From positions 1 through 39,395 of the forward strand of contig JALUDX010000101.1 in assembly GCA_027053355.1 (NCBI GenBank): a DNA stretch of 39,395 nt. The letters run 5' to 3'. This DNA is from Anaerolineales bacterium (lineage in GTDB: Bacteria > Chloroflexota > Anaerolineae > Anaerolineales > DRMV01). Positions 1-39,395 of the stretch are shown here, one piece after another. Both the position numbers and the translations under genes were made by a program. The notes beneath the pieces are model-generated. The model made no database searches, had not been told where the DNA came from, and saw nothing but the letters and a program-made list of their open reading frames with translations. Numbering within the stretch: position 1 is the first letter of the stretch; the number at the start of each line of letters is the position of its first letter.

Positions 1-34
1 AATTGGGGGATTGGGGGATTGGGGGATTGGGGGG
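1..34 (+). repeat. 8-bp tandem repeat (ATTGGGGG)x4, G-quadruplex-prone
   Basis: Sequence reads a-attggggg-attggggg-attggggg-attggggg-g; four G5 runs separated by ATT. Confidence 0.9.
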
Positions 35-117
35 CTGGTTGCCCAACCTGTTACTGTTTAGCGCAGAAGGGGAATCTCAATGACGCAGGCAGAAAACCAC
101 AGAAGGTTGCAGGATTG

Positions 118-145
118 GTAGGGGCGAGGCGTGCCTCGCCCCTAC
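118..145. repeat. Perfect 13-bp-arm palindrome (hairpin) GTAGGGGCGAGGC-GT-GCCTCGCCCCTAC
   Basis: The arms are exact reverse complements with a 2-nt centre; intergenic. Confidence 0.9.
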
Positions 146-172
146 TTTGCGCCTCTGCGTTAGCACCATGGG

Positions 173-829
173 CTACGACTGGGGGCTGCTCGGCAGGCGC
201 AAGAGCACGCGGGCCGGCGCGCCGTCGCTCCCCACCAGTTTGAGCGGCAGGCAACAGAGGTCGTAACGACCGGCGGGCACGGCCGAAAGGTCCAACGTCT
301 CGATGACCACCACCTCCGCGGCCAAAAGGGTGCGGTGCGTCGGGACGGGGTCGTCGAAGGGGGCTACCGAGAGGTAATCGACGCCCACCAAGCGCACGCC
401 CCGGGCGACCAACCAGGCCGCGGCGTCGGCAGTGAGGGCCGTGTAATCAGGGTGAAAGCGGGGGTCTTGCGCGGCCCACCAGGCCGAGTTGCGGGTTTTG
501 AAGAGCACCCGGCGGGCCTCCGGCGGGAGCGCCGCGGCTTCCAACACGGCCGCGGTGATGTGGCCTTCGACGTGCGTCAGGTCGACCACCCAGGCCTCGC
601 CCAGCAGCGCGTCCCAAGGCAGGCTTTCGGCCGTGGGGCCGTCGGCGATGAAATGGCGGGGCGCGTCGATGTGGGTGCCCAAGTGCACACAGCCGCCAAA
701 GCGGGAGACATTGGCCGGCTGCCCCTCTTCCATCTTGAGAAAACGCTCCAGCACCGGCTCGGGGTCTCCCGGCCACACCGGGACGCGGCCGGGGGCAATG
801 GGCACCGAGACGTCGTACACAGCAACCAT
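173..829 (-). CDS. Cyclase family protein (kynurenine formamidase-like)
   Basis: 218 aa; YDVSVPIAPGRVPVWPGDP ... HLGTHIDAPRHF ... typical of the cyclase family (HxGTHxDAPxH metal motif). Confidence 0.9.
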   Translation of the reverse strand: MVAVYDVSVPIAPGRVPVWPGDPEPVLERFLKMEEGQPANVSRFGGCVHLGTHIDAPRHFIADGPTAESLPWDALLGEAWVVDLTHVEGHITAAVLEAAALPPEARRVLFKTRNSAWWAAQDPRFHPDYTALTADAAAWLVARGVRLVGVDYLSVAPFDDPVPTHRTLLAAEVVVIETLDLSAVPAGRYDLCCLPLKLVGSDGAPARVLLRLPSSPQS

Positions 830-845
830 GGGGCCTCCTGGGGGG

Positions 846-1811
846 TTAGGGGGATTTCGACTTGGTGAGGAGGTACGAAATCACCAAAAAAGCAAGATCC
901 ACCAAAATACCGGCCAGCGCCCCCCGCCACGAGGGGCTGATCCATAAGGCCACGGCCAAAATGATGAGGGCGGCGGCCAACATCCAAAGGCCGGAGGGCC
1001 GCCACCGTCGCCCCTGGCGGGCTTCGCTCACTTCTTGCAGAGCCTGGCCCAATTCTTCCGGCCAATCAGGGTCGTTCTTGGACACAAAGGCATAAGGCGG
1101 CTCGACCCCCGGCGCGACGTCGAAGGCGCGTTGGATGTCTGCGGGGTTGTCGTGAGCGCTGAGGATGATGACCGGGATACCGGCTCGCGTGACTTCTCGG
1201 GCCAGGATCAAACCACCCCAATCCTCAGGGTTGTTTTCATCCTTCAAACGCACATCTATGATCGCGGCTTGGACGCCCCGCTGCTGCTGAATTTTAGAGC
1301 GGGCTTCTTGAACGGAAGCGGCCTTTACAGGGATGTAACCTCTCTGTTTGAGTGCATCTTCCAACGTGGCCGCAAATTCAGGGCCGTTCTCCACGAATAA
1401 AACTTTTCTTCCCTGTCGCTCCAGCACCTCTTTTAGCGCTGTATTCAATTCTTTTGCCCAATCGGGGCTGTTTTTAGAAACAAAGGCATAGGGCGGCTCG
1501 ACACCCAGTGGGGCGTCGAACGCGCGCCGGATATCTTCTCGCTTGTCATAGGCGCTGAGGATGATGACCGGAATATTGGCCTCGGTCACCCAACGCGCCA
1601 GAATCAAACCGCTCCAATCCTCGGGATTCTTTTCATCCTCCATACGGACATCCACAATGGCGGCTTTGATGCCTCGTTGCTTCTGGATTTTAGAGCGGGC
1701 TTCTTGAACAGAGGCGGCCTTTACAAGACGGTAACCTTTCTGCTTGAGCGCATCTTCCAGCGTTGAGGCAAAAATCGGGTCGTTCTCCACAGATAAGACT
1801 CTTGTGGTCAT
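846..1811 (-). CDS. Tandem receiver-domain protein (REC-REC) with C-terminal TM hairpin
   Basis: Two highly similar REC domains (RVLSVEND...AAIVDVRM...VIILSAYD...FVSKN and KVLFVENG...AAIIDVRL...VIILSAHD...FVSKN), then two hydrophobic segments (LWMLAAALIILAVALWI; ALAGILVDLAFLVISYLL). No DNA-binding output domain. Confidence 0.88.
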   Translation of the reverse strand: MTTRVLSVENDPIFASTLEDALKQKGYRLVKAASVQEARSKIQKQRGIKAAIVDVRMEDEKNPEDWSGLILARWVTEANIPVIILSAYDKREDIRRAFDAPLGVEPPYAFVSKNSPDWAKELNTALKEVLERQGRKVLFVENGPEFAATLEDALKQRGYIPVKAASVQEARSKIQQQRGVQAAIIDVRLKDENNPEDWGGLILAREVTRAGIPVIILSAHDNPADIQRAFDVAPGVEPPYAFVSKNDPDWPEELGQALQEVSEARQGRRWRPSGLWMLAAALIILAVALWISPSWRGALAGILVDLAFLVISYLLTKSKSP

Positions 1812-1830
1812 CGCGTTAACTCCTCCGTTT

Positions 1831-2535
1831 TCATCCCCAAATTCGAATAGACTTTATCTTCTGAATCAACCACAGCAAATCCTTGATGCTAAAACCCAAA
1901 CTCTCTACTGCCAAGATGCCCCACAACCCAAAGCATATCCAGAATAACGATCGCCAAACAGTGTCTGCATAAGGGAAAGTGGTCGAGATAGCCCAAACTT
2001 TGATTCTCTCAATCTCCGACTCAGGGGCCTGGTAACTTAAAGCGAGGGTTGTCTCTTTCAACCATGCAGGTGTGAACAAGTAACGCCCCCATGCTTTAAC
2101 TTGAACACGCGAATTCACGGAAACAGACCAATCACATCGCTCTTGGACAGGATGTCGAGGGGGGATAGGCGTAGCGGTTGGTAACGCGCACGTGTTCTGA
2201 TTGTTGTTTGTTGCACTAAAAAAGCGAAAAGGCGCGTTTTCATCGTCCATTACGCTAATGAATAAACGACCGGGGAGGGAGTGTCGGGCTGTAACGTCCA
2301 CAATGACATGCAGATCTGAGTCTGCAGGGTCCCACGGCGTTGGAGGGAAGGCAAGATTGTCTACCACCCCTTGGCCATGGGAAAACTCAACCCGAGTGGT
2401 GTGTTTAGTAGGGGCCGACACTATGCCACAGCGAAATTTGGGCAATCCATGGGTTGTGAGATACAGCAACAACAGAAATACAGCCACAGAGAATGCCCAA
2501 GCACCCGGCAACCAATGGATACTGATGTTTCGCAT
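1831..2535 (-). CDS. Hypothetical membrane protein: N-terminal TM, extracytoplasmic region, C-terminal TM
   Basis: Hydrophobic N-terminal (WAFSVAVFLLLLYLTT) and C-terminal (SLFWICFGLWGILAVESLGF) segments; ATG at 2535, with an upstream TTG start at 2553 possible. Confidence 0.65.
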   Translation of the reverse strand: MRNISIHWLPGAWAFSVAVFLLLLYLTTHGLPKFRCGIVSAPTKHTTRVEFSHGQGVVDNLAFPPTPWDPADSDLHVIVDVTARHSLPGRLFISVMDDENAPFRFFSATNNNQNTCALPTATPIPPRHPVQERCDWSVSVNSRVQVKAWGRYLFTPAWLKETTLALSYQAPESEIERIKVWAISTTFPYADTVWRSLFWICFGLWGILAVESLGFSIKDLLWLIQKIKSIRIWG

Positions 2536-2549
2536 TGTTTCTACCTTCC

Positions 2550-3224
2550 TCAAGTCTTACGACGGTCATGGAGCCAATTCTTTATTTTTGTTTTAGCCGA
2601 CTCGCAGCGCCAATAACAATAGAAAGAAGATATACCACCACCAACCAGACCTATGAGGGCAATGCCTAAAATTCTAGAAATCAACCCTGCAATCACAACA
2701 AGCGTTGCTATCGAGAGAAGAAGAAGCAACCGGTTGGAACAGGAAAGACCCTGCAGCCTCCACAATTGAGATTGTAAAACGAAAATTTCTTCAACAAGTT
2801 CTTGTGCCTCTGTTTGTTCTTCTTGGGCTTCTGGCATCAACCTCCAAAAATCACATTGTGGGGGAACGATATCCTTCGGTTTAAAATTTTTTTCTTGTGG
2901 GTCAGGGTATATCAAGCAGCCTATTGAAGAAAACCGGCACGACCATTTGGACTTTTGTTTATCAAGGCACCGCTCAATCCGCTCACGATGAGGAGTATGG
3001 TTGTCTTTTTTCAAAACGGCCCCTGAAAAGACAAAGATGGCTACAGGGAGGGCGAGAGACAATGAGCATCCGTTAGTCCTTCCAACATCCACAAGTTCGG
3101 AAGAAAAATCTCCCTCTTCCCCCATTTTTACTTCGAGCAACTTCTTGGTCTTCTTTTCCAGATTCTGATAATGCCCTTCTTCTTCTGAAGAGAAGACCCA
3201 CACCAAAGCCAAGTCTTTTGTCAT
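2550..3224 (-). CDS. Hypothetical protein: N-terminal alpha/beta domain (possibly TIR-like), helical linker, two C-terminal TM segments
   Basis: 224 aa; start overlaps the upstream kinase stop by 4 bp (ATGA). VWVFSSEEEGHYQNLEKKTKKLLE, LPVAIFVFSGAVL and SIGCLIYPDPQEKNFKPKDIVP resemble the order of TIR strands. Family assignment is tentative. Confidence 0.6.
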   Translation of the reverse strand: MTKDLALVWVFSSEEEGHYQNLEKKTKKLLEVKMGEEGDFSSELVDVGRTNGCSLSLALPVAIFVFSGAVLKKDNHTPHRERIERCLDKQKSKWSCRFSSIGCLIYPDPQEKNFKPKDIVPPQCDFWRLMPEAQEEQTEAQELVEEIFVLQSQLWRLQGLSCSNRLLLLLSIATLVVIAGLISRILGIALIGLVGGGISSFYCYWRCESAKTKIKNWLHDRRKT

Positions 3225-6200
3225 ACAATTTCCTCCACCACACCCTCTATGCTTTCGTGAAGATTTGTGCCACCGGTAGACAAACGCGGCAAAGTGAGCA
3301 CAATGGCCGTGCCTTCGGGGCCGGTACGCTCAATGTGCACTTTGCCGCCGTAAAACTGGGCCACAAAGGCGGTAATCAGCGCGCCCGTGCCGTGGCCCCG
3401 GGTCATCTCGGCCGGCACCCGGTCGTCGAAGAGATACGGGCGCACTTCCGCAGGGATGCCAGTGCCGTTGTCGGCTATTTTCAAAAACACCGATCCTCCC
3501 GTGGCGTTGCTCGTCAGGGTGACACGAGGGTTTCTCCCCTCTTTTCCCGCAGCCTGGGCGGCCGCGCGCGCCGCGTTGCTGAGCAAATTGTCCACCGCGC
3601 GGGTTAACCACAGCCGGTTGGCCCGCACCACGGCTTTGTCAGGGGCTCCCTCCAGTTGCAAGGTCACGGGCGAGCCCATTTTCTCCAGCCGCTGCTGCCA
3701 GCGGGTAACGATCTCTTCCAGCCAGGGGCGTACTTCGATGTTTTCCATCTGCTCATCCGGCGGCGGGAACGCGGGACGCTGTTCGCTGAAGATGGCCTGA
3801 ATCCGGTCGAGCCAACGGCAAATTTTCTCCAAATCGGGCACCACCCCCAACCGATGGGCCAGGCGCAGGGTTACCCCGCCTTTTCTTTCTTTTAGTTTTT
3901 TGCAAAACGGCAGGGTTTCCTCTTCCAAAAGGCCCAAGGTGCCCCGAAACGCTGCCAGTTCGTTCTTCCACTGGTGGCCGTAATCCGCGGCCGCGATGCC
4001 CAGCGCGGCCAACGCGGCCGCCAGCCGCCGCTGCCGGGCTTCCTGCTGTAGTGTACGTGCTTGCTCCCGCAACATCAGGGCCACCGCCATTTGCGAGGCT
4101 AAGGACTCCAGCACTTGCCGGTCGTAGAAATCCATGGCCATAGGGTCCCTGTACTCCACATTGAGGACACCAACCACCTCCCCCGTGGGCCACAGCACAG
4201 GGACGGCCATTTCGGCCACTGTATCCTCATGACAGGGCACGTAGTCGGGGTCTTGCGTGACGTCGGGAACGGTGACCGTGCTTTTTTCGAGGGCCGCGCG
4301 CACCACAATACCGTGCGGCTCGCCGGCCGGGGTTTGCAAAGGGAAACGCCGTCGTTTTTGAAACTGCGATTGTCGAGCCTGGGGAGACTGGTGGACTGCG
4401 ATCAATTCCAGCGCCTCGTCGCTCTTGGAAAACAAAGCAACCGCGCTCACCGCGCCGGGAGGGTCGTTCACCAGGTCAAAGGCGGTCTTGACCAACATTT
4501 CCAGCCCGCGTTCAGGCTGGTTGGGAATGCTTGCCGTGACCCCGAGGATTTTCTGCGCCCGCTGCTGGTCGCCCCAGGCGCCCAACGCGGTGGCCAGATC
4601 CTGAGCCACGCGCTCCAGGAAGGCCCGATCCTCTTCCTCGAAAAAGCGAGGCTGGGTAGCCTCAACGGTCAAAACGCCCAAGAGCCGGTCGCCCAAGAGA
4701 ATGGGCACGTCGATTTCGGAGCGGGTGATCGACCGCACAGGGAGGTAATGTTCGTCCTGCTCAGTATCAGGGGCATAGTATGGCCGCTTGTGTTCCGCGA
4801 CCCAGCCGCAGATGCCCTTCCCAAAAGGGATCTCCCGTGGTGGGGCGGTTTGACTCCCTTGCCGGTACATCTCCCACACTGATTCAGGAAAACGCAAACG
4901 CCGCGCCCCGTAATCCGCGTAGAGGATGCTCGGCGTGACCCTTCCATACCCCGTGGTAGGCCATTCTTCCTTCAACAAACGGGTAACCTCTTCTGCCAGA
5001 CGTTCTTCCAGTTTTTGCTGCCTTGCTGCAGCCGCTCCTCCTTGGCTTTTCTGGAGCACGCTTCGGATGGCCTGGGCAATTTTGCCATGCAACTGCCACC
5101 GTTTTTGGCTTCGGTGCTCCCGCGCGGCCATGAGAGCCACTCCTACAGCCATGGCCGCCTCCTGCCCCAAGGTGCGCAGTAAATTCTTTTCCTCTTCGGT
5201 GAAGTAATGGCGTTCCTTAATGTAATGCACCACCAGCACGCCCACCGGCCGAGCCTCGCCATCCTGGGTTAAGGTGAGCACCACGCCGCCGCTGGAACGC
5301 ACGTTGAATATCTGAACGAAATCTCCTTGAAAAACAGGATCCTGAGATGCGTCTTCGGCAAAATGTTCTTTTTGGGGCAGTTTCAACAATTTTTCCAAAG
5401 CGTCGTTTTCTGCTTTACAAGAATAAGCCTTAATGGCTTCTTCGTCCGGCAGCCCCAAACGCACCCGTTCCAGCAAAAACACCTCGCGCTGCGCGTCGTA
5501 AACGTGCAAGGTGACGATATCGGCGTGCAAGGCGCGCTTCACCCGGCCGGCAATCTCTGCCAACACGTCGGGCAACGGCTTTTCGAAGACGCTTTCCAGA
5601 AAAGCCCGATGGGCTTCTTCCTGCCGCCGGCGGGCCAGGGCCAGGCCGACGAGGGCCGCCAAGGTGGTCAAGGCCTCCCGCAGGCCCTGACCAAAGGGAA
5701 TGGGGGCATACCGCTGCACCGAAAGCACGCCTAAAATCTCATCTTGGGCAACAAGGGGCACCCCCACAAAGACTCGCGGCACCGGCTCGCGCACCTGGAT
5801 GGACGCCCCGTCAGGCAAGGGAGGACATGGGTCGTCGGCGCGCCAGCGAAGGCATTGCCACGCTTGACCGGAGCGAATGATATATCCCGTCGCGCCGCTT
5901 TTTGCTTTGGAGGAGGCCTGGCGCGGGGAGGGGGCTTTTTTATGTTTCTTCGAGTCGACGAAAAGGGGAAAGGTGATCGTGTCCGTGATTGCGTCGTATT
6001 CAGCCAGGTAATAAACAGAAACCCCAAACGCCTCTTCCAACGCGCTGCGCACCGCGTCATACACTGCCTTACGCGTGCGCGCGGCCAACAGTTTCTCTCC
6101 CGCCTCGCCCACGGCTTTGAACAGGGCCCGTTGGCGGTGCTGGTCAATGGCCGCACCCAGCAGCCGCGCCACCACCGACAATCCGGCTTCGAAACGCAGT

Positions 6201-7123
6201 CGTTCTTCCTCCGAGGAGGGTTCTTTTCCTACAGCCCATACCACGGCCAGGGGTTGCGGCGTCGCGGCGTCCTGTGTCGCCTCAGCCGTGTCCGGGAAGC
6301 CAAAAGGCTGGGGTCGGGGGGCAAAACAGAGATGAGCCTGCCAGTGTTTTTCCCCTTGGGGCTCTGAATACGACCGCGTCGGGTTACCCTGGCCTTTGTT
6401 CGCCCACAGGTCTGCCAAAAGCCCTTGCGCAATGCCCTGCGCAGTGATGTGGGGCGGGAGTTGCAAATCCTCCACGCCCTGTTCAGAGGCCAGTTGCCCC
6501 GTGGTGAGGTCGAGCAGGCCCACGGCCACCGCGTCCGCGTTCAAAAAAGCCGGCGCTTTCTGGACGACAGTGCGCAGCAGGTCCTCGAGGGTGGGTGCAG
6601 CCAGCAAAGCCTGCGAGAGTGCGGCCAGGGCTGCGGAAGCCAGGGCCTCTTCCTCGGCTTGAACAGCACGTTGTTTGAGTGCTTTACTCGACGATGGCTC
6701 TCGGCCCCGCCTTCGCCTTAAGCGCTTAAATTCCTCGATGAGTCGCTTCCGCTCGACCAGGTAGCGGAAGACCACTTCCGCCTCGGTATAATCGATGGGC
6801 TTTTCCAGAGACCAGAACGCGCCTTCACGAAGGGCCTGGCGGCCGATGGAACGATCCATGCCGGTGATCATGACCACCGGCAGGTCGGGATGCTCTTTTT
6901 TGATCCGTTTGAGCAACGCCATGCCGTCGAGGGGCCCTGCCAGGGCATAATCGATGATCACGCCATCATACGGGTGCTCGCTTATCTTTTCCAAGGCTTC
7001 CCCCGCGGTTGCCACTACGTCCACCGTGTAAGGGCCCAAGCCTTGCAACCACTCGGCAAAGTATTTGCTAAAGAGCCGGTCATCGTCGGCCAACAAGAAG
7101 CGGAAAGCAGGTTTTCGAGTCAT
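3221..7123 (-). CDS. REC - multiple GAF - histidine kinase (hybrid sensor kinase, 1300 aa)
   Basis: N-terminal REC (LLADDDRLF...GVIIDYALAGPLDGM...VMITGMD...EKPI), about five GAF-like repeats, H-box-like GHQWKNELAAFRG, N-box NLLSNAARAA, G-boxes DNGTGIP / GHGTGA. Confidence 0.92.
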   Translation of the reverse strand: MTRKPAFRFLLADDDRLFSKYFAEWLQGLGPYTVDVVATAGEALEKISEHPYDGVIIDYALAGPLDGMALLKRIKKEHPDLPVVMITGMDRSIGRQALREGAFWSLEKPIDYTEAEVVFRYLVERKRLIEEFKRLRRRRGREPSSSKALKQRAVQAEEEALASAALAALSQALLAAPTLEDLLRTVVQKAPAFLNADAVAVGLLDLTTGQLASEQGVEDLQLPPHITAQGIAQGLLADLWANKGQGNPTRSYSEPQGEKHWQAHLCFAPRPQPFGFPDTAEATQDAATPQPLAVVWAVGKEPSSEEERLRFEAGLSVVARLLGAAIDQHRQRALFKAVGEAGEKLLAARTRKAVYDAVRSALEEAFGVSVYYLAEYDAITDTITFPLFVDSKKHKKAPSPRQASSKAKSGATGYIIRSGQAWQCLRWRADDPCPPLPDGASIQVREPVPRVFVGVPLVAQDEILGVLSVQRYAPIPFGQGLREALTTLAALVGLALARRRQEEAHRAFLESVFEKPLPDVLAEIAGRVKRALHADIVTLHVYDAQREVFLLERVRLGLPDEEAIKAYSCKAENDALEKLLKLPQKEHFAEDASQDPVFQGDFVQIFNVRSSGGVVLTLTQDGEARPVGVLVVHYIKERHYFTEEEKNLLRTLGQEAAMAVGVALMAAREHRSQKRWQLHGKIAQAIRSVLQKSQGGAAAARQQKLEERLAEEVTRLLKEEWPTTGYGRVTPSILYADYGARRLRFPESVWEMYRQGSQTAPPREIPFGKGICGWVAEHKRPYYAPDTEQDEHYLPVRSITRSEIDVPILLGDRLLGVLTVEATQPRFFEEEDRAFLERVAQDLATALGAWGDQQRAQKILGVTASIPNQPERGLEMLVKTAFDLVNDPPGAVSAVALFSKSDEALELIAVHQSPQARQSQFQKRRRFPLQTPAGEPHGIVVRAALEKSTVTVPDVTQDPDYVPCHEDTVAEMAVPVLWPTGEVVGVLNVEYRDPMAMDFYDRQVLESLASQMAVALMLREQARTLQQEARQRRLAAALAALGIAAADYGHQWKNELAAFRGTLGLLEEETLPFCKKLKERKGGVTLRLAHRLGVVPDLEKICRWLDRIQAIFSEQRPAFPPPDEQMENIEVRPWLEEIVTRWQQRLEKMGSPVTLQLEGAPDKAVVRANRLWLTRAVDNLLSNAARAAAQAAGKEGRNPRVTLTSNATGGSVFLKIADNGTGIPAEVRPYLFDDRVPAEMTRGHGTGALITAFVAQFYGGKVHIERTGPEGTAIVLTLPRLSTGGTNLHESIEGVVEEIV

Positions 7124-7153
7124 TTCGTCCTTCCACGGGTGCAGGCCAGAGAC

Positions 7154-9505
7154 TCACGACTGCGTTTTATCAGTCGGCAGTTCCGGCAGGCGGACACGGA
7201 ATAACGAACCTACGCCCATCAGGCTACGCACCACCTGAATGTCGCCGCCCATGGCTTCGACCAGTTGTTTGGCCATGAAAAGCCCTAGGCCCGAGCCGCC
7301 TGGGCGTTGGGAATAGCCAAATTCATAGATCTTGTTGGAGCGGATGAGCGCATAATGCACCCCGGGTCCTGAATCGGCCACGTAAATGCGCAAAGGCAGG
7401 TGTTTGGGCGGCACGTAGCGGGTAGAAATGGTCACCTGGCGCAACGGCTTTACGACGCCGGGGCAAAAGGGGTCCTCCCTCGACCATTGAATGGCGTTCA
7501 AAATGATGTTGTCCAGCACCTGGCGCAGCCAGGTGGGGCTGAAATGGCCGGCCGGCATGTTTTCGTCGAGGGACAATTTCAAATCAATACCCCGATTCTG
7601 CGCCAAAGGGCGAAAGCGGAGCACGCTCTGCCGAATCAGGGCATGGATGTCGGTGGCCCGGCTTTCGTGCTTGTCTTCCAAAGCACGGAACGTTTCCAAG
7701 GTGCTTTTCATCTGCCGCGCGCCGGCCAGGATGTCCCCCACCTTGGAGGCAATCTCACCCATGAAATCCTGCACCACCCGGGAGTCGGTCTGGGCCGTCA
7801 GCGCGGCCATTTGCTGGTCGAGGCTGACCAAAACGGAGTTCAAAGCATTCAACGTATTGCGCACATCGTGCAGCGCGCCGGCGCGCAAGCGGGCGTTGAG
7901 GATGTCGCTTTGCGCTTGCTCCAATACCTGGACGAGAAACGGCTGCTCTAACAACACCCCTAAAACATGGCGAGTGTATAGCCGAATGGCCGGCGACCTA
8001 TGACCCGGCCGACGGGCAAATACGAAAAAGGCCATGGGTTTCTTCGACAAAGGCGGGGTCACGCGCCAACCCCAGGCCGCTTGATAGCCCCCTTGCACGG
8101 CCTGACGGAGGTAGCGGTCATAGCGGCTGGGGCTGTCCGTAATCGCCACCATGTGCCGCTCTTCTTTCAAAATCTCCCCAACCGGACTGTACCAGAGCAG
8201 GTGCAGGCTTTCGTCATCCTGCGCGATGTCGATGCCCCATTGGGCAACCACCTCGATTTTGCCCGGCTGGTCGGGAGAGATGGCAAAGATGGCTGCGCCT
8301 TCCATGCCCACCTGCTGAGCCACGTCGGCGATGAAAGCGCGCAAATCCTGGTCGGTGTAGGCTGGCTTTTCTTTGGCCGCCACCGTGAGCGGCGCTACGG
8401 GCGCTTGCGGCGGCTTGGTTTTCCGCGGCTGCTCTGAGGACGCGCGTTCCCAGCGGCGCAAATAGTCGGCGACTTCTTCCGCAAAAAACGGTTTGTATTC
8501 CAGGGTCAGCCCTTTGGCGCGCAGCCGCGCCTCCAGGGCAGCATCGGTCTCCGCACCAGAAAGCAAAAGCACGTGGCAGTGGGGCGCAGTCCTGCAAATT
8601 TCTTCTGCCCAGGGTGTGGTGTCGCCATCCGCGCCCAAGGTCAGGTCAAGAAAAACGCCGTCGAATGCCCCTTGGCGGAATTTTCGCTTCCCTTCTTGAA
8701 GGTCTGCCGCCGTTTCCACCGCGTAGCCCCAGTCGCGCAGCAAAGCGGCCATGTGCTGGCGGAAGAGGTCGTGGTCGTCCACCACCAAAAGCCGCCGAAT
8801 GCGCTGGGGTTCGGGCGGCGTCATGGTTTCAGGGACGTCTTTCAGCAACCGCTGCAGTTTGAGCCGGTCGGCCGGTCGGAGGTGGTCTGCCAAGGGGGCT
8901 TCGCCTGCTTGCTTTGCCTTGGCTTCTTCCACAAATTCTCCCAAGCGCTCCAGATATCGCTTGATGCTTAACCGCAGCCGGTAGGCTTCAGGGTCAAATT
9001 CGGTAACCACCACCTGCACCATATCGCCCGGCCAAAGGACCTCTTGCGCTTTGACTCTGCACAGGCTGATTTCTTCTACAGGGAGAAAGCCTTCTATCCT
9101 GGGTACCACCTCCCCCGGTGCCACCTCCCCAGGTGCCACCTCCACAAAAGCGCCGAACTCTCGCACCCGTTTGACGATGCCTTCGGCCACGACGCCTTCG
9201 TGGTATTTGTCGCGGTGAATTTCCCAAGGGTTGTGGTCGACAAACCGATGGCTCAGTTCGATGGGCGCGGTTTCGTCGTCCTCCACAGAGGTGAAGCGGG
9301 GCAACACCACCGCCTCCAACTTTTGCCCCACCTGAAACTTTTGGTGCAGGTCAGGGCGCTTGTCGTCCCAACTGACCTCCCGGCGGCGGATGATCCCCCT
9401 TTCCCCATTGGGCAAGCGCACGAAAAGTTTGGAAGGGACGATTTTCTCGATGCTAACCGTGACCTTCTCCCCCGGACGATAGTTTTCTCTACTCATCGTC
9501 TGCAC
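7154..9505 (-). CDS. S1 RNA-binding-like domains - REC - GAF-like - histidine kinase
   Basis: N-terminal S1-type motifs (GEKVTVSIEKIVPSKLFVRLPNGERGII; VVAEGIVKRVREFGAFVEV...IEGFLPVEEI), REC (LLVVDDHDLFRQ...GVFLDLTLG...LLLSGAE...YKPF), H-box LHDVRNTLNALNSV, G-boxes VADSGPGV / GGSGLGLFMAKQL. Probable start MSREN at 9496; overlaps the polA stop. Confidence 0.9.
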   Translation of the reverse strand: MQTMSRENYRPGEKVTVSIEKIVPSKLFVRLPNGERGIIRRREVSWDDKRPDLHQKFQVGQKLEAVVLPRFTSVEDDETAPIELSHRFVDHNPWEIHRDKYHEGVVAEGIVKRVREFGAFVEVAPGEVAPGEVVPRIEGFLPVEEISLCRVKAQEVLWPGDMVQVVVTEFDPEAYRLRLSIKRYLERLGEFVEEAKAKQAGEAPLADHLRPADRLKLQRLLKDVPETMTPPEPQRIRRLLVVDDHDLFRQHMAALLRDWGYAVETAADLQEGKRKFRQGAFDGVFLDLTLGADGDTTPWAEEICRTAPHCHVLLLSGAETDAALEARLRAKGLTLEYKPFFAEEVADYLRRWERASSEQPRKTKPPQAPVAPLTVAAKEKPAYTDQDLRAFIADVAQQVGMEGAAIFAISPDQPGKIEVVAQWGIDIAQDDESLHLLWYSPVGEILKEERHMVAITDSPSRYDRYLRQAVQGGYQAAWGWRVTPPLSKKPMAFFVFARRPGHRSPAIRLYTRHVLGVLLEQPFLVQVLEQAQSDILNARLRAGALHDVRNTLNALNSVLVSLDQQMAALTAQTDSRVVQDFMGEIASKVGDILAGARQMKSTLETFRALEDKHESRATDIHALIRQSVLRFRPLAQNRGIDLKLSLDENMPAGHFSPTWLRQVLDNIILNAIQWSREDPFCPGVVKPLRQVTISTRYVPPKHLPLRIYVADSGPGVHYALIRSNKIYEFGYSQRPGGSGLGLFMAKQLVEAMGGDIQVVRSLMGVGSLFRVRLPELPTDKTQS
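9102..9146 (-). repeat. 15-bp in-frame tandem repeat (x3) within the second S1 domain, encoding EVAPG-EVAPG-EVVPR
   Basis: ggtaccacctccccc / ggtgccacctcccca / ggtgccacctccaca. Confidence 0.9.
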
Positions 9506-12329
9506 CTCCGCGCAGTTCCCGGCTTTCCGTCCAAGGCGTCATCTCATCCCAATTCTTCCCCACCTTGGCGTCGGTGACCAGCGGCACGGCAAGGCGGTAG
9601 GCGTTTTCCATTTCGCTTTGCACCGCGCGGGCGACGTCGCTCAGCGCGTCTTCCGGCACTTCCAGCATCAGTTCGTCGTGCACCTGCAGCAGCATTTTGG
9701 CCGGCAGGCGGTCGGCTGCCAGGCGCTCAGCCACCCGCAGCATGGCCAGTTTCATGATGTCCGCCGCGGTGCCTTGAATAGGCGCGTTGATGGCTTCCCG
9801 CTCGGCGCGCAGGCGGGCGTTGCGGTTGGCGGGCTTCTGCAGTTCGGGGAAGTAGCGCCGCCGCCCCAGCAGGGTTTCCACATAGCCCTGCGCCGCGGCT
9901 TTGCGGCGGGTTGCCTCGATGTAGCGCTTCACGCCGGGGAAGCGCTTGAAGTAGGCTTCCACGAAGTTTTCGGCTTCGGCCAAAGTCAGGTCGGTGGTGC
10001 GGGTGAGGCCGAAGGGGCTCATGCCGTAAATCAGGCCGAAGTTGATGGCCTTGGCATGGCGGCGCATCTGCGGGGTGACTTCTTCCAGCGGCACGCCGTA
10101 AATGGCCGCTGCGGTCGCGGCGTGGATGTCTTGCCCGGCCCGGAAGGCGGCAATCATGGCCTCGTCGCCGGAAACATGCGCCACGATGCGCAGTTCCACC
10201 TGGGAATAGTCCACCGAGAGCAGCAGGTGGCCTTCGGGCGCGACGAAAGCCCGCCGCACCCGCCGCCCCACCGGCGTGCGCACAGGGATGTTCTGCAGGT
10301 TCGGGTCCGAAGACGCAATCCGCCCGGTGACCGTGCCGGTCTGGTTGTAGGAAGTGTGCACCCGCCCGGTTGCGGGGTTCACCTGCTGGGGCAGGGCGTC
10401 CACGTAGGTGGATTTGAGTTTCGCCAGTTCGCGGTGCTCTAACACCCAATCCACCACCTCGTGCTGGCCGCGCAGGGCTTCCAGCACGCTGGCTGAGGTG
10501 GAATAGTGCCCACTCTTGGTCTTGCGGGTGCGGTCGGGCGGCTGCAGCCCCAAAGTCTCGAACAAAATTTTGGAAAGTTGCCGGGTGGAGTTGATGTTGA
10601 AACGCTGCCCCACCGCGGCGTAAATTTGCTCTTCCAAGGCGCGCAACTGAGCGGCCAGTTCCTGCGACATGCGGGCGAGGAAGTCGGTGTCCACCAGGAT
10701 GCCGTTCATTTCCATGCGCGCCAGCACGGGCACCAAGGGCATTTCGATTTCCCGGAACAGCCGCCAGCCGTTGCGCTCGCGCACGTCGGCTTCCAGCAGA
10801 GGCATCAGGCGCAGGGTCATCACCGCATCGGCCGCGGCGTAGGGCGCGGCCTTGGCCACCGGCACCTCGGCCATGCTGATTTGCTTCTTGCCTTTGCCGA
10901 TGAGGGCGGTAATGTCGGTCATTTCCACGCCGAGGCGCGTCCAGGCTAAGTTCTTCAGCCCCAAATTGTGGGAAGCCGGGTCACGCACCCACTCGGCAAT
11001 CATGGTATCGAAGGCGGGCGTGCTCATGGGCAGGCCGTGGCGGGCCAGCACCACCAGGTCGTATTTGATGTTGTGCCCCACCTTGGCCACCTGCGGGTCG
11101 GCTAAGAAGGGCGCGAGCGCGGCGCGGACGTGTTCCCACGGCAGTTGCGCCTCGCCGGTGCGGTGCCCCACGGGGATGTAAAAGCCCTCGCCCTCGTCCA
11201 CCGCGAGGGAAACGCCCACCAGGTCGGCGCGCATTTTGTCGGTGGCGGTGGTTTCGGTGTCGATGGCTACGGTGCGGGCGACCTTCAGGCGGCGGGTAAG
11301 GGCCTGCAATGCTTCCGGGGAATCCACCACGGTGGTGCGGAAGCCTAAATCGGGCGGGGGGGAAGCCGCGCCTGCCGTGCCCGCGGCGGCCTGCCCGCCG
11401 AACAGGGCAAGTTGCTGGGGTTCGTCCCCTTCCCCGCCCGCGGCCTGCTGCCATGCCCGCAGGCGCTTGAGCAGGGAGCGGAACTCCAGTTCCCGGAACA
11501 GGGCTTCCACCGCACCCACGGCGTCGGGGCGGGGCACGGCCTGGGCAAGGTCCACGGCCACCTCCAGGTCGGTGCGGATGCGGGCCAGGTCCCGGCTCAG
11601 GTAGGCGTTGTGGCGGTCGGCTTCCAGTTTGCGGCGGATGCCGGGGGCGAGTTCGTCCAAATGGGCGTAAATGCCGTCCAAAGTGTCGTATTTTTGCAGC
11701 AGTTTGGCCGCGGTTTTCTCGCCAATGCCCCGCACGCCAGGGATGTTGTCGGATTTGTCGCCCACCAGCGCCTTGAAATCCACAATCTGGTCGGGCCGCA
11801 CGCCGTATTTGGCTTTCACCTTTTCGGGGGTGTAGTCGGTGGTATCCGAAAGTTGCCGCCCGGGCAGGGAAACGATGATCCGCTCGTCCACCAGTTGCAG
11901 CAGGTCCCGGTCGCCGGTGACGATTTTCACCCCCATGCCCTCACTTTGAGCCAGGCGTTTGGCCGCGCTGCCCAGCACGTCGTCGGCTTCGTAGCCCTCC
12001 CTTTCCAGCCGCGGGAAGCCGAACGCGTCCACCAGTTGGCGGATGCGCGCCATCTGGGGCACCAAATCCTCGGGCATTTTGGCGCGGGTAGCCTTGTATT
12101 CGGGGTAGATCTCGTCGCGGAAGGTGCGCCCGACGTCGAAAGCCACGGCCAGGTAATCGGGGTGCTCCTGTTCCAAAAGCCGTAGCAAAATGCTGGCAAA
12201 GCCATAAGCGGCCGCGGTAGGCTCCCCCTGGCTGTTGCGCCAGCGGTCGCCGCCGGTGCCCGCGGTGAGGGCAAAATAGGCGCGGTAGGCCAACGCGTGG
12301 CCGTCGAGCAAGTAGATGGTGGGGGGCAT
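9489..12329 (-). CDS. polA: DNA polymerase I (5' nuclease, 3'-5' exonuclease, polymerase)
   Basis: LLDGHALAYRAYFAL start; VAIDTETTATD exonuclease motif; LSVDYSQVELRIVAHVSGD; RRHAKAINFGLIYGMSPFGL; LLQVHDELMLEVP. Confidence 0.98.
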   Translation of the reverse strand: MPPTIYLLDGHALAYRAYFALTAGTGGDRWRNSQGEPTAAAYGFASILLRLLEQEHPDYLAVAFDVGRTFRDEIYPEYKATRAKMPEDLVPQMARIRQLVDAFGFPRLEREGYEADDVLGSAAKRLAQSEGMGVKIVTGDRDLLQLVDERIIVSLPGRQLSDTTDYTPEKVKAKYGVRPDQIVDFKALVGDKSDNIPGVRGIGEKTAAKLLQKYDTLDGIYAHLDELAPGIRRKLEADRHNAYLSRDLARIRTDLEVAVDLAQAVPRPDAVGAVEALFRELEFRSLLKRLRAWQQAAGGEGDEPQQLALFGGQAAAGTAGAASPPPDLGFRTTVVDSPEALQALTRRLKVARTVAIDTETTATDKMRADLVGVSLAVDEGEGFYIPVGHRTGEAQLPWEHVRAALAPFLADPQVAKVGHNIKYDLVVLARHGLPMSTPAFDTMIAEWVRDPASHNLGLKNLAWTRLGVEMTDITALIGKGKKQISMAEVPVAKAAPYAAADAVMTLRLMPLLEADVRERNGWRLFREIEMPLVPVLARMEMNGILVDTDFLARMSQELAAQLRALEEQIYAAVGQRFNINSTRQLSKILFETLGLQPPDRTRKTKSGHYSTSASVLEALRGQHEVVDWVLEHRELAKLKSTYVDALPQQVNPATGRVHTSYNQTGTVTGRIASSDPNLQNIPVRTPVGRRVRRAFVAPEGHLLLSVDYSQVELRIVAHVSGDEAMIAAFRAGQDIHAATAAAIYGVPLEEVTPQMRRHAKAINFGLIYGMSPFGLTRTTDLTLAEAENFVEAYFKRFPGVKRYIEATRRKAAAQGYVETLLGRRRYFPELQKPANRNARLRAEREAINAPIQGTAADIMKLAMLRVAERLAADRLPAKMLLQVHDELMLEVPEDALSDVARAVQSEMENAYRLAVPLVTDAKVGKNWDEMTPWTESRELRGGADDE

Positions 12330-12353
12330 GGCACGTTCCTCGCTGGTAACCGT

Positions 12354-13286
12354 TCAGCCTTGGGAAAATCGGCCGCGAAGGTGCTTCTGCAGAAAAGCGG
12401 CAATGGCACGGGAAGAAATGGGCACCTGCCGCGGCTGCAGCAAGTAAAACGGGGCCCAAAAATCATCGGCCGGGTGAGCAAAAGGCAGTTCGGGGTGGGC
12501 CTGATAGAGCAAACGGGAAGTATGCCAGCGCACCGCGCGCACCACCGCGGTGGGCGGGGTGTTGGGCGGCACCTCCACCACCCACTGCAGATAGTGAGGC
12601 TGCACGCTGAAATGAAGCAGCCGCCAGCCAAAGCCGTGGATCAGCCGGGGCAACCAGCGGCTGAGGTCGCGCGCCAGATCGCCCACCAAAAACTGATTGG
12701 GGTGCTTGGGCACCAGCACGCCCGCGTAGGCCTGCGTCTGGGGCGAAGGCGGCATAGCCTCTGCCGGCGCGGGGGCCTGCTGAGGCCGCACCACCGCGGC
12801 CTGCGCCTCAGCAGGGGGCGGCGGGGCCGGCCGAGGCGGCGCCGCGGGCACAGTGGGGTTGGGGTCGGGGATGTCGTCGAACAGCGGTTGAAAGGCCTCA
12901 GGCGGCAGGTCGTCGTCTTCCTCTGCTGCGGCGTCGGTGGGGGTGGTCAGCGCAGCAGCCAAATTGTGCAGCAATCGGCGCGCCTGGCTCAGCGGGTGGG
13001 ACGCGTCGAACACGGCCACTAACCACTTCTCGCCCTCCAGCCGCGTCGCCAAAAGCATCAGCGGCGCTTTGGCCAACGGCGAGCGCACATAACGCAGGAT
13101 GTCGCTTTCCCCCTGCAGGGGCACCTCGGGCAACAGCGCGGCCAACGCCTCTTCAGACCACACGCCGTGGTAGGCCGAAAGCTGCCCCGCAGCGGCCACC
13201 ATCACGGCGCGCGCGCCTTCCACCGGCCCCAGGCGCGCCAATGCCTGGGCCAGGGAAGGAAACGACGCCCCCGAAGCCTCTTTCAT
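12354..13286 (-). CDS. Conserved hypothetical protein (possible roadblock/LC7-like N-terminal region, Pro/Ala-rich linker)
   Basis: Start MKEASGASFPSL at 13286 overlaps the upstream ORF stop by 4 bp; N-terminal segment ARAVMVAAAGQLSAYHGVW resembles roadblock-type strands (weak). Confidence 0.6.
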   Translation of the reverse strand: MKEASGASFPSLAQALARLGPVEGARAVMVAAAGQLSAYHGVWSEEALAALLPEVPLQGESDILRYVRSPLAKAPLMLLATRLEGEKWLVAVFDASHPLSQARRLLHNLAAALTTPTDAAAEEDDDLPPEAFQPLFDDIPDPNPTVPAAPPRPAPPPPAEAQAAVVRPQQAPAPAEAMPPSPQTQAYAGVLVPKHPNQFLVGDLARDLSRWLPRLIHGFGWRLLHFSVQPHYLQWVVEVPPNTPPTAVVRAVRWHTSRLLYQAHPELPFAHPADDFWAPFYLLQPRQVPISSRAIAAFLQKHLRGRFSQG

Positions 13287-13465
13287 TGCTGCAGCGCGCG
13301 CATCAGTTCTTGAAACTCTTTCCATTCCTCGGCAAAAAAGTGCACGGTCAGAGCGCCCAATTCCAGATGGTAGGTAATTTCGCCATCGGGCTCTTCGGCC
13401 TGCCACACCAGGTAGTTGCGGGTCTCGGCCAAAATTTCGGTTTTGGGTTCTGCAAAGTCGCTCAT
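13283..13465 (-). CDS. Small conserved hypothetical protein (60 aa)
   Basis: MSDFAEPKTEILAETRNYLVWQAEEPDGEITYHLELGALTVHFFAEEWKEFQELMRALQQ; ATGA coupling with the downstream gene. Confidence 0.65.
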   Translation of the reverse strand: MSDFAEPKTEILAETRNYLVWQAEEPDGEITYHLELGALTVHFFAEEWKEFQELMRALQQ

Positions 13466-13489
13466 GGTTGACTCCTCAAGAAAAAAGGG

Positions 13490-14725
13490 TTACCGGTCGT
13501 GGCCCCGGGGCGGCGGGGTGGGGTCGGTTTTGCGGCGGAGGCGCCGGTAAGCGCGCACCAACCAGCGGCTCACGCTAAAAGCAGGCGCTTCGGGCGGGTG
13601 CCAGTCTTCCCACGGGTTTTGGTCGAACATTTTGCGCATCACATAGTGCCCAAACAGGCGCAAAGAAGCCAGGGAGGGGGCGGCAAAAAGCAAGCCCAAC
13701 ACGCCAAAGAGTTTTGCCCCAATCAACGCGGTCAGCAACACTGCCGCGGGGTGCACGCCCAACGCGTTGCCCAACACGCGGGGGGTGATGAAATTGTCCA
13801 AAATGTTGTCGCCGATGAACATGCCGCCTACCGCGAGCGCGGCCAGTTCCAACGGCGTCAGCCCCCACGCACCCGCGGGCTGAAAGACCACCACCAGCGC
13901 GGTGATGGTGTACAGCACGGCAGGGCCCACGTAGGGCACAAACCGAGCCACCGCGGCCAGCAGCGCCAACACCAAAGCCATGCGCACGCCCAGGACGGTC
14001 AGCCAGACCCACACCCACAGCGCGGCGATGGCCGCCACGGTGAGTTGCCCCCGCAAAAACGCCCGCCAGATACGCCCCAGTTCTTGCCCCATCCGCTGCA
14101 GGTCGTCCTGGTAACGGGGAATTTCTATGGAAATGACGTCTGCCGAGACCGTGCCCGACTCGGCCAGCAAAAAGTACGAGGTCAACCAGATGAAGGCCAT
14201 CCAGCCGATGACCTGCAAGGTACTGGCCGCCAACGCGCTGACCAGCGCGCCCACTTCGCCCAACAGGGGCTGCAACGAAGCCAAAAGTTGCTGGCTGAGC
14301 GCGTTCCAATCATATTGGCGGAAGTCGAGTTTCCAGGGGCCCAAAAGGTAAGTCTGGGTAGAAAGGCGCTCGAACCAACCGGGCAGGTCGTTGAGCAAAA
14401 AGTCTTGCACCACGCCATACAGGCTTTGCGCCTGTTGGACGAGGGCCAACCCGCCGGCGATGAACGCGGTCACGATGGCCGCGGCCAAGAGCAGGTAAAC
14501 TAGGGTAACCGCCATCCGCCACGAAAGGGGGGTGTAATGCTCCAATGCCCGCGCCAGCGGGTGCATCAGATAAGCCAGAATGAGCGCCAGCACCAAGGGG
14601 CCGATGAAATCACGAAAGGCGACCACCAAGGCGGCCAACGAAGCCACCACGGTGATCCCAACCACGATTTTCGTGGCCGGGCTCCAGGGCGGCGAAGAGG
14701 GCGGGGCGGGGGAAGAAGAGGTCAT
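13490..14725 (-). CDS. AI-2E family transporter / PerM-like permease
   Basis: Multi-TM protein; FVPYVGPAVLYTITALVVV...GGMFIGDNILDNFITPRVLGNALGVHPAAVLLTALIGAKLFGVLGLLFAAP signature. Confidence 0.93.
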   Translation of the reverse strand: MTSSSPAPPSSPPWSPATKIVVGITVVASLAALVVAFRDFIGPLVLALILAYLMHPLARALEHYTPLSWRMAVTLVYLLLAAAIVTAFIAGGLALVQQAQSLYGVVQDFLLNDLPGWFERLSTQTYLLGPWKLDFRQYDWNALSQQLLASLQPLLGEVGALVSALAASTLQVIGWMAFIWLTSYFLLAESGTVSADVISIEIPRYQDDLQRMGQELGRIWRAFLRGQLTVAAIAALWVWVWLTVLGVRMALVLALLAAVARFVPYVGPAVLYTITALVVVFQPAGAWGLTPLELAALAVGGMFIGDNILDNFITPRVLGNALGVHPAAVLLTALIGAKLFGVLGLLFAAPSLASLRLFGHYVMRKMFDQNPWEDWHPPEAPAFSVSRWLVRAYRRLRRKTDPTPPPRGHDR

Positions 14726-14749
14726 GATCTGCGGAACCTGCGGTTTTTC

Positions 14750-15107
14750 GTAACGATTCAGTCACAAGGGAATAGACCACGGAGGGCACGGATAGTCACA
14801 GAGACGCACGGATTTTCAGGTCGCCAAGGATGAACGCAAAGGCGCAGAGGAAGCAGAGGCGCAGAGAGCGCAAAGAAAAAATTTCTGTGTCTTCTGTGTT
14901 TTTCACCCAATCGGTGTAAATCTGTGTCAATCGGTGGATGGTAACGCCAATCATACCAGAGCGCCAAGGTCGCCAAGAAAGGCAATGCCACCCCAATCCC
15001 TCAGTGCTCCAACCCTACCGCCTTCTGTGTTCTCGGTGCCTTCTCTGTGTCTTCTGTGGTTTTCTGCCTGCGTCATCCGTAGCGTCTCTTTGAGGCTGAA
15101 CAGTTAC
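14750..15107. mobile_element. MITE-like intergenic repeat element, about 358 bp, terminal inverted repeats GTAACGATTCAGTC / GAGGCTGAACAGTTAC
   Basis: Ends are imperfect inverted repeats; the interior is rich in CACAGAAGACACAGAGAA-type repeats; its right ~115 bp is the inverted counterpart of 17726-17838. Confidence 0.65.
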
Positions 15108-16462
15108 CGTTGCGGTAGTTTTACCACAAATATCGCGCCTTGACCACGCCGATTGTGCGCGGTCACCTGGCCGTGGTGGGCACGGACGAGTTCCCGCACG
15201 ATGGAAAGGCCCAGCCCGACGTGCTCGCGGCCGGTGCGGGCGCGGTCGCCGCGGTAAAAGCGGTCGAAGATGTGCGGCAGGGCCTCAGGGGGAATGCCCG
15301 GCCCCTGGTCTTCCACCTCGACCACGGCCCAGGGGCCTTCGCTGCGCACCCGCAGCACAACCTCGCCTTGCCGGGGCGTGTGGGTGAGCGCGTTGTCCAA
15401 CAAATTGCCGAAAATCTGCAGCAGGCGGTCGGGGTCGCCCCAAACGGTCGGCGTGGCCGCGGCCTCCAAGTGCAGCGTCTGCTGGCGTTGGGCTGCACGC
15501 GGTTGAAAGCGGGTCAGTACCGCGCGCAGCAGGGGCACCAGGTCGACAGGCACCTGCTGCAGGTGCGCTGTGCCCGCGTCCAGGCGGGCTAAATCGAGCA
15601 AATCCATCACCAGGCGCTGCATCCGCTCGGCCTCGCTGCGGATAATGCCTGCGGCCTGCGCCGGGGGGGCGGTGCCGTCGGCCAGGGCCTGGGCAAAGCC
15701 CAAGATGGACGTCAGCGGCGTCTTGAGTTCGTGCGAGACGTTGGCGATAAAGGCGCGCTGCGATTTTTGCGAGGCTTCGAGTTGGCGGGCCATCTGATTG
15801 AACGCGCGGGCCAACGTGCGGGCTTCGGCTGGCCCCTCTTCCGGCAAGGGGGCGTAGCGCCCTTGGGCGAAGTCGTGGGCCGCCGCGGCCACTTGCCGCA
15901 GAGGGCGGGCAATCCAACGGCTCAGCCACCAGGCCAAAAGCAAGGCCAGGCCAAAGGCCAGCAGCCCGGCCTCCACCATGGGCAGCAGCCAATCGCCGCT
16001 GTGGCGCAGCAGCCATTGCCAGCGAGAAGGCATGGGTGTGGTAATGACCAGCAGGCCACCGCTGATGCGCCGCGCGGTATAAAGCCACGTCTGGCCTTCT
16101 GCGTCGCGCAGCCGGCCACGAAAAGGCTTCCCCTCGCTTTTTCTGGGGGGAAGAAGGGGCGGTGCCTGAGAGGCGGTGTCCCCCAACACCTGGCCGTGGC
16201 CGTCGGTGACGATCACCCGCACACCCAGTTCGGAGGCCGAGGTGGTCACCTCGGCCCAGCGCAGGGGCGAAAGCGCCACCTGCACCGCGGGCACCTGCCG
16301 CCGCATGACCCGCGCCACCAGATCCATTCTAATGAACTGCCGCTGCTCGATCAAGGGGCTGTGGAGCAAAAACAGGGCTGCAGACGTGGCCGCGGTCACG
16401 ACCACCACCGCGATGACCGCAACGTAACTGAGCAACAGGCGGCTACGCAGGGAACGAAGCAT
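15104..16462 (-). CDS. Two-component sensor histidine kinase (HAMP-HisKA-HATPase)
   Basis: MLRSLRSRLLLSYVAVIAVVVVTA; HAMP WWLSRWIARPLRQVAAAAHDFAQGRY; H-box AFIANVSHELKTPLTSILGFAQAL; N/G boxes. Confidence 0.93.
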   Translation of the reverse strand: MLRSLRSRLLLSYVAVIAVVVVTAATSAALFLLHSPLIEQRQFIRMDLVARVMRRQVPAVQVALSPLRWAEVTTSASELGVRVIVTDGHGQVLGDTASQAPPLLPPRKSEGKPFRGRLRDAEGQTWLYTARRISGGLLVITTPMPSRWQWLLRHSGDWLLPMVEAGLLAFGLALLLAWWLSRWIARPLRQVAAAAHDFAQGRYAPLPEEGPAEARTLARAFNQMARQLEASQKSQRAFIANVSHELKTPLTSILGFAQALADGTAPPAQAAGIIRSEAERMQRLVMDLLDLARLDAGTAHLQQVPVDLVPLLRAVLTRFQPRAAQRQQTLHLEAAATPTVWGDPDRLLQIFGNLLDNALTHTPRQGEVVLRVRSEGPWAVVEVEDQGPGIPPEALPHIFDRFYRGDRARTGREHVGLGLSIVRELVRAHHGQVTAHNRRGQGAIFVVKLPQR

Positions 16463-16463
16463 C

Positions 16464-17150
16464 TCAGAACACCAGTTTGTACCCCACGCCGACCACCGTT
16501 TCGATGCGCAGGTCGCTGCCCGTGAGTTTGCGGCGCAATTGGGCAACGTGCACGTCGACGGTGCGGGTCTGGCCGACGTAGTCGTAGCCCCAGGCCAAGC
16601 GGAGCAGTTGTTCGCGGGTGAGCACCATGCCTCGGTGCTGGGCTAACACCCACAGGAGTTCGAATTCCTGGGCACGCAGGGGCACGGTCTTCCCATCCAC
16701 GCGCACCTCACGGGCTGCGGGGTCGATCAGGGTATTGCCCAAGTGCAGGGGGTGGGCGGTAGCGGTGGCGTTGAAGCGGTCGCGGCGGCGCAACAGGGCT
16801 TTGACCCGGGCGACCAGTTCGCGCGGGTTGAAGGGCTTGGTGAGGTAATCGTCCGCGCCCAGTTCCAGGCCCAAAATTTTGTCGTAGTCGTCGTCGCGGG
16901 CCGTGAGCATGAGCACCGGCACCGGATCGCCAGCCGCGCGCAGACGACGGCAAACCTCTAAACCGTCCAATTTCGGGAGCATGATGTCCAACACCAACGC
17001 GTCGGGGTGCAACGACGCGGCGGCCTGCAATGCGGCCGCACCATCCCCCACCGCGTGCACGCGATAGCCGGCGCGCTTCAGGTAGAGCCCCACCAGTTCG
17101 GTAATGTGCGGCTCGTCGTCTACCACCAGCACCAACGGTTGCTCAGACAC
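16464..17150 (-). CDS. OmpR/PhoB-family response regulator
   Basis: VLVVDDEPHITELVGLYLKRAGY...DALVLDIMLPKLDGLEVC...LMLTARDDD...[15 protein letters not shown] plus C-terminal winged helix. Confidence 0.96.
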   Translation of the reverse strand: MSEQPLVLVVDDEPHITELVGLYLKRAGYRVHAVGDGAAALQAAASLHPDALVLDIMLPKLDGLEVCRRLRAAGDPVPVLMLTARDDDYDKILGLELGADDYLTKPFNPRELVARVKALLRRRDRFNATATAHPLHLGNTLIDPAAREVRVDGKTVPLRAQEFELLWVLAQHRGMVLTREQLLRLAWGYDYVGQTRTVDVHVAQLRRKLTGSDLRIETVVGVGYKLVF

Positions 17151-17544
17151 CGCTTTCCTCAGGAAGAATGGCCACGGCCTCGATTTCGACGGCCACGCCT
17201 TTGGGCAGCGCCGCGGCCTGCACGGCCGAGCGCGCGGGGTAATGATGGGTGAAAAATTGGGCGTACACCGCGTTCATTTTGGCAAAGTCGCCCATGTCGC
17301 GCAAAAACACGGTGGTTTTGACCACGTGGTCTAACGACGCACCGGCCGCGGCCAACACATGTTGCAGGTTGGTCAGCGCCTGACGGGTTTCGGCCTCTAC
17401 CCCGCCGGCGACCACTTCGCCGGTGGCCGGGTCAATGCCGATCTGACCGGCTGTATAGATGAAGGTGCCCACCTTGACCGCCGCAGAATAAGGGCCAATG
17501 GCTTTGGGGGCTTTGTCAGTGGTGATGATCTGTTTGTGCGCCAT
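17143..17544 (-). CDS. ridA: RidA family protein (reactive intermediate/imine deaminase)
   Basis: APKAIGPYSAAVKVGTFIYTAGQIGIDPATGEVV...VVKTTVFLRDMGDFAKMNAVYAQFF...PARSAVQAAALPKGVAVEIEAVA. Confidence 0.95.
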   Translation of the reverse strand: MAHKQIITTDKAPKAIGPYSAAVKVGTFIYTAGQIGIDPATGEVVAGGVEAETRQALTNLQHVLAAAGASLDHVVKTTVFLRDMGDFAKMNAVYAQFFTHHYPARSAVQAAALPKGVAVEIEAVAILPEESGV

Positions 17545-17570
17545 GTCGCCTCCTCACAAGGGGAAAGGTT

Positions 17571-17674
17571 GGTTACTTGGTTACTTGGTTACTTGGTTAC
17601 TTGGTTACTTGGTTACTTGGTTACTTGGTTGCTTGGTTGCTTGGTTACTTGGTTACTTGGTTAGTTGGTTGGCT
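17571..17674. repeat. 8-bp tandem array (GGTTACTT)n, about 13 units, upstream of ridA
   Basis: ggttacttggttacttggttactt... with variant units ggttgctt and ggttagtt. Confidence 0.95.
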
Positions 17675-17725
17675 GCCTCCCTTGGCGGGCTGGCGCCTCC
17701 CTCTGCGTTTTTGTGTTCCTTTGCC

Positions 17726-17951
17726 GTAACTATTCAGCCTCAAAGAGAGGCTACGGATGACGCAGGCAGAAAACCACAGAAGACACAGAGAAGACACCGA
17801 AAACACAGAAGGCGGCAGGGTTGGAGCACTGAAGGATGGGGGCAAATGGCGATCGACTACTCAGATGCTCCTCCTGGCGCTCTCGGCGCCCAAAAATCCG
17901 CTATCATCCGCGTTCATCCGTGGGCTATTTTCCAGAGGCTGAACAGTTACC
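17726..17951. mobile_element. MITE-like repeat element, 226 bp, 16-bp terminal inverted repeats (15/16 matching)
   Basis: Left GTAACTATTCAGCCTC, right GAGGCTGAACAGTTAC; no coding capacity beyond repeat-derived ORFs. Confidence 0.7.
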
Positions 17952-18110
17952 CTTTGCCTTCTTTGCATGACTTGGCGACCTCAGTGTCTCCTCATTCGCA
18001 ACGCGCAACCCACCTCGCGAGCCGAGGTTTATTTTCTTGGGGCCGAACAGTTACCACGCTACTATCATTATACGCCATACCCCCTGCCGCAGGTGGCTTC
18101 GCAGGCGTGC

Positions 18111-19496
18111 TCAGCGGTCAGTCGGCGCAGCCGAGGCCGCGACGGTCTCCCCTTGGGGCAAGGTGAAATAAAAGGCGCTGCCCTGGCCTTCTACGCTTTC
18201 GGCCCACAGCCGGCCACCGTGGGCTTGCACCAGATGTTTGGCAATGGCCAGCCCTAAACCGCTGCCCTGGCTGCGCCGCGATTTGTAAAACCGCTCGAAA
18301 ATGCGGGGTAATTCTTCCGGAGCGATGCCCACCCCCGTATCGCGCACCACGAAAACCACCTCTTCGCCCTGGGGAAAAGCGGTCAGGGTAATCTTGCCCC
18401 CGCGCGGGGTAAACTTGATGGCGTTGTGCACCAGGTTGAAAAGCACCCGCCGGATGTGCTGCGGGTCGGCCAACACCGGCGGCAGGTCTTCAGGCAGGCG
18501 CACTTCCAGCTGCAAACCGGCTTGCTGCGCCTGGGGCTGCGAGCGAGCCACGGAGGCGCGCAACAACGCCTCCGGCAGCACCCGTTCCAAACGCATCGCC
18601 GCCTTCCCCGCCTCTAAACGCGAAAGTTCCAACAGCGATTCCACCAACGCGATGAGATCGTCCAGTTCCTCCTCCATGCGCTGAAGGAAGTGCTGAGCGG
18701 CCTCAGAGTCGTCCCAAGCACCAGTTTGTAGAGTATCGACCAGGGCTTTCAGCCCGGCCAAAGGGGTGCGCAATTCATGAGAAACATTGCTCACAAAGTC
18801 ACGGCGCACGGCTTCCAACCGACGGATGCGGCTGAGATCCTGCAGCAGGATCAGGCAATAGGCCGCGCCTTCGTCGGTGAAAGGCAACGCGGTAGCGTGG
18901 ACAAAGAGCCCCCACGAAGGAATTTCAATGATTTCATTCTGCTCGTGGCCGGAGGCGCGGCAGGCCTCTTCAAGGGTGATGAGTTGGTGCGCCTGCACAA
19001 CCTGGGGGAAGGGCTGGCCGGTGGCGGAACGCAAGTCGGTCTGCAGGAGACGGGCTGCAGCAGGGTTGAGCAGGTCGACTTGCCCCCGCGCGTTGGTGAT
19101 CAGCACACCATCGGACATACGGGCCAGCACCGAGGCCAGCCGCGCCCGTTCGCGGCGCAGGTTGGCCACCATGGCCTGGCTTTGCTGGGCCATCGCGTTG
19201 AGGCGCCGCGCCAGGCGGGCGATGGCATCGTCACCCGAGGCCAAATAGCGGGCACGGCTATCGCCCGCGGCCAATCGGCGGGTGACGTCGGTGAGTTCCT
19301 GCAAAGGGCGGATGACCCGCGCGTACAGGCCATAGGCGAGGAGCAACAACAGTACCACGGCCACGCCCCCCACCACCCACACCGCGCCGCGGGAGGAAGC
19401 CGGCACCCTCTGGGCTGCCACCAGAGTGACGGCCAAAGTCAATAAGGCGGAAAGTACAGCCCCCCACCCCAACAAGCGTGACATCACGCGCTCCAC
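18111..19496 (-). CDS. PhoR-like sensor histidine kinase (TM-HAMP-PAS-HisKA-HATPase)
   Basis: HAMP IRPLQELTDVTRRLAAGD; PAS LARMSDGVLITNARGQVDLLNPAAARLL; H-box DFVSNVSHELRTPLAGLKALVDTL; G2 GSGLGLAIAKHLVQAHGG. Confidence 0.93.
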   Translation of the reverse strand: MERVMSRLLGWGAVLSALLTLAVTLVAAQRVPASSRGAVWVVGGVAVVLLLLLAYGLYARVIRPLQELTDVTRRLAAGDSRARYLASGDDAIARLARRLNAMAQQSQAMVANLRRERARLASVLARMSDGVLITNARGQVDLLNPAAARLLQTDLRSATGQPFPQVVQAHQLITLEEACRASGHEQNEIIEIPSWGLFVHATALPFTDEGAAYCLILLQDLSRIRRLEAVRRDFVSNVSHELRTPLAGLKALVDTLQTGAWDDSEAAQHFLQRMEEELDDLIALVESLLELSRLEAGKAAMRLERVLPEALLRASVARSQPQAQQAGLQLEVRLPEDLPPVLADPQHIRRVLFNLVHNAIKFTPRGGKITLTAFPQGEEVVFVVRDTGVGIAPEELPRIFERFYKSRRSQGSGLGLAIAKHLVQAHGGRLWAESVEGQGSAFYFTLPQGETVAASAAPTDR

Positions 19497-19550
19497 ATCA
19501 ATCAGACGAGTTTATTCAACCTCGGTGCGAGAGAGCCGCAGAGAAGGGGG

Positions 19551-20252
19551 CTACCCTTCAAAACAGTACCCCGCGCCCCGCACGGTAATCAAGCGGCGGG
19601 GGTGGGCCGGGTCGTCTTCGATTTTCTCCCGCAGCCAACGGATGTGCACGTCGACCGTGCGGCTGCCGCCGCTAAATTCCCAGCCCCACACGCGCGCCAA
19701 AATCAGATCACGCGAAAGCACGACCCCCCGATTGCGGGCTAAAAACACTAACAGGTCGAACTCTTTAGGCTTCAGGTGCAACGGTTCCCCATGCAGCAAC
19801 ACCTGCCGCCGGTTGAGGTCGATCTGCAAATCGTCGAAGATGAGCCGAGGAGGCGCGAGAGCCTCGGGCGCCCGCTGGCTAAGCGTGCCGCGGCGGAGTT
19901 GCGCCTTGACCCGTGCCAGCAACTCCCTCATGCTAAAAGGCTTGGTCAAATAATCGTCTGCACCCATCTCCAGCCCCAACACCTTGTCCGTTTCGCCGTC
20001 GCGGGCGGTAAGCATCAAGATGGGCGTCGCGGTTTCCTGGCGCAAAATACGGCACACCTCTAACCCGTCGAGACCAGGGAGCATCCAATCCAAAATCACC
20101 AGGTCGGGGTAGTGTTCCCGTGCCAAAGCCAGGCCGCGGTGGCCGTCGGCCGCGAGGAGCACCTCGTGTCCCTCGCGACGCAGGTTGTAGGCCAAGGTCT
20201 CGCGCAACACCGCGTCGTCTTCGACCACCAAAATCGTCGTCGCCATGGGCAC
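19551..20252 (-). CDS. PhoB/OmpR-family response regulator
   Basis: [23 protein letters not shown]...[17 protein letters not shown]...[19 protein letters not shown]; winged helix [20 protein letters not shown]...VRGAGYCFE. Confidence 0.95.
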
Positions 20253-20589
20253 AACTCAACTGCAGAGCAAGGAATACGGGAAGACGGTTGAGGCGCTGAA
20301 GGACTCGGGAATTGAGTGAAGGGGTATGACGACCCCGCTCCCACTGCCTCAGTGGGGTTCAGTATACTGCCAGTGAAAAGGCGCGTCAAGTTCGGGGAAC
20401 CTCCTTCCTCCCGAAGCCCAGGTGCCAATGCTCACATCTTAGGCGGCAACTTTGTGCAAAACTGGACAATATCATCGCTTTCGGGTATCATTTTACCGCT
20501 CTCCTCAGGGGCTCATTCCCCCCGGCAGGAGGAGTTTTGCTGCGCCTTGGGGAAAGGCGTGGTATCCTTTGTGAGGATGACCTGCCCTT

Positions 20590-21660
20590 ATGGACCAAAC
20601 CGTCCAACTGTTGAAATTGCTTACCGAAGCCCACGGCGTCCCCGGCTTCGAAGCGCCGGTACGTGCTTTAATCCGCGAGCGTCTGCTGCCGTTAGGTGAG
20701 GTTTCCCAAGATCATCTGGGAAGCCTCATTTGCCGTCAGGAAGGGCAAGCCCCCACGCCCAAAGTGATGCTCGCCGCCCACATGGACGAGGTGGGCTTCA
20801 TGGTCAAACACATCACCCCAGAAGGCTTCATTAAATTCCTGCCTCTGGGAGGATGGTTCGACCAGGTGCTCTTGGGCCAGCGGGTCATCATCAAGACCAG
20901 CCAGGGGGATGTAGTCGGCGTCATCGGCGCGAAACCGCCGCACCTTCTGCCTGCCGAGGAACGCAACAAGGTGGTGCCCAAAAAAGAAATGTACATCGAC
21001 ATCGGCGCGACCTCCAAGGCAGAGGTAGAAGAAGCCGGCGTGCGATTGGGAGACCCCGTGGTTCCGCGCGCCGACTTTGTCGTTTTAGCCAGCGGCAAAG
21101 CCTACCTGGCCAAAGCCTTCGACGACCGGGTGGGGGTCGCGGTCATACTGCAGGCCCTGGCAACCCTCAAGGCGCAAGGGCATCCCAACACCCTTTACGG
21201 CGTAGCCACCGTGCAAGAAGAAGTGGGGGTGCGCGGGGCACGCACCGGCGTGTGGGCTGTGGAACCCGACGTAGCCATCGTCTTGGAATCGGACATTGCC
21301 GGCGACGTGCCCGGCGTCAAAGCCGAACAAGCCGCGGCCAAAATGGGGCAAGGCCCCACGCTCATTTTCTACGACCGCAGCATGATCCCCAACCTGGCCT
21401 TACGCGACCTTTTCATGGAAACCGCCAAAGCCATCGGGGTCAACTTGCAAATTTCGTTTTTGGAAGGGGGCGCGACCGACGGTGCGGCCATTCACCTGCA
21501 CCGCATCGGTGTGCCAACCGTGGTTCTGGGCGTCCCGGCCCGCCACATTCATTCCCACAGCGCGATCATCCATCGTGACGACTTTGATCAGGCCGTGCAA
21601 TTGCTGGTAGCCGTCTTGCAGCGCTTAGACGCGGAGACGGTGGCAGCGTTGACGCGGTGA
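20590..21660 (+). CDS. M42 family metallopeptidase (glutamyl aminopeptidase/endoglucanase-type)
   Basis: EAHGVPGFEAPVR...MLAAHMDEVGFMVKHI...KAFDDRVGVAVILQAL...GVATVQEEVGVRGARTG...ARHIHSHSAIIHRDD. Confidence 0.95.
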   Translation: MDQTVQLLKLLTEAHGVPGFEAPVRALIRERLLPLGEVSQDHLGSLICRQEGQAPTPKVMLAAHMDEVGFMVKHITPEGFIKFLPLGGWFDQVLLGQRVIIKTSQGDVVGVIGAKPPHLLPAEERNKVVPKKEMYIDIGATSKAEVEEAGVRLGDPVVPRADFVVLASGKAYLAKAFDDRVGVAVILQALATLKAQGHPNTLYGVATVQEEVGVRGARTGVWAVEPDVAIVLESDIAGDVPGVKAEQAAAKMGQGPTLIFYDRSMIPNLALRDLFMETAKAIGVNLQISFLEGGATDGAAIHLHRIGVPTVVLGVPARHIHSHSAIIHRDDFDQAVQLLVAVLQRLDAETVAALTR

Positions 21661-21675
21661 GCATTTGGAGGCGAA

Positions 21676-23343
21676 ATGGCTGAACCCATCAAACAAATTG
21701 TCGAAGACCTGCAAAAACAGATCGAGGATTTCGAACCTCGTCTGGAAGTGCGCGACATGGGCGTCGTGCTGGAAGCCGGTGACGGCATCGCCCGCGCCAG
21801 CGGCCTTTCCGACGTCCGCTCGCAAGAACTGGTGCGCTTCGAAAACGGCGTGATGGGCATTGCCTTCAACTTAGAGAAGGACAATGTCGGCATCATCATC
21901 ATGGGCGACTACACCGAAATCGAAGAAGGCACCAAAGTCTACACCACCAAGCGCATTGCTTCGGTGCCCGTGGGCGACGGGCTGATCGGCCGGGTGGTCA
22001 ACGCGTTGGGCGAACCCATCGACGGCAAAGGCCCCATCCAATTTGAGCGTTACCGCCCGGTGGAACGCATCGCCCCCGGCGTGATCGAGCGCAAAGACGT
22101 CGACACCCCCCTGCTCACCGGCATCAAAGCCATCGACGCGATGATCCCCATCGGCCGCGGCCAGCGCGAACTCATCATCGGCGACCGCCAGACCGGTAAA
22201 ACCGCCATCGCCATCGACACCATCCTCAACCAAAAGGGCAAAGACGTCCTCTGCATTTACGTGGCCATCGGCCAGAAAAAGGCGCAAGTCGCCCGCACCG
22301 TGGCCGTGCTGGAAAAGTTCGGCGCGATGGAATACACCACCGTGGTAGTGGCCTCGGCCGACGAACCCGCGGCCCTGCAATACCTGGCCCCCTACGCGGG
22401 CTGCGCCATCGGCGAGGAATTCATGGAAACCGGGCGCGACGCGCTCATCGTGTACGACGACCTTTCCAAGCACGCGTGGGCTTACCGCGAAGTCTCCCTG
22501 CTCATGCGCCGTCCCCCCGGCCGTGAAGCCTACCCCGGCGACGTTTTCTACCTGCATTCCCGCCTGCTGGAACGCGCCGCCCGCATGGCCGACAAATACG
22601 CCATCGTGCCCGCGGACTACACCAGCGACGACGGCATGGCCGCGCCCGAAGACAGCGTGGACGGCAAAGTATACGGCGGCCCCGTGGGCGAGCACGATGC
22701 CGAAGAAGCCCGCAAAGCCATGGAAAACGCCGACGCCTACAAAGTCGTCAAAGTGCGCGGCACCGGCGGCTCGCTGACCGCGCTGCCCATCATCGAAACC
22801 CTGCTGGGCGACGTTTCCGCCTACATCCCCACCAACGTGATTTCCATTACCGACGGCCAAATCTACCTGGAAAGCAACCTCTTCTACGCGGGCATCCGCC
22901 CGGCCATCAACGTCGGTATTTCGGTTTCCCGCGTGGGCGGCGACGCCCAGACCAAGGCCATGAAACAGGTGGCCGGCCGTCTGCGCCTCGACATGGCCGC
23001 CTTCCGCGAACTGGCCGCCTTTGCCCAGTTCGGCTCCGACTTAGACAAAGCCACCCAGGCCCAACTCAACCGCGGCCTGCGGATGCAAGAAATCCTCAAA
23101 CAGCCGCAATACTCGCCCGTGCCCTTGGAACACGAAATCATCGTGATCTACGCGGCCACCCACGGTTACGCGGACAACGTGCCGCTGGAAAAAATGCGCC
23201 AGTGGGAACTGGACCTGCTGCGCTACATGGACACCAGCCACCCCGAAATCGGCCGCACCATCATCAGCGAAGGCAAAATCACCCCCGCAACCGAAGAAAA
23301 ACTCAAAGCCGCCATCGAAGCCTTCATGGCCGGCTGGAGTTAA
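21676..23343 (+). CDS. atpA: F1F0 ATP synthase subunit alpha
   Basis: [19 protein letters not shown] Walker [25 protein letters not shown]; full-length 555 aa. Confidence 0.98.
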
Positions 23344-23356
23344 GGGATAAGCGCCT

Positions 23357-24280
23357 ATGGCTACCGCACGAGAGGTCAAACTCCGTATTCGGAGCGTCAA
23401 AAACATCGCCCAAATCACCCGCGCCTTGCAAGCGGTAAGCGCCAGCAAAGTGCAGCGGGCTATTGCCACGGTGGAAGCCAGCCGCCCCTACGCCACCAAA
23501 GCGTGGGAAGTGCTGACCCACATCGCCAACCAACCGGGGCGAGAACAAATGCACCCGCTGATGGCGCGGCGCGACGAAATCAAGAACATCCTGGTGGTGC
23601 TCATCACCAGCGACCGCGGGCTGGCCGGGCCTTACAACACCAACGTCTTGCGCTACACCTTCAAGAAATTCGACCACGCGCCCGCCGCCGTCCACTACGC
23701 CACCATCGGCCGCAAAGGGCGAGAAATCTTGCACCGCCGGGGTAAACACATCATCGCCGACTTCAGCGGCATCCCCGACCGCCCCACTTTTTCCGACGTC
23801 TCCCACATCGGGCACCTGCTGGTCGAAGAATTCCTCAGCGGCAAAGCCGACGAGGTCTATCTGGTGTACACCGACTTCATTAACATGCTGCGCCAAAACC
23901 CCACCGCGAAAAAACTCCTCCCCTTAGAGGTGGAAGAAGAAAGCCGGGTGCAGCAATTCAGCCCCACGGGCGGGCAAAAAGTGCTCCCCGCGTACATCTA
24001 CGAACCGGACGATGTGGAAATCCTCAATCAGATCGTGCCCCGGTTCACGCAACTGCAGGTCTTCCACGCCATTTTGGAATCACAAGCCAGTGAGCACGCA
24101 GCCCGCATGGTGGCCATGAAAAACGCCACCGACAACGCCAGCGAACTGGCCGACGCGCTGCAACTGGAATACAACAAAGCCCGCCAGCAGAGCATCACCA
24201 GCGAAATGCTGGACATCGCCGGCGGCGCCGAGGCGCTGGCTCAGGCTATGGCCGCCGAAGCCCGCAAGGCGTCTTCCTGA
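23357..24280 (+). CDS. atpG: F1F0 ATP synthase subunit gamma
   Basis: MATAREVKLRIRSVKNIAQITRALQAVSASKV...; C-terminal MKNATDNASELADALQLEYNKARQQSITSEMLDIAGGAEAL. Confidence 0.97.
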   Translation: MATAREVKLRIRSVKNIAQITRALQAVSASKVQRAIATVEASRPYATKAWEVLTHIANQPGREQMHPLMARRDEIKNILVVLITSDRGLAGPYNTNVLRYTFKKFDHAPAAVHYATIGRKGREILHRRGKHIIADFSGIPDRPTFSDVSHIGHLLVEEFLSGKADEVYLVYTDFINMLRQNPTAKKLLPLEVEEESRVQQFSPTGGQKVLPAYIYEPDDVEILNQIVPRFTQLQVFHAILESQASEHAARMVAMKNATDNASELADALQLEYNKARQQSITSEMLDIAGGAEALAQAMAAEARKASS

Positions 24281-24301
24281 GCCGCTGAGAAGTAAAAAAA
24301 A

Positions 24302-25861
<1,560 letters not shown>

Positions 25862-25869
25862 GAGGCGCT

Positions 25870-26325
25870 ATGCCCATTCGTTGCGAAATTGTCTCGCAGG
25901 ATCGCATGGTCTGGTCTGGCGAGGCCGACATGGTGGTCGTGCCCGGTGCAGGGGGCGAAATGGGCATCTTGCCCAACCACGCGCCGCTGCTTTCAACCCT
26001 CAGGCCGGGCATCATCAAAGTGGTGCACCAGGGCGAAGAAGAGTATTTCACCGTGACCGGCGGGGTGGTGGAAGTGCGGCCCGAAAAGGTGACCGTGTTG
26101 GCCGACGCGTCGGAGCACGTCAGCGAAATCGACGTCCAACGGGCTGAGGCCGCGCGGCAACGGGCAGAGGAATTGCTCAAACAGGCCCCGCCCACCACAG
26201 CCGAACACCTGGCCGCGCAAGCCGCCCTGCAGCGGGCGCGCATCCGGTTGGAGGCCGCGCGGCGGTTCCGGCCTAAACGAGGCCCGCAGATCCAAAGCGG
26301 CCCCGCGGACGAAGAACAAGGCTGA
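25870..26325 (+). CDS. atpC: F1F0 ATP synthase subunit epsilon
   Basis: MPIRCEIVSQDRMVWSGEADMVVVPGAGGEMGILPNHAPLLSTLRPGII; adjacent to atpD. Confidence 0.95.
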   Translation: MPIRCEIVSQDRMVWSGEADMVVVPGAGGEMGILPNHAPLLSTLRPGIIKVVHQGEEEYFTVTGGVVEVRPEKVTVLADASEHVSEIDVQRAEAARQRAEELLKQAPPTTAEHLAAQAALQRARIRLEAARRFRPKRGPQIQSGPADEEQG

Positions 26326-26333
26326 GGTGCCTG

Positions 26334-27341
26334 ATGGCGCTTTTTTCCCGGAACCTGGGCATCGACCTGGGAACCGAGCGGGTGCGGATTGCCGAGGGCG
26401 AACAGGTCTTGCTGGACGAACCCACGCTGGTCGCGGTGGCCGTGGCCGAGCGGCGGATGGTCGCGGCAGGCGAAGAAGCCGCCCAGATGGAAGGCCGCAC
26501 CCCCGACATCTATGAGGTCATCCGCCCCTTGCAAAACGGGGTGGTGGCCTACTACGAGTTGACCGAAAAACTGCTGGGCTTGCTGCTGCGCAAGGCCGGG
26601 GGGGCGTCGTGGCTCTTCCGCCCTAAGGTGATGATCACCGTGCCCTACGGCGTCACCAGCGTAGAACGGCGGGCTGTGCACGAAGCCGCGTTGCAGGCAG
26701 GGAGCAGCGAGGTTTTCCTCATCCCCAACCCCTTGGCCGCGGCCTTGGGCGCCGACCTGCCCGTGGGGAGCCCGGCGGGCAACATGATCGTCAACTTGGG
26801 TGCGGGCACCACCCAGGCCGCGGTGATCGCCATGTATGGCGTGGTGGCCGCAGAAACCCTGCGCGCCGGCGGGCGCGCCTTGGACGAGGCGCTGATCACC
26901 TACGTCCGGCGCAAATACGGCCTGGTGATCGGCCAGCCCACCGCGGAGCAGGCAAAAATCAAAATCGGCGCCGCGGTGCCGTTGGACGAAGAAATGAGCA
27001 CCGAAGTGCAAGGCCAGGATCAGGTCAGCGGCCTGCCGCGCGAAATCACCCTCACCACCAGCGAAATCGTCGAAGCCCTGCAAGAACCCTTGCACCGCAT
27101 GATCGAAAGCGTACGCCTGGTGATGGAAAAAACGCCGCCCGAACTGGTGGTCGACGTGATCGACCGGGGGGTGGCGCTGTGTGGGGGCACCGCGTTGCTC
27201 CGCGGCCTGGATCGGCTGATGACCAAGGAATTAGGGGTGCCCGCGTATCTGGTCGACCAGCCGCAACACGCAGCAGTGTTGGGCGCAGCCCGCGGTTTGG
27301 AACAATTGCCTGTGTTGCGTCGCCATTTGGTCTCCGTCTGA
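26334..27341 (+). CDS. mreB: MreB/Mbl-family rod shape-determining actin homologue
   Basis: NLGIDLGTERVRI...IRPLQNGVVAYYELTEKLLG...MITVPYGVTSVERRAVHEAALQAG...GALCGGTALLRGLD-type motifs. Confidence 0.92.
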   Translation: MALFSRNLGIDLGTERVRIAEGEQVLLDEPTLVAVAVAERRMVAAGEEAAQMEGRTPDIYEVIRPLQNGVVAYYELTEKLLGLLLRKAGGASWLFRPKVMITVPYGVTSVERRAVHEAALQAGSSEVFLIPNPLAAALGADLPVGSPAGNMIVNLGAGTTQAAVIAMYGVVAAETLRAGGRALDEALITYVRRKYGLVIGQPTAEQAKIKIGAAVPLDEEMSTEVQGQDQVSGLPREITLTTSEIVEALQEPLHRMIESVRLVMEKTPPELVVDVIDRGVALCGGTALLRGLDRLMTKELGVPAYLVDQPQHAAVLGAARGLEQLPVLRRHLVSV

Positions 27342-27366
27342 ACGGCTTGCCTCTTGCAGAAAACCC

Positions 27367-27398
27367 AACCCCCCGCCGACGGCGGGGGGTTCCTTTTT
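27367..27398 (+). terminator. Rho-independent terminator between convergent mreB and rex
   Basis: AACCCCCCGCCGACGGCGGGGGGTT GC-rich hairpin followed by CCTTTTT. Confidence 0.88.
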
Positions 27399-27434
27399 GG
27401 TGGCCTCTATGCCATGGCCGCCAACCCTCACGGC

Positions 27435-28079
27435 CTACGCGAGGTAGTAAGTCATCCGCTGCAGGGGAATCACCGGATCGAGATATTCCACCCGCACGTC
27501 GTCGGGCACGGTGAGATGAATGGGCGCATAATTGAGAATGGCCTTCACCCCTGCGAAGACCAGCAGGTTGGCCACCTCTTGCGCGGCCGCAGCCGGCGTG
27601 GCGATCATCCCGATTTTGATGGCGGCTTCCTGCACCCGCCGCGCCAGCAGGCGCACATCTTCCACCACCAGGTCGCCCGCCTGGGTGCCGATGCGCTCAG
27701 GGTCTTTGTCGAAAGCCATGGCGATGCGGAAGCCGCGGTTGGCAAAGCCCTTGTAACGAGCCAAGGCGTGCCCCAGGTCGCCCACGCCGACCAGCACCAC
27801 ATCCCAAACCCGGTCGATGTGCAAATGGCGGCGCAAAGCCTCGATCAGCGCCGCTATCGGGTAGCCTCGCCCCTGCTTGCCGTATTCGCCAAACATGGAA
27901 AGGTCTTTGCGAATCTGAGCGGCTGAAATGCCCAGACGCTCGCTGAGTTCCTGCGAAGAAATGCACGTCAGCCCCTCTTGTCGGGCGTGCTCCAGGGCAC
28001 GCAGGTAAATGGGCAGGCGGCTGACCACCACGTGGGGAATTTTCTCTCTGCTGCTCATAACCGACCTCGCCAAAGTCAA
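27435..28079 (-). CDS. rex: Redox-sensing transcriptional repressor Rex
   Basis: VVVSRLPIYLRALEHARQEGLTCISSQELSERLGISAAQIRKDLSMFGEYGKQGRGYPI...VVLVGVGDLGHALARYKGF. Confidence 0.96.
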   Translation of the reverse strand: MTLARSVMSSREKIPHVVVSRLPIYLRALEHARQEGLTCISSQELSERLGISAAQIRKDLSMFGEYGKQGRGYPIAALIEALRRHLHIDRVWDVVLVGVGDLGHALARYKGFANRGFRIAMAFDKDPERIGTQAGDLVVEDVRLLARRVQEAAIKIGMIATPAAAAQEVANLLVFAGVKAILNYAPIHLTVPDDVRVEYLDPVIPLQRMTYYLA

Positions 28080-28090
28080 TGAAAAAACGA

Positions 28091-28349
28091 TGACCGCTCA
28101 GCCCCGGCAAGGAGAAACCACAGAGGGTGCAGACTGACGGAAAAACGTGAGGCGGGAGGGGTTGAGGCACTGAGGGCTACCTGGTTACTTAGTGCTTGAT
28201 TGCCTTTCTTGGTGCCCTTGGTCTCTTGGCGTCCTTGGCGCTTTTGGCGCTCTTGGCGCTCTCCTCTGCGCCTCTCGGCGCGCCCTTGGCGACCTAAAAA
28301 TCCGCGGGCCTCCGTGTTAGCCGTGGTCTCCTTGTGGCTGAAGGGTTAC
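28091..28349. repeat. Degenerate intergenic repeat element related to the GTAAC...GTTAC family
   Basis: Right end GGCTGAAGGGTTAC, degenerate left end TGACCGCTCAGCC; interior has CTTGGCGCT-type iterations and AGGGTTGAGGCACTGAGG shared with other copies. Confidence 0.45.
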
Positions 28350-28367
28350 GAAAAAATGATTGGTGTT

Positions 28368-28373
28368 TATAAT
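28368..28373 (+). promoter_or_regulatory. Candidate -10 box (TATAAT) upstream of the alpha/beta hydrolase gene
   Basis: Consensus hexamer in an AT-rich stretch; no clear -35 box identified. Confidence 0.45.
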
Positions 28374-28391
28374 GTACCATAGAACATCGCT

Positions 28392-28409
28392 TCGTGCAAA
28401 TTCGCACAA
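28392..28409. promoter_or_regulatory. Candidate Rex operator TCGTGCAAATTCGCACAA
   Basis: Imperfect palindrome matching the general Rex-box form TTGTGnnnnnnnnCACAA; lies between divergent rex and the hydrolase gene. Confidence 0.5.
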
Positions 28410-28478
28410 ACGGTTTCTGCGCAGGGCAATTTTGCGCGGGTTGTGTTATCATCCAATGCTGCACAGGAGAGGCCGAGA

Positions 28479-29144
28479 ATGACCGATTTTGTCACCGAAA
28501 CCCTGACCGGCTGGCAGGGGCAACCTTTTGCGCTGAAATGGCGCATTCCCCAGGATGCAGGCGCGGTGGCCGCGCTGATTTTGCCCGGCCTGCGCTACAC
28601 CCCCGACAAGCCGCTGCTTTACTACACCGCCCAGGCGCTGGCTCAGCGCGGGGTGCCCGTGGCCGCGGCGTGGCTCGACTACAGCCAGCCCGCCTTTCAG
28701 GAAGCCGAGCCGCAAACCCGCCTGCAATGGCTGCTGGCCGACGCTGAAGCCGCGCTGCAGGCCGTGCGGCGGCGCCCCGGCGTGAAGCAGGTGCTGCTGG
28801 TGGGGAAGTCCATCGGCACCCTGACCATGGGCGCGCTGTGGGGCGTGGGCGTGTTGGGCGACCTGGCGGCTTCCATCTGGCTGACGCCGCTGCTGGCCTT
28901 CCCCGCGGTGCAGAAAGCCGCCCGCCACGCCGACCGCCCTGCCCTGTTCGTCGCCAGCGAAGCCGACCCCTCCCACAACCCCGAAGGCTGGCAGGCCGTG
29001 GAAGCCAACCCCAACGCCCAAGCCTTGCTGCTGCCCCGCGGCGACCACAGCCTGGAAAACCCCGCCGACCTCGCCGACACCCTCACCCTGCACGCCGACG
29101 TGCTGACCGCGGTCATGCGCTTCTTAGACGACGCCCTCCCCTAA
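28479..29144 (+). CDS. Alpha/beta-hydrolase fold protein
   Basis: [29 protein letters not shown]...[14 protein letters not shown] (nucleophile elbow GKSIG)...GDHSLENP. Confidence 0.8.
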
Positions 29145-29194
29145 CCCACCTATCCTTCCTAACCTGCCTATCCCCTAACCTGATTCCCCTCACC

Positions 29195-32164
29195 ATGAAA
29201 ACACTGAAGATTATCGGCGCCCGCGTCCACAACCTGAAAAACCTCACCGTCGAAATGCCCCGCGAGAAACTGGTGGTCATCACCGGCCTGTCGGGATCCG
29301 GCAAGTCGTCGTTGGCCTTCGACACTATCTTCGCCGAGGGCCAGCGCCGCTACGTGGAATCCCTTTCCGCCTACGCCCGCCAGTTTTTGGGGCGGATGGA
29401 CAAGCCCGATGTGGACGCCATTGAAGGACTTTCGCCCGCGGTTTCCATTGACCAGAAAGGCGCTTCCCACAACCCTCGCTCCACCGTGGGCACCGTCACC
29501 GAAATTTACGACTACCTGCGCCTGCTGTTTGCCCGCGCGGGTGTGCCACACTGCCCCATCTGCGGGCGGGAAGTCACCCGCCAGTCGGCGCAGGAAATCG
29601 TGGACGCCATCCGCCGCCTGCCCGAAGGCAGCCGGGTGCTCATCCTCGCGCCGGTGGTGCGCGGCCGCAAGGGCACCCACCAAAACGTGCTGGAAGAAAT
29701 CCGCAAGTCGGGCTTTACCCGCGCCCGGGTGGACGGCACGGTTTACGACCTGGAAACCGACGAAATCAGCCTCGACCGCTACAAACAGCACACCATCGAA
29801 GCCGTGGTGGACCGCCTGGTCATCCGCACGCCCGCCGACCCGCAAGAGGAAGCCGACTTCCTCGCCCGCCTGACCGATTCGGTGGAAACCGCGCTCAAGT
29901 TCGGCGACGGCTACCTCACCGTCCACCGCCTGCCTTCCCGCGACGCCGAGGGTGACGAAGGCGAAGACCTGGCCTTTTCCGAGCACCTGGCCTGCCCGGA
30001 GCACGGTGTCAGCGTGCCGGAGTTGGAGCCGCGGCTGTTTTCCTTCAACACGCCCTACGGCGCGTGCCCGGTGTGTCAGGGCTTGGGCTTCACGCAAAAA
30101 ATTGACCCTGAACTGCTCATCCCCGACCCGTCGCTTTCCCTCGCCGAGGGGGCAATTGCAGCGCGGGAATGGACGCCCAACGCCATCCGCGGCGGCTTCT
30201 ATTGGGAGCGGCTGGTGGCGGTCGCCAAAGCCTACGGCATTGACCTGCACAAGCCGGTCAAAGACCTGCCCAAGGAGCAGTTGGACATCATCCTCTACGG
30301 CACGCAGGGCGAGCGGGTGCCGATGAAGAGCCGCCGCAGGCACACCATCCGCTACAAGCAGTTTGAGGGCGTCATTCCTAACCTTGAGCGCCGCTACCGG
30401 GAAACGCCCTCGGAGCACATGCGGGCGCGCATCGAAAGTTTCATGAGCAAAAAGCCCTGCCCGGCGTGCCACGGCGCACGCCTGCGCCCCGAAGCCCTTG
30501 CCGTTACCGTCGCGGGCGTGAACATCGTGGAGGTGACGTCGTGGGCGGTGAGTAGGACGTTGGGGTGGGTGAGGGAATTAGGGGAGCGGGATGCGGGAGA
30601 GGGGACGCGGGAGGAGGAAGGCGGGAAGGAACGCATCCCGCATCCATCCATCCCGCATCCCGCACTTTCCCCCCGCCAATACGCCATCGCCCGCCGCATC
30701 CTTCGCGAACTGGAAGCCCGTCTGGGCTTCATGGTGGACGTTGGCTTGGAATACCTCACCTTGGACCGCGCCGCAAACACCCTTTCCGGCGGCGAGGCGC
30801 AGCGCATCCGCTTAGCCACGCAAATCGGCTCGCGGCTGACCGGCGTGCTCTACGTGCTGGACGAGCCTTCCATCGGCCTGCACCCGCGCGACACCGACCG
30901 TCTGCTGCGCACCCTGAAGGGCTTACGCGACCTCGGCAACACCGTGCTGGTGGTGGAGCACGACCCCGAAACCATCCGCGCCGCCGATTGGGTGGTGGAC
31001 CTCGGCCCCGGCGCGGGCGAGCACGGCGGGCAGGTGGTCGCCGAGGGCACGGTGGACGACATCATCGCCAACCCCAACTCCCTCACCGGCGCGTACCTTT
31101 CGGGCCGGCTGCAGGTGCCCCTGCCCGAAAAGCGCCGCGCGGGCACGGGCGATTTCCTCACCATCGTGGGTGCGCGGGAAAACAACCTCAAGAACATCAC
31201 CGCGCGCATCCCCCTTGGCAAACTGGTGCTCGTGACCGGCGTTTCCGGATCGGGCAAGTCTTCCCTCGTGGTGGAAGTGCTTTACAAAGCCCTCGCCCGC
31301 CATCTCAACAGAGCCCGCACCCACCCCGGCAAGCACGACCGCATCGTAGGGCTGGAGCACCTGGACAAGGTTATCAACATTGACCAGTCGCCCATCGGGC
31401 GCACGCCGCGTTCCAACCCCGGCACCTACACCGGCCTGTTTGACCACATCCGCCAACTTTTCGCCCAATTGCCGGAAAGCAAAATCCGCGGCTACAAGCC
31501 CGGCCGGTTTTCGTTCAACGTCAAAGGCGGGCGGTGCGAGGCGTGTCAGGGGCAGGGGCAACTGCGGATTGAAATGCAGTTCCTGCCCGATGTGTACGTG
31601 CCGTGCGAAGTGTGCCACGGCGCGCGCTTCAACCGCGAAACCCTGCAGGTGCGCTTCAAGGGCTACAGCATCGCCGACGTGCTGGATATGACCGTGGAGC
31701 AGGCGATGGAGGTGTTTGCCGCCTTCCCCGCGATGATGCGCAAGTTGCAGACTTTAGCCGACGTGGGCTTGGGCTACATCCGCATCGGTCAGCCTGCGCC
31801 CACCCTTTCGGGCGGCGAAGCCCAGCGCGTCAAACTGGCGCGGGAACTTTCCAAGCGCCCCACCGGCCACACCCTCTACGTGCTGGACGAGCCCACCGTG
31901 GGCCTGCACGCCGCGGATGTGCACAAACTGATTGAGGTGCTCCAGCGCTTAGTGGATGCGGGCAACACGGTGGTGGTGATTGAGCACAACCTTGACCTCA
32001 TCAAAGTTGCCGACTGGATCATTGACCTCGGCCCGGAAGGCGGCGACCGCGGCGGCGAAATCGTAGCCGAGGGCACGCCCGAGCAAATCTGTCAGGTGGA
32101 AGCCTCGTACACCGGGCGCTACCTGCGGGCGTATGTGCGGGAGAATCATGGGGAGGGTGGGTGA
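29195..32164 (+). CDS. uvrA: Excinuclease ABC subunit UvrA
   Basis: [65 protein letters not shown]; two ABC modules, zinc-finger cysteines, [12 protein letters not shown]. Confidence 0.98.
30586..30663. repeat. In-frame CGGGATG-type 7-mer/inverted-repeat array inside uvrA
   Basis: gcgggatgcggga (30586-30598) and tcccgcatcccgc (30651-30663) are exact reverse complements; encodes low-complexity [29 protein letters not shown]. Confidence 0.85.
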
Positions 32165-32166
32165 AG

Positions 32167-32208
32167 CGGGATTCGGGATGCGGGGTTCGGGATTCGGGAT
32201 TCGGGAGG
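32167..32208 (+). repeat. 7-bp tandem repeat (CGGGATT-like)x6 just downstream of uvrA
   Basis: cgggatt cgggatg cggggtt cgggatt cgggatt cgggagg. Confidence 0.93.
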
Positions 32209-32327
32209 CGGCTGCTTTTTTCCTAACTCCCTAACCTCCTATCCTCCTTGCCTCGCAAATCCCAAATCGCCAACTGCCAATCGCCATTCATAACTCGCAA
32301 CTCGCAATTCATAATTCACAACCTGCC

Positions 32328-33086
32328 ATGTCCACACCCCCTGAACTTCTCCTCCACGCCGCCGAAACCCTCCGCCGCGCCCGGCGGGCAGTGGCCTTTA
32401 CCGGCGCGGGCATCTCGGTGGAAAGCGGCATTCCCCCTTTCCGCGGCCCCAACGGCCTATGGAGCCGCTACGACCCTACCGTGCTTGACCTGAACTACTT
32501 TTTCGCCCACCCTGCCGAATCGTGGGCGGTCATCAAGGAAATCTTCTACGACTTCTTCGGCCAGGCGCAGCCCAACCCGGCGCACCAGGCCTGCGCTCGC
32601 CTGGAAGCCGCCGGTTTCCTGCACGGCGTGATTACCCAAAACATCGACAACCTGCACCAGGAAGCCGGCAGCCGCCGGGTGATCGAATACCACGGCACCA
32701 GCCGCTGGCTGACCTGCACCGCCTGCGGGCACAGGCTGGAAGCCCGCCCCGACCTGCTGCGGGAACTGCCCCCGAAATGCCCCCGCTGCGGCGGCCTGCT
32801 GAAGCCCGATTTCGTCTTCTTTGGGGAAGCCATCCCCGCGGCGGCGCAGCAAGCCGCTTGGGAAGAAACCCGCCGCGCCGACGTCTGGCTGGTGGTGGGC
32901 ACTACGGGCGAAATTTACCCTGCCGCGCTGCTGCCCACCGTGGCGAAAGAGCACGGCGCGACGATTATTGAGGTCAACATTGCCCCTTCCAACTACACCG
33001 CTACCGTGACCGACATCTTCCTGCAGGGCAAAGCCAGCGAAGTGTGCGCCGCGCTGGCCGAGGCCGTGATGCGCGCAAAACCTTAG
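32328..33086 (+). CDS. Sir2 family NAD-dependent protein deacylase
   Basis: AVAFTGAGISVESGIPPFRGPNGLWSRYDP; ITQNIDNLHQEAGSRRVIEYHGT; CTACGHRLE...CPRCGGLLKPDFVFFGEAIP. Confidence 0.97.
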   Translation: MSTPPELLLHAAETLRRARRAVAFTGAGISVESGIPPFRGPNGLWSRYDPTVLDLNYFFAHPAESWAVIKEIFYDFFGQAQPNPAHQACARLEAAGFLHGVITQNIDNLHQEAGSRRVIEYHGTSRWLTCTACGHRLEARPDLLRELPPKCPRCGGLLKPDFVFFGEAIPAAAQQAAWEETRRADVWLVVGTTGEIYPAALLPTVAKEHGATIIEVNIAPSNYTATVTDIFLQGKASEVCAALAEAVMRAKP

Positions 33087-33119
33087 AAAACCTCCCCCAG
33101 ACGCCCCTGCCGCGAGCGG

Positions 33120-33428
33120 TTACGCCGACGTAGGCGTGTAAGGCCGAATTTGTTCTAAGATAGCGGCTTCTCGCTGATAAGCGCGGTACAGGTCCCAAGC
33201 GTGCTGCAAATTCAGCCAAAACTCAGGCGAGGTGCCGAAATAGCGCGCCAGCCGCAGGGCGGTTTCGGGCGTGATACCCCGCTTCCCCCGCACAATTTCG
33301 TTCACCCGCTGGTAGGGCATGTGCAGGGCGTCGGCCAGCGCCCGCTGGGTGAGCCCCATCGGCTGGAGAAATTCGGCCAGCAAAATTTCGCCCGGATGCG
33401 AAGGTGGTCGGTTGGTTGGAATACGCAT
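33120..33428 (-). CDS. higA: HigA-family antitoxin (XRE HTH)
   Basis: HPGEILLAEFLQPMGLTQRALADALHMPYQRVNEIVRGKRGITPETALRLARYFGTSPEFWLNLQHAWDL. Confidence 0.95.
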   Translation of the reverse strand: MRIPTNRPPSHPGEILLAEFLQPMGLTQRALADALHMPYQRVNEIVRGKRGITPETALRLARYFGTSPEFWLNLQHAWDLYRAYQREAAILEQIRPYTPTSA

Positions 33429-33473
33429 GGCGCAAACTCCACAGGGAAACGGTTTACCTCGGCGGCGGAAACG

Positions 33474-33770
33474 TTAGCGATGATAGTCGGTGATTTCCAC
33501 CTCGGTAGGCCCTTCCGGCGTCCAGACAAAGCAAATGCGGTAACGCTCGTTGATGCGGATGCTATACTGGCCTTGGCGGTCGCCGCGCAGGGCTTCAAGC
33601 CGGTTCGCGGGCGGCACCCGCAGATCCTCCAGCCGTGTAGCCGCGTTCAACATATCCAACTTGCGCTGCGCCACAGCCCACAATGCCCGCGGCAACTTGC
33701 GACGGGCAGCCGCAGTGTTGCGGCCATCGAAAATGTCAGCCGTGGCCTGGTCGTGGAACCGCCGAATCAC
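33474..33770 (-). CDS. higB: HigB-family (RelE-superfamily) toxin
   Basis: MIRRFHDQATADIFDGRNTAAARRKLP...RLEALRGDRQGQYSIRINERYRICFVWTPEGPTEVEITDYHR; directly upstream of higA. Confidence 0.95.
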   Translation of the reverse strand: MIRRFHDQATADIFDGRNTAAARRKLPRALWAVAQRKLDMLNAATRLEDLRVPPANRLEALRGDRQGQYSIRINERYRICFVWTPEGPTEVEITDYHR

Positions 33771-33888
33771 TGCATGGCCTCTCGCATCCTCAAGGTATTA
33801 GCATGATAGCACGGAACCCATGCTGCGTCAACCCACCAGGTAACAGCCAACCGTGTAACCAGCCAACCAACTTCCCCGGAGCCTCCCC

Positions 33889-34773
33889 ATGACCAACCTC
33901 CCCTGCCAAGCCCGCACCTGCATCATGGGCATCCTCAACGTCACCCCCGACAGTTTTTCGGGCGACGGCCTGCTGGCGCGCGGCGACGCGGTGCAGGCCG
34001 CCCTCGCTCAAGCGCGCAAATTCGTCGCCGCGGGCGCGGACATTCTGGACGTGGGCGGGGAAAGCACCCGCCCGGGCGCGCAGCCGGTTTCCGCCGAAGA
34101 GGAAGCCGCCCGCGTGGTGCCTGTGGTGCGGGCGTTAGCCGCCGAGTTCCCCGACGTGCTGATTTCGGTGGATACTTACAAGGCCACGGTGGCCGAAGCC
34201 GCGCTGGAAGCGGATGCGGGCATGGTCAACGATGTGTGGGGGCTGCGCGCCGACCCGCGCATGGCCGAAGTGATTGCCCGCCACCGCGCCTGGGCGGTGC
34301 TGATGCACAACCGCAGCACGCCGCAAAACGCCGAAGTGCGGGAACGCCTGGGCGGGCGCTATGTGGGCGTGGCTTACACCGATTTGCTCGCCGAGGTGAA
34401 GGCCGAACTGCTGGAAAGCGTGGCCTTGGCGCGGCAGGCGGGCATCCCCGACGAGCGCATCATCCTCGACCCCGGCATCGGCTTCGGCAAAACGGTGGAG
34501 CAAAACCTGGCGCTGGTGAACCGCCTGGATGAGATCCGCGCCCTCGGCTTCCCCCTGCTGCTGGGCGTTTCCCGCAAGTCGTTCATCGGCTACACGCTGA
34601 ACCTGCCGCCGGGCGAGCGCCTCGCGGGCACTGCCGCCGCGGTGGCGGTGGGCATTGTCCGCGGCGCAGACATCGTGCGCGTCCACGATGTAGCCTTCAT
34701 GGTGCAGGTCGCCCGCATGACCGACGCGATTTTGGGGCGGTGGGCTGCTGACACCGCCAATGGCAGCGGGTGA
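33889..34773 (+). CDS. folP: Dihydropteroate synthase
   Basis: CIMGILNVTPDSFSGDG; DILDVGGESTRPGAQPV; DPGIGFGKTVEQNLALVNRLDEI; GVSRKSFIG. Confidence 0.97.
   Translation: MTNLPCQARTCIMGILNVTPDSFSGDGLLARGDAVQAALAQARKFVAAGADILDVGGESTRPGAQPVSAEEEAARVVPVVRALAAEFPDVLISVDTYKATVAEAALEADAGMVNDVWGLRADPRMAEVIARHRAWAVLMHNRSTPQNAEVRERLGGRYVGVAYTDLLAEVKAELLESVALARQAGIPDERIILDPGIGFGKTVEQNLALVNRLDEIRALGFPLLLGVSRKSFIGYTLNLPPGERLAGTAAAVAVGIVRGADIVRVHDVAFMVQVARMTDAILGRWAADTANGSG
34712..34740. repeat. 29-bp direct repeat, left copy (inside the folP 3' end)
   Basis: cccgcatgaccgacgcgattttggggcgg, identical to 36618-36646. Confidence 0.97.
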
Positions 34774-34811
34774 ATGCAAGTTTCCCTGCAATATAATACG
34801 CCTCGCGTAAG

Positions 34812-34840
34812 GAAACGCTCATTTTGTAGGTAAGCGTTTC
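34812..34840. other. 8-bp inverted repeat between folP and the methyltransferase (GAAACGCT...AGCGTTTC)
   Basis: Exact arms at 34812-34819 and 34833-34840; could be a hairpin or an operator. Confidence 0.5.
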
Positions 34841-34852
34841 GCTGTTTTGAAC

Positions 34853-34881
34853 TTTGGAGAAGCCGCGCGGTTTGGTATACT
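34853..34881 (+). promoter_or_regulatory. Weak sigma70-like promoter candidate for the R-M operon (TTTGGA-N17-TATACT)
   Basis: Good -10 match and spacing, poor -35; about 30 bp upstream of the methyltransferase start. Confidence 0.35.
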
Positions 34882-34911
34882 AAAAGGGCATAGACAAAGT
34901 TTTATTGTCTC

Positions 34912-35796
34912 ATGCTTGGAGCGGATGATATGGGCATTGTCGCAAAACCAATGTTAGGCGATTGCAGGGAAGTGTTGAAAACCCTGCCTGACGACTCGAT
35001 CGATCTGGTCGTCACTTCGCCCCCTTACGCGGACAGGCGCAAACATACCTATGGCGGCGTTGCACCAGATGATTATGTTGCATGGTTTCTGCCCATTAGC
35101 GCCGAAATCAAGCGGGTATTGAAGCCTACAGGGACGTTCATCCTCAATATCAAAGAACGGGTTGTCAATGGGGAGCGCCACACTTACGTGTTGGAACTCA
35201 TCCTTGCTATGCGACAGCAAGGATGGCTGTGGACGGAAGAATTTATTTGGCATAAGAAAAACTCATATCCCGGCAAATGGCCCAATCGTTTTCGGGATGC
35301 ATGGGAGCGGTTGTTACAGTTCAATAAACAGCGTAAGTTCAATATGTATCAGGAAGCAGTCATGATACCGGTGGGCGATTGGGCACAAAAACGCCTGCGG
35401 AGGTTAAGCCCAACAGATAAGGTGCGCGACGTCTCGCGGGTGGGGAGTGGTTTTGGAAAACGGGTAGCAAATTGGGTGGGCAGAGAGAGGGTATATCCCA
35501 CCAATGTATTACATTTAGCAACAGAGACAAGAAATCGCCGCCATAGTGCCGTTTTCCCTGAGGCGTTGCCCGAATTTTTTATAAAATTGTTTACCAGAGA
35601 GGGAGATTGGGTGTTAGACCCTTTTATGGGGTCGGGAACGACTTTAAAGGTGGCCTATCGCTTGCGCCGCAATTCCATTGGCATCGATATTATGCCCGAA
35701 TACTACGAAATGGTACAGCGTGCTTTGGCATCTATGCAGCCGTACCTTTTGGAGCCTGAAGGAGTGTACGATGACGGGCAAACCTCTCGATCTTGA
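34912..35796 (+). CDS. DNA methyltransferase (TSPPY type; N4-cytosine or N6-adenine, beta-class motif order)
   Basis: LPDDSIDLVVTSPPYADRR (motif IV) ... EFFIKLFTREGDWVLDPFMGSGTTLKVAYRLRRNSIGIDI (motifs X-I). Confidence 0.95.
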   Translation: MLGADDMGIVAKPMLGDCREVLKTLPDDSIDLVVTSPPYADRRKHTYGGVAPDDYVAWFLPISAEIKRVLKPTGTFILNIKERVVNGERHTYVLELILAMRQQGWLWTEEFIWHKKNSYPGKWPNRFRDAWERLLQFNKQRKFNMYQEAVMIPVGDWAQKRLRRLSPTDKVRDVSRVGSGFGKRVANWVGRERVYPTNVLHLATETRNRRHSAVFPEALPEFFIKLFTREGDWVLDPFMGSGTTLKVAYRLRRNSIGIDIMPEYYEMVQRALASMQPYLLEPEGVYDDGQTSRS

Positions 35797-36514
35797 GTTG
35801 GTGGAGCAATATGTCGCTTCGCACATTTCTGTTTTTCATCAACGCCGTTTAGAGAGCCTCAAAAAACTGAGCCTGCGTAGAATTTTGAAGCGGAAAAACC
35901 CTTATCTGTTCCGTGCTAAGAACATTTTGACGGCAGAGGCATTGGTGAAAGGAATTTTGGACGCCCATTTGTCTTCGCAAGAAGAAACGCTTTTTGGTGA
36001 ATTTTTGGAAGACCTGAGCATCTTTGTTTGTGAGCAAGTATTTGGCGGACACAAATCCACGGCCGAAGGAATTGACCTGGAATTTCAACGAAGCGGCGTG
36101 TACTATATCGTCTCGATTAAATCGGGGCCAAATTGGGGAAACTACAGCCAGATTGAGCGAATGCGCCGCAATTTCAAACAGGCGGCCAAACGATTACGGC
36201 AGAATAAGGGCTTTACCATGCCCATTCAGGCAGTCAACGGTTGCGCCTACGGGAAGGACAGCAAGCCCGACAAGGGAGATTACTTCAAGTATTGTGGACA
36301 ACGCTTTTGGGAACTTGTTTCAGGCAATGAGCGGCTGTATCTGGATATTATCAAACCTTTGGGCTATCGGGCCAAAGAGAGGAACGAGGAATTTCAAGAG
36401 GCGTATGCCGCTCTGGTAAACCAGTTTAGCCTGGAATTGTTGCAAGAGTTTTGTTTGCCCACCGGCCAGATAGATTGGAACAAACTTGTCGCTTACAACG
36501 CAGCGGCTGCGTGA
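35771..36514 (+). CDS. Type II restriction endonuclease (PmeII-like family)
   Basis: Overlaps the methyltransferase 3' end by 26 nt. SSQEETLFGEFLEDLSIFVCEQVFGGHKSTAEGIDLEFQRSGVYYIVSIKSGPNWGNYSQIERMRRNFKQA is consistent with a PD-(D/E)xK-type core (GIDLEF...SIKSG) and recalled PmeII-like sequences. Confidence 0.75.
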   Translation: MTGKPLDLELVEQYVASHISVFHQRRLESLKKLSLRRILKRKNPYLFRAKNILTAEALVKGILDAHLSSQEETLFGEFLEDLSIFVCEQVFGGHKSTAEGIDLEFQRSGVYYIVSIKSGPNWGNYSQIERMRRNFKQAAKRLRQNKGFTMPIQAVNGCAYGKDSKPDKGDYFKYCGQRFWELVSGNERLYLDIIKPLGYRAKERNEEFQEAYAALVNQFSLELLQEFCLPTGQIDWNKLVAYNAAAA

Positions 36515-36617
36515 GGGCAAAAAAGCGGGTCATGCTCTCCGCCCAACCACCCATAAACGACTTTTAGCGCGCACAAGTGTCTTTCAATGGTTGGAATGGC
36601 GGTTATGTTGGGTCTCT

Positions 36618-36646
36618 CCCGCATGACCGACGCGATTTTGGGGCGG
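36618..36646. repeat. 29-bp direct repeat, right copy
   Basis: Identical to 34712-34740. Confidence 0.97.
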
Positions 36647-36682
36647 CAGCAGGCTGCCCAGACGCCCCCAGCCCAACCATAA
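36620..36682 (+). pseudogene. folP: Displaced 3'-terminal remnant of folP (RMTDAILGRQQAAQTPPAQP-stop)
   Basis: Same reading frame as the FolP C-terminus (RMTDAILGR), continuing to TAA at 36680-36682, 2 bp from the convergent rnd stop. Confidence 0.75.
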
Positions 36683-36684
36683 CG

Positions 36685-37809
36685 CTACGTCACTTCCCCC
36701 AACGCGGCCAAAATTTGCCGGCCAAAACGCTCGAAACGCCAGGGAATGTCGCGCATCAATGGCTGCAGCGCCTCCAACGTGGACGGATTGGCCGCGGCAA
36801 TGGCCTCCATGTGGCTACGCGGCAGCACCACATCCGAAGGCACCCCCATGGCCGCGGCAGCCCCTTGCCGCCAGCGCCGCAACGCCTCCAGCCGGGCAAT
36901 GGTGGCCTCGTCGGGCCGGGCGCGGCGGGTACGCGGTTCCGCAGGCGCACGCAACCCCGCCTGCACCGCGGCCAGCAACGCCTGACCGTATCGCCGCAGC
37001 GGGTGCCCCCGCATCCCCGGCACCGCGCGCAACTCCCCTGGCGTGCGGGGCAAAGCCCGAGCCAACGCCACCAGCGTTTTGTCGCCCAAAATTTTGAACG
37101 GCGGCACATTTCGGCGGCGGGCCTCCTCTTCCCGGAACTCCCAAAGCGCTTTGAGCACGGCCACCTGCTGCGGGGTGAGGTCGTGGCCGCCCCGCTGCCA
37201 CAACGGCGGCCGGCCTGGCGTCTCCAACGGCCGGGCCAGGCGGGCAAAATCTTCTTCGGCCAACGGCAGCAGACCGCGCGCTTCCAACGCCTCGGCCAGC
37301 CGCTCCCGCAGGGGGAGCAGGTAGTGCGTATCTAAGCGCGCATAATCGAGCAGTTCTCGCGGCAGGGGGCGCTGCCCCCAATCCGCCCGCTGGTAACGCT
37401 TTTCCACCCGCACCCCAAAATGCTGCGCCAGCAGCGCGCCCAGCCCCACCTTTTCGTACCCCAAAATGCGGGCGCTGACCATGGTATCGAACAGGTGGGC
37501 AAACGAAAAGCCAAAATCGCGGTGCAGGCCGAGGACGTCGTACTCCGCGGCGTGGAAAATCTTTTCCACCTGGGGGCTGGCAAACACCGGGGCCAACGGG
37601 CTCAAATCGTCCAACGCCAACGGGTCGACCAGATAATCGGCCTCGGCGGTAGAAAACTGCAACAAGCACACCTGCTCGCGATACGCGTGCAGGCTGTTGG
37701 CCTCGGTGTCCACGCCGATGCGCGGCTGAGCCCGCAAATGTGCGGCCAGGTCGCGCAGCGCGTCCGGGGTGTCGATCCAATGGGGGGGAGGGAGCGTAGG
37801 GGGCATCAC
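36685..37809 (-). CDS. rnd: Ribonuclease D (3'-5' exonuclease plus HRDC-like region)
   Basis: RIGVDTEANSLHAYREQVCLLQFSTAEADYLVDPLAL...FHAAEYDVLGLHRDFGF...FDTMVSARILGYEKVGLGALL...DYARLDTHYLLPLRERL. Confidence 0.93.
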   Translation of the reverse strand: MMPPTLPPPHWIDTPDALRDLAAHLRAQPRIGVDTEANSLHAYREQVCLLQFSTAEADYLVDPLALDDLSPLAPVFASPQVEKIFHAAEYDVLGLHRDFGFSFAHLFDTMVSARILGYEKVGLGALLAQHFGVRVEKRYQRADWGQRPLPRELLDYARLDTHYLLPLRERLAEALEARGLLPLAEEDFARLARPLETPGRPPLWQRGGHDLTPQQVAVLKALWEFREEEARRRNVPPFKILGDKTLVALARALPRTPGELRAVPGMRGHPLRRYGQALLAAVQAGLRAPAEPRTRRARPDEATIARLEALRRWRQGAAAAMGVPSDVVLPRSHMEAIAAANPSTLEALQPLMRDIPWRFERFGRQILAALGEVT

Positions 37810-37869
37810 GTCAGGCGAAAAGTTTTGGGGAAAGGGGTCGGTCTGCTGCCGCTAAGCCTGAGCCCAACC

Positions 37870-38895
37870 TCAAGGCTGCGGCGTGGACGCGCCGCCCGCG
37901 GGCTGCACGTCGTGCTTCTTTTTCGGCGGGAGCGGCACGCCAAAATGCTCCTGGATGTACTGCAGGCTCACCGGGATCACCGTCGCCGGCGGGGTGGCCG
38001 TGGTTTCCGCGGGGCTGCGGAGGAGGACGGTCAGCGGCTGTTGGCGGCTGAGCAGGTATTCCAGGGTCACAGCCTCTTGCGGCGGCAGCGCCAGCACCAA
38101 CACCATGCTGCCCGCCGGGGTGGCCTCGGCCGTCGCCGCGGGCGCGGTCAGGTTGCGCAAAGCCAAAATTTTCGCCCCCCGCAGGCTCATCTGCACCACC
38201 AAACGCGGCCGCTGGCCTTCCGCAGGCACCACGTACACAGGCACGATCAACGACGCTTCGGTGATCGTATGGCCTACCAGCCCCGCGGGGCGGAAGGCAA
38301 AGGCACCGGTCTCCAAATTTTGGCTAAGCACTAAGGTGCTATCGGGCAAGCGGGTGTAGAAATCGGGATCCACATCCACGAACAAAAAAGTGACCAGCAG
38401 GTCGATGCGGTCGCCGGGCCGCAGCGCGGGCGCCTGCCCGCGGGTAATGGGCAAGGCCACGGCCACCTGCCCCTCCGGAATTTGCGCGGCCAGCGCCGAA
38501 CCTTCACCCAAGGGCTGCCCACGAGGCGCCAGATCCGACAGGTGGATCGCTTCCCCGCGGCGGTAAGGCAACCGCACTAATTTCCCTATCACCTGGGTGA
38601 GGTCGACGGCTGCGCCCGGGGGGATCTGCTTCAGCGGACGCTGCACCACGTCGACCACTGCAGGGGAAAGCAACGCGCCCGCGGGCAAGTCGCGCACCGC
38701 GACCACCACCGGGCCCATTGGGGGCGTGGGGGTGGGGGTCGGCGTGGGGCCGGGCGTCATGGTGAGGCCAGGCAGCGCCAAGGGAATGCGCCCGTGCTGG
38801 GTGTATTCCCAGGCCACGTACACCGTCAACCCCAAAACCACCATCAACAAGAGAAAAAGGATGCCGCTAAAGAGTTTGCGTAACATCGGGTGCAT
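37870..38895 (-). CDS. cpaB: CpaB-like Flp pilus assembly protein (SAF domain)
   Basis: Single N-terminal TM; VVVAVRDLPAGALLSPAVVDVVQRPLKQIPPGAAVDLTQVIGKLVRLPYRRGEAI typical of SAF/CpaB. Confidence 0.8.
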   Translation of the reverse strand: MHPMLRKLFSGILFLLLMVVLGLTVYVAWEYTQHGRIPLALPGLTMTPGPTPTPTPTPPMGPVVVAVRDLPAGALLSPAVVDVVQRPLKQIPPGAAVDLTQVIGKLVRLPYRRGEAIHLSDLAPRGQPLGEGSALAAQIPEGQVAVALPITRGQAPALRPGDRIDLLVTFLFVDVDPDFYTRLPDSTLVLSQNLETGAFAFRPAGLVGHTITEASLIVPVYVVPAEGQRPRLVVQMSLRGAKILALRNLTAPAATAEATPAGSMVLVLALPPQEAVTLEYLLSRQQPLTVLLRSPAETTATPPATVIPVSLQYIQEHFGVPLPPKKKHDVQPAGGASTPQP

Positions 38896-39250
38896 CCGGC
38901 GTAGGGAGAGAAGCCAAAGGCTCGTGCAACAGGGCTATGGTCAGGCGCTGCACCTCGGTGAAGAGATCCACGTGGGGCGGCAGTTGAAATTGCATGTCCA
39001 CCTTCATCGTGAGCCGTTGGGCTGCGATGCGGGCGTCGGGGGGCGTGGTGGGCAAGGCCAGCAAAATTTTGAGCCGCTCGTAAGCGTTGGGCCCCGCCGG
39101 GTCGGGGATGCCCTGCCGGCGAAAATACTCGCCCACGATGTGCCCCGCCGCGCGGCGGGCGCGCACCCGCGCCCGACCTTCGAGGCCCTGCGCGCGCTCG
39201 GCCAAACCCAAACGGATTTCTTCTTCGGTTGCGGTTTTCCAGGTGTTCAT
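38867..39250 (-). CDS. Hypothetical protein (127 aa) overlapping the cpaB-like gene
   Basis: ORF with gene-like composition, co-directional and overlapping; no family recognised. Confidence 0.5.
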   Translation of the reverse strand: MNTWKTATEEEIRLGLAERAQGLEGRARVRARRAAGHIVGEYFRRQGIPDPAGPNAYERLKILLALPTTPPDARIAAQRLTMKVDMQFQLPPHVDLFTEVQRLTIALLHEPLASLPTPDAPDVTQTL

Positions 39251-39395
39251 CGCTCTTCTCGGTTACTGCTCGGTCTCATGGGCCGCGGAGTTTGGTAGTG
39301 GTCAAGTAGTAAGTGATGCAAGGCAGGGTTTTTCACAACCCTCTCCTCTCCCCCCAGCCGCCCCCTGAGCGAAGTCGAAGGGGTGCGGCTTCCCC

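Follow-up and report, generated by a model that had tools for sequence, protein, structure and literature searches.

Do five tightly packed genes in a 39,395-nucleotide stretch of Anaerolineales DNA, hereafter the window, constitute a single signalling system, and what would such a system control? The first-pass annotation of this DNA had proposed a self-contained phosphorelay leading from two hybrid kinases to three membrane-associated partners, closer in layout to bacterial conflict or cell-fate systems than to a transcriptional two-component system.

Layout of the cassette and its two kinases

The five open reading frames all lie on the minus strand and are tightly packed (Table 1), as the annotation had described. 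The genes for the two kinases, k1 and k2, are 30 bp apart, k2 and the 224-aa gene (p224) share a 4-bp ATGA overlap, and the next gene follows p224 after a 14-bp gap if it begins at its ATG (234 aa) or with a 4-bp overlap if the TTG at 2553 is the start (240 aa). A spacing of 19 bp separates this gene from REC-REC-2TM, which is 16 bp from the cyclase gene, and k1 shares 17 bp with the 3' end of polA. We found no terminator-like hairpin on the coding strand between the cassette genes, a result compatible with an operon but short of proof. None of the five proteins yielded a DNA-binding domain, as had also been claimed.

Table 1. Cassette genes and flanking genes, with positions in the window.
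Feature	Position	Strand	Product	Basis or remark	G+C
k1	7154..9505	-	783 aa, GTG start; S1-S1-REC-GAF-HK	Pfam; GAF region and H-box from alignments	
k2	3221..7123	-	1300 aa; REC-(GAF)5-HK	Pfam; H-box/N-box alignment	
p224	2550..3224	-	224-aa protein	alpha/beta-looking N-terminus, long helix, hydrophobic C-terminus	0.437
234-aa gene	1831..2535	-	234-aa bitopic membrane protein	TM, beta-rich middle, TM	0.491
REC-REC-2TM	846..1811	-	321 aa	two REC by Pfam; TM hairpin 273-315	
polA	9489..12329	-	flanking housekeeping gene	outside the system; marks the insertion side	
Putative cyclase (PF04199)	173..829	-	flanking gene	outside the system; located elsewhere in relatives	0.70

The k1 protein matched Pfam profiles for two S1 domains of the RNA-binding type (3.9e-18), a REC domain (3e-11), and HATPase_c (1.9e-14), and a GAF-like region was recognised through relatives, so that the S1, REC, and kinase modules originally named were recovered within a fuller S1-S1-REC-GAF-HK architecture. 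In an alignment of 30 k1 sequences, the phosphoacceptor H546 was conserved in all 30, the receiver residues D287 and K338 were kept in 29 and 28, respectively, and both N-box asparagines were present in 29. An IRxRE motif in the first S1 domain was seen in every alignment row reaching that region. For k2, Pfam detected REC, five GAF domains, and HATPase_c, in accord with the REC-GAFn-HK assignment; its H-box and N-box were conserved with k2 of relatives, and its histidine was kept in every aligned row except that of G645. Because these k1 residues and the k2 histidine are conserved, the relay is intact by sequence. Compared with their counterparts in genome G003, k1 and k2 were 93% and 88% identical, respectively, with reading frames open in both genomes.

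Recurrence of the kinase pair and the outputs of its relatives

When 400 genomes of the order were searched with a k1 profile, 24 contained full-length relatives, and a 400-genome sample of the phylum added G357 (same class) together with G405 and G432 (same phylum only). Four more loci, including Caldilineales and Thermoflexales records, came from one scan of a species-genome collection with one short peptide pattern; the k1 relatives found in this way belonged to Chloroflexota, and the range may be wider. The k1 family is thus present in the order and in other Chloroflexota classes. The genomes compared were mostly fragmented, metagenome-derived assemblies; 28 loci extended past k1, and in 27 of these the next same-strand gene encoded a REC-(GAF)n-HK protein (k2). 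The exception was G645, whose k1 precedes the gene for a GAF-rich protein of 1957 aa and, at a greater distance, a kinase gene; frame breaks split k2 in G720 and G738. Long open frames had hinted at k1–k2 fusions in G758 and G512, and we rejected these after finding the genes to be separate. Judged by recurrence across the 28 loci, the k1–k2 pairing is far beyond chance, and we define S1-S1-REC-GAF-HK with an adjoining REC-GAF-HK gene as a recurring family on this comparative basis. The exact place of the window's k1 in the family tree is uncertain because its branch is very long (2.56 changes per site) and the tree is rooted at the midpoint, where the weakly supported clade split also sits.

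The commonest arrangement was Band7/p369/k1/k2/REC-TCAD9 (APH-like kinase)/AAA, in which Band7 is an SPFH-type gene and p369 a conserved protein without assigned function. REC-TCAD9 and an AAA protein followed k1–k2 throughout one large group, with TCAD9 matches of 3e-22 to 5e-28, well over the Pfam cut-off, and in one subclade p369 lay upstream in 16/16 and Band7 in 15/15 of the loci with enough upstream sequence. Band_7 matches exceeded the Pfam cut-off in G357 and G665 and fell under it in G137 and G750, which BLAST showed to be mutually homologous. In 15/15 sampled TCAD9 (clade-I) outputs, the APH-like domain kept its catalytic loop HGDLHxDN together with D[FY]ER. REC-TCAD9 of G405 has a caspase domain (Peptidase_C14, 8.9e-20) at its end, and the next gene is nSTAND-wHTH; an nSTAND1 match of 7.6e-7 was recorded among the downstream outputs of relatives. 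The catalytic loop is lost and a wHTH fused in G022, L103, and L105, giving REC-pseudokinase-wHTH, an arrangement also seen in G030, which lacks k1. G022 additionally encodes a REC-CyanoTRADDas_TM protein with 2TM (1.3e-7), and in G039 REC-REC precedes a weakly matching wHTH-like protein. Gene comparison provides good support for an exchangeable slot after k1–k2 whose outputs bear receivers.

The window's own outputs and their genomic setting

The REC-REC-2TM designation was confirmed by Pfam and by hydropathy, which placed a two-helix hairpin at the C-terminus. Its two receivers are near copies, closely similar in protein and 77% identical over 300 nt in DNA, and we regard them as a recent internal duplication; their phosphorylatable-Asp and Lys motifs are VDVRM/SKN and IDVRL/SKN. 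Similar receivers occur in output genes of G022 and G030, and the protein looks like a tandem REC-LuxR-type receiver with the HTH exchanged for a membrane hairpin. No CyanoTRADDas match to the window's own hairpins was detected.

Hydropathy likewise upheld the bitopic assignment of the 234-aa protein (TM segments 6-24 and 197-215) and showed that the C-terminus of the 224-aa protein includes a hydrophobic stretch. Neither p224 nor the 234/240-aa protein had a credible match in Pfam, NCBIfam, or PADLOC, and searches of 350 genomes of the order for each gave chance-level matches only. The 224-aa protein had been called TIR-like, a label that found no support from hmmscan, PADLOC, phmmer against PDB (no match), AlphaFold, or Foldseek: the predicted model had a beta-alpha-alpha-beta-alpha-beta order at a mean pLDDT of 56, and its best Foldseek match, from this low-confidence model, had an E-value of 0.54, with no TIR among the matches. 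Foldseek matches of the 234-aa model (viral capsid proteins and similar) were dismissed, with TM-scores of at most about 0.35 from a low-confidence model; the mean pLDDT near 56 of the orphan models is too low for a fold call. Thus, the conserved neighbourhood expected of a five-gene system was recovered for the kinases and not for the 224-aa and 234-aa genes, and the pair recurs while a fixed five-gene unit does not.

Within the window's genus, k1–k2 occurred only in G000 and G003, and most close relatives lacked the cassette. The G003 copy is separated from polA by 1.6 kb with two small genes. Both small genes also stand behind polA in G002, which lacks the cassette, and one of the two was called in G004; in G002 and G004 alike, polA has other genes behind it. 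By a comparison of single genes, G+C falls stepwise from polA (0.655) through the kinases (0.60), REC-REC-2TM (0.56), and the 234-aa gene (0.49) to the 224-aa gene (0.44), and the cyclase gene stands at 0.70. Patchy presence and these steps fit a cassette that was acquired and orphan genes that have an origin of their own. We found no full-length relative on a plasmid or virus, and the flanks held mostly metabolic genes and none of the defence islands for which we looked. A 'DpdF' near G756 was read as a RecQ-type helicase and rejected as a defence-island sign. For the window proteins, PADLOC matches were confined to overlaps of receivers with SduA and PD-T4-6; a relative gave one caspase match.

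A candidate phosphorelay hub and its relation to known systems

Comparison of the loci establishes the k1–k2 pairing, intact H, N, and G boxes, receiver aspartates, and receiver-bearing outputs directly downstream in relatives. We consider it probable that the locus encodes a cytosolic His-Asp phosphorelay hub of two kinases whose receiver-borne outputs are exchangeable and, in the window, directed to the membrane. The input hub would comprise k1 (S1-S1, its own REC, GAF, and kinase) and k2 (REC, a GAF array, and kinase), which may transfer phosphoryl groups to each other by way of their N-terminal receivers and, in the presumed direction of flow, on to terminal receivers. The common form of output is REC-TCAD9, an APH-like kinase with the catalytic motifs HGDLHxDN and DFE, with an AAA/nSTAND NTPase and an SPFH/Band7 protein, a caspase being fused in one locus, and the second form is an APH-like domain that lacks the catalytic loop and carries a wHTH. 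Because the slot in the window holds REC-REC on a two-helix membrane hairpin and two orphan membrane proteins, phosphorylation there would be expected to alter membrane-complex assembly.

The most likely purpose is a tightly gated stress, conflict, or cell-fate switch, a role that we infer, on its conflict or cell-fate side, from the conflict-type domains in relatives, the patchy distribution, and output swapping. A more specific version, which seems to us less likely than not, is a conflict or programmed-death switch in which k1 would use its S1 domains to sense RNA or the state of ribosomes under attack, small-molecule signals would be integrated by k2, and receivers, once phosphorylated, would directly trigger exchangeable killers, these being an APH-like kinase with caspase or nSTAND in relatives and the membrane-hairpin complex in the window. 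Several observations run counter to a conflict reading: searches of Pfam, PADLOC, and CyanoTRADDas found no conflict-type domain by sequence in the window's own outputs; several outputs have a terminal wHTH, a feature of ordinary transcriptional regulators; the flanks are mostly metabolic; and the Band7-p369-k1-k2-TCAD9-AAA operon might just as well act in stress responses. An ordinary stress or metabolic phosphorelay, in which S1 and GAF sense translation state and small ligands and wHTH regulators, AAA ATPases, and kinases tune gene expression and membrane physiology, seems to us rather unlikely. It would account for the wHTH outputs in G022, L103, L105, G357, G405, G512, weakly G039, and k1-less G030, for G018, also without k1, in which a GAF kinase is followed by a tandem REC-LuxR regulator (and, by eye, similarly for G040), for the metabolic neighbours, and for the PADLOC results, in which k1, k2, p369, and Band7 matched no system other than through receiver overlaps. 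It fits poorly, however, with caspase, nSTAND, TCAD9, and CyanoTRADDas domains in outputs, with patchy presence and low, uneven G+C, and with wholesale output replacement, in the window without a DNA-binding domain.

Membership of the cassette is a separate matter. It is doubtful that only the two kinases, perhaps with REC-REC-2TM, belong together and that the 224-aa and 234-aa genes are unrelated to them and arrived recently, as their lack of credible homologues in the order and their G+C far under that of their neighbours might suggest; p224 was also not found in G003, despite kinases 88-93% identical, but the G003 contig ends inside k2. Against such an accident of arrival stand the co-directional order, with its ATGA overlap and 14-bp gap, the membrane association of all three late products, and output swapping as the rule in the k1–k2 family. 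That the window copy is a decaying remnant whose standard effector has been lost is very unlikely: a truncated S1-S1-REC beside a transposase-like gene in G053 and the broken frames in G738 and G720 show decay elsewhere, but all five window frames are intact, the kinase residues are kept, and both kinases remain open and closely similar in G003. The original proposal is borne out in part: the kinases form a conserved pair coupled to receiver outputs, with the phosphoacceptor residues kept. A role in defence or toxicity would be an extrapolation, and the flanks are not defence islands; the proposal's conflict-like rather than transcriptional character is favoured by the domains of relatives and weakened by wHTH outputs in 7 of about 26 related loci with readable output.

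The two-kinase hub shares features with several known systems. The k1 S1 pair best matched ribosomal protein S1 (rpsA; TIGR00717, 3.4e-30), which it resembles in having two consecutive S1 domains, here at the N-terminus; unlike that protein, k1 has them fused to REC-GAF-HK, and RNA or ribosome state could thereby feed directly into a phosphorelay. Hybrid-kinase phosphorelays, such as Rcs and multi-kinase relays, also place REC and HK modules in series, with an H-box, N and G boxes, and receiver aspartates. The present pair shares these elements but differs in that both kinases are soluble, receivers precede the kinase core, k1 carries S1 domains, and, in place of a single transcription factor, the outputs comprise kinase, caspase, NTPase, or membrane proteins. 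In the open-access literature, we found no paper that combines S1 domains and histidine kinases with such outputs and no description of the Band7-p369-k1-k2-REC-TCAD9-AAA operon.

The ternary and NTP-dependent conflict systems of multicellular prokaryotes (PMC7159879, PMC8195603) likewise use exchangeable effectors and share caspase, STAND NTPase, APH-like kinase, receiver, and TRADD-associated domains, with Chloroflexi among their hosts. The MoxR-vWA pair that forms their NTPase core was absent from the window cassette and the core operon proteins scanned; relatives have AAA/nSTAND. In those systems, vWA-associated effectors include receivers and no histidine kinases (Kaur et al., 2020, PMC7159879), and receivers occur independently of histidine kinases (Kaur et al., 2021, PMC8195603), whereas two histidine kinases head the k1–k2 operon. 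Because the surveys report receivers without histidine kinases, this kinase-led arrangement appears to be a new element relative to them; were the death-switch reading true, it would supply the kinases missing for those receivers. The family thus offers a concrete and testable connection, in Chloroflexota, of two-component signalling with effectors of the conflict type, to which the window genome adds a membrane-bound output set otherwise unseen among the relatives examined.

Variation in k1

The k1 kinase (S1-S1-REC-GAF-HK) encoded at 7154-9505 (-) in the window carries a 10-residue insertion in its second S1 domain relative to k1 of the close relative G003, and this insertion includes a VAPGEV tandem repeat. 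Six genomes (G669, G322, G637, G035, G621, and G736) encode proteins without S1 domains that match k1 over its REC-GAF-HK portion (for example, at locus L200). The S1-S1-REC fragment in G053 is likely to be a disrupted copy of k1; a transposase-like gene lies immediately past it.

Features by location
Feature	Location	Strand	Basis
TSPPY-type DNA methyltransferase and PmeII-like restriction endonuclease, overlapping	window 34912-36514	+	by eye
p369, ~370 aa, conserved	L112:14241-15350		alignment A5
Second array: receiver proteins and kinase piece, convergent	L189:14414-19001 (G512:C71)		
k1 fragment, truncated S1-S1-REC, standing alone	L065:8377-9147 (G053:C41)		

p369 and the second receiver array

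The p369 gene is flanked by Band7 on one side and k1 on the other, and its product had zero matches in Pfam, NCBIfam, PADLOC, and PDB. The convergent receiver array in G512 adjoins the six-gene operon that includes k1, and the loop of the REC-APH-like copy within this array reads HGDLYGYN.

Probable restriction-modification genes

Elsewhere in the window, the methyltransferase and endonuclease genes probably constitute a type II restriction-modification pair.

What the first reader, a model, noticed from the sequence alone, without database searches (positions are those of the whole stretch)
7154..9505. Histidine kinase with N-terminal S1 RNA-binding-like domains
Seen: about 200 N-terminal residues with two S1-type OB-fold motifs (GIVKRVREFGAFVEV...IEGFLPVEEI), followed by REC, a GAF-like region and a complete HK core in one ORF. 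Known: S1 domains bind RNA in translation and RNA-decay proteins and are not a standard sensor module of histidine kinases. Inference: the kinase could sense RNA or ribosome state directly.
Basis: partly seen in the sequence, partly recalled or inferred. Interest (0 to 1): 0.8.

Follow-up and report, generated by a model that had tools for sequence, protein, structure and literature searches.

The report
Ribosomal-S1-like sensor kinase in mobile operon
A bacterial signalling enzyme carries two RNA-binding-type domains borrowed from a ribosomal protein, and related bacteria share it as part of a transferable gene set with swappable, toxin-like output parts, so it may be an undescribed RNA- or ribosome-linked alarm system; none of this has been tested at the bench.

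Summary
The minus-strand ORF at 7154-9505 is one intact gene (true start probably the ATG at 9496) encoding S1-S1-REC-GAF-like-histidine kinase. It is not an artefact. A 92%-identical copy exists in a second assembly, and full-length homologues occur in about 7% of sampled genomes of the class, one copy each, as a sharply bounded family. All signalling residues are invariant. The S1 pair most resembles domains 4-5 of ribosomal protein S1, linker included, and is the most constrained part of the protein (dN/dS about 0.09).

The larger finding lies outside the given coordinates. In every homologous locus with enough sequence (23/23), the S1-kinase (A) is followed by a giant REC-multiGAF-histidine kinase (B). 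In all 19 loci that extend further, a protein with a family-specific receiver (C) follows. C is usually REC-TCAD9 (aminoglycoside-kinase-like), with a variable end: nothing, winged helix, TIR or CHAT+TIR. In the window, C is a tandem receiver with two membrane helices. A and B are co-inherited and move between bacterial families.

Best reading: a mobile phosphorelay cassette that uses an S1 module as a probable RNA/ribosome sensor or tether and drives exchangeable, conflict-type outputs. RNA sensing is plausible but unproven.

The parts
7154..9496 (-). Gene A: S1-S1-REC-GAF-like-histidine kinase (ORF can be extended to GTG 9505; probable start ATG 9496, ribosome-binding site GGAGGTG 9509-9503)
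9251..9481 (-). S1 domain 1 (ORF residues 9-85) with the conserved I-R-R/E-R-E block
   Evidence: Pfam PF23459 E 9e-9; conservation
8957..9205 (-). S1 domain 2 (residues 101-183); joined to domain 1 by an NPW/DPW linker as in ribosomal protein S1
   Evidence: Pfam PF00575 E 4e-18; bS1 match
8450..8797 (-). Receiver domain (residues 237-352), phosphoacceptor D287 at about 8647-8645
   Evidence: Pfam PF00072; D287 and K338 invariant
7922..8350 (-). GAF-like domain (residues 386-528)
   Evidence: No Pfam hit in the window protein; homologue L038 matches GAF_2 E 4e-7 in the aligned region
7610..7921 (-). Dimerisation/phosphotransfer region (residues 529-632) with invariant H546 at about 7870-7868
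7172..7609 (-). HATPase_c catalytic domain (residues 633-778), all boxes intact
   Evidence: Pfam PF02518
3221..7123 (-). Gene B: REC, five GAF matches, HATPase_c; 30 bp downstream of A
   Evidence: B directly downstream of A in 23 of 23 loci
846..1811 (-). Gene C slot: tandem receivers of the gene-C type (92 and 97 bits to the gene-C profile, other receivers in the window about 25) plus two hydrophobic helices
   Evidence: Pfam Response_reg twice
2550..3224 (-). 224 aa orphan with C-terminal hydrophobic helices, between B and the C slot
   Evidence: no Pfam hit, no homologue in 60 relatives
1831..2553 (-). 240 aa unknown, hydrophobic ends, between B and the C slot
   Evidence: no Pfam hit above cut-off
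9489..12329 (-). polA (DNA polymerase I); its stop overlaps the start of A. This is the insertion site, not part of the system: two congeners have polA with no A or B after it

Best explanation
Gene A is a soluble hybrid histidine kinase whose input is a pair of S1/OB domains related to domains 4-5 of ribosomal protein S1, plus a GAF-like domain, with its own receiver between sensor and kinase. It works with the giant multi-GAF kinase B and a receiver-bearing output protein C as a co-inherited, horizontally moving phosphorelay cassette of Chloroflexota. Most likely mechanism (inferred): the S1 pair holds A on RNA or on the translating ribosome. A change there (foreign or damaged RNA, stalled or degraded ribosomes), together with the GAF signals read by A and B, changes autophosphorylation at H546. 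Phosphoryl groups pass through the receivers of A and B to the receiver of C. Phosphorylated C then switches an exchangeable output: TCAD9 kinase alone, winged-helix DNA binding, TIR, CHAT+TIR or, in this window, a tandem receiver with a two-helix membrane tail. Shown here: architecture, residue conservation, operon, co-inheritance, lateral movement and variable outputs. Not shown: RNA binding, the direction of phosphoflow, and a conflict or defence role.
For: Domains and intact catalytic residues. S1 pair E 3e-22 to 2e-17 to bS1, best over E. coli domains 4-5 with the same NPW linker; in the class the next-best relatives of the S1 pair (<=156 bits against >=192 for family A) are shorter open frames, mostly 300-570 aa, of a size fitting bS1. 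S1 domains as conserved across the family as REC and GAF and the most constrained between sister strains, dN/dS 0.09 against 0.13-0.30 elsewhere. A then B in 23/23 loci, a C-type protein next in 19/19 that extend that far (in the window after two intervening genes). Variable C ends: TIR (L035), CHAT+TIR (L047), winged helix (L033, L034, L037; L123 only at the cut-off). Distance matrices of A and B correlate, r=0.95 (0.86 without near-duplicates); S1 and kinase parts r=0.91. Tree of A splits bacterial families f24, f41 and f48, and A is absent after polA in two congeners: lateral movement.
Against: No experiment. S1 folds can serve protein-protein contacts. RNA-contact positions are mixed: the histidine is R in domain 1 and P (11/20) or H (7/20) in domain 2. 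No known defence genes cluster around the loci: flanks are mostly transporters and housekeeping, and neither A nor B matches a PADLOC defence family convincingly. The window's genome has no TCAD9 at all.
Confidence: 0.5

Rival explanations
1. The S1 pair is a protein docking or dimerisation module (for example to B, RNA polymerase or ribosomal protein S2) that places the kinase, and the real signals are small molecules bound by the many GAF domains.
For: B always follows A and co-varies with it; five GAF matches in B; RNA-contact positions only partly kept.
Against: Aromatic and basic S1-face positions are often kept (F120 15/20, D171 18/20, R40 18/20, R42 20/20); closest solved matches are bS1 over domains 4-5.
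Confidence: 0.3
2. The S1 pair reports general translation or growth state and the cassette is an ordinary stress-regulation phosphorelay with transcriptional output, not a conflict system.
For: Winged-helix ends on C and D in several loci; ordinary flanking genes.
Against: TIR and CHAT ends in other loci, patchy distribution and lateral movement.
Confidence: 0.3
3. Chimera: a frameshift or assembly error joins an S1 gene to a kinase gene.
For: None found.
Against: 92% identical fusion in an independent MAG contig, 20 further full-length homologues without stops, purifying selection across the junction.
Confidence: 0.01

Closest known systems
Ribosomal protein bS1 (domains 4-5)
   Same: Tandem S1 folds with the NPW linker; best solved-structure match
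   Different: Only two domains, fused to a receiver and kinase; arginine-rich R-R-R-E block in domain 1 instead of the usual H-I-S/T; no other bS1 domains
Hybrid histidine kinases with N-terminal receiver (REC-GAF-HK)
   Same: Receiver, GAF-like domain, H-box, HATPase_c with all residues intact
   Different: S1-S1 input module; obligatory neighbour B with its own receiver and kinase
TCAD9 (Pfam PF19974), named from vWA-MoxR-VMAP ternary conflict systems (PMC7159879, PMC10910872)
   Same: Usual gene C carries TCAD9, and TIR or CHAT ends as in conflict systems
   Different: Histidine kinases take the sensing/threshold place; PMC7159879 reports receiver domains but no histidine kinases among vWA-associated effectors; no vWA, MoxR or VMAP seen among the neighbours scanned one by one
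TERNS3 effectors with multiple S1 domains fused to OST-HTH (PMC8195603)
   Same: S1 OB folds recruited into a multicellular-bacteria conflict system
   Different: There S1 is on the effector, with OST-HTH; here on a sensor kinase
ANTAR-type RNA-binding response regulators (own knowledge)
   Same: Two-component signalling joined to an RNA-binding-type domain
   Different: ANTAR is an output domain of the regulator, here the S1 pair is at the kinase input end

Membership tests
Histidine kinase (two-component) | H-box His, N, G1, G2 boxes | tested here: met
   H546, N666, N670, D711, G713, G715, G739, G741 invariant
Histidine kinase (two-component) | Autophosphorylation and phosphotransfer | not testable with these tools
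   needs biochemistry
S1 domain protein | S1/OB fold by profile match above curated cut-off | tested here: met
   PF00575 66 bits (cut-off 22), PF23459 36.2 bits (cut-off 27)
S1 domain protein | RNA binding | not testable with these tools
   Contact positions only partly kept; needs binding assay
Ribosomal protein bS1 | Full bS1 architecture (4-6 S1 domains, NCBIfam equivalog cut-off) | tested here: not met
   105 bits against rpsA cut-off 577; two domains only; the genome has a separate S1-domain ORF of 501 aa, consistent with its own bS1
vWA-MoxR-VMAP/TCAD ternary conflict system | TCAD9 protein in the locus | tested here: not met
   Met in most homologous loci; in the window's own genome no TCAD9, the C slot is a tandem receiver
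vWA-MoxR-VMAP/TCAD ternary conflict system | MoxR and vWA pair | tested here: inconclusive
   None among the neighbours scanned individually; not every flanking gene was examined for them
Known anti-phage defence system | Match to PADLOC models | tested here: not met
   A only 17.8 bits to SduA (receiver part), B none, C of L038 none; only the TIR end of L035 matches convincingly

The most novel reading that the evidence does not exclude
An RNA- or ribosome-sensing two-component immune system: an S1-domain histidine kinase captured from ribosomal protein S1 detects invader- or damage-related RNA/ribosome states and, through a second giant kinase, licenses exchangeable lethal outputs (TIR, CHAT protease, membrane helices, TCAD9 kinase).
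Probability: 0.2. Interest if true: 0.9.

Novelty: new variant of a known kind. Interest (0 to 1): 0.66.

Why it matters
Histidine kinases are thought to read small molecules, light, redox state and envelope stress; one that reads RNA or the ribosome through captured ribosomal S1 domains would add a class of input. The conserved A-B-C cassette with swappable TIR, CHAT, DNA-binding or membrane ends suggests that two-component phosphorelays can serve as the threshold-setting layer of conflict systems in multicellular-type bacteria, where PMC7159879 reports receivers but no histidine kinases among the vWA-associated effectors.

Tried and rejected
Chimera or frameshift: rejected. Link to polA as functional operon: rejected as general, since A/B is absent after polA in two congeners and separated from it by two toxin-antitoxin-like modules in L028. 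Structure prediction of the S1 pair from a single sequence: pLDDT 51, not usable; no fold search was run on it. Plasmids and phages: no full-length relative; phage hits cover the S1 part only. Genome-collection scan with peptide patterns found only the sister strain. Defence-island context: not found. Literature searches for RNA-binding or S1-fused kinases: nothing relevant in the held library. Spread outside this phylum could not be tested.

Full report
Observation. The minus-strand ORF 7154-9505 is open over 783 codons. Pfam finds S1_RRP5 (9-68), S1 (102-182), Response_reg (240-345) and HATPase_c (657-775). A GGAGGTG ribosome-binding site (9509-9503) sits before ATG 9496, so the annotated GTG is inside the binding site and the protein probably begins MSRENYRP; its start overlaps the polA stop. 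The region 386-528 has no Pfam hit in this protein, but the aligned region of homologue L038 is GAF_2.

Not an artefact. A 92%-identical fusion lies on an independent MAG contig named Anaerolineales (L028). A single-sequence search of 298 genomes of the class finds 20, the window's own included, with near full-length matches, the others at 25-30% identity. A profile of 20 rows finds the same 20 plus one copy cut by a contig end and two more in another class of the phylum. There is one copy per genome, and complete copies score at least 725 bits. Over the family the receiver D287 and K338, H546 of the H-box and the N, G1 and G2 residues are invariant, so both receiver and kinase are predicted to be active.

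The S1 pair. It matches ribosomal protein S1 in the PDB (E 3e-22 to 2e-17), in E. coli over domains 4-5, including the NPW linker between them; the linker is D/N-P-W in nearly all homologues. In the class the next-best relatives of the pair score at most 156 bits against at least 192 for family members, and are shorter open frames, mostly 300-570 aa, a size that fits bS1. The pair is as conserved in the family as REC and GAF, and between window and L028 it is the most constrained part: dN/dS 0.093 and 0.091 against 0.13 (REC), 0.27 (kinase) and 0.30 (GAF) (short regions, rough values). At positions that contact RNA in the PNPase S1 domain (recalled from the literature, not looked up), domain 2 keeps F120 (15/20), D171 (18/20) and R176 (13/20), but its histidine position is P in 11 and H in 7; domain 1 has R40 (18/20) and an invariant R42-E43 instead. 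RNA binding is plausible, not demonstrated.

The operon. Comparing ORFs around 24 loci, gene B (REC, several GAF, HATPase_c; 1050-2030 aa) directly follows A on the same strand in all 23 loci that have sequence left. In all 19 loci that extend far enough, a gene-C-type protein follows B (in the window after two intervening genes). C is usually a receiver followed by TCAD9, an aminoglycoside-kinase-like domain whose HGDLH..N and D-F/Y-E motifs are present in many copies. Its C-terminus varies: nothing; winged helix Trans_reg_C (L033, L034, L037; L123 at the cut-off); TIR (L035); CHAT plus weak TIR (L047). In L034 and L123 Pfam does not see TCAD9 although most of the protein matches the C profile. 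A further gene with an AAA/STAND-like ATPase, in one case with a winged helix, follows in L036, L038, L042 and L045. REC-TCAD9 proteins also occur without A, next to other B-like kinases or ATPases, so the S1-kinase is one sensor option of a broader modular group.

The window's own version. The genome has no TCAD9. After B come a 224-aa orphan and a 240-aa unknown, both with hydrophobic segments, then a 321-aa protein of two receivers and a hydrophobic two-helix tail. Its receivers score 92 and 97 bits against the C profile, which did not include it, while other receivers in the window score about 25; their best single-sequence hits are almost all gene-C receivers. I read this as gene C with the kinase replaced by a membrane tail.

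Inheritance. Pairwise distances of A and B correlate with r=0.95 (0.86 without near-duplicates), and S1 against kinase part r=0.91. The tree of A puts members of families f24, f41 and f48 in separate, mostly well-supported clades, and G179 of the window's order with an f24 genome rather than with the window (the window's own branch is long and its placement unsure). In the window's genus, two genomes have polA followed by an MNT-like gene and a comM-like gene with no A or B, while L028 has two toxin-antitoxin-like modules between polA and A. The cassette is accessory and moves as a unit. In G089 the A gene stops early in the receiver next to a Mutator-family transposase.

Mechanism. Shown: architecture, active-site conservation, operon, co-inheritance, mobility, variable outputs. 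Inferred: S1 ties A to RNA or ribosomes; A and B exchange phosphoryl groups; C is the output. A conflict role rests on the TIR, CHAT and TCAD9 domains and on literature placing TCAD9 with vWA-MoxR-VMAP systems (PMC7159879, PMC10910872). Against it, flanking genes are ordinary and PADLOC does not know A or B.

Novelty. PMC7159879 reports receivers but no histidine kinases among vWA-associated effectors; in PMC8195603 the passage found on S1 domains places them on TERNS3 effectors. No held paper describes an S1-histidine kinase; absence from an open-access library is weak evidence. I rate it a new variant of known kinds, two-component signalling joined to TCAD-type outputs.

Noticed in passing
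window 12354-13406 (-): 350 aa protein beside polA with a C-terminal IS200-like Y1_Tnp domain (E 2e-8) behind an unrelated N-terminal region and a proline-rich linker; by eye the HUH and Tyr motifs look degenerate, so possibly a domesticated transposase domain.
   Followed up: partly
window 2550-3224 (-): 224 aa orphan with no relative in 60 related genomes; lower G+C at third codon positions than its neighbours, two hydrophobic helices at the C-terminus; soluble part looks faintly TIR-like by eye.
   Followed up: partly
L028:1230-2670: Two toxin-antitoxin-like modules (MNT/HEPN-like and PIN/VapBC-like, by eye) inserted between polA and the S1-kinase in a sister genome; the polA 3' side is a variable site.
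   Followed up: partly
L084:5378-7730: S1-S1 plus the first part of a receiver in a 256 aa ORF next to a Mutator-family transposase: S1-kinase gene apparently broken by an insertion element in G089.
   Followed up: partly
L047:10588-13434: REC-TCAD9 type gene C with CHAT (caspase-like) and a weak TIR match in one 949 aa ORF.
   Followed up: partly
L095 (G096:C325): Three long ORFs (1192-1323 aa) with TCAD9-like matches on one contig, without the S1-kinase.
   Followed up: no
window 173-829 (-): Arylformamidase-like (kynurenine formamidase) gene 16 bp after the tandem-receiver gene, same strand.
   Followed up: no

Follow-up and report, generated by a model that had tools for sequence, protein, structure and literature searches.

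How did a restriction-modification (R-M) gene pair come to lie between folP and rnd in this Anaerolineales genome, and what is recorded by the short direct repeat on either side of it? An earlier note on the stretch of DNA analysed here (39,395 nucleotides, hereafter the window) had proposed insertion of the pair into the 3' end of folP. The features on which the argument rests are as follows.

28443-34773, + strand: block hydrolase-uvrA-sir2-higBA-folP, collinear with G001 C36 and G004 C16 at low dS
33889-34773, + strand: folP (dihydropteroate synthase), complete; Pfam Pterin_bind 6.6e-83; TIGR01496 DHPS 306.7 bits, cut-off 162.6
34712-34740, + strand: left repeat copy, inside folP (32-33 bp with one mismatch, from 34709)
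34774-34911, + strand: leader from folP to the methyltransferase gene, low GC; G005 has a MITE-like insertion at about 34808
34912-35796, + strand: Type II DNA methyltransferase (MTase), beta-type order, SPPY motif; PF01555 1.2e-46; PADLOC MTase_II 3.2e-49
35753-36514, + strand: EcoO109I-family restriction endonuclease (REase); PF14511 1e-86; frame overlaps the MTase 3' end
36618-36646, + strand: right repeat copy, 103 bp past the REase stop; FolP frame open to a TAA at 36680-36682
36647-36684, + strand: spacer from the right copy to rnd; first ~13 bp common with G005, then complete divergence
36685-37809, - strand: rnd (ribonuclease D); dS 1.2-1.8 to congeners

A direct repeat at the folP 3' end

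Sequence comparison in the window confirmed the exact 29-bp direct repeat that the earlier note had placed at 34712-34740 and 36618-36646; with one mismatch allowed, the copies extend to 32 bp (97%) from 34709 and 36615. Such repeats are expected by chance at a rate of about 3e-8 in a window of equal size and composition. A search for the same junction elsewhere in the window genome (2.45 Mb, 215 contigs), which that note had suggested, found no third copy of the 29-mer with up to three mismatches, and a reversed control likewise gave none. Among the family genomes searched, the 29-mer was present only as two copies in G005, a second carrier of the arrangement, and as one weak folP match in G016. 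The right repeat copy of G005 matches the window folP over 33 bp.

As had also been claimed, the right copy continues in the FolP frame, reading RMTDAILGRQQAAQTPPAQP-TAA, with 2 bp left between this TAA and the stop codon of the convergent rnd gene at 36685, and the present FolP has a different C-terminus, GRWAADTANGSG, of which the last ~12 codons come after the left repeat. The further suggestion that the GRQQAAQ tail is the displaced original end of folP did not survive comparison. In the congeners G001, G003 and G004, which have no R-M pair at folP, a GNAT gene lies convergent to folP, and FolP ends in GKRPPADAA, RHKRTTP or RRAP; the FolP end of G002 is SSPKANASG and the neighbouring gene there is panB-like, and the right copy of G005 terminates at once (MTDAILGR-TAG). 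Because FolP tails vary freely in this way, among congeners and family members alike, the QQAAQ tail cannot be named the displaced original, and the selection of an ancestral tail from these sequences was abandoned since they are too variable.

FolP itself scored 382 bits against the NCBIfam model for Sul4, a sulfonamide-resistance enzyme (cut-off 600), and 307 bits against the general DHPS model. A Chloroflexota origin has been proposed for sul4, and a Sul4-model score above the DHPS score is consistent with that proposal; no resistance call is made.

The interval encodes an R-M pair and nothing else

Two further observations of the earlier note, the lower GC content of the interval and its lack of an integrase or transposase, were both borne out. 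GC content drops from 0.62-0.69 outside the repeat copies to 0.46-0.51 between them, and the MTase and REase are the only genes encoded there, with no integrase (or integrase fragment), transposase or other recombinase in the interval. The REase covers the full PF14511 model (profile positions 3-198 of 198) and, as judged from the profile matches and gene order, the interval is a self-contained two-gene Type II R-M system of the EcoO109I family. The MTase is likely to be of the type that modifies N4-cytosine. A consensus promoter for the R-M genes was not found on the + strand, and a phmmer search found no related solved structure.

Relative to G005, dN/dS is 0.03 for the MTase and 0.02 for the REase, the differences lying almost only at synonymous sites. 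Both R-M genes have therefore been kept functional over the divergence between the window genome (G000) and G005.

Congeners with and without R-M genes at folP

The comparison within the genus covered six genomes, that of the window included. In G005, an Anaerolineales metagenome-assembled genome (MAG; locus JALVOR010000062), folP, the R-M pair and the right repeat follow in the same order as in the window, with 97% identity over 34809-36658. Similarity stops 13 bp beyond the right repeat, past which G005 has repeat-like DNA, a putative tRNA gene (recognized by eye) and a radical-SAM gene, and not rnd. The gap between folP and the MTase gene of G005 (L014) holds a ~240-bp MITE-like insertion, which has the terminal inverted repeats GTAACTGTTCAGTCT and is accompanied by a short duplication of its target, and sequence related to this insertion begins just right of the G005 right repeat. 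An early TAG removes the last residues of the G005 REase; this may be an error, as the contig has only ~2x coverage according to its record.

The remaining congeners, G001, G002, G003 and G004, have folP without R-M genes and no second repeat copy. The comparison set beforehand as the refuting test was whether such relatives carry a folP ending in GRQQAAQTPPAQP beside rnd, and no uninterrupted folP-rnd junction of this kind was found in the congeners. Instead, a GNAT or panB-like gene adjoins folP, and every congener has rnd at another place, in most of them beside a different 3' neighbour; the GNAT gene of G000 and G005 is on a separate contig without folP. The congeners lacking R-M genes at folP hold one folP repeat copy, but their right flank is not orthologous to that of the window. 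Because folP-rnd adjacency is seen nowhere else, and the right flank is common neither to the two carriers nor to these congeners, these comparisons do not make the duplication directly visible. What stands of the proposed insertion is thus a repeat-bracketed, recombinase-free unit, present in the same form in G005 and contrasting with a single copy in the congeners without it; the predicted empty site does not.

G001 has a diverged R-M system of the same family at another site (L017:5887-7495; REase 73% identical), between lon-like protease and beta-glucosidase-like genes. It was rejected as a further repeat-bracketed case, having no bracketing repeat.

A break in synteny and divergence at the right repeat

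The gene rnd is the native right-hand neighbour. To the left of the R-M pair, the block from the hydrolase gene to folP is preceded (before ~28.45 kb) by rex, mreB and ATP synthase genes, and only in the window genome does this block lie between rex and R-M/rnd. In G001, G002 and G004 an RNA methyltransferase-like gene follows rex, and the block is therefore placed differently in the window genome. Within the block, higBA is collinear with G004 only; this higBA-like toxin-antitoxin pair (33120-33770, - strand) lies between sir2 and folP, and is present in G004 and unmatched at the same place in G001. Dispersed short repeats common to many contigs occur at 28190-28360, on the left border of the block.

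Synonymous divergence follows the same boundaries. To G001 or G004, dS is 0.12-0.36 in uvrA, sir2, higBA and folP, and 0.79 in mreB, 1.28 in atpC and 1.2-1.8 in rnd; the slowly evolving atpD (0.38) is the exception among the flanking genes. Between G000 and G005 the values are 0.07 for the REase, 0.11 for the MTase, 0.21 for folP and 1.74 for rnd. The right repeat coincides with the break in both synteny and divergence. Read most simply, the dS values point to an exchange of the block and the R-M genes between species at a later time than the divergence of rnd, with the R-M pair on the right edge of the exchanged block. Apparently, then, the pair sits at the edge of a chromosome block that was transferred or translocated. 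An association between R-M genes and rearrangement across the congeners was not significant, the sample being too small.

The contig itself ends in a ~100-bp repeat (39295-39395) that is 99-100% identical on several contigs of the same genome, partly at contig ends, and this is probably why the assembly stopped.

Flanking repeats in the wider R-M family

A wider set of 80 loci was collected by endonuclease similarity, and in nearly all of them the MTase gene lies directly upstream. Significant direct repeats flank the pair in three (those of G005, Leptolinea tardivitalis and a Bacteroidetes MAG), compared with two of 240 control pairs, both from one locus. On either side of the L. tardivitalis pair (L054; MTase 70% and REase 57% identical to the window proteins) stands a copy of a 76-bp repeat (98.7% identity), the right copy beginning directly behind the REase stop. 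This pair has a glycosyltransferase gene and an ABC-F gene as its neighbours; in Leptolinea sp. HRD-7 the same two genes lie next to each other, with no R-M genes and with 57 bp separating the matches. In the Bacteroidetes MAG (L105:1-6998) an R-M system of the family is located within a five-repeat array (~44-110 bp per repeat) resembling integron attC sites.

R-M systems of this family were found in 73 of 396 genomes of the class. At 40 further class loci an MTase homologue lies directly upstream of the REase in all but one (39/40), and none has a flanking repeat of at least 20 bp. With no such repeat at these 40 loci and three cases in the set of 80, flanking repeats were rejected as a general habit of the family; the repeat footprint, although real, is uncommon, as a decay of old repeats would predict.

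Origin of the arrangement

Five things are seen directly: the repeat, an intact R-M pair under purifying selection, the occurrence of this arrangement in another species as well, the lack of a second copy in congeners without R-M genes at folP, and the break in synteny and divergence that falls at the right repeat. Together, they suggest that the R-M pair was probably inserted at the folP 3' end with duplication of its target, and that the folP-R-M unit was later shared and now forms the edge of a block beside rnd. On this account, a self-contained Type II pair would have entered the 3' end of folP and left ~30-33 bp of the gene duplicated on the far side of the R-M genes. FolP would have stayed whole, since its frame continues from the left copy into 12 residues of new or altered tail. 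This unit of folP and R-M genes would then have been shared between congeners, and a roughly 8-kb block, uvrA-sir2-higBA-folP-R-M, would have been transferred or translocated beside rnd with the R-M pair as its right edge. We infer this order of events, as we do the origin of the repeat by target duplication and not as a carried-in copy. The joining was probably a matter of break repair or illegitimate recombination, an event that restriction breaks possibly provoked. A target-sequence repeat at both edges, a recombinase-free unit and a linked genome rearrangement are what the locus shares with the insertion class, and the bracketed Leptolinea pair with its R-M-free counterpart in HRD-7 also speaks for this reading; against it, no exact empty site exists for the window, there are only two carriers, which differ to the right of the right repeat, flanking repeats are exceptional in the R-M family, and the repeat is shorter than is typical of such insertions.

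A bolder proposal is doubtful, namely that the R-M pair inserted at folP and itself caused the neighbouring uvrA-sir2-higBA-folP block to be captured or relocated; the pair would then be a maker of breakpoints and the selected edge of a tract transferred between species, with right flanks that differ in the two species.

It is unlikely that the right copy is instead a short folP fragment carried in with the R-M genes from a donor, with entry through homologous recombination within folP or to its left and through an illegitimate join on the right side. The low dS of folP and the leftward block to other species, not shared by rnd, would fit such a route, as would the differing right flanks of G000 and G005. 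In G005 the 22 bp left of the repeat also resemble folP in register (12/22, p ~0.004 against shuffles), a post hoc similarity judged too weak to be kept as an older folP remnant. However, an earlier event that placed the folP end behind the R-M genes would still be required, and the Leptolinea case has a clean bracketing repeat without folP.

Less probable again is a cryptic integrative element, in which the 29-mer would be an att core recombined by a tyrosine integrase supplied in trans, with regeneration of the folP 3' end. The gene-3'-end site, the length of the core and the restored frame would resemble islands in the 3' ends of tRNA and protein genes. The interval, however, has no integrase or fragment of one, the 29-mer is found nowhere else in the genome, the homologous R-M pair of G001 has other neighbouring genes and no repeats, and nearly all other members of the R-M family examined have no flanking repeat.

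A chimeric contig joined at the repeat is very improbable: the window genome and G005 are both fragmented assemblies, and the two carriers differ in right flank with G005 at low recorded coverage, yet the entire stretch from folP to the right repeat occurs in both assemblies, the R-M genes are co-conserved and under selection, and, set against the k-mers usual in final assembly, a repeat of 29 bp is short.

Insertion with target duplication, the preferred account, adds, for a lineage that is uncultured, a clear repeat-bracketed R-M insertion that has its match in a cultured relative, L. tardivitalis. Because the carriers differ in right flank and synonymous divergence rises sharply at the insertion, the locus offers a small natural test of whether R-M genes move alone and mark rearrangement points, and its consequences are confined to that question.

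Comparison with known systems

The window pair resembles other EcoO109I-family (PF14511) systems in the whole-model endonuclease match and in the adjacent, overlapping MTase and REase genes. It differs in its partner enzyme, an N4/N6 MTase of beta type that carries an SPPY motif, whereas the native partner of EcoO109I is a 5-methylcytosine enzyme. For a member of this family, cleavage would be predicted at RGGNCCY or a related site. With integrative elements that use att sites in gene 3' ends, the interval has in common a restored gene end and a direct repeat at both edges, but it contains the R-M pair only and no integrase. The L. tardivitalis locus offers the same gene pair, a flanking repeat and a counterpart free of R-M genes in HRD-7; its target is intergenic, and its repeat is of another sequence and length.

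The closest likeness is to R-M 'insertion with long target duplication', which is reportedly the subject of work by Nobusato et al. in 2000 and Furuta et al. in 2010. Common to that class and the window are a lone Type II R-M pair, the lack of recombinase genes, a direct repeat of the target and a rearrangement. The window repeat is ~30 bp long, compared with the ~100 bp reported as typical, and the present case is found in the 3' end of a folate gene of an uncultured Anaerolineales bacterium, with no exact empty site recovered. R-M insertions with long, variable target duplications, tied to rearrangements, are described in reviews (PMC3874152, PMC3031569). The locus is best read as fitting this known R-M insertion framework in kind, and as a new case of a known phenomenon.
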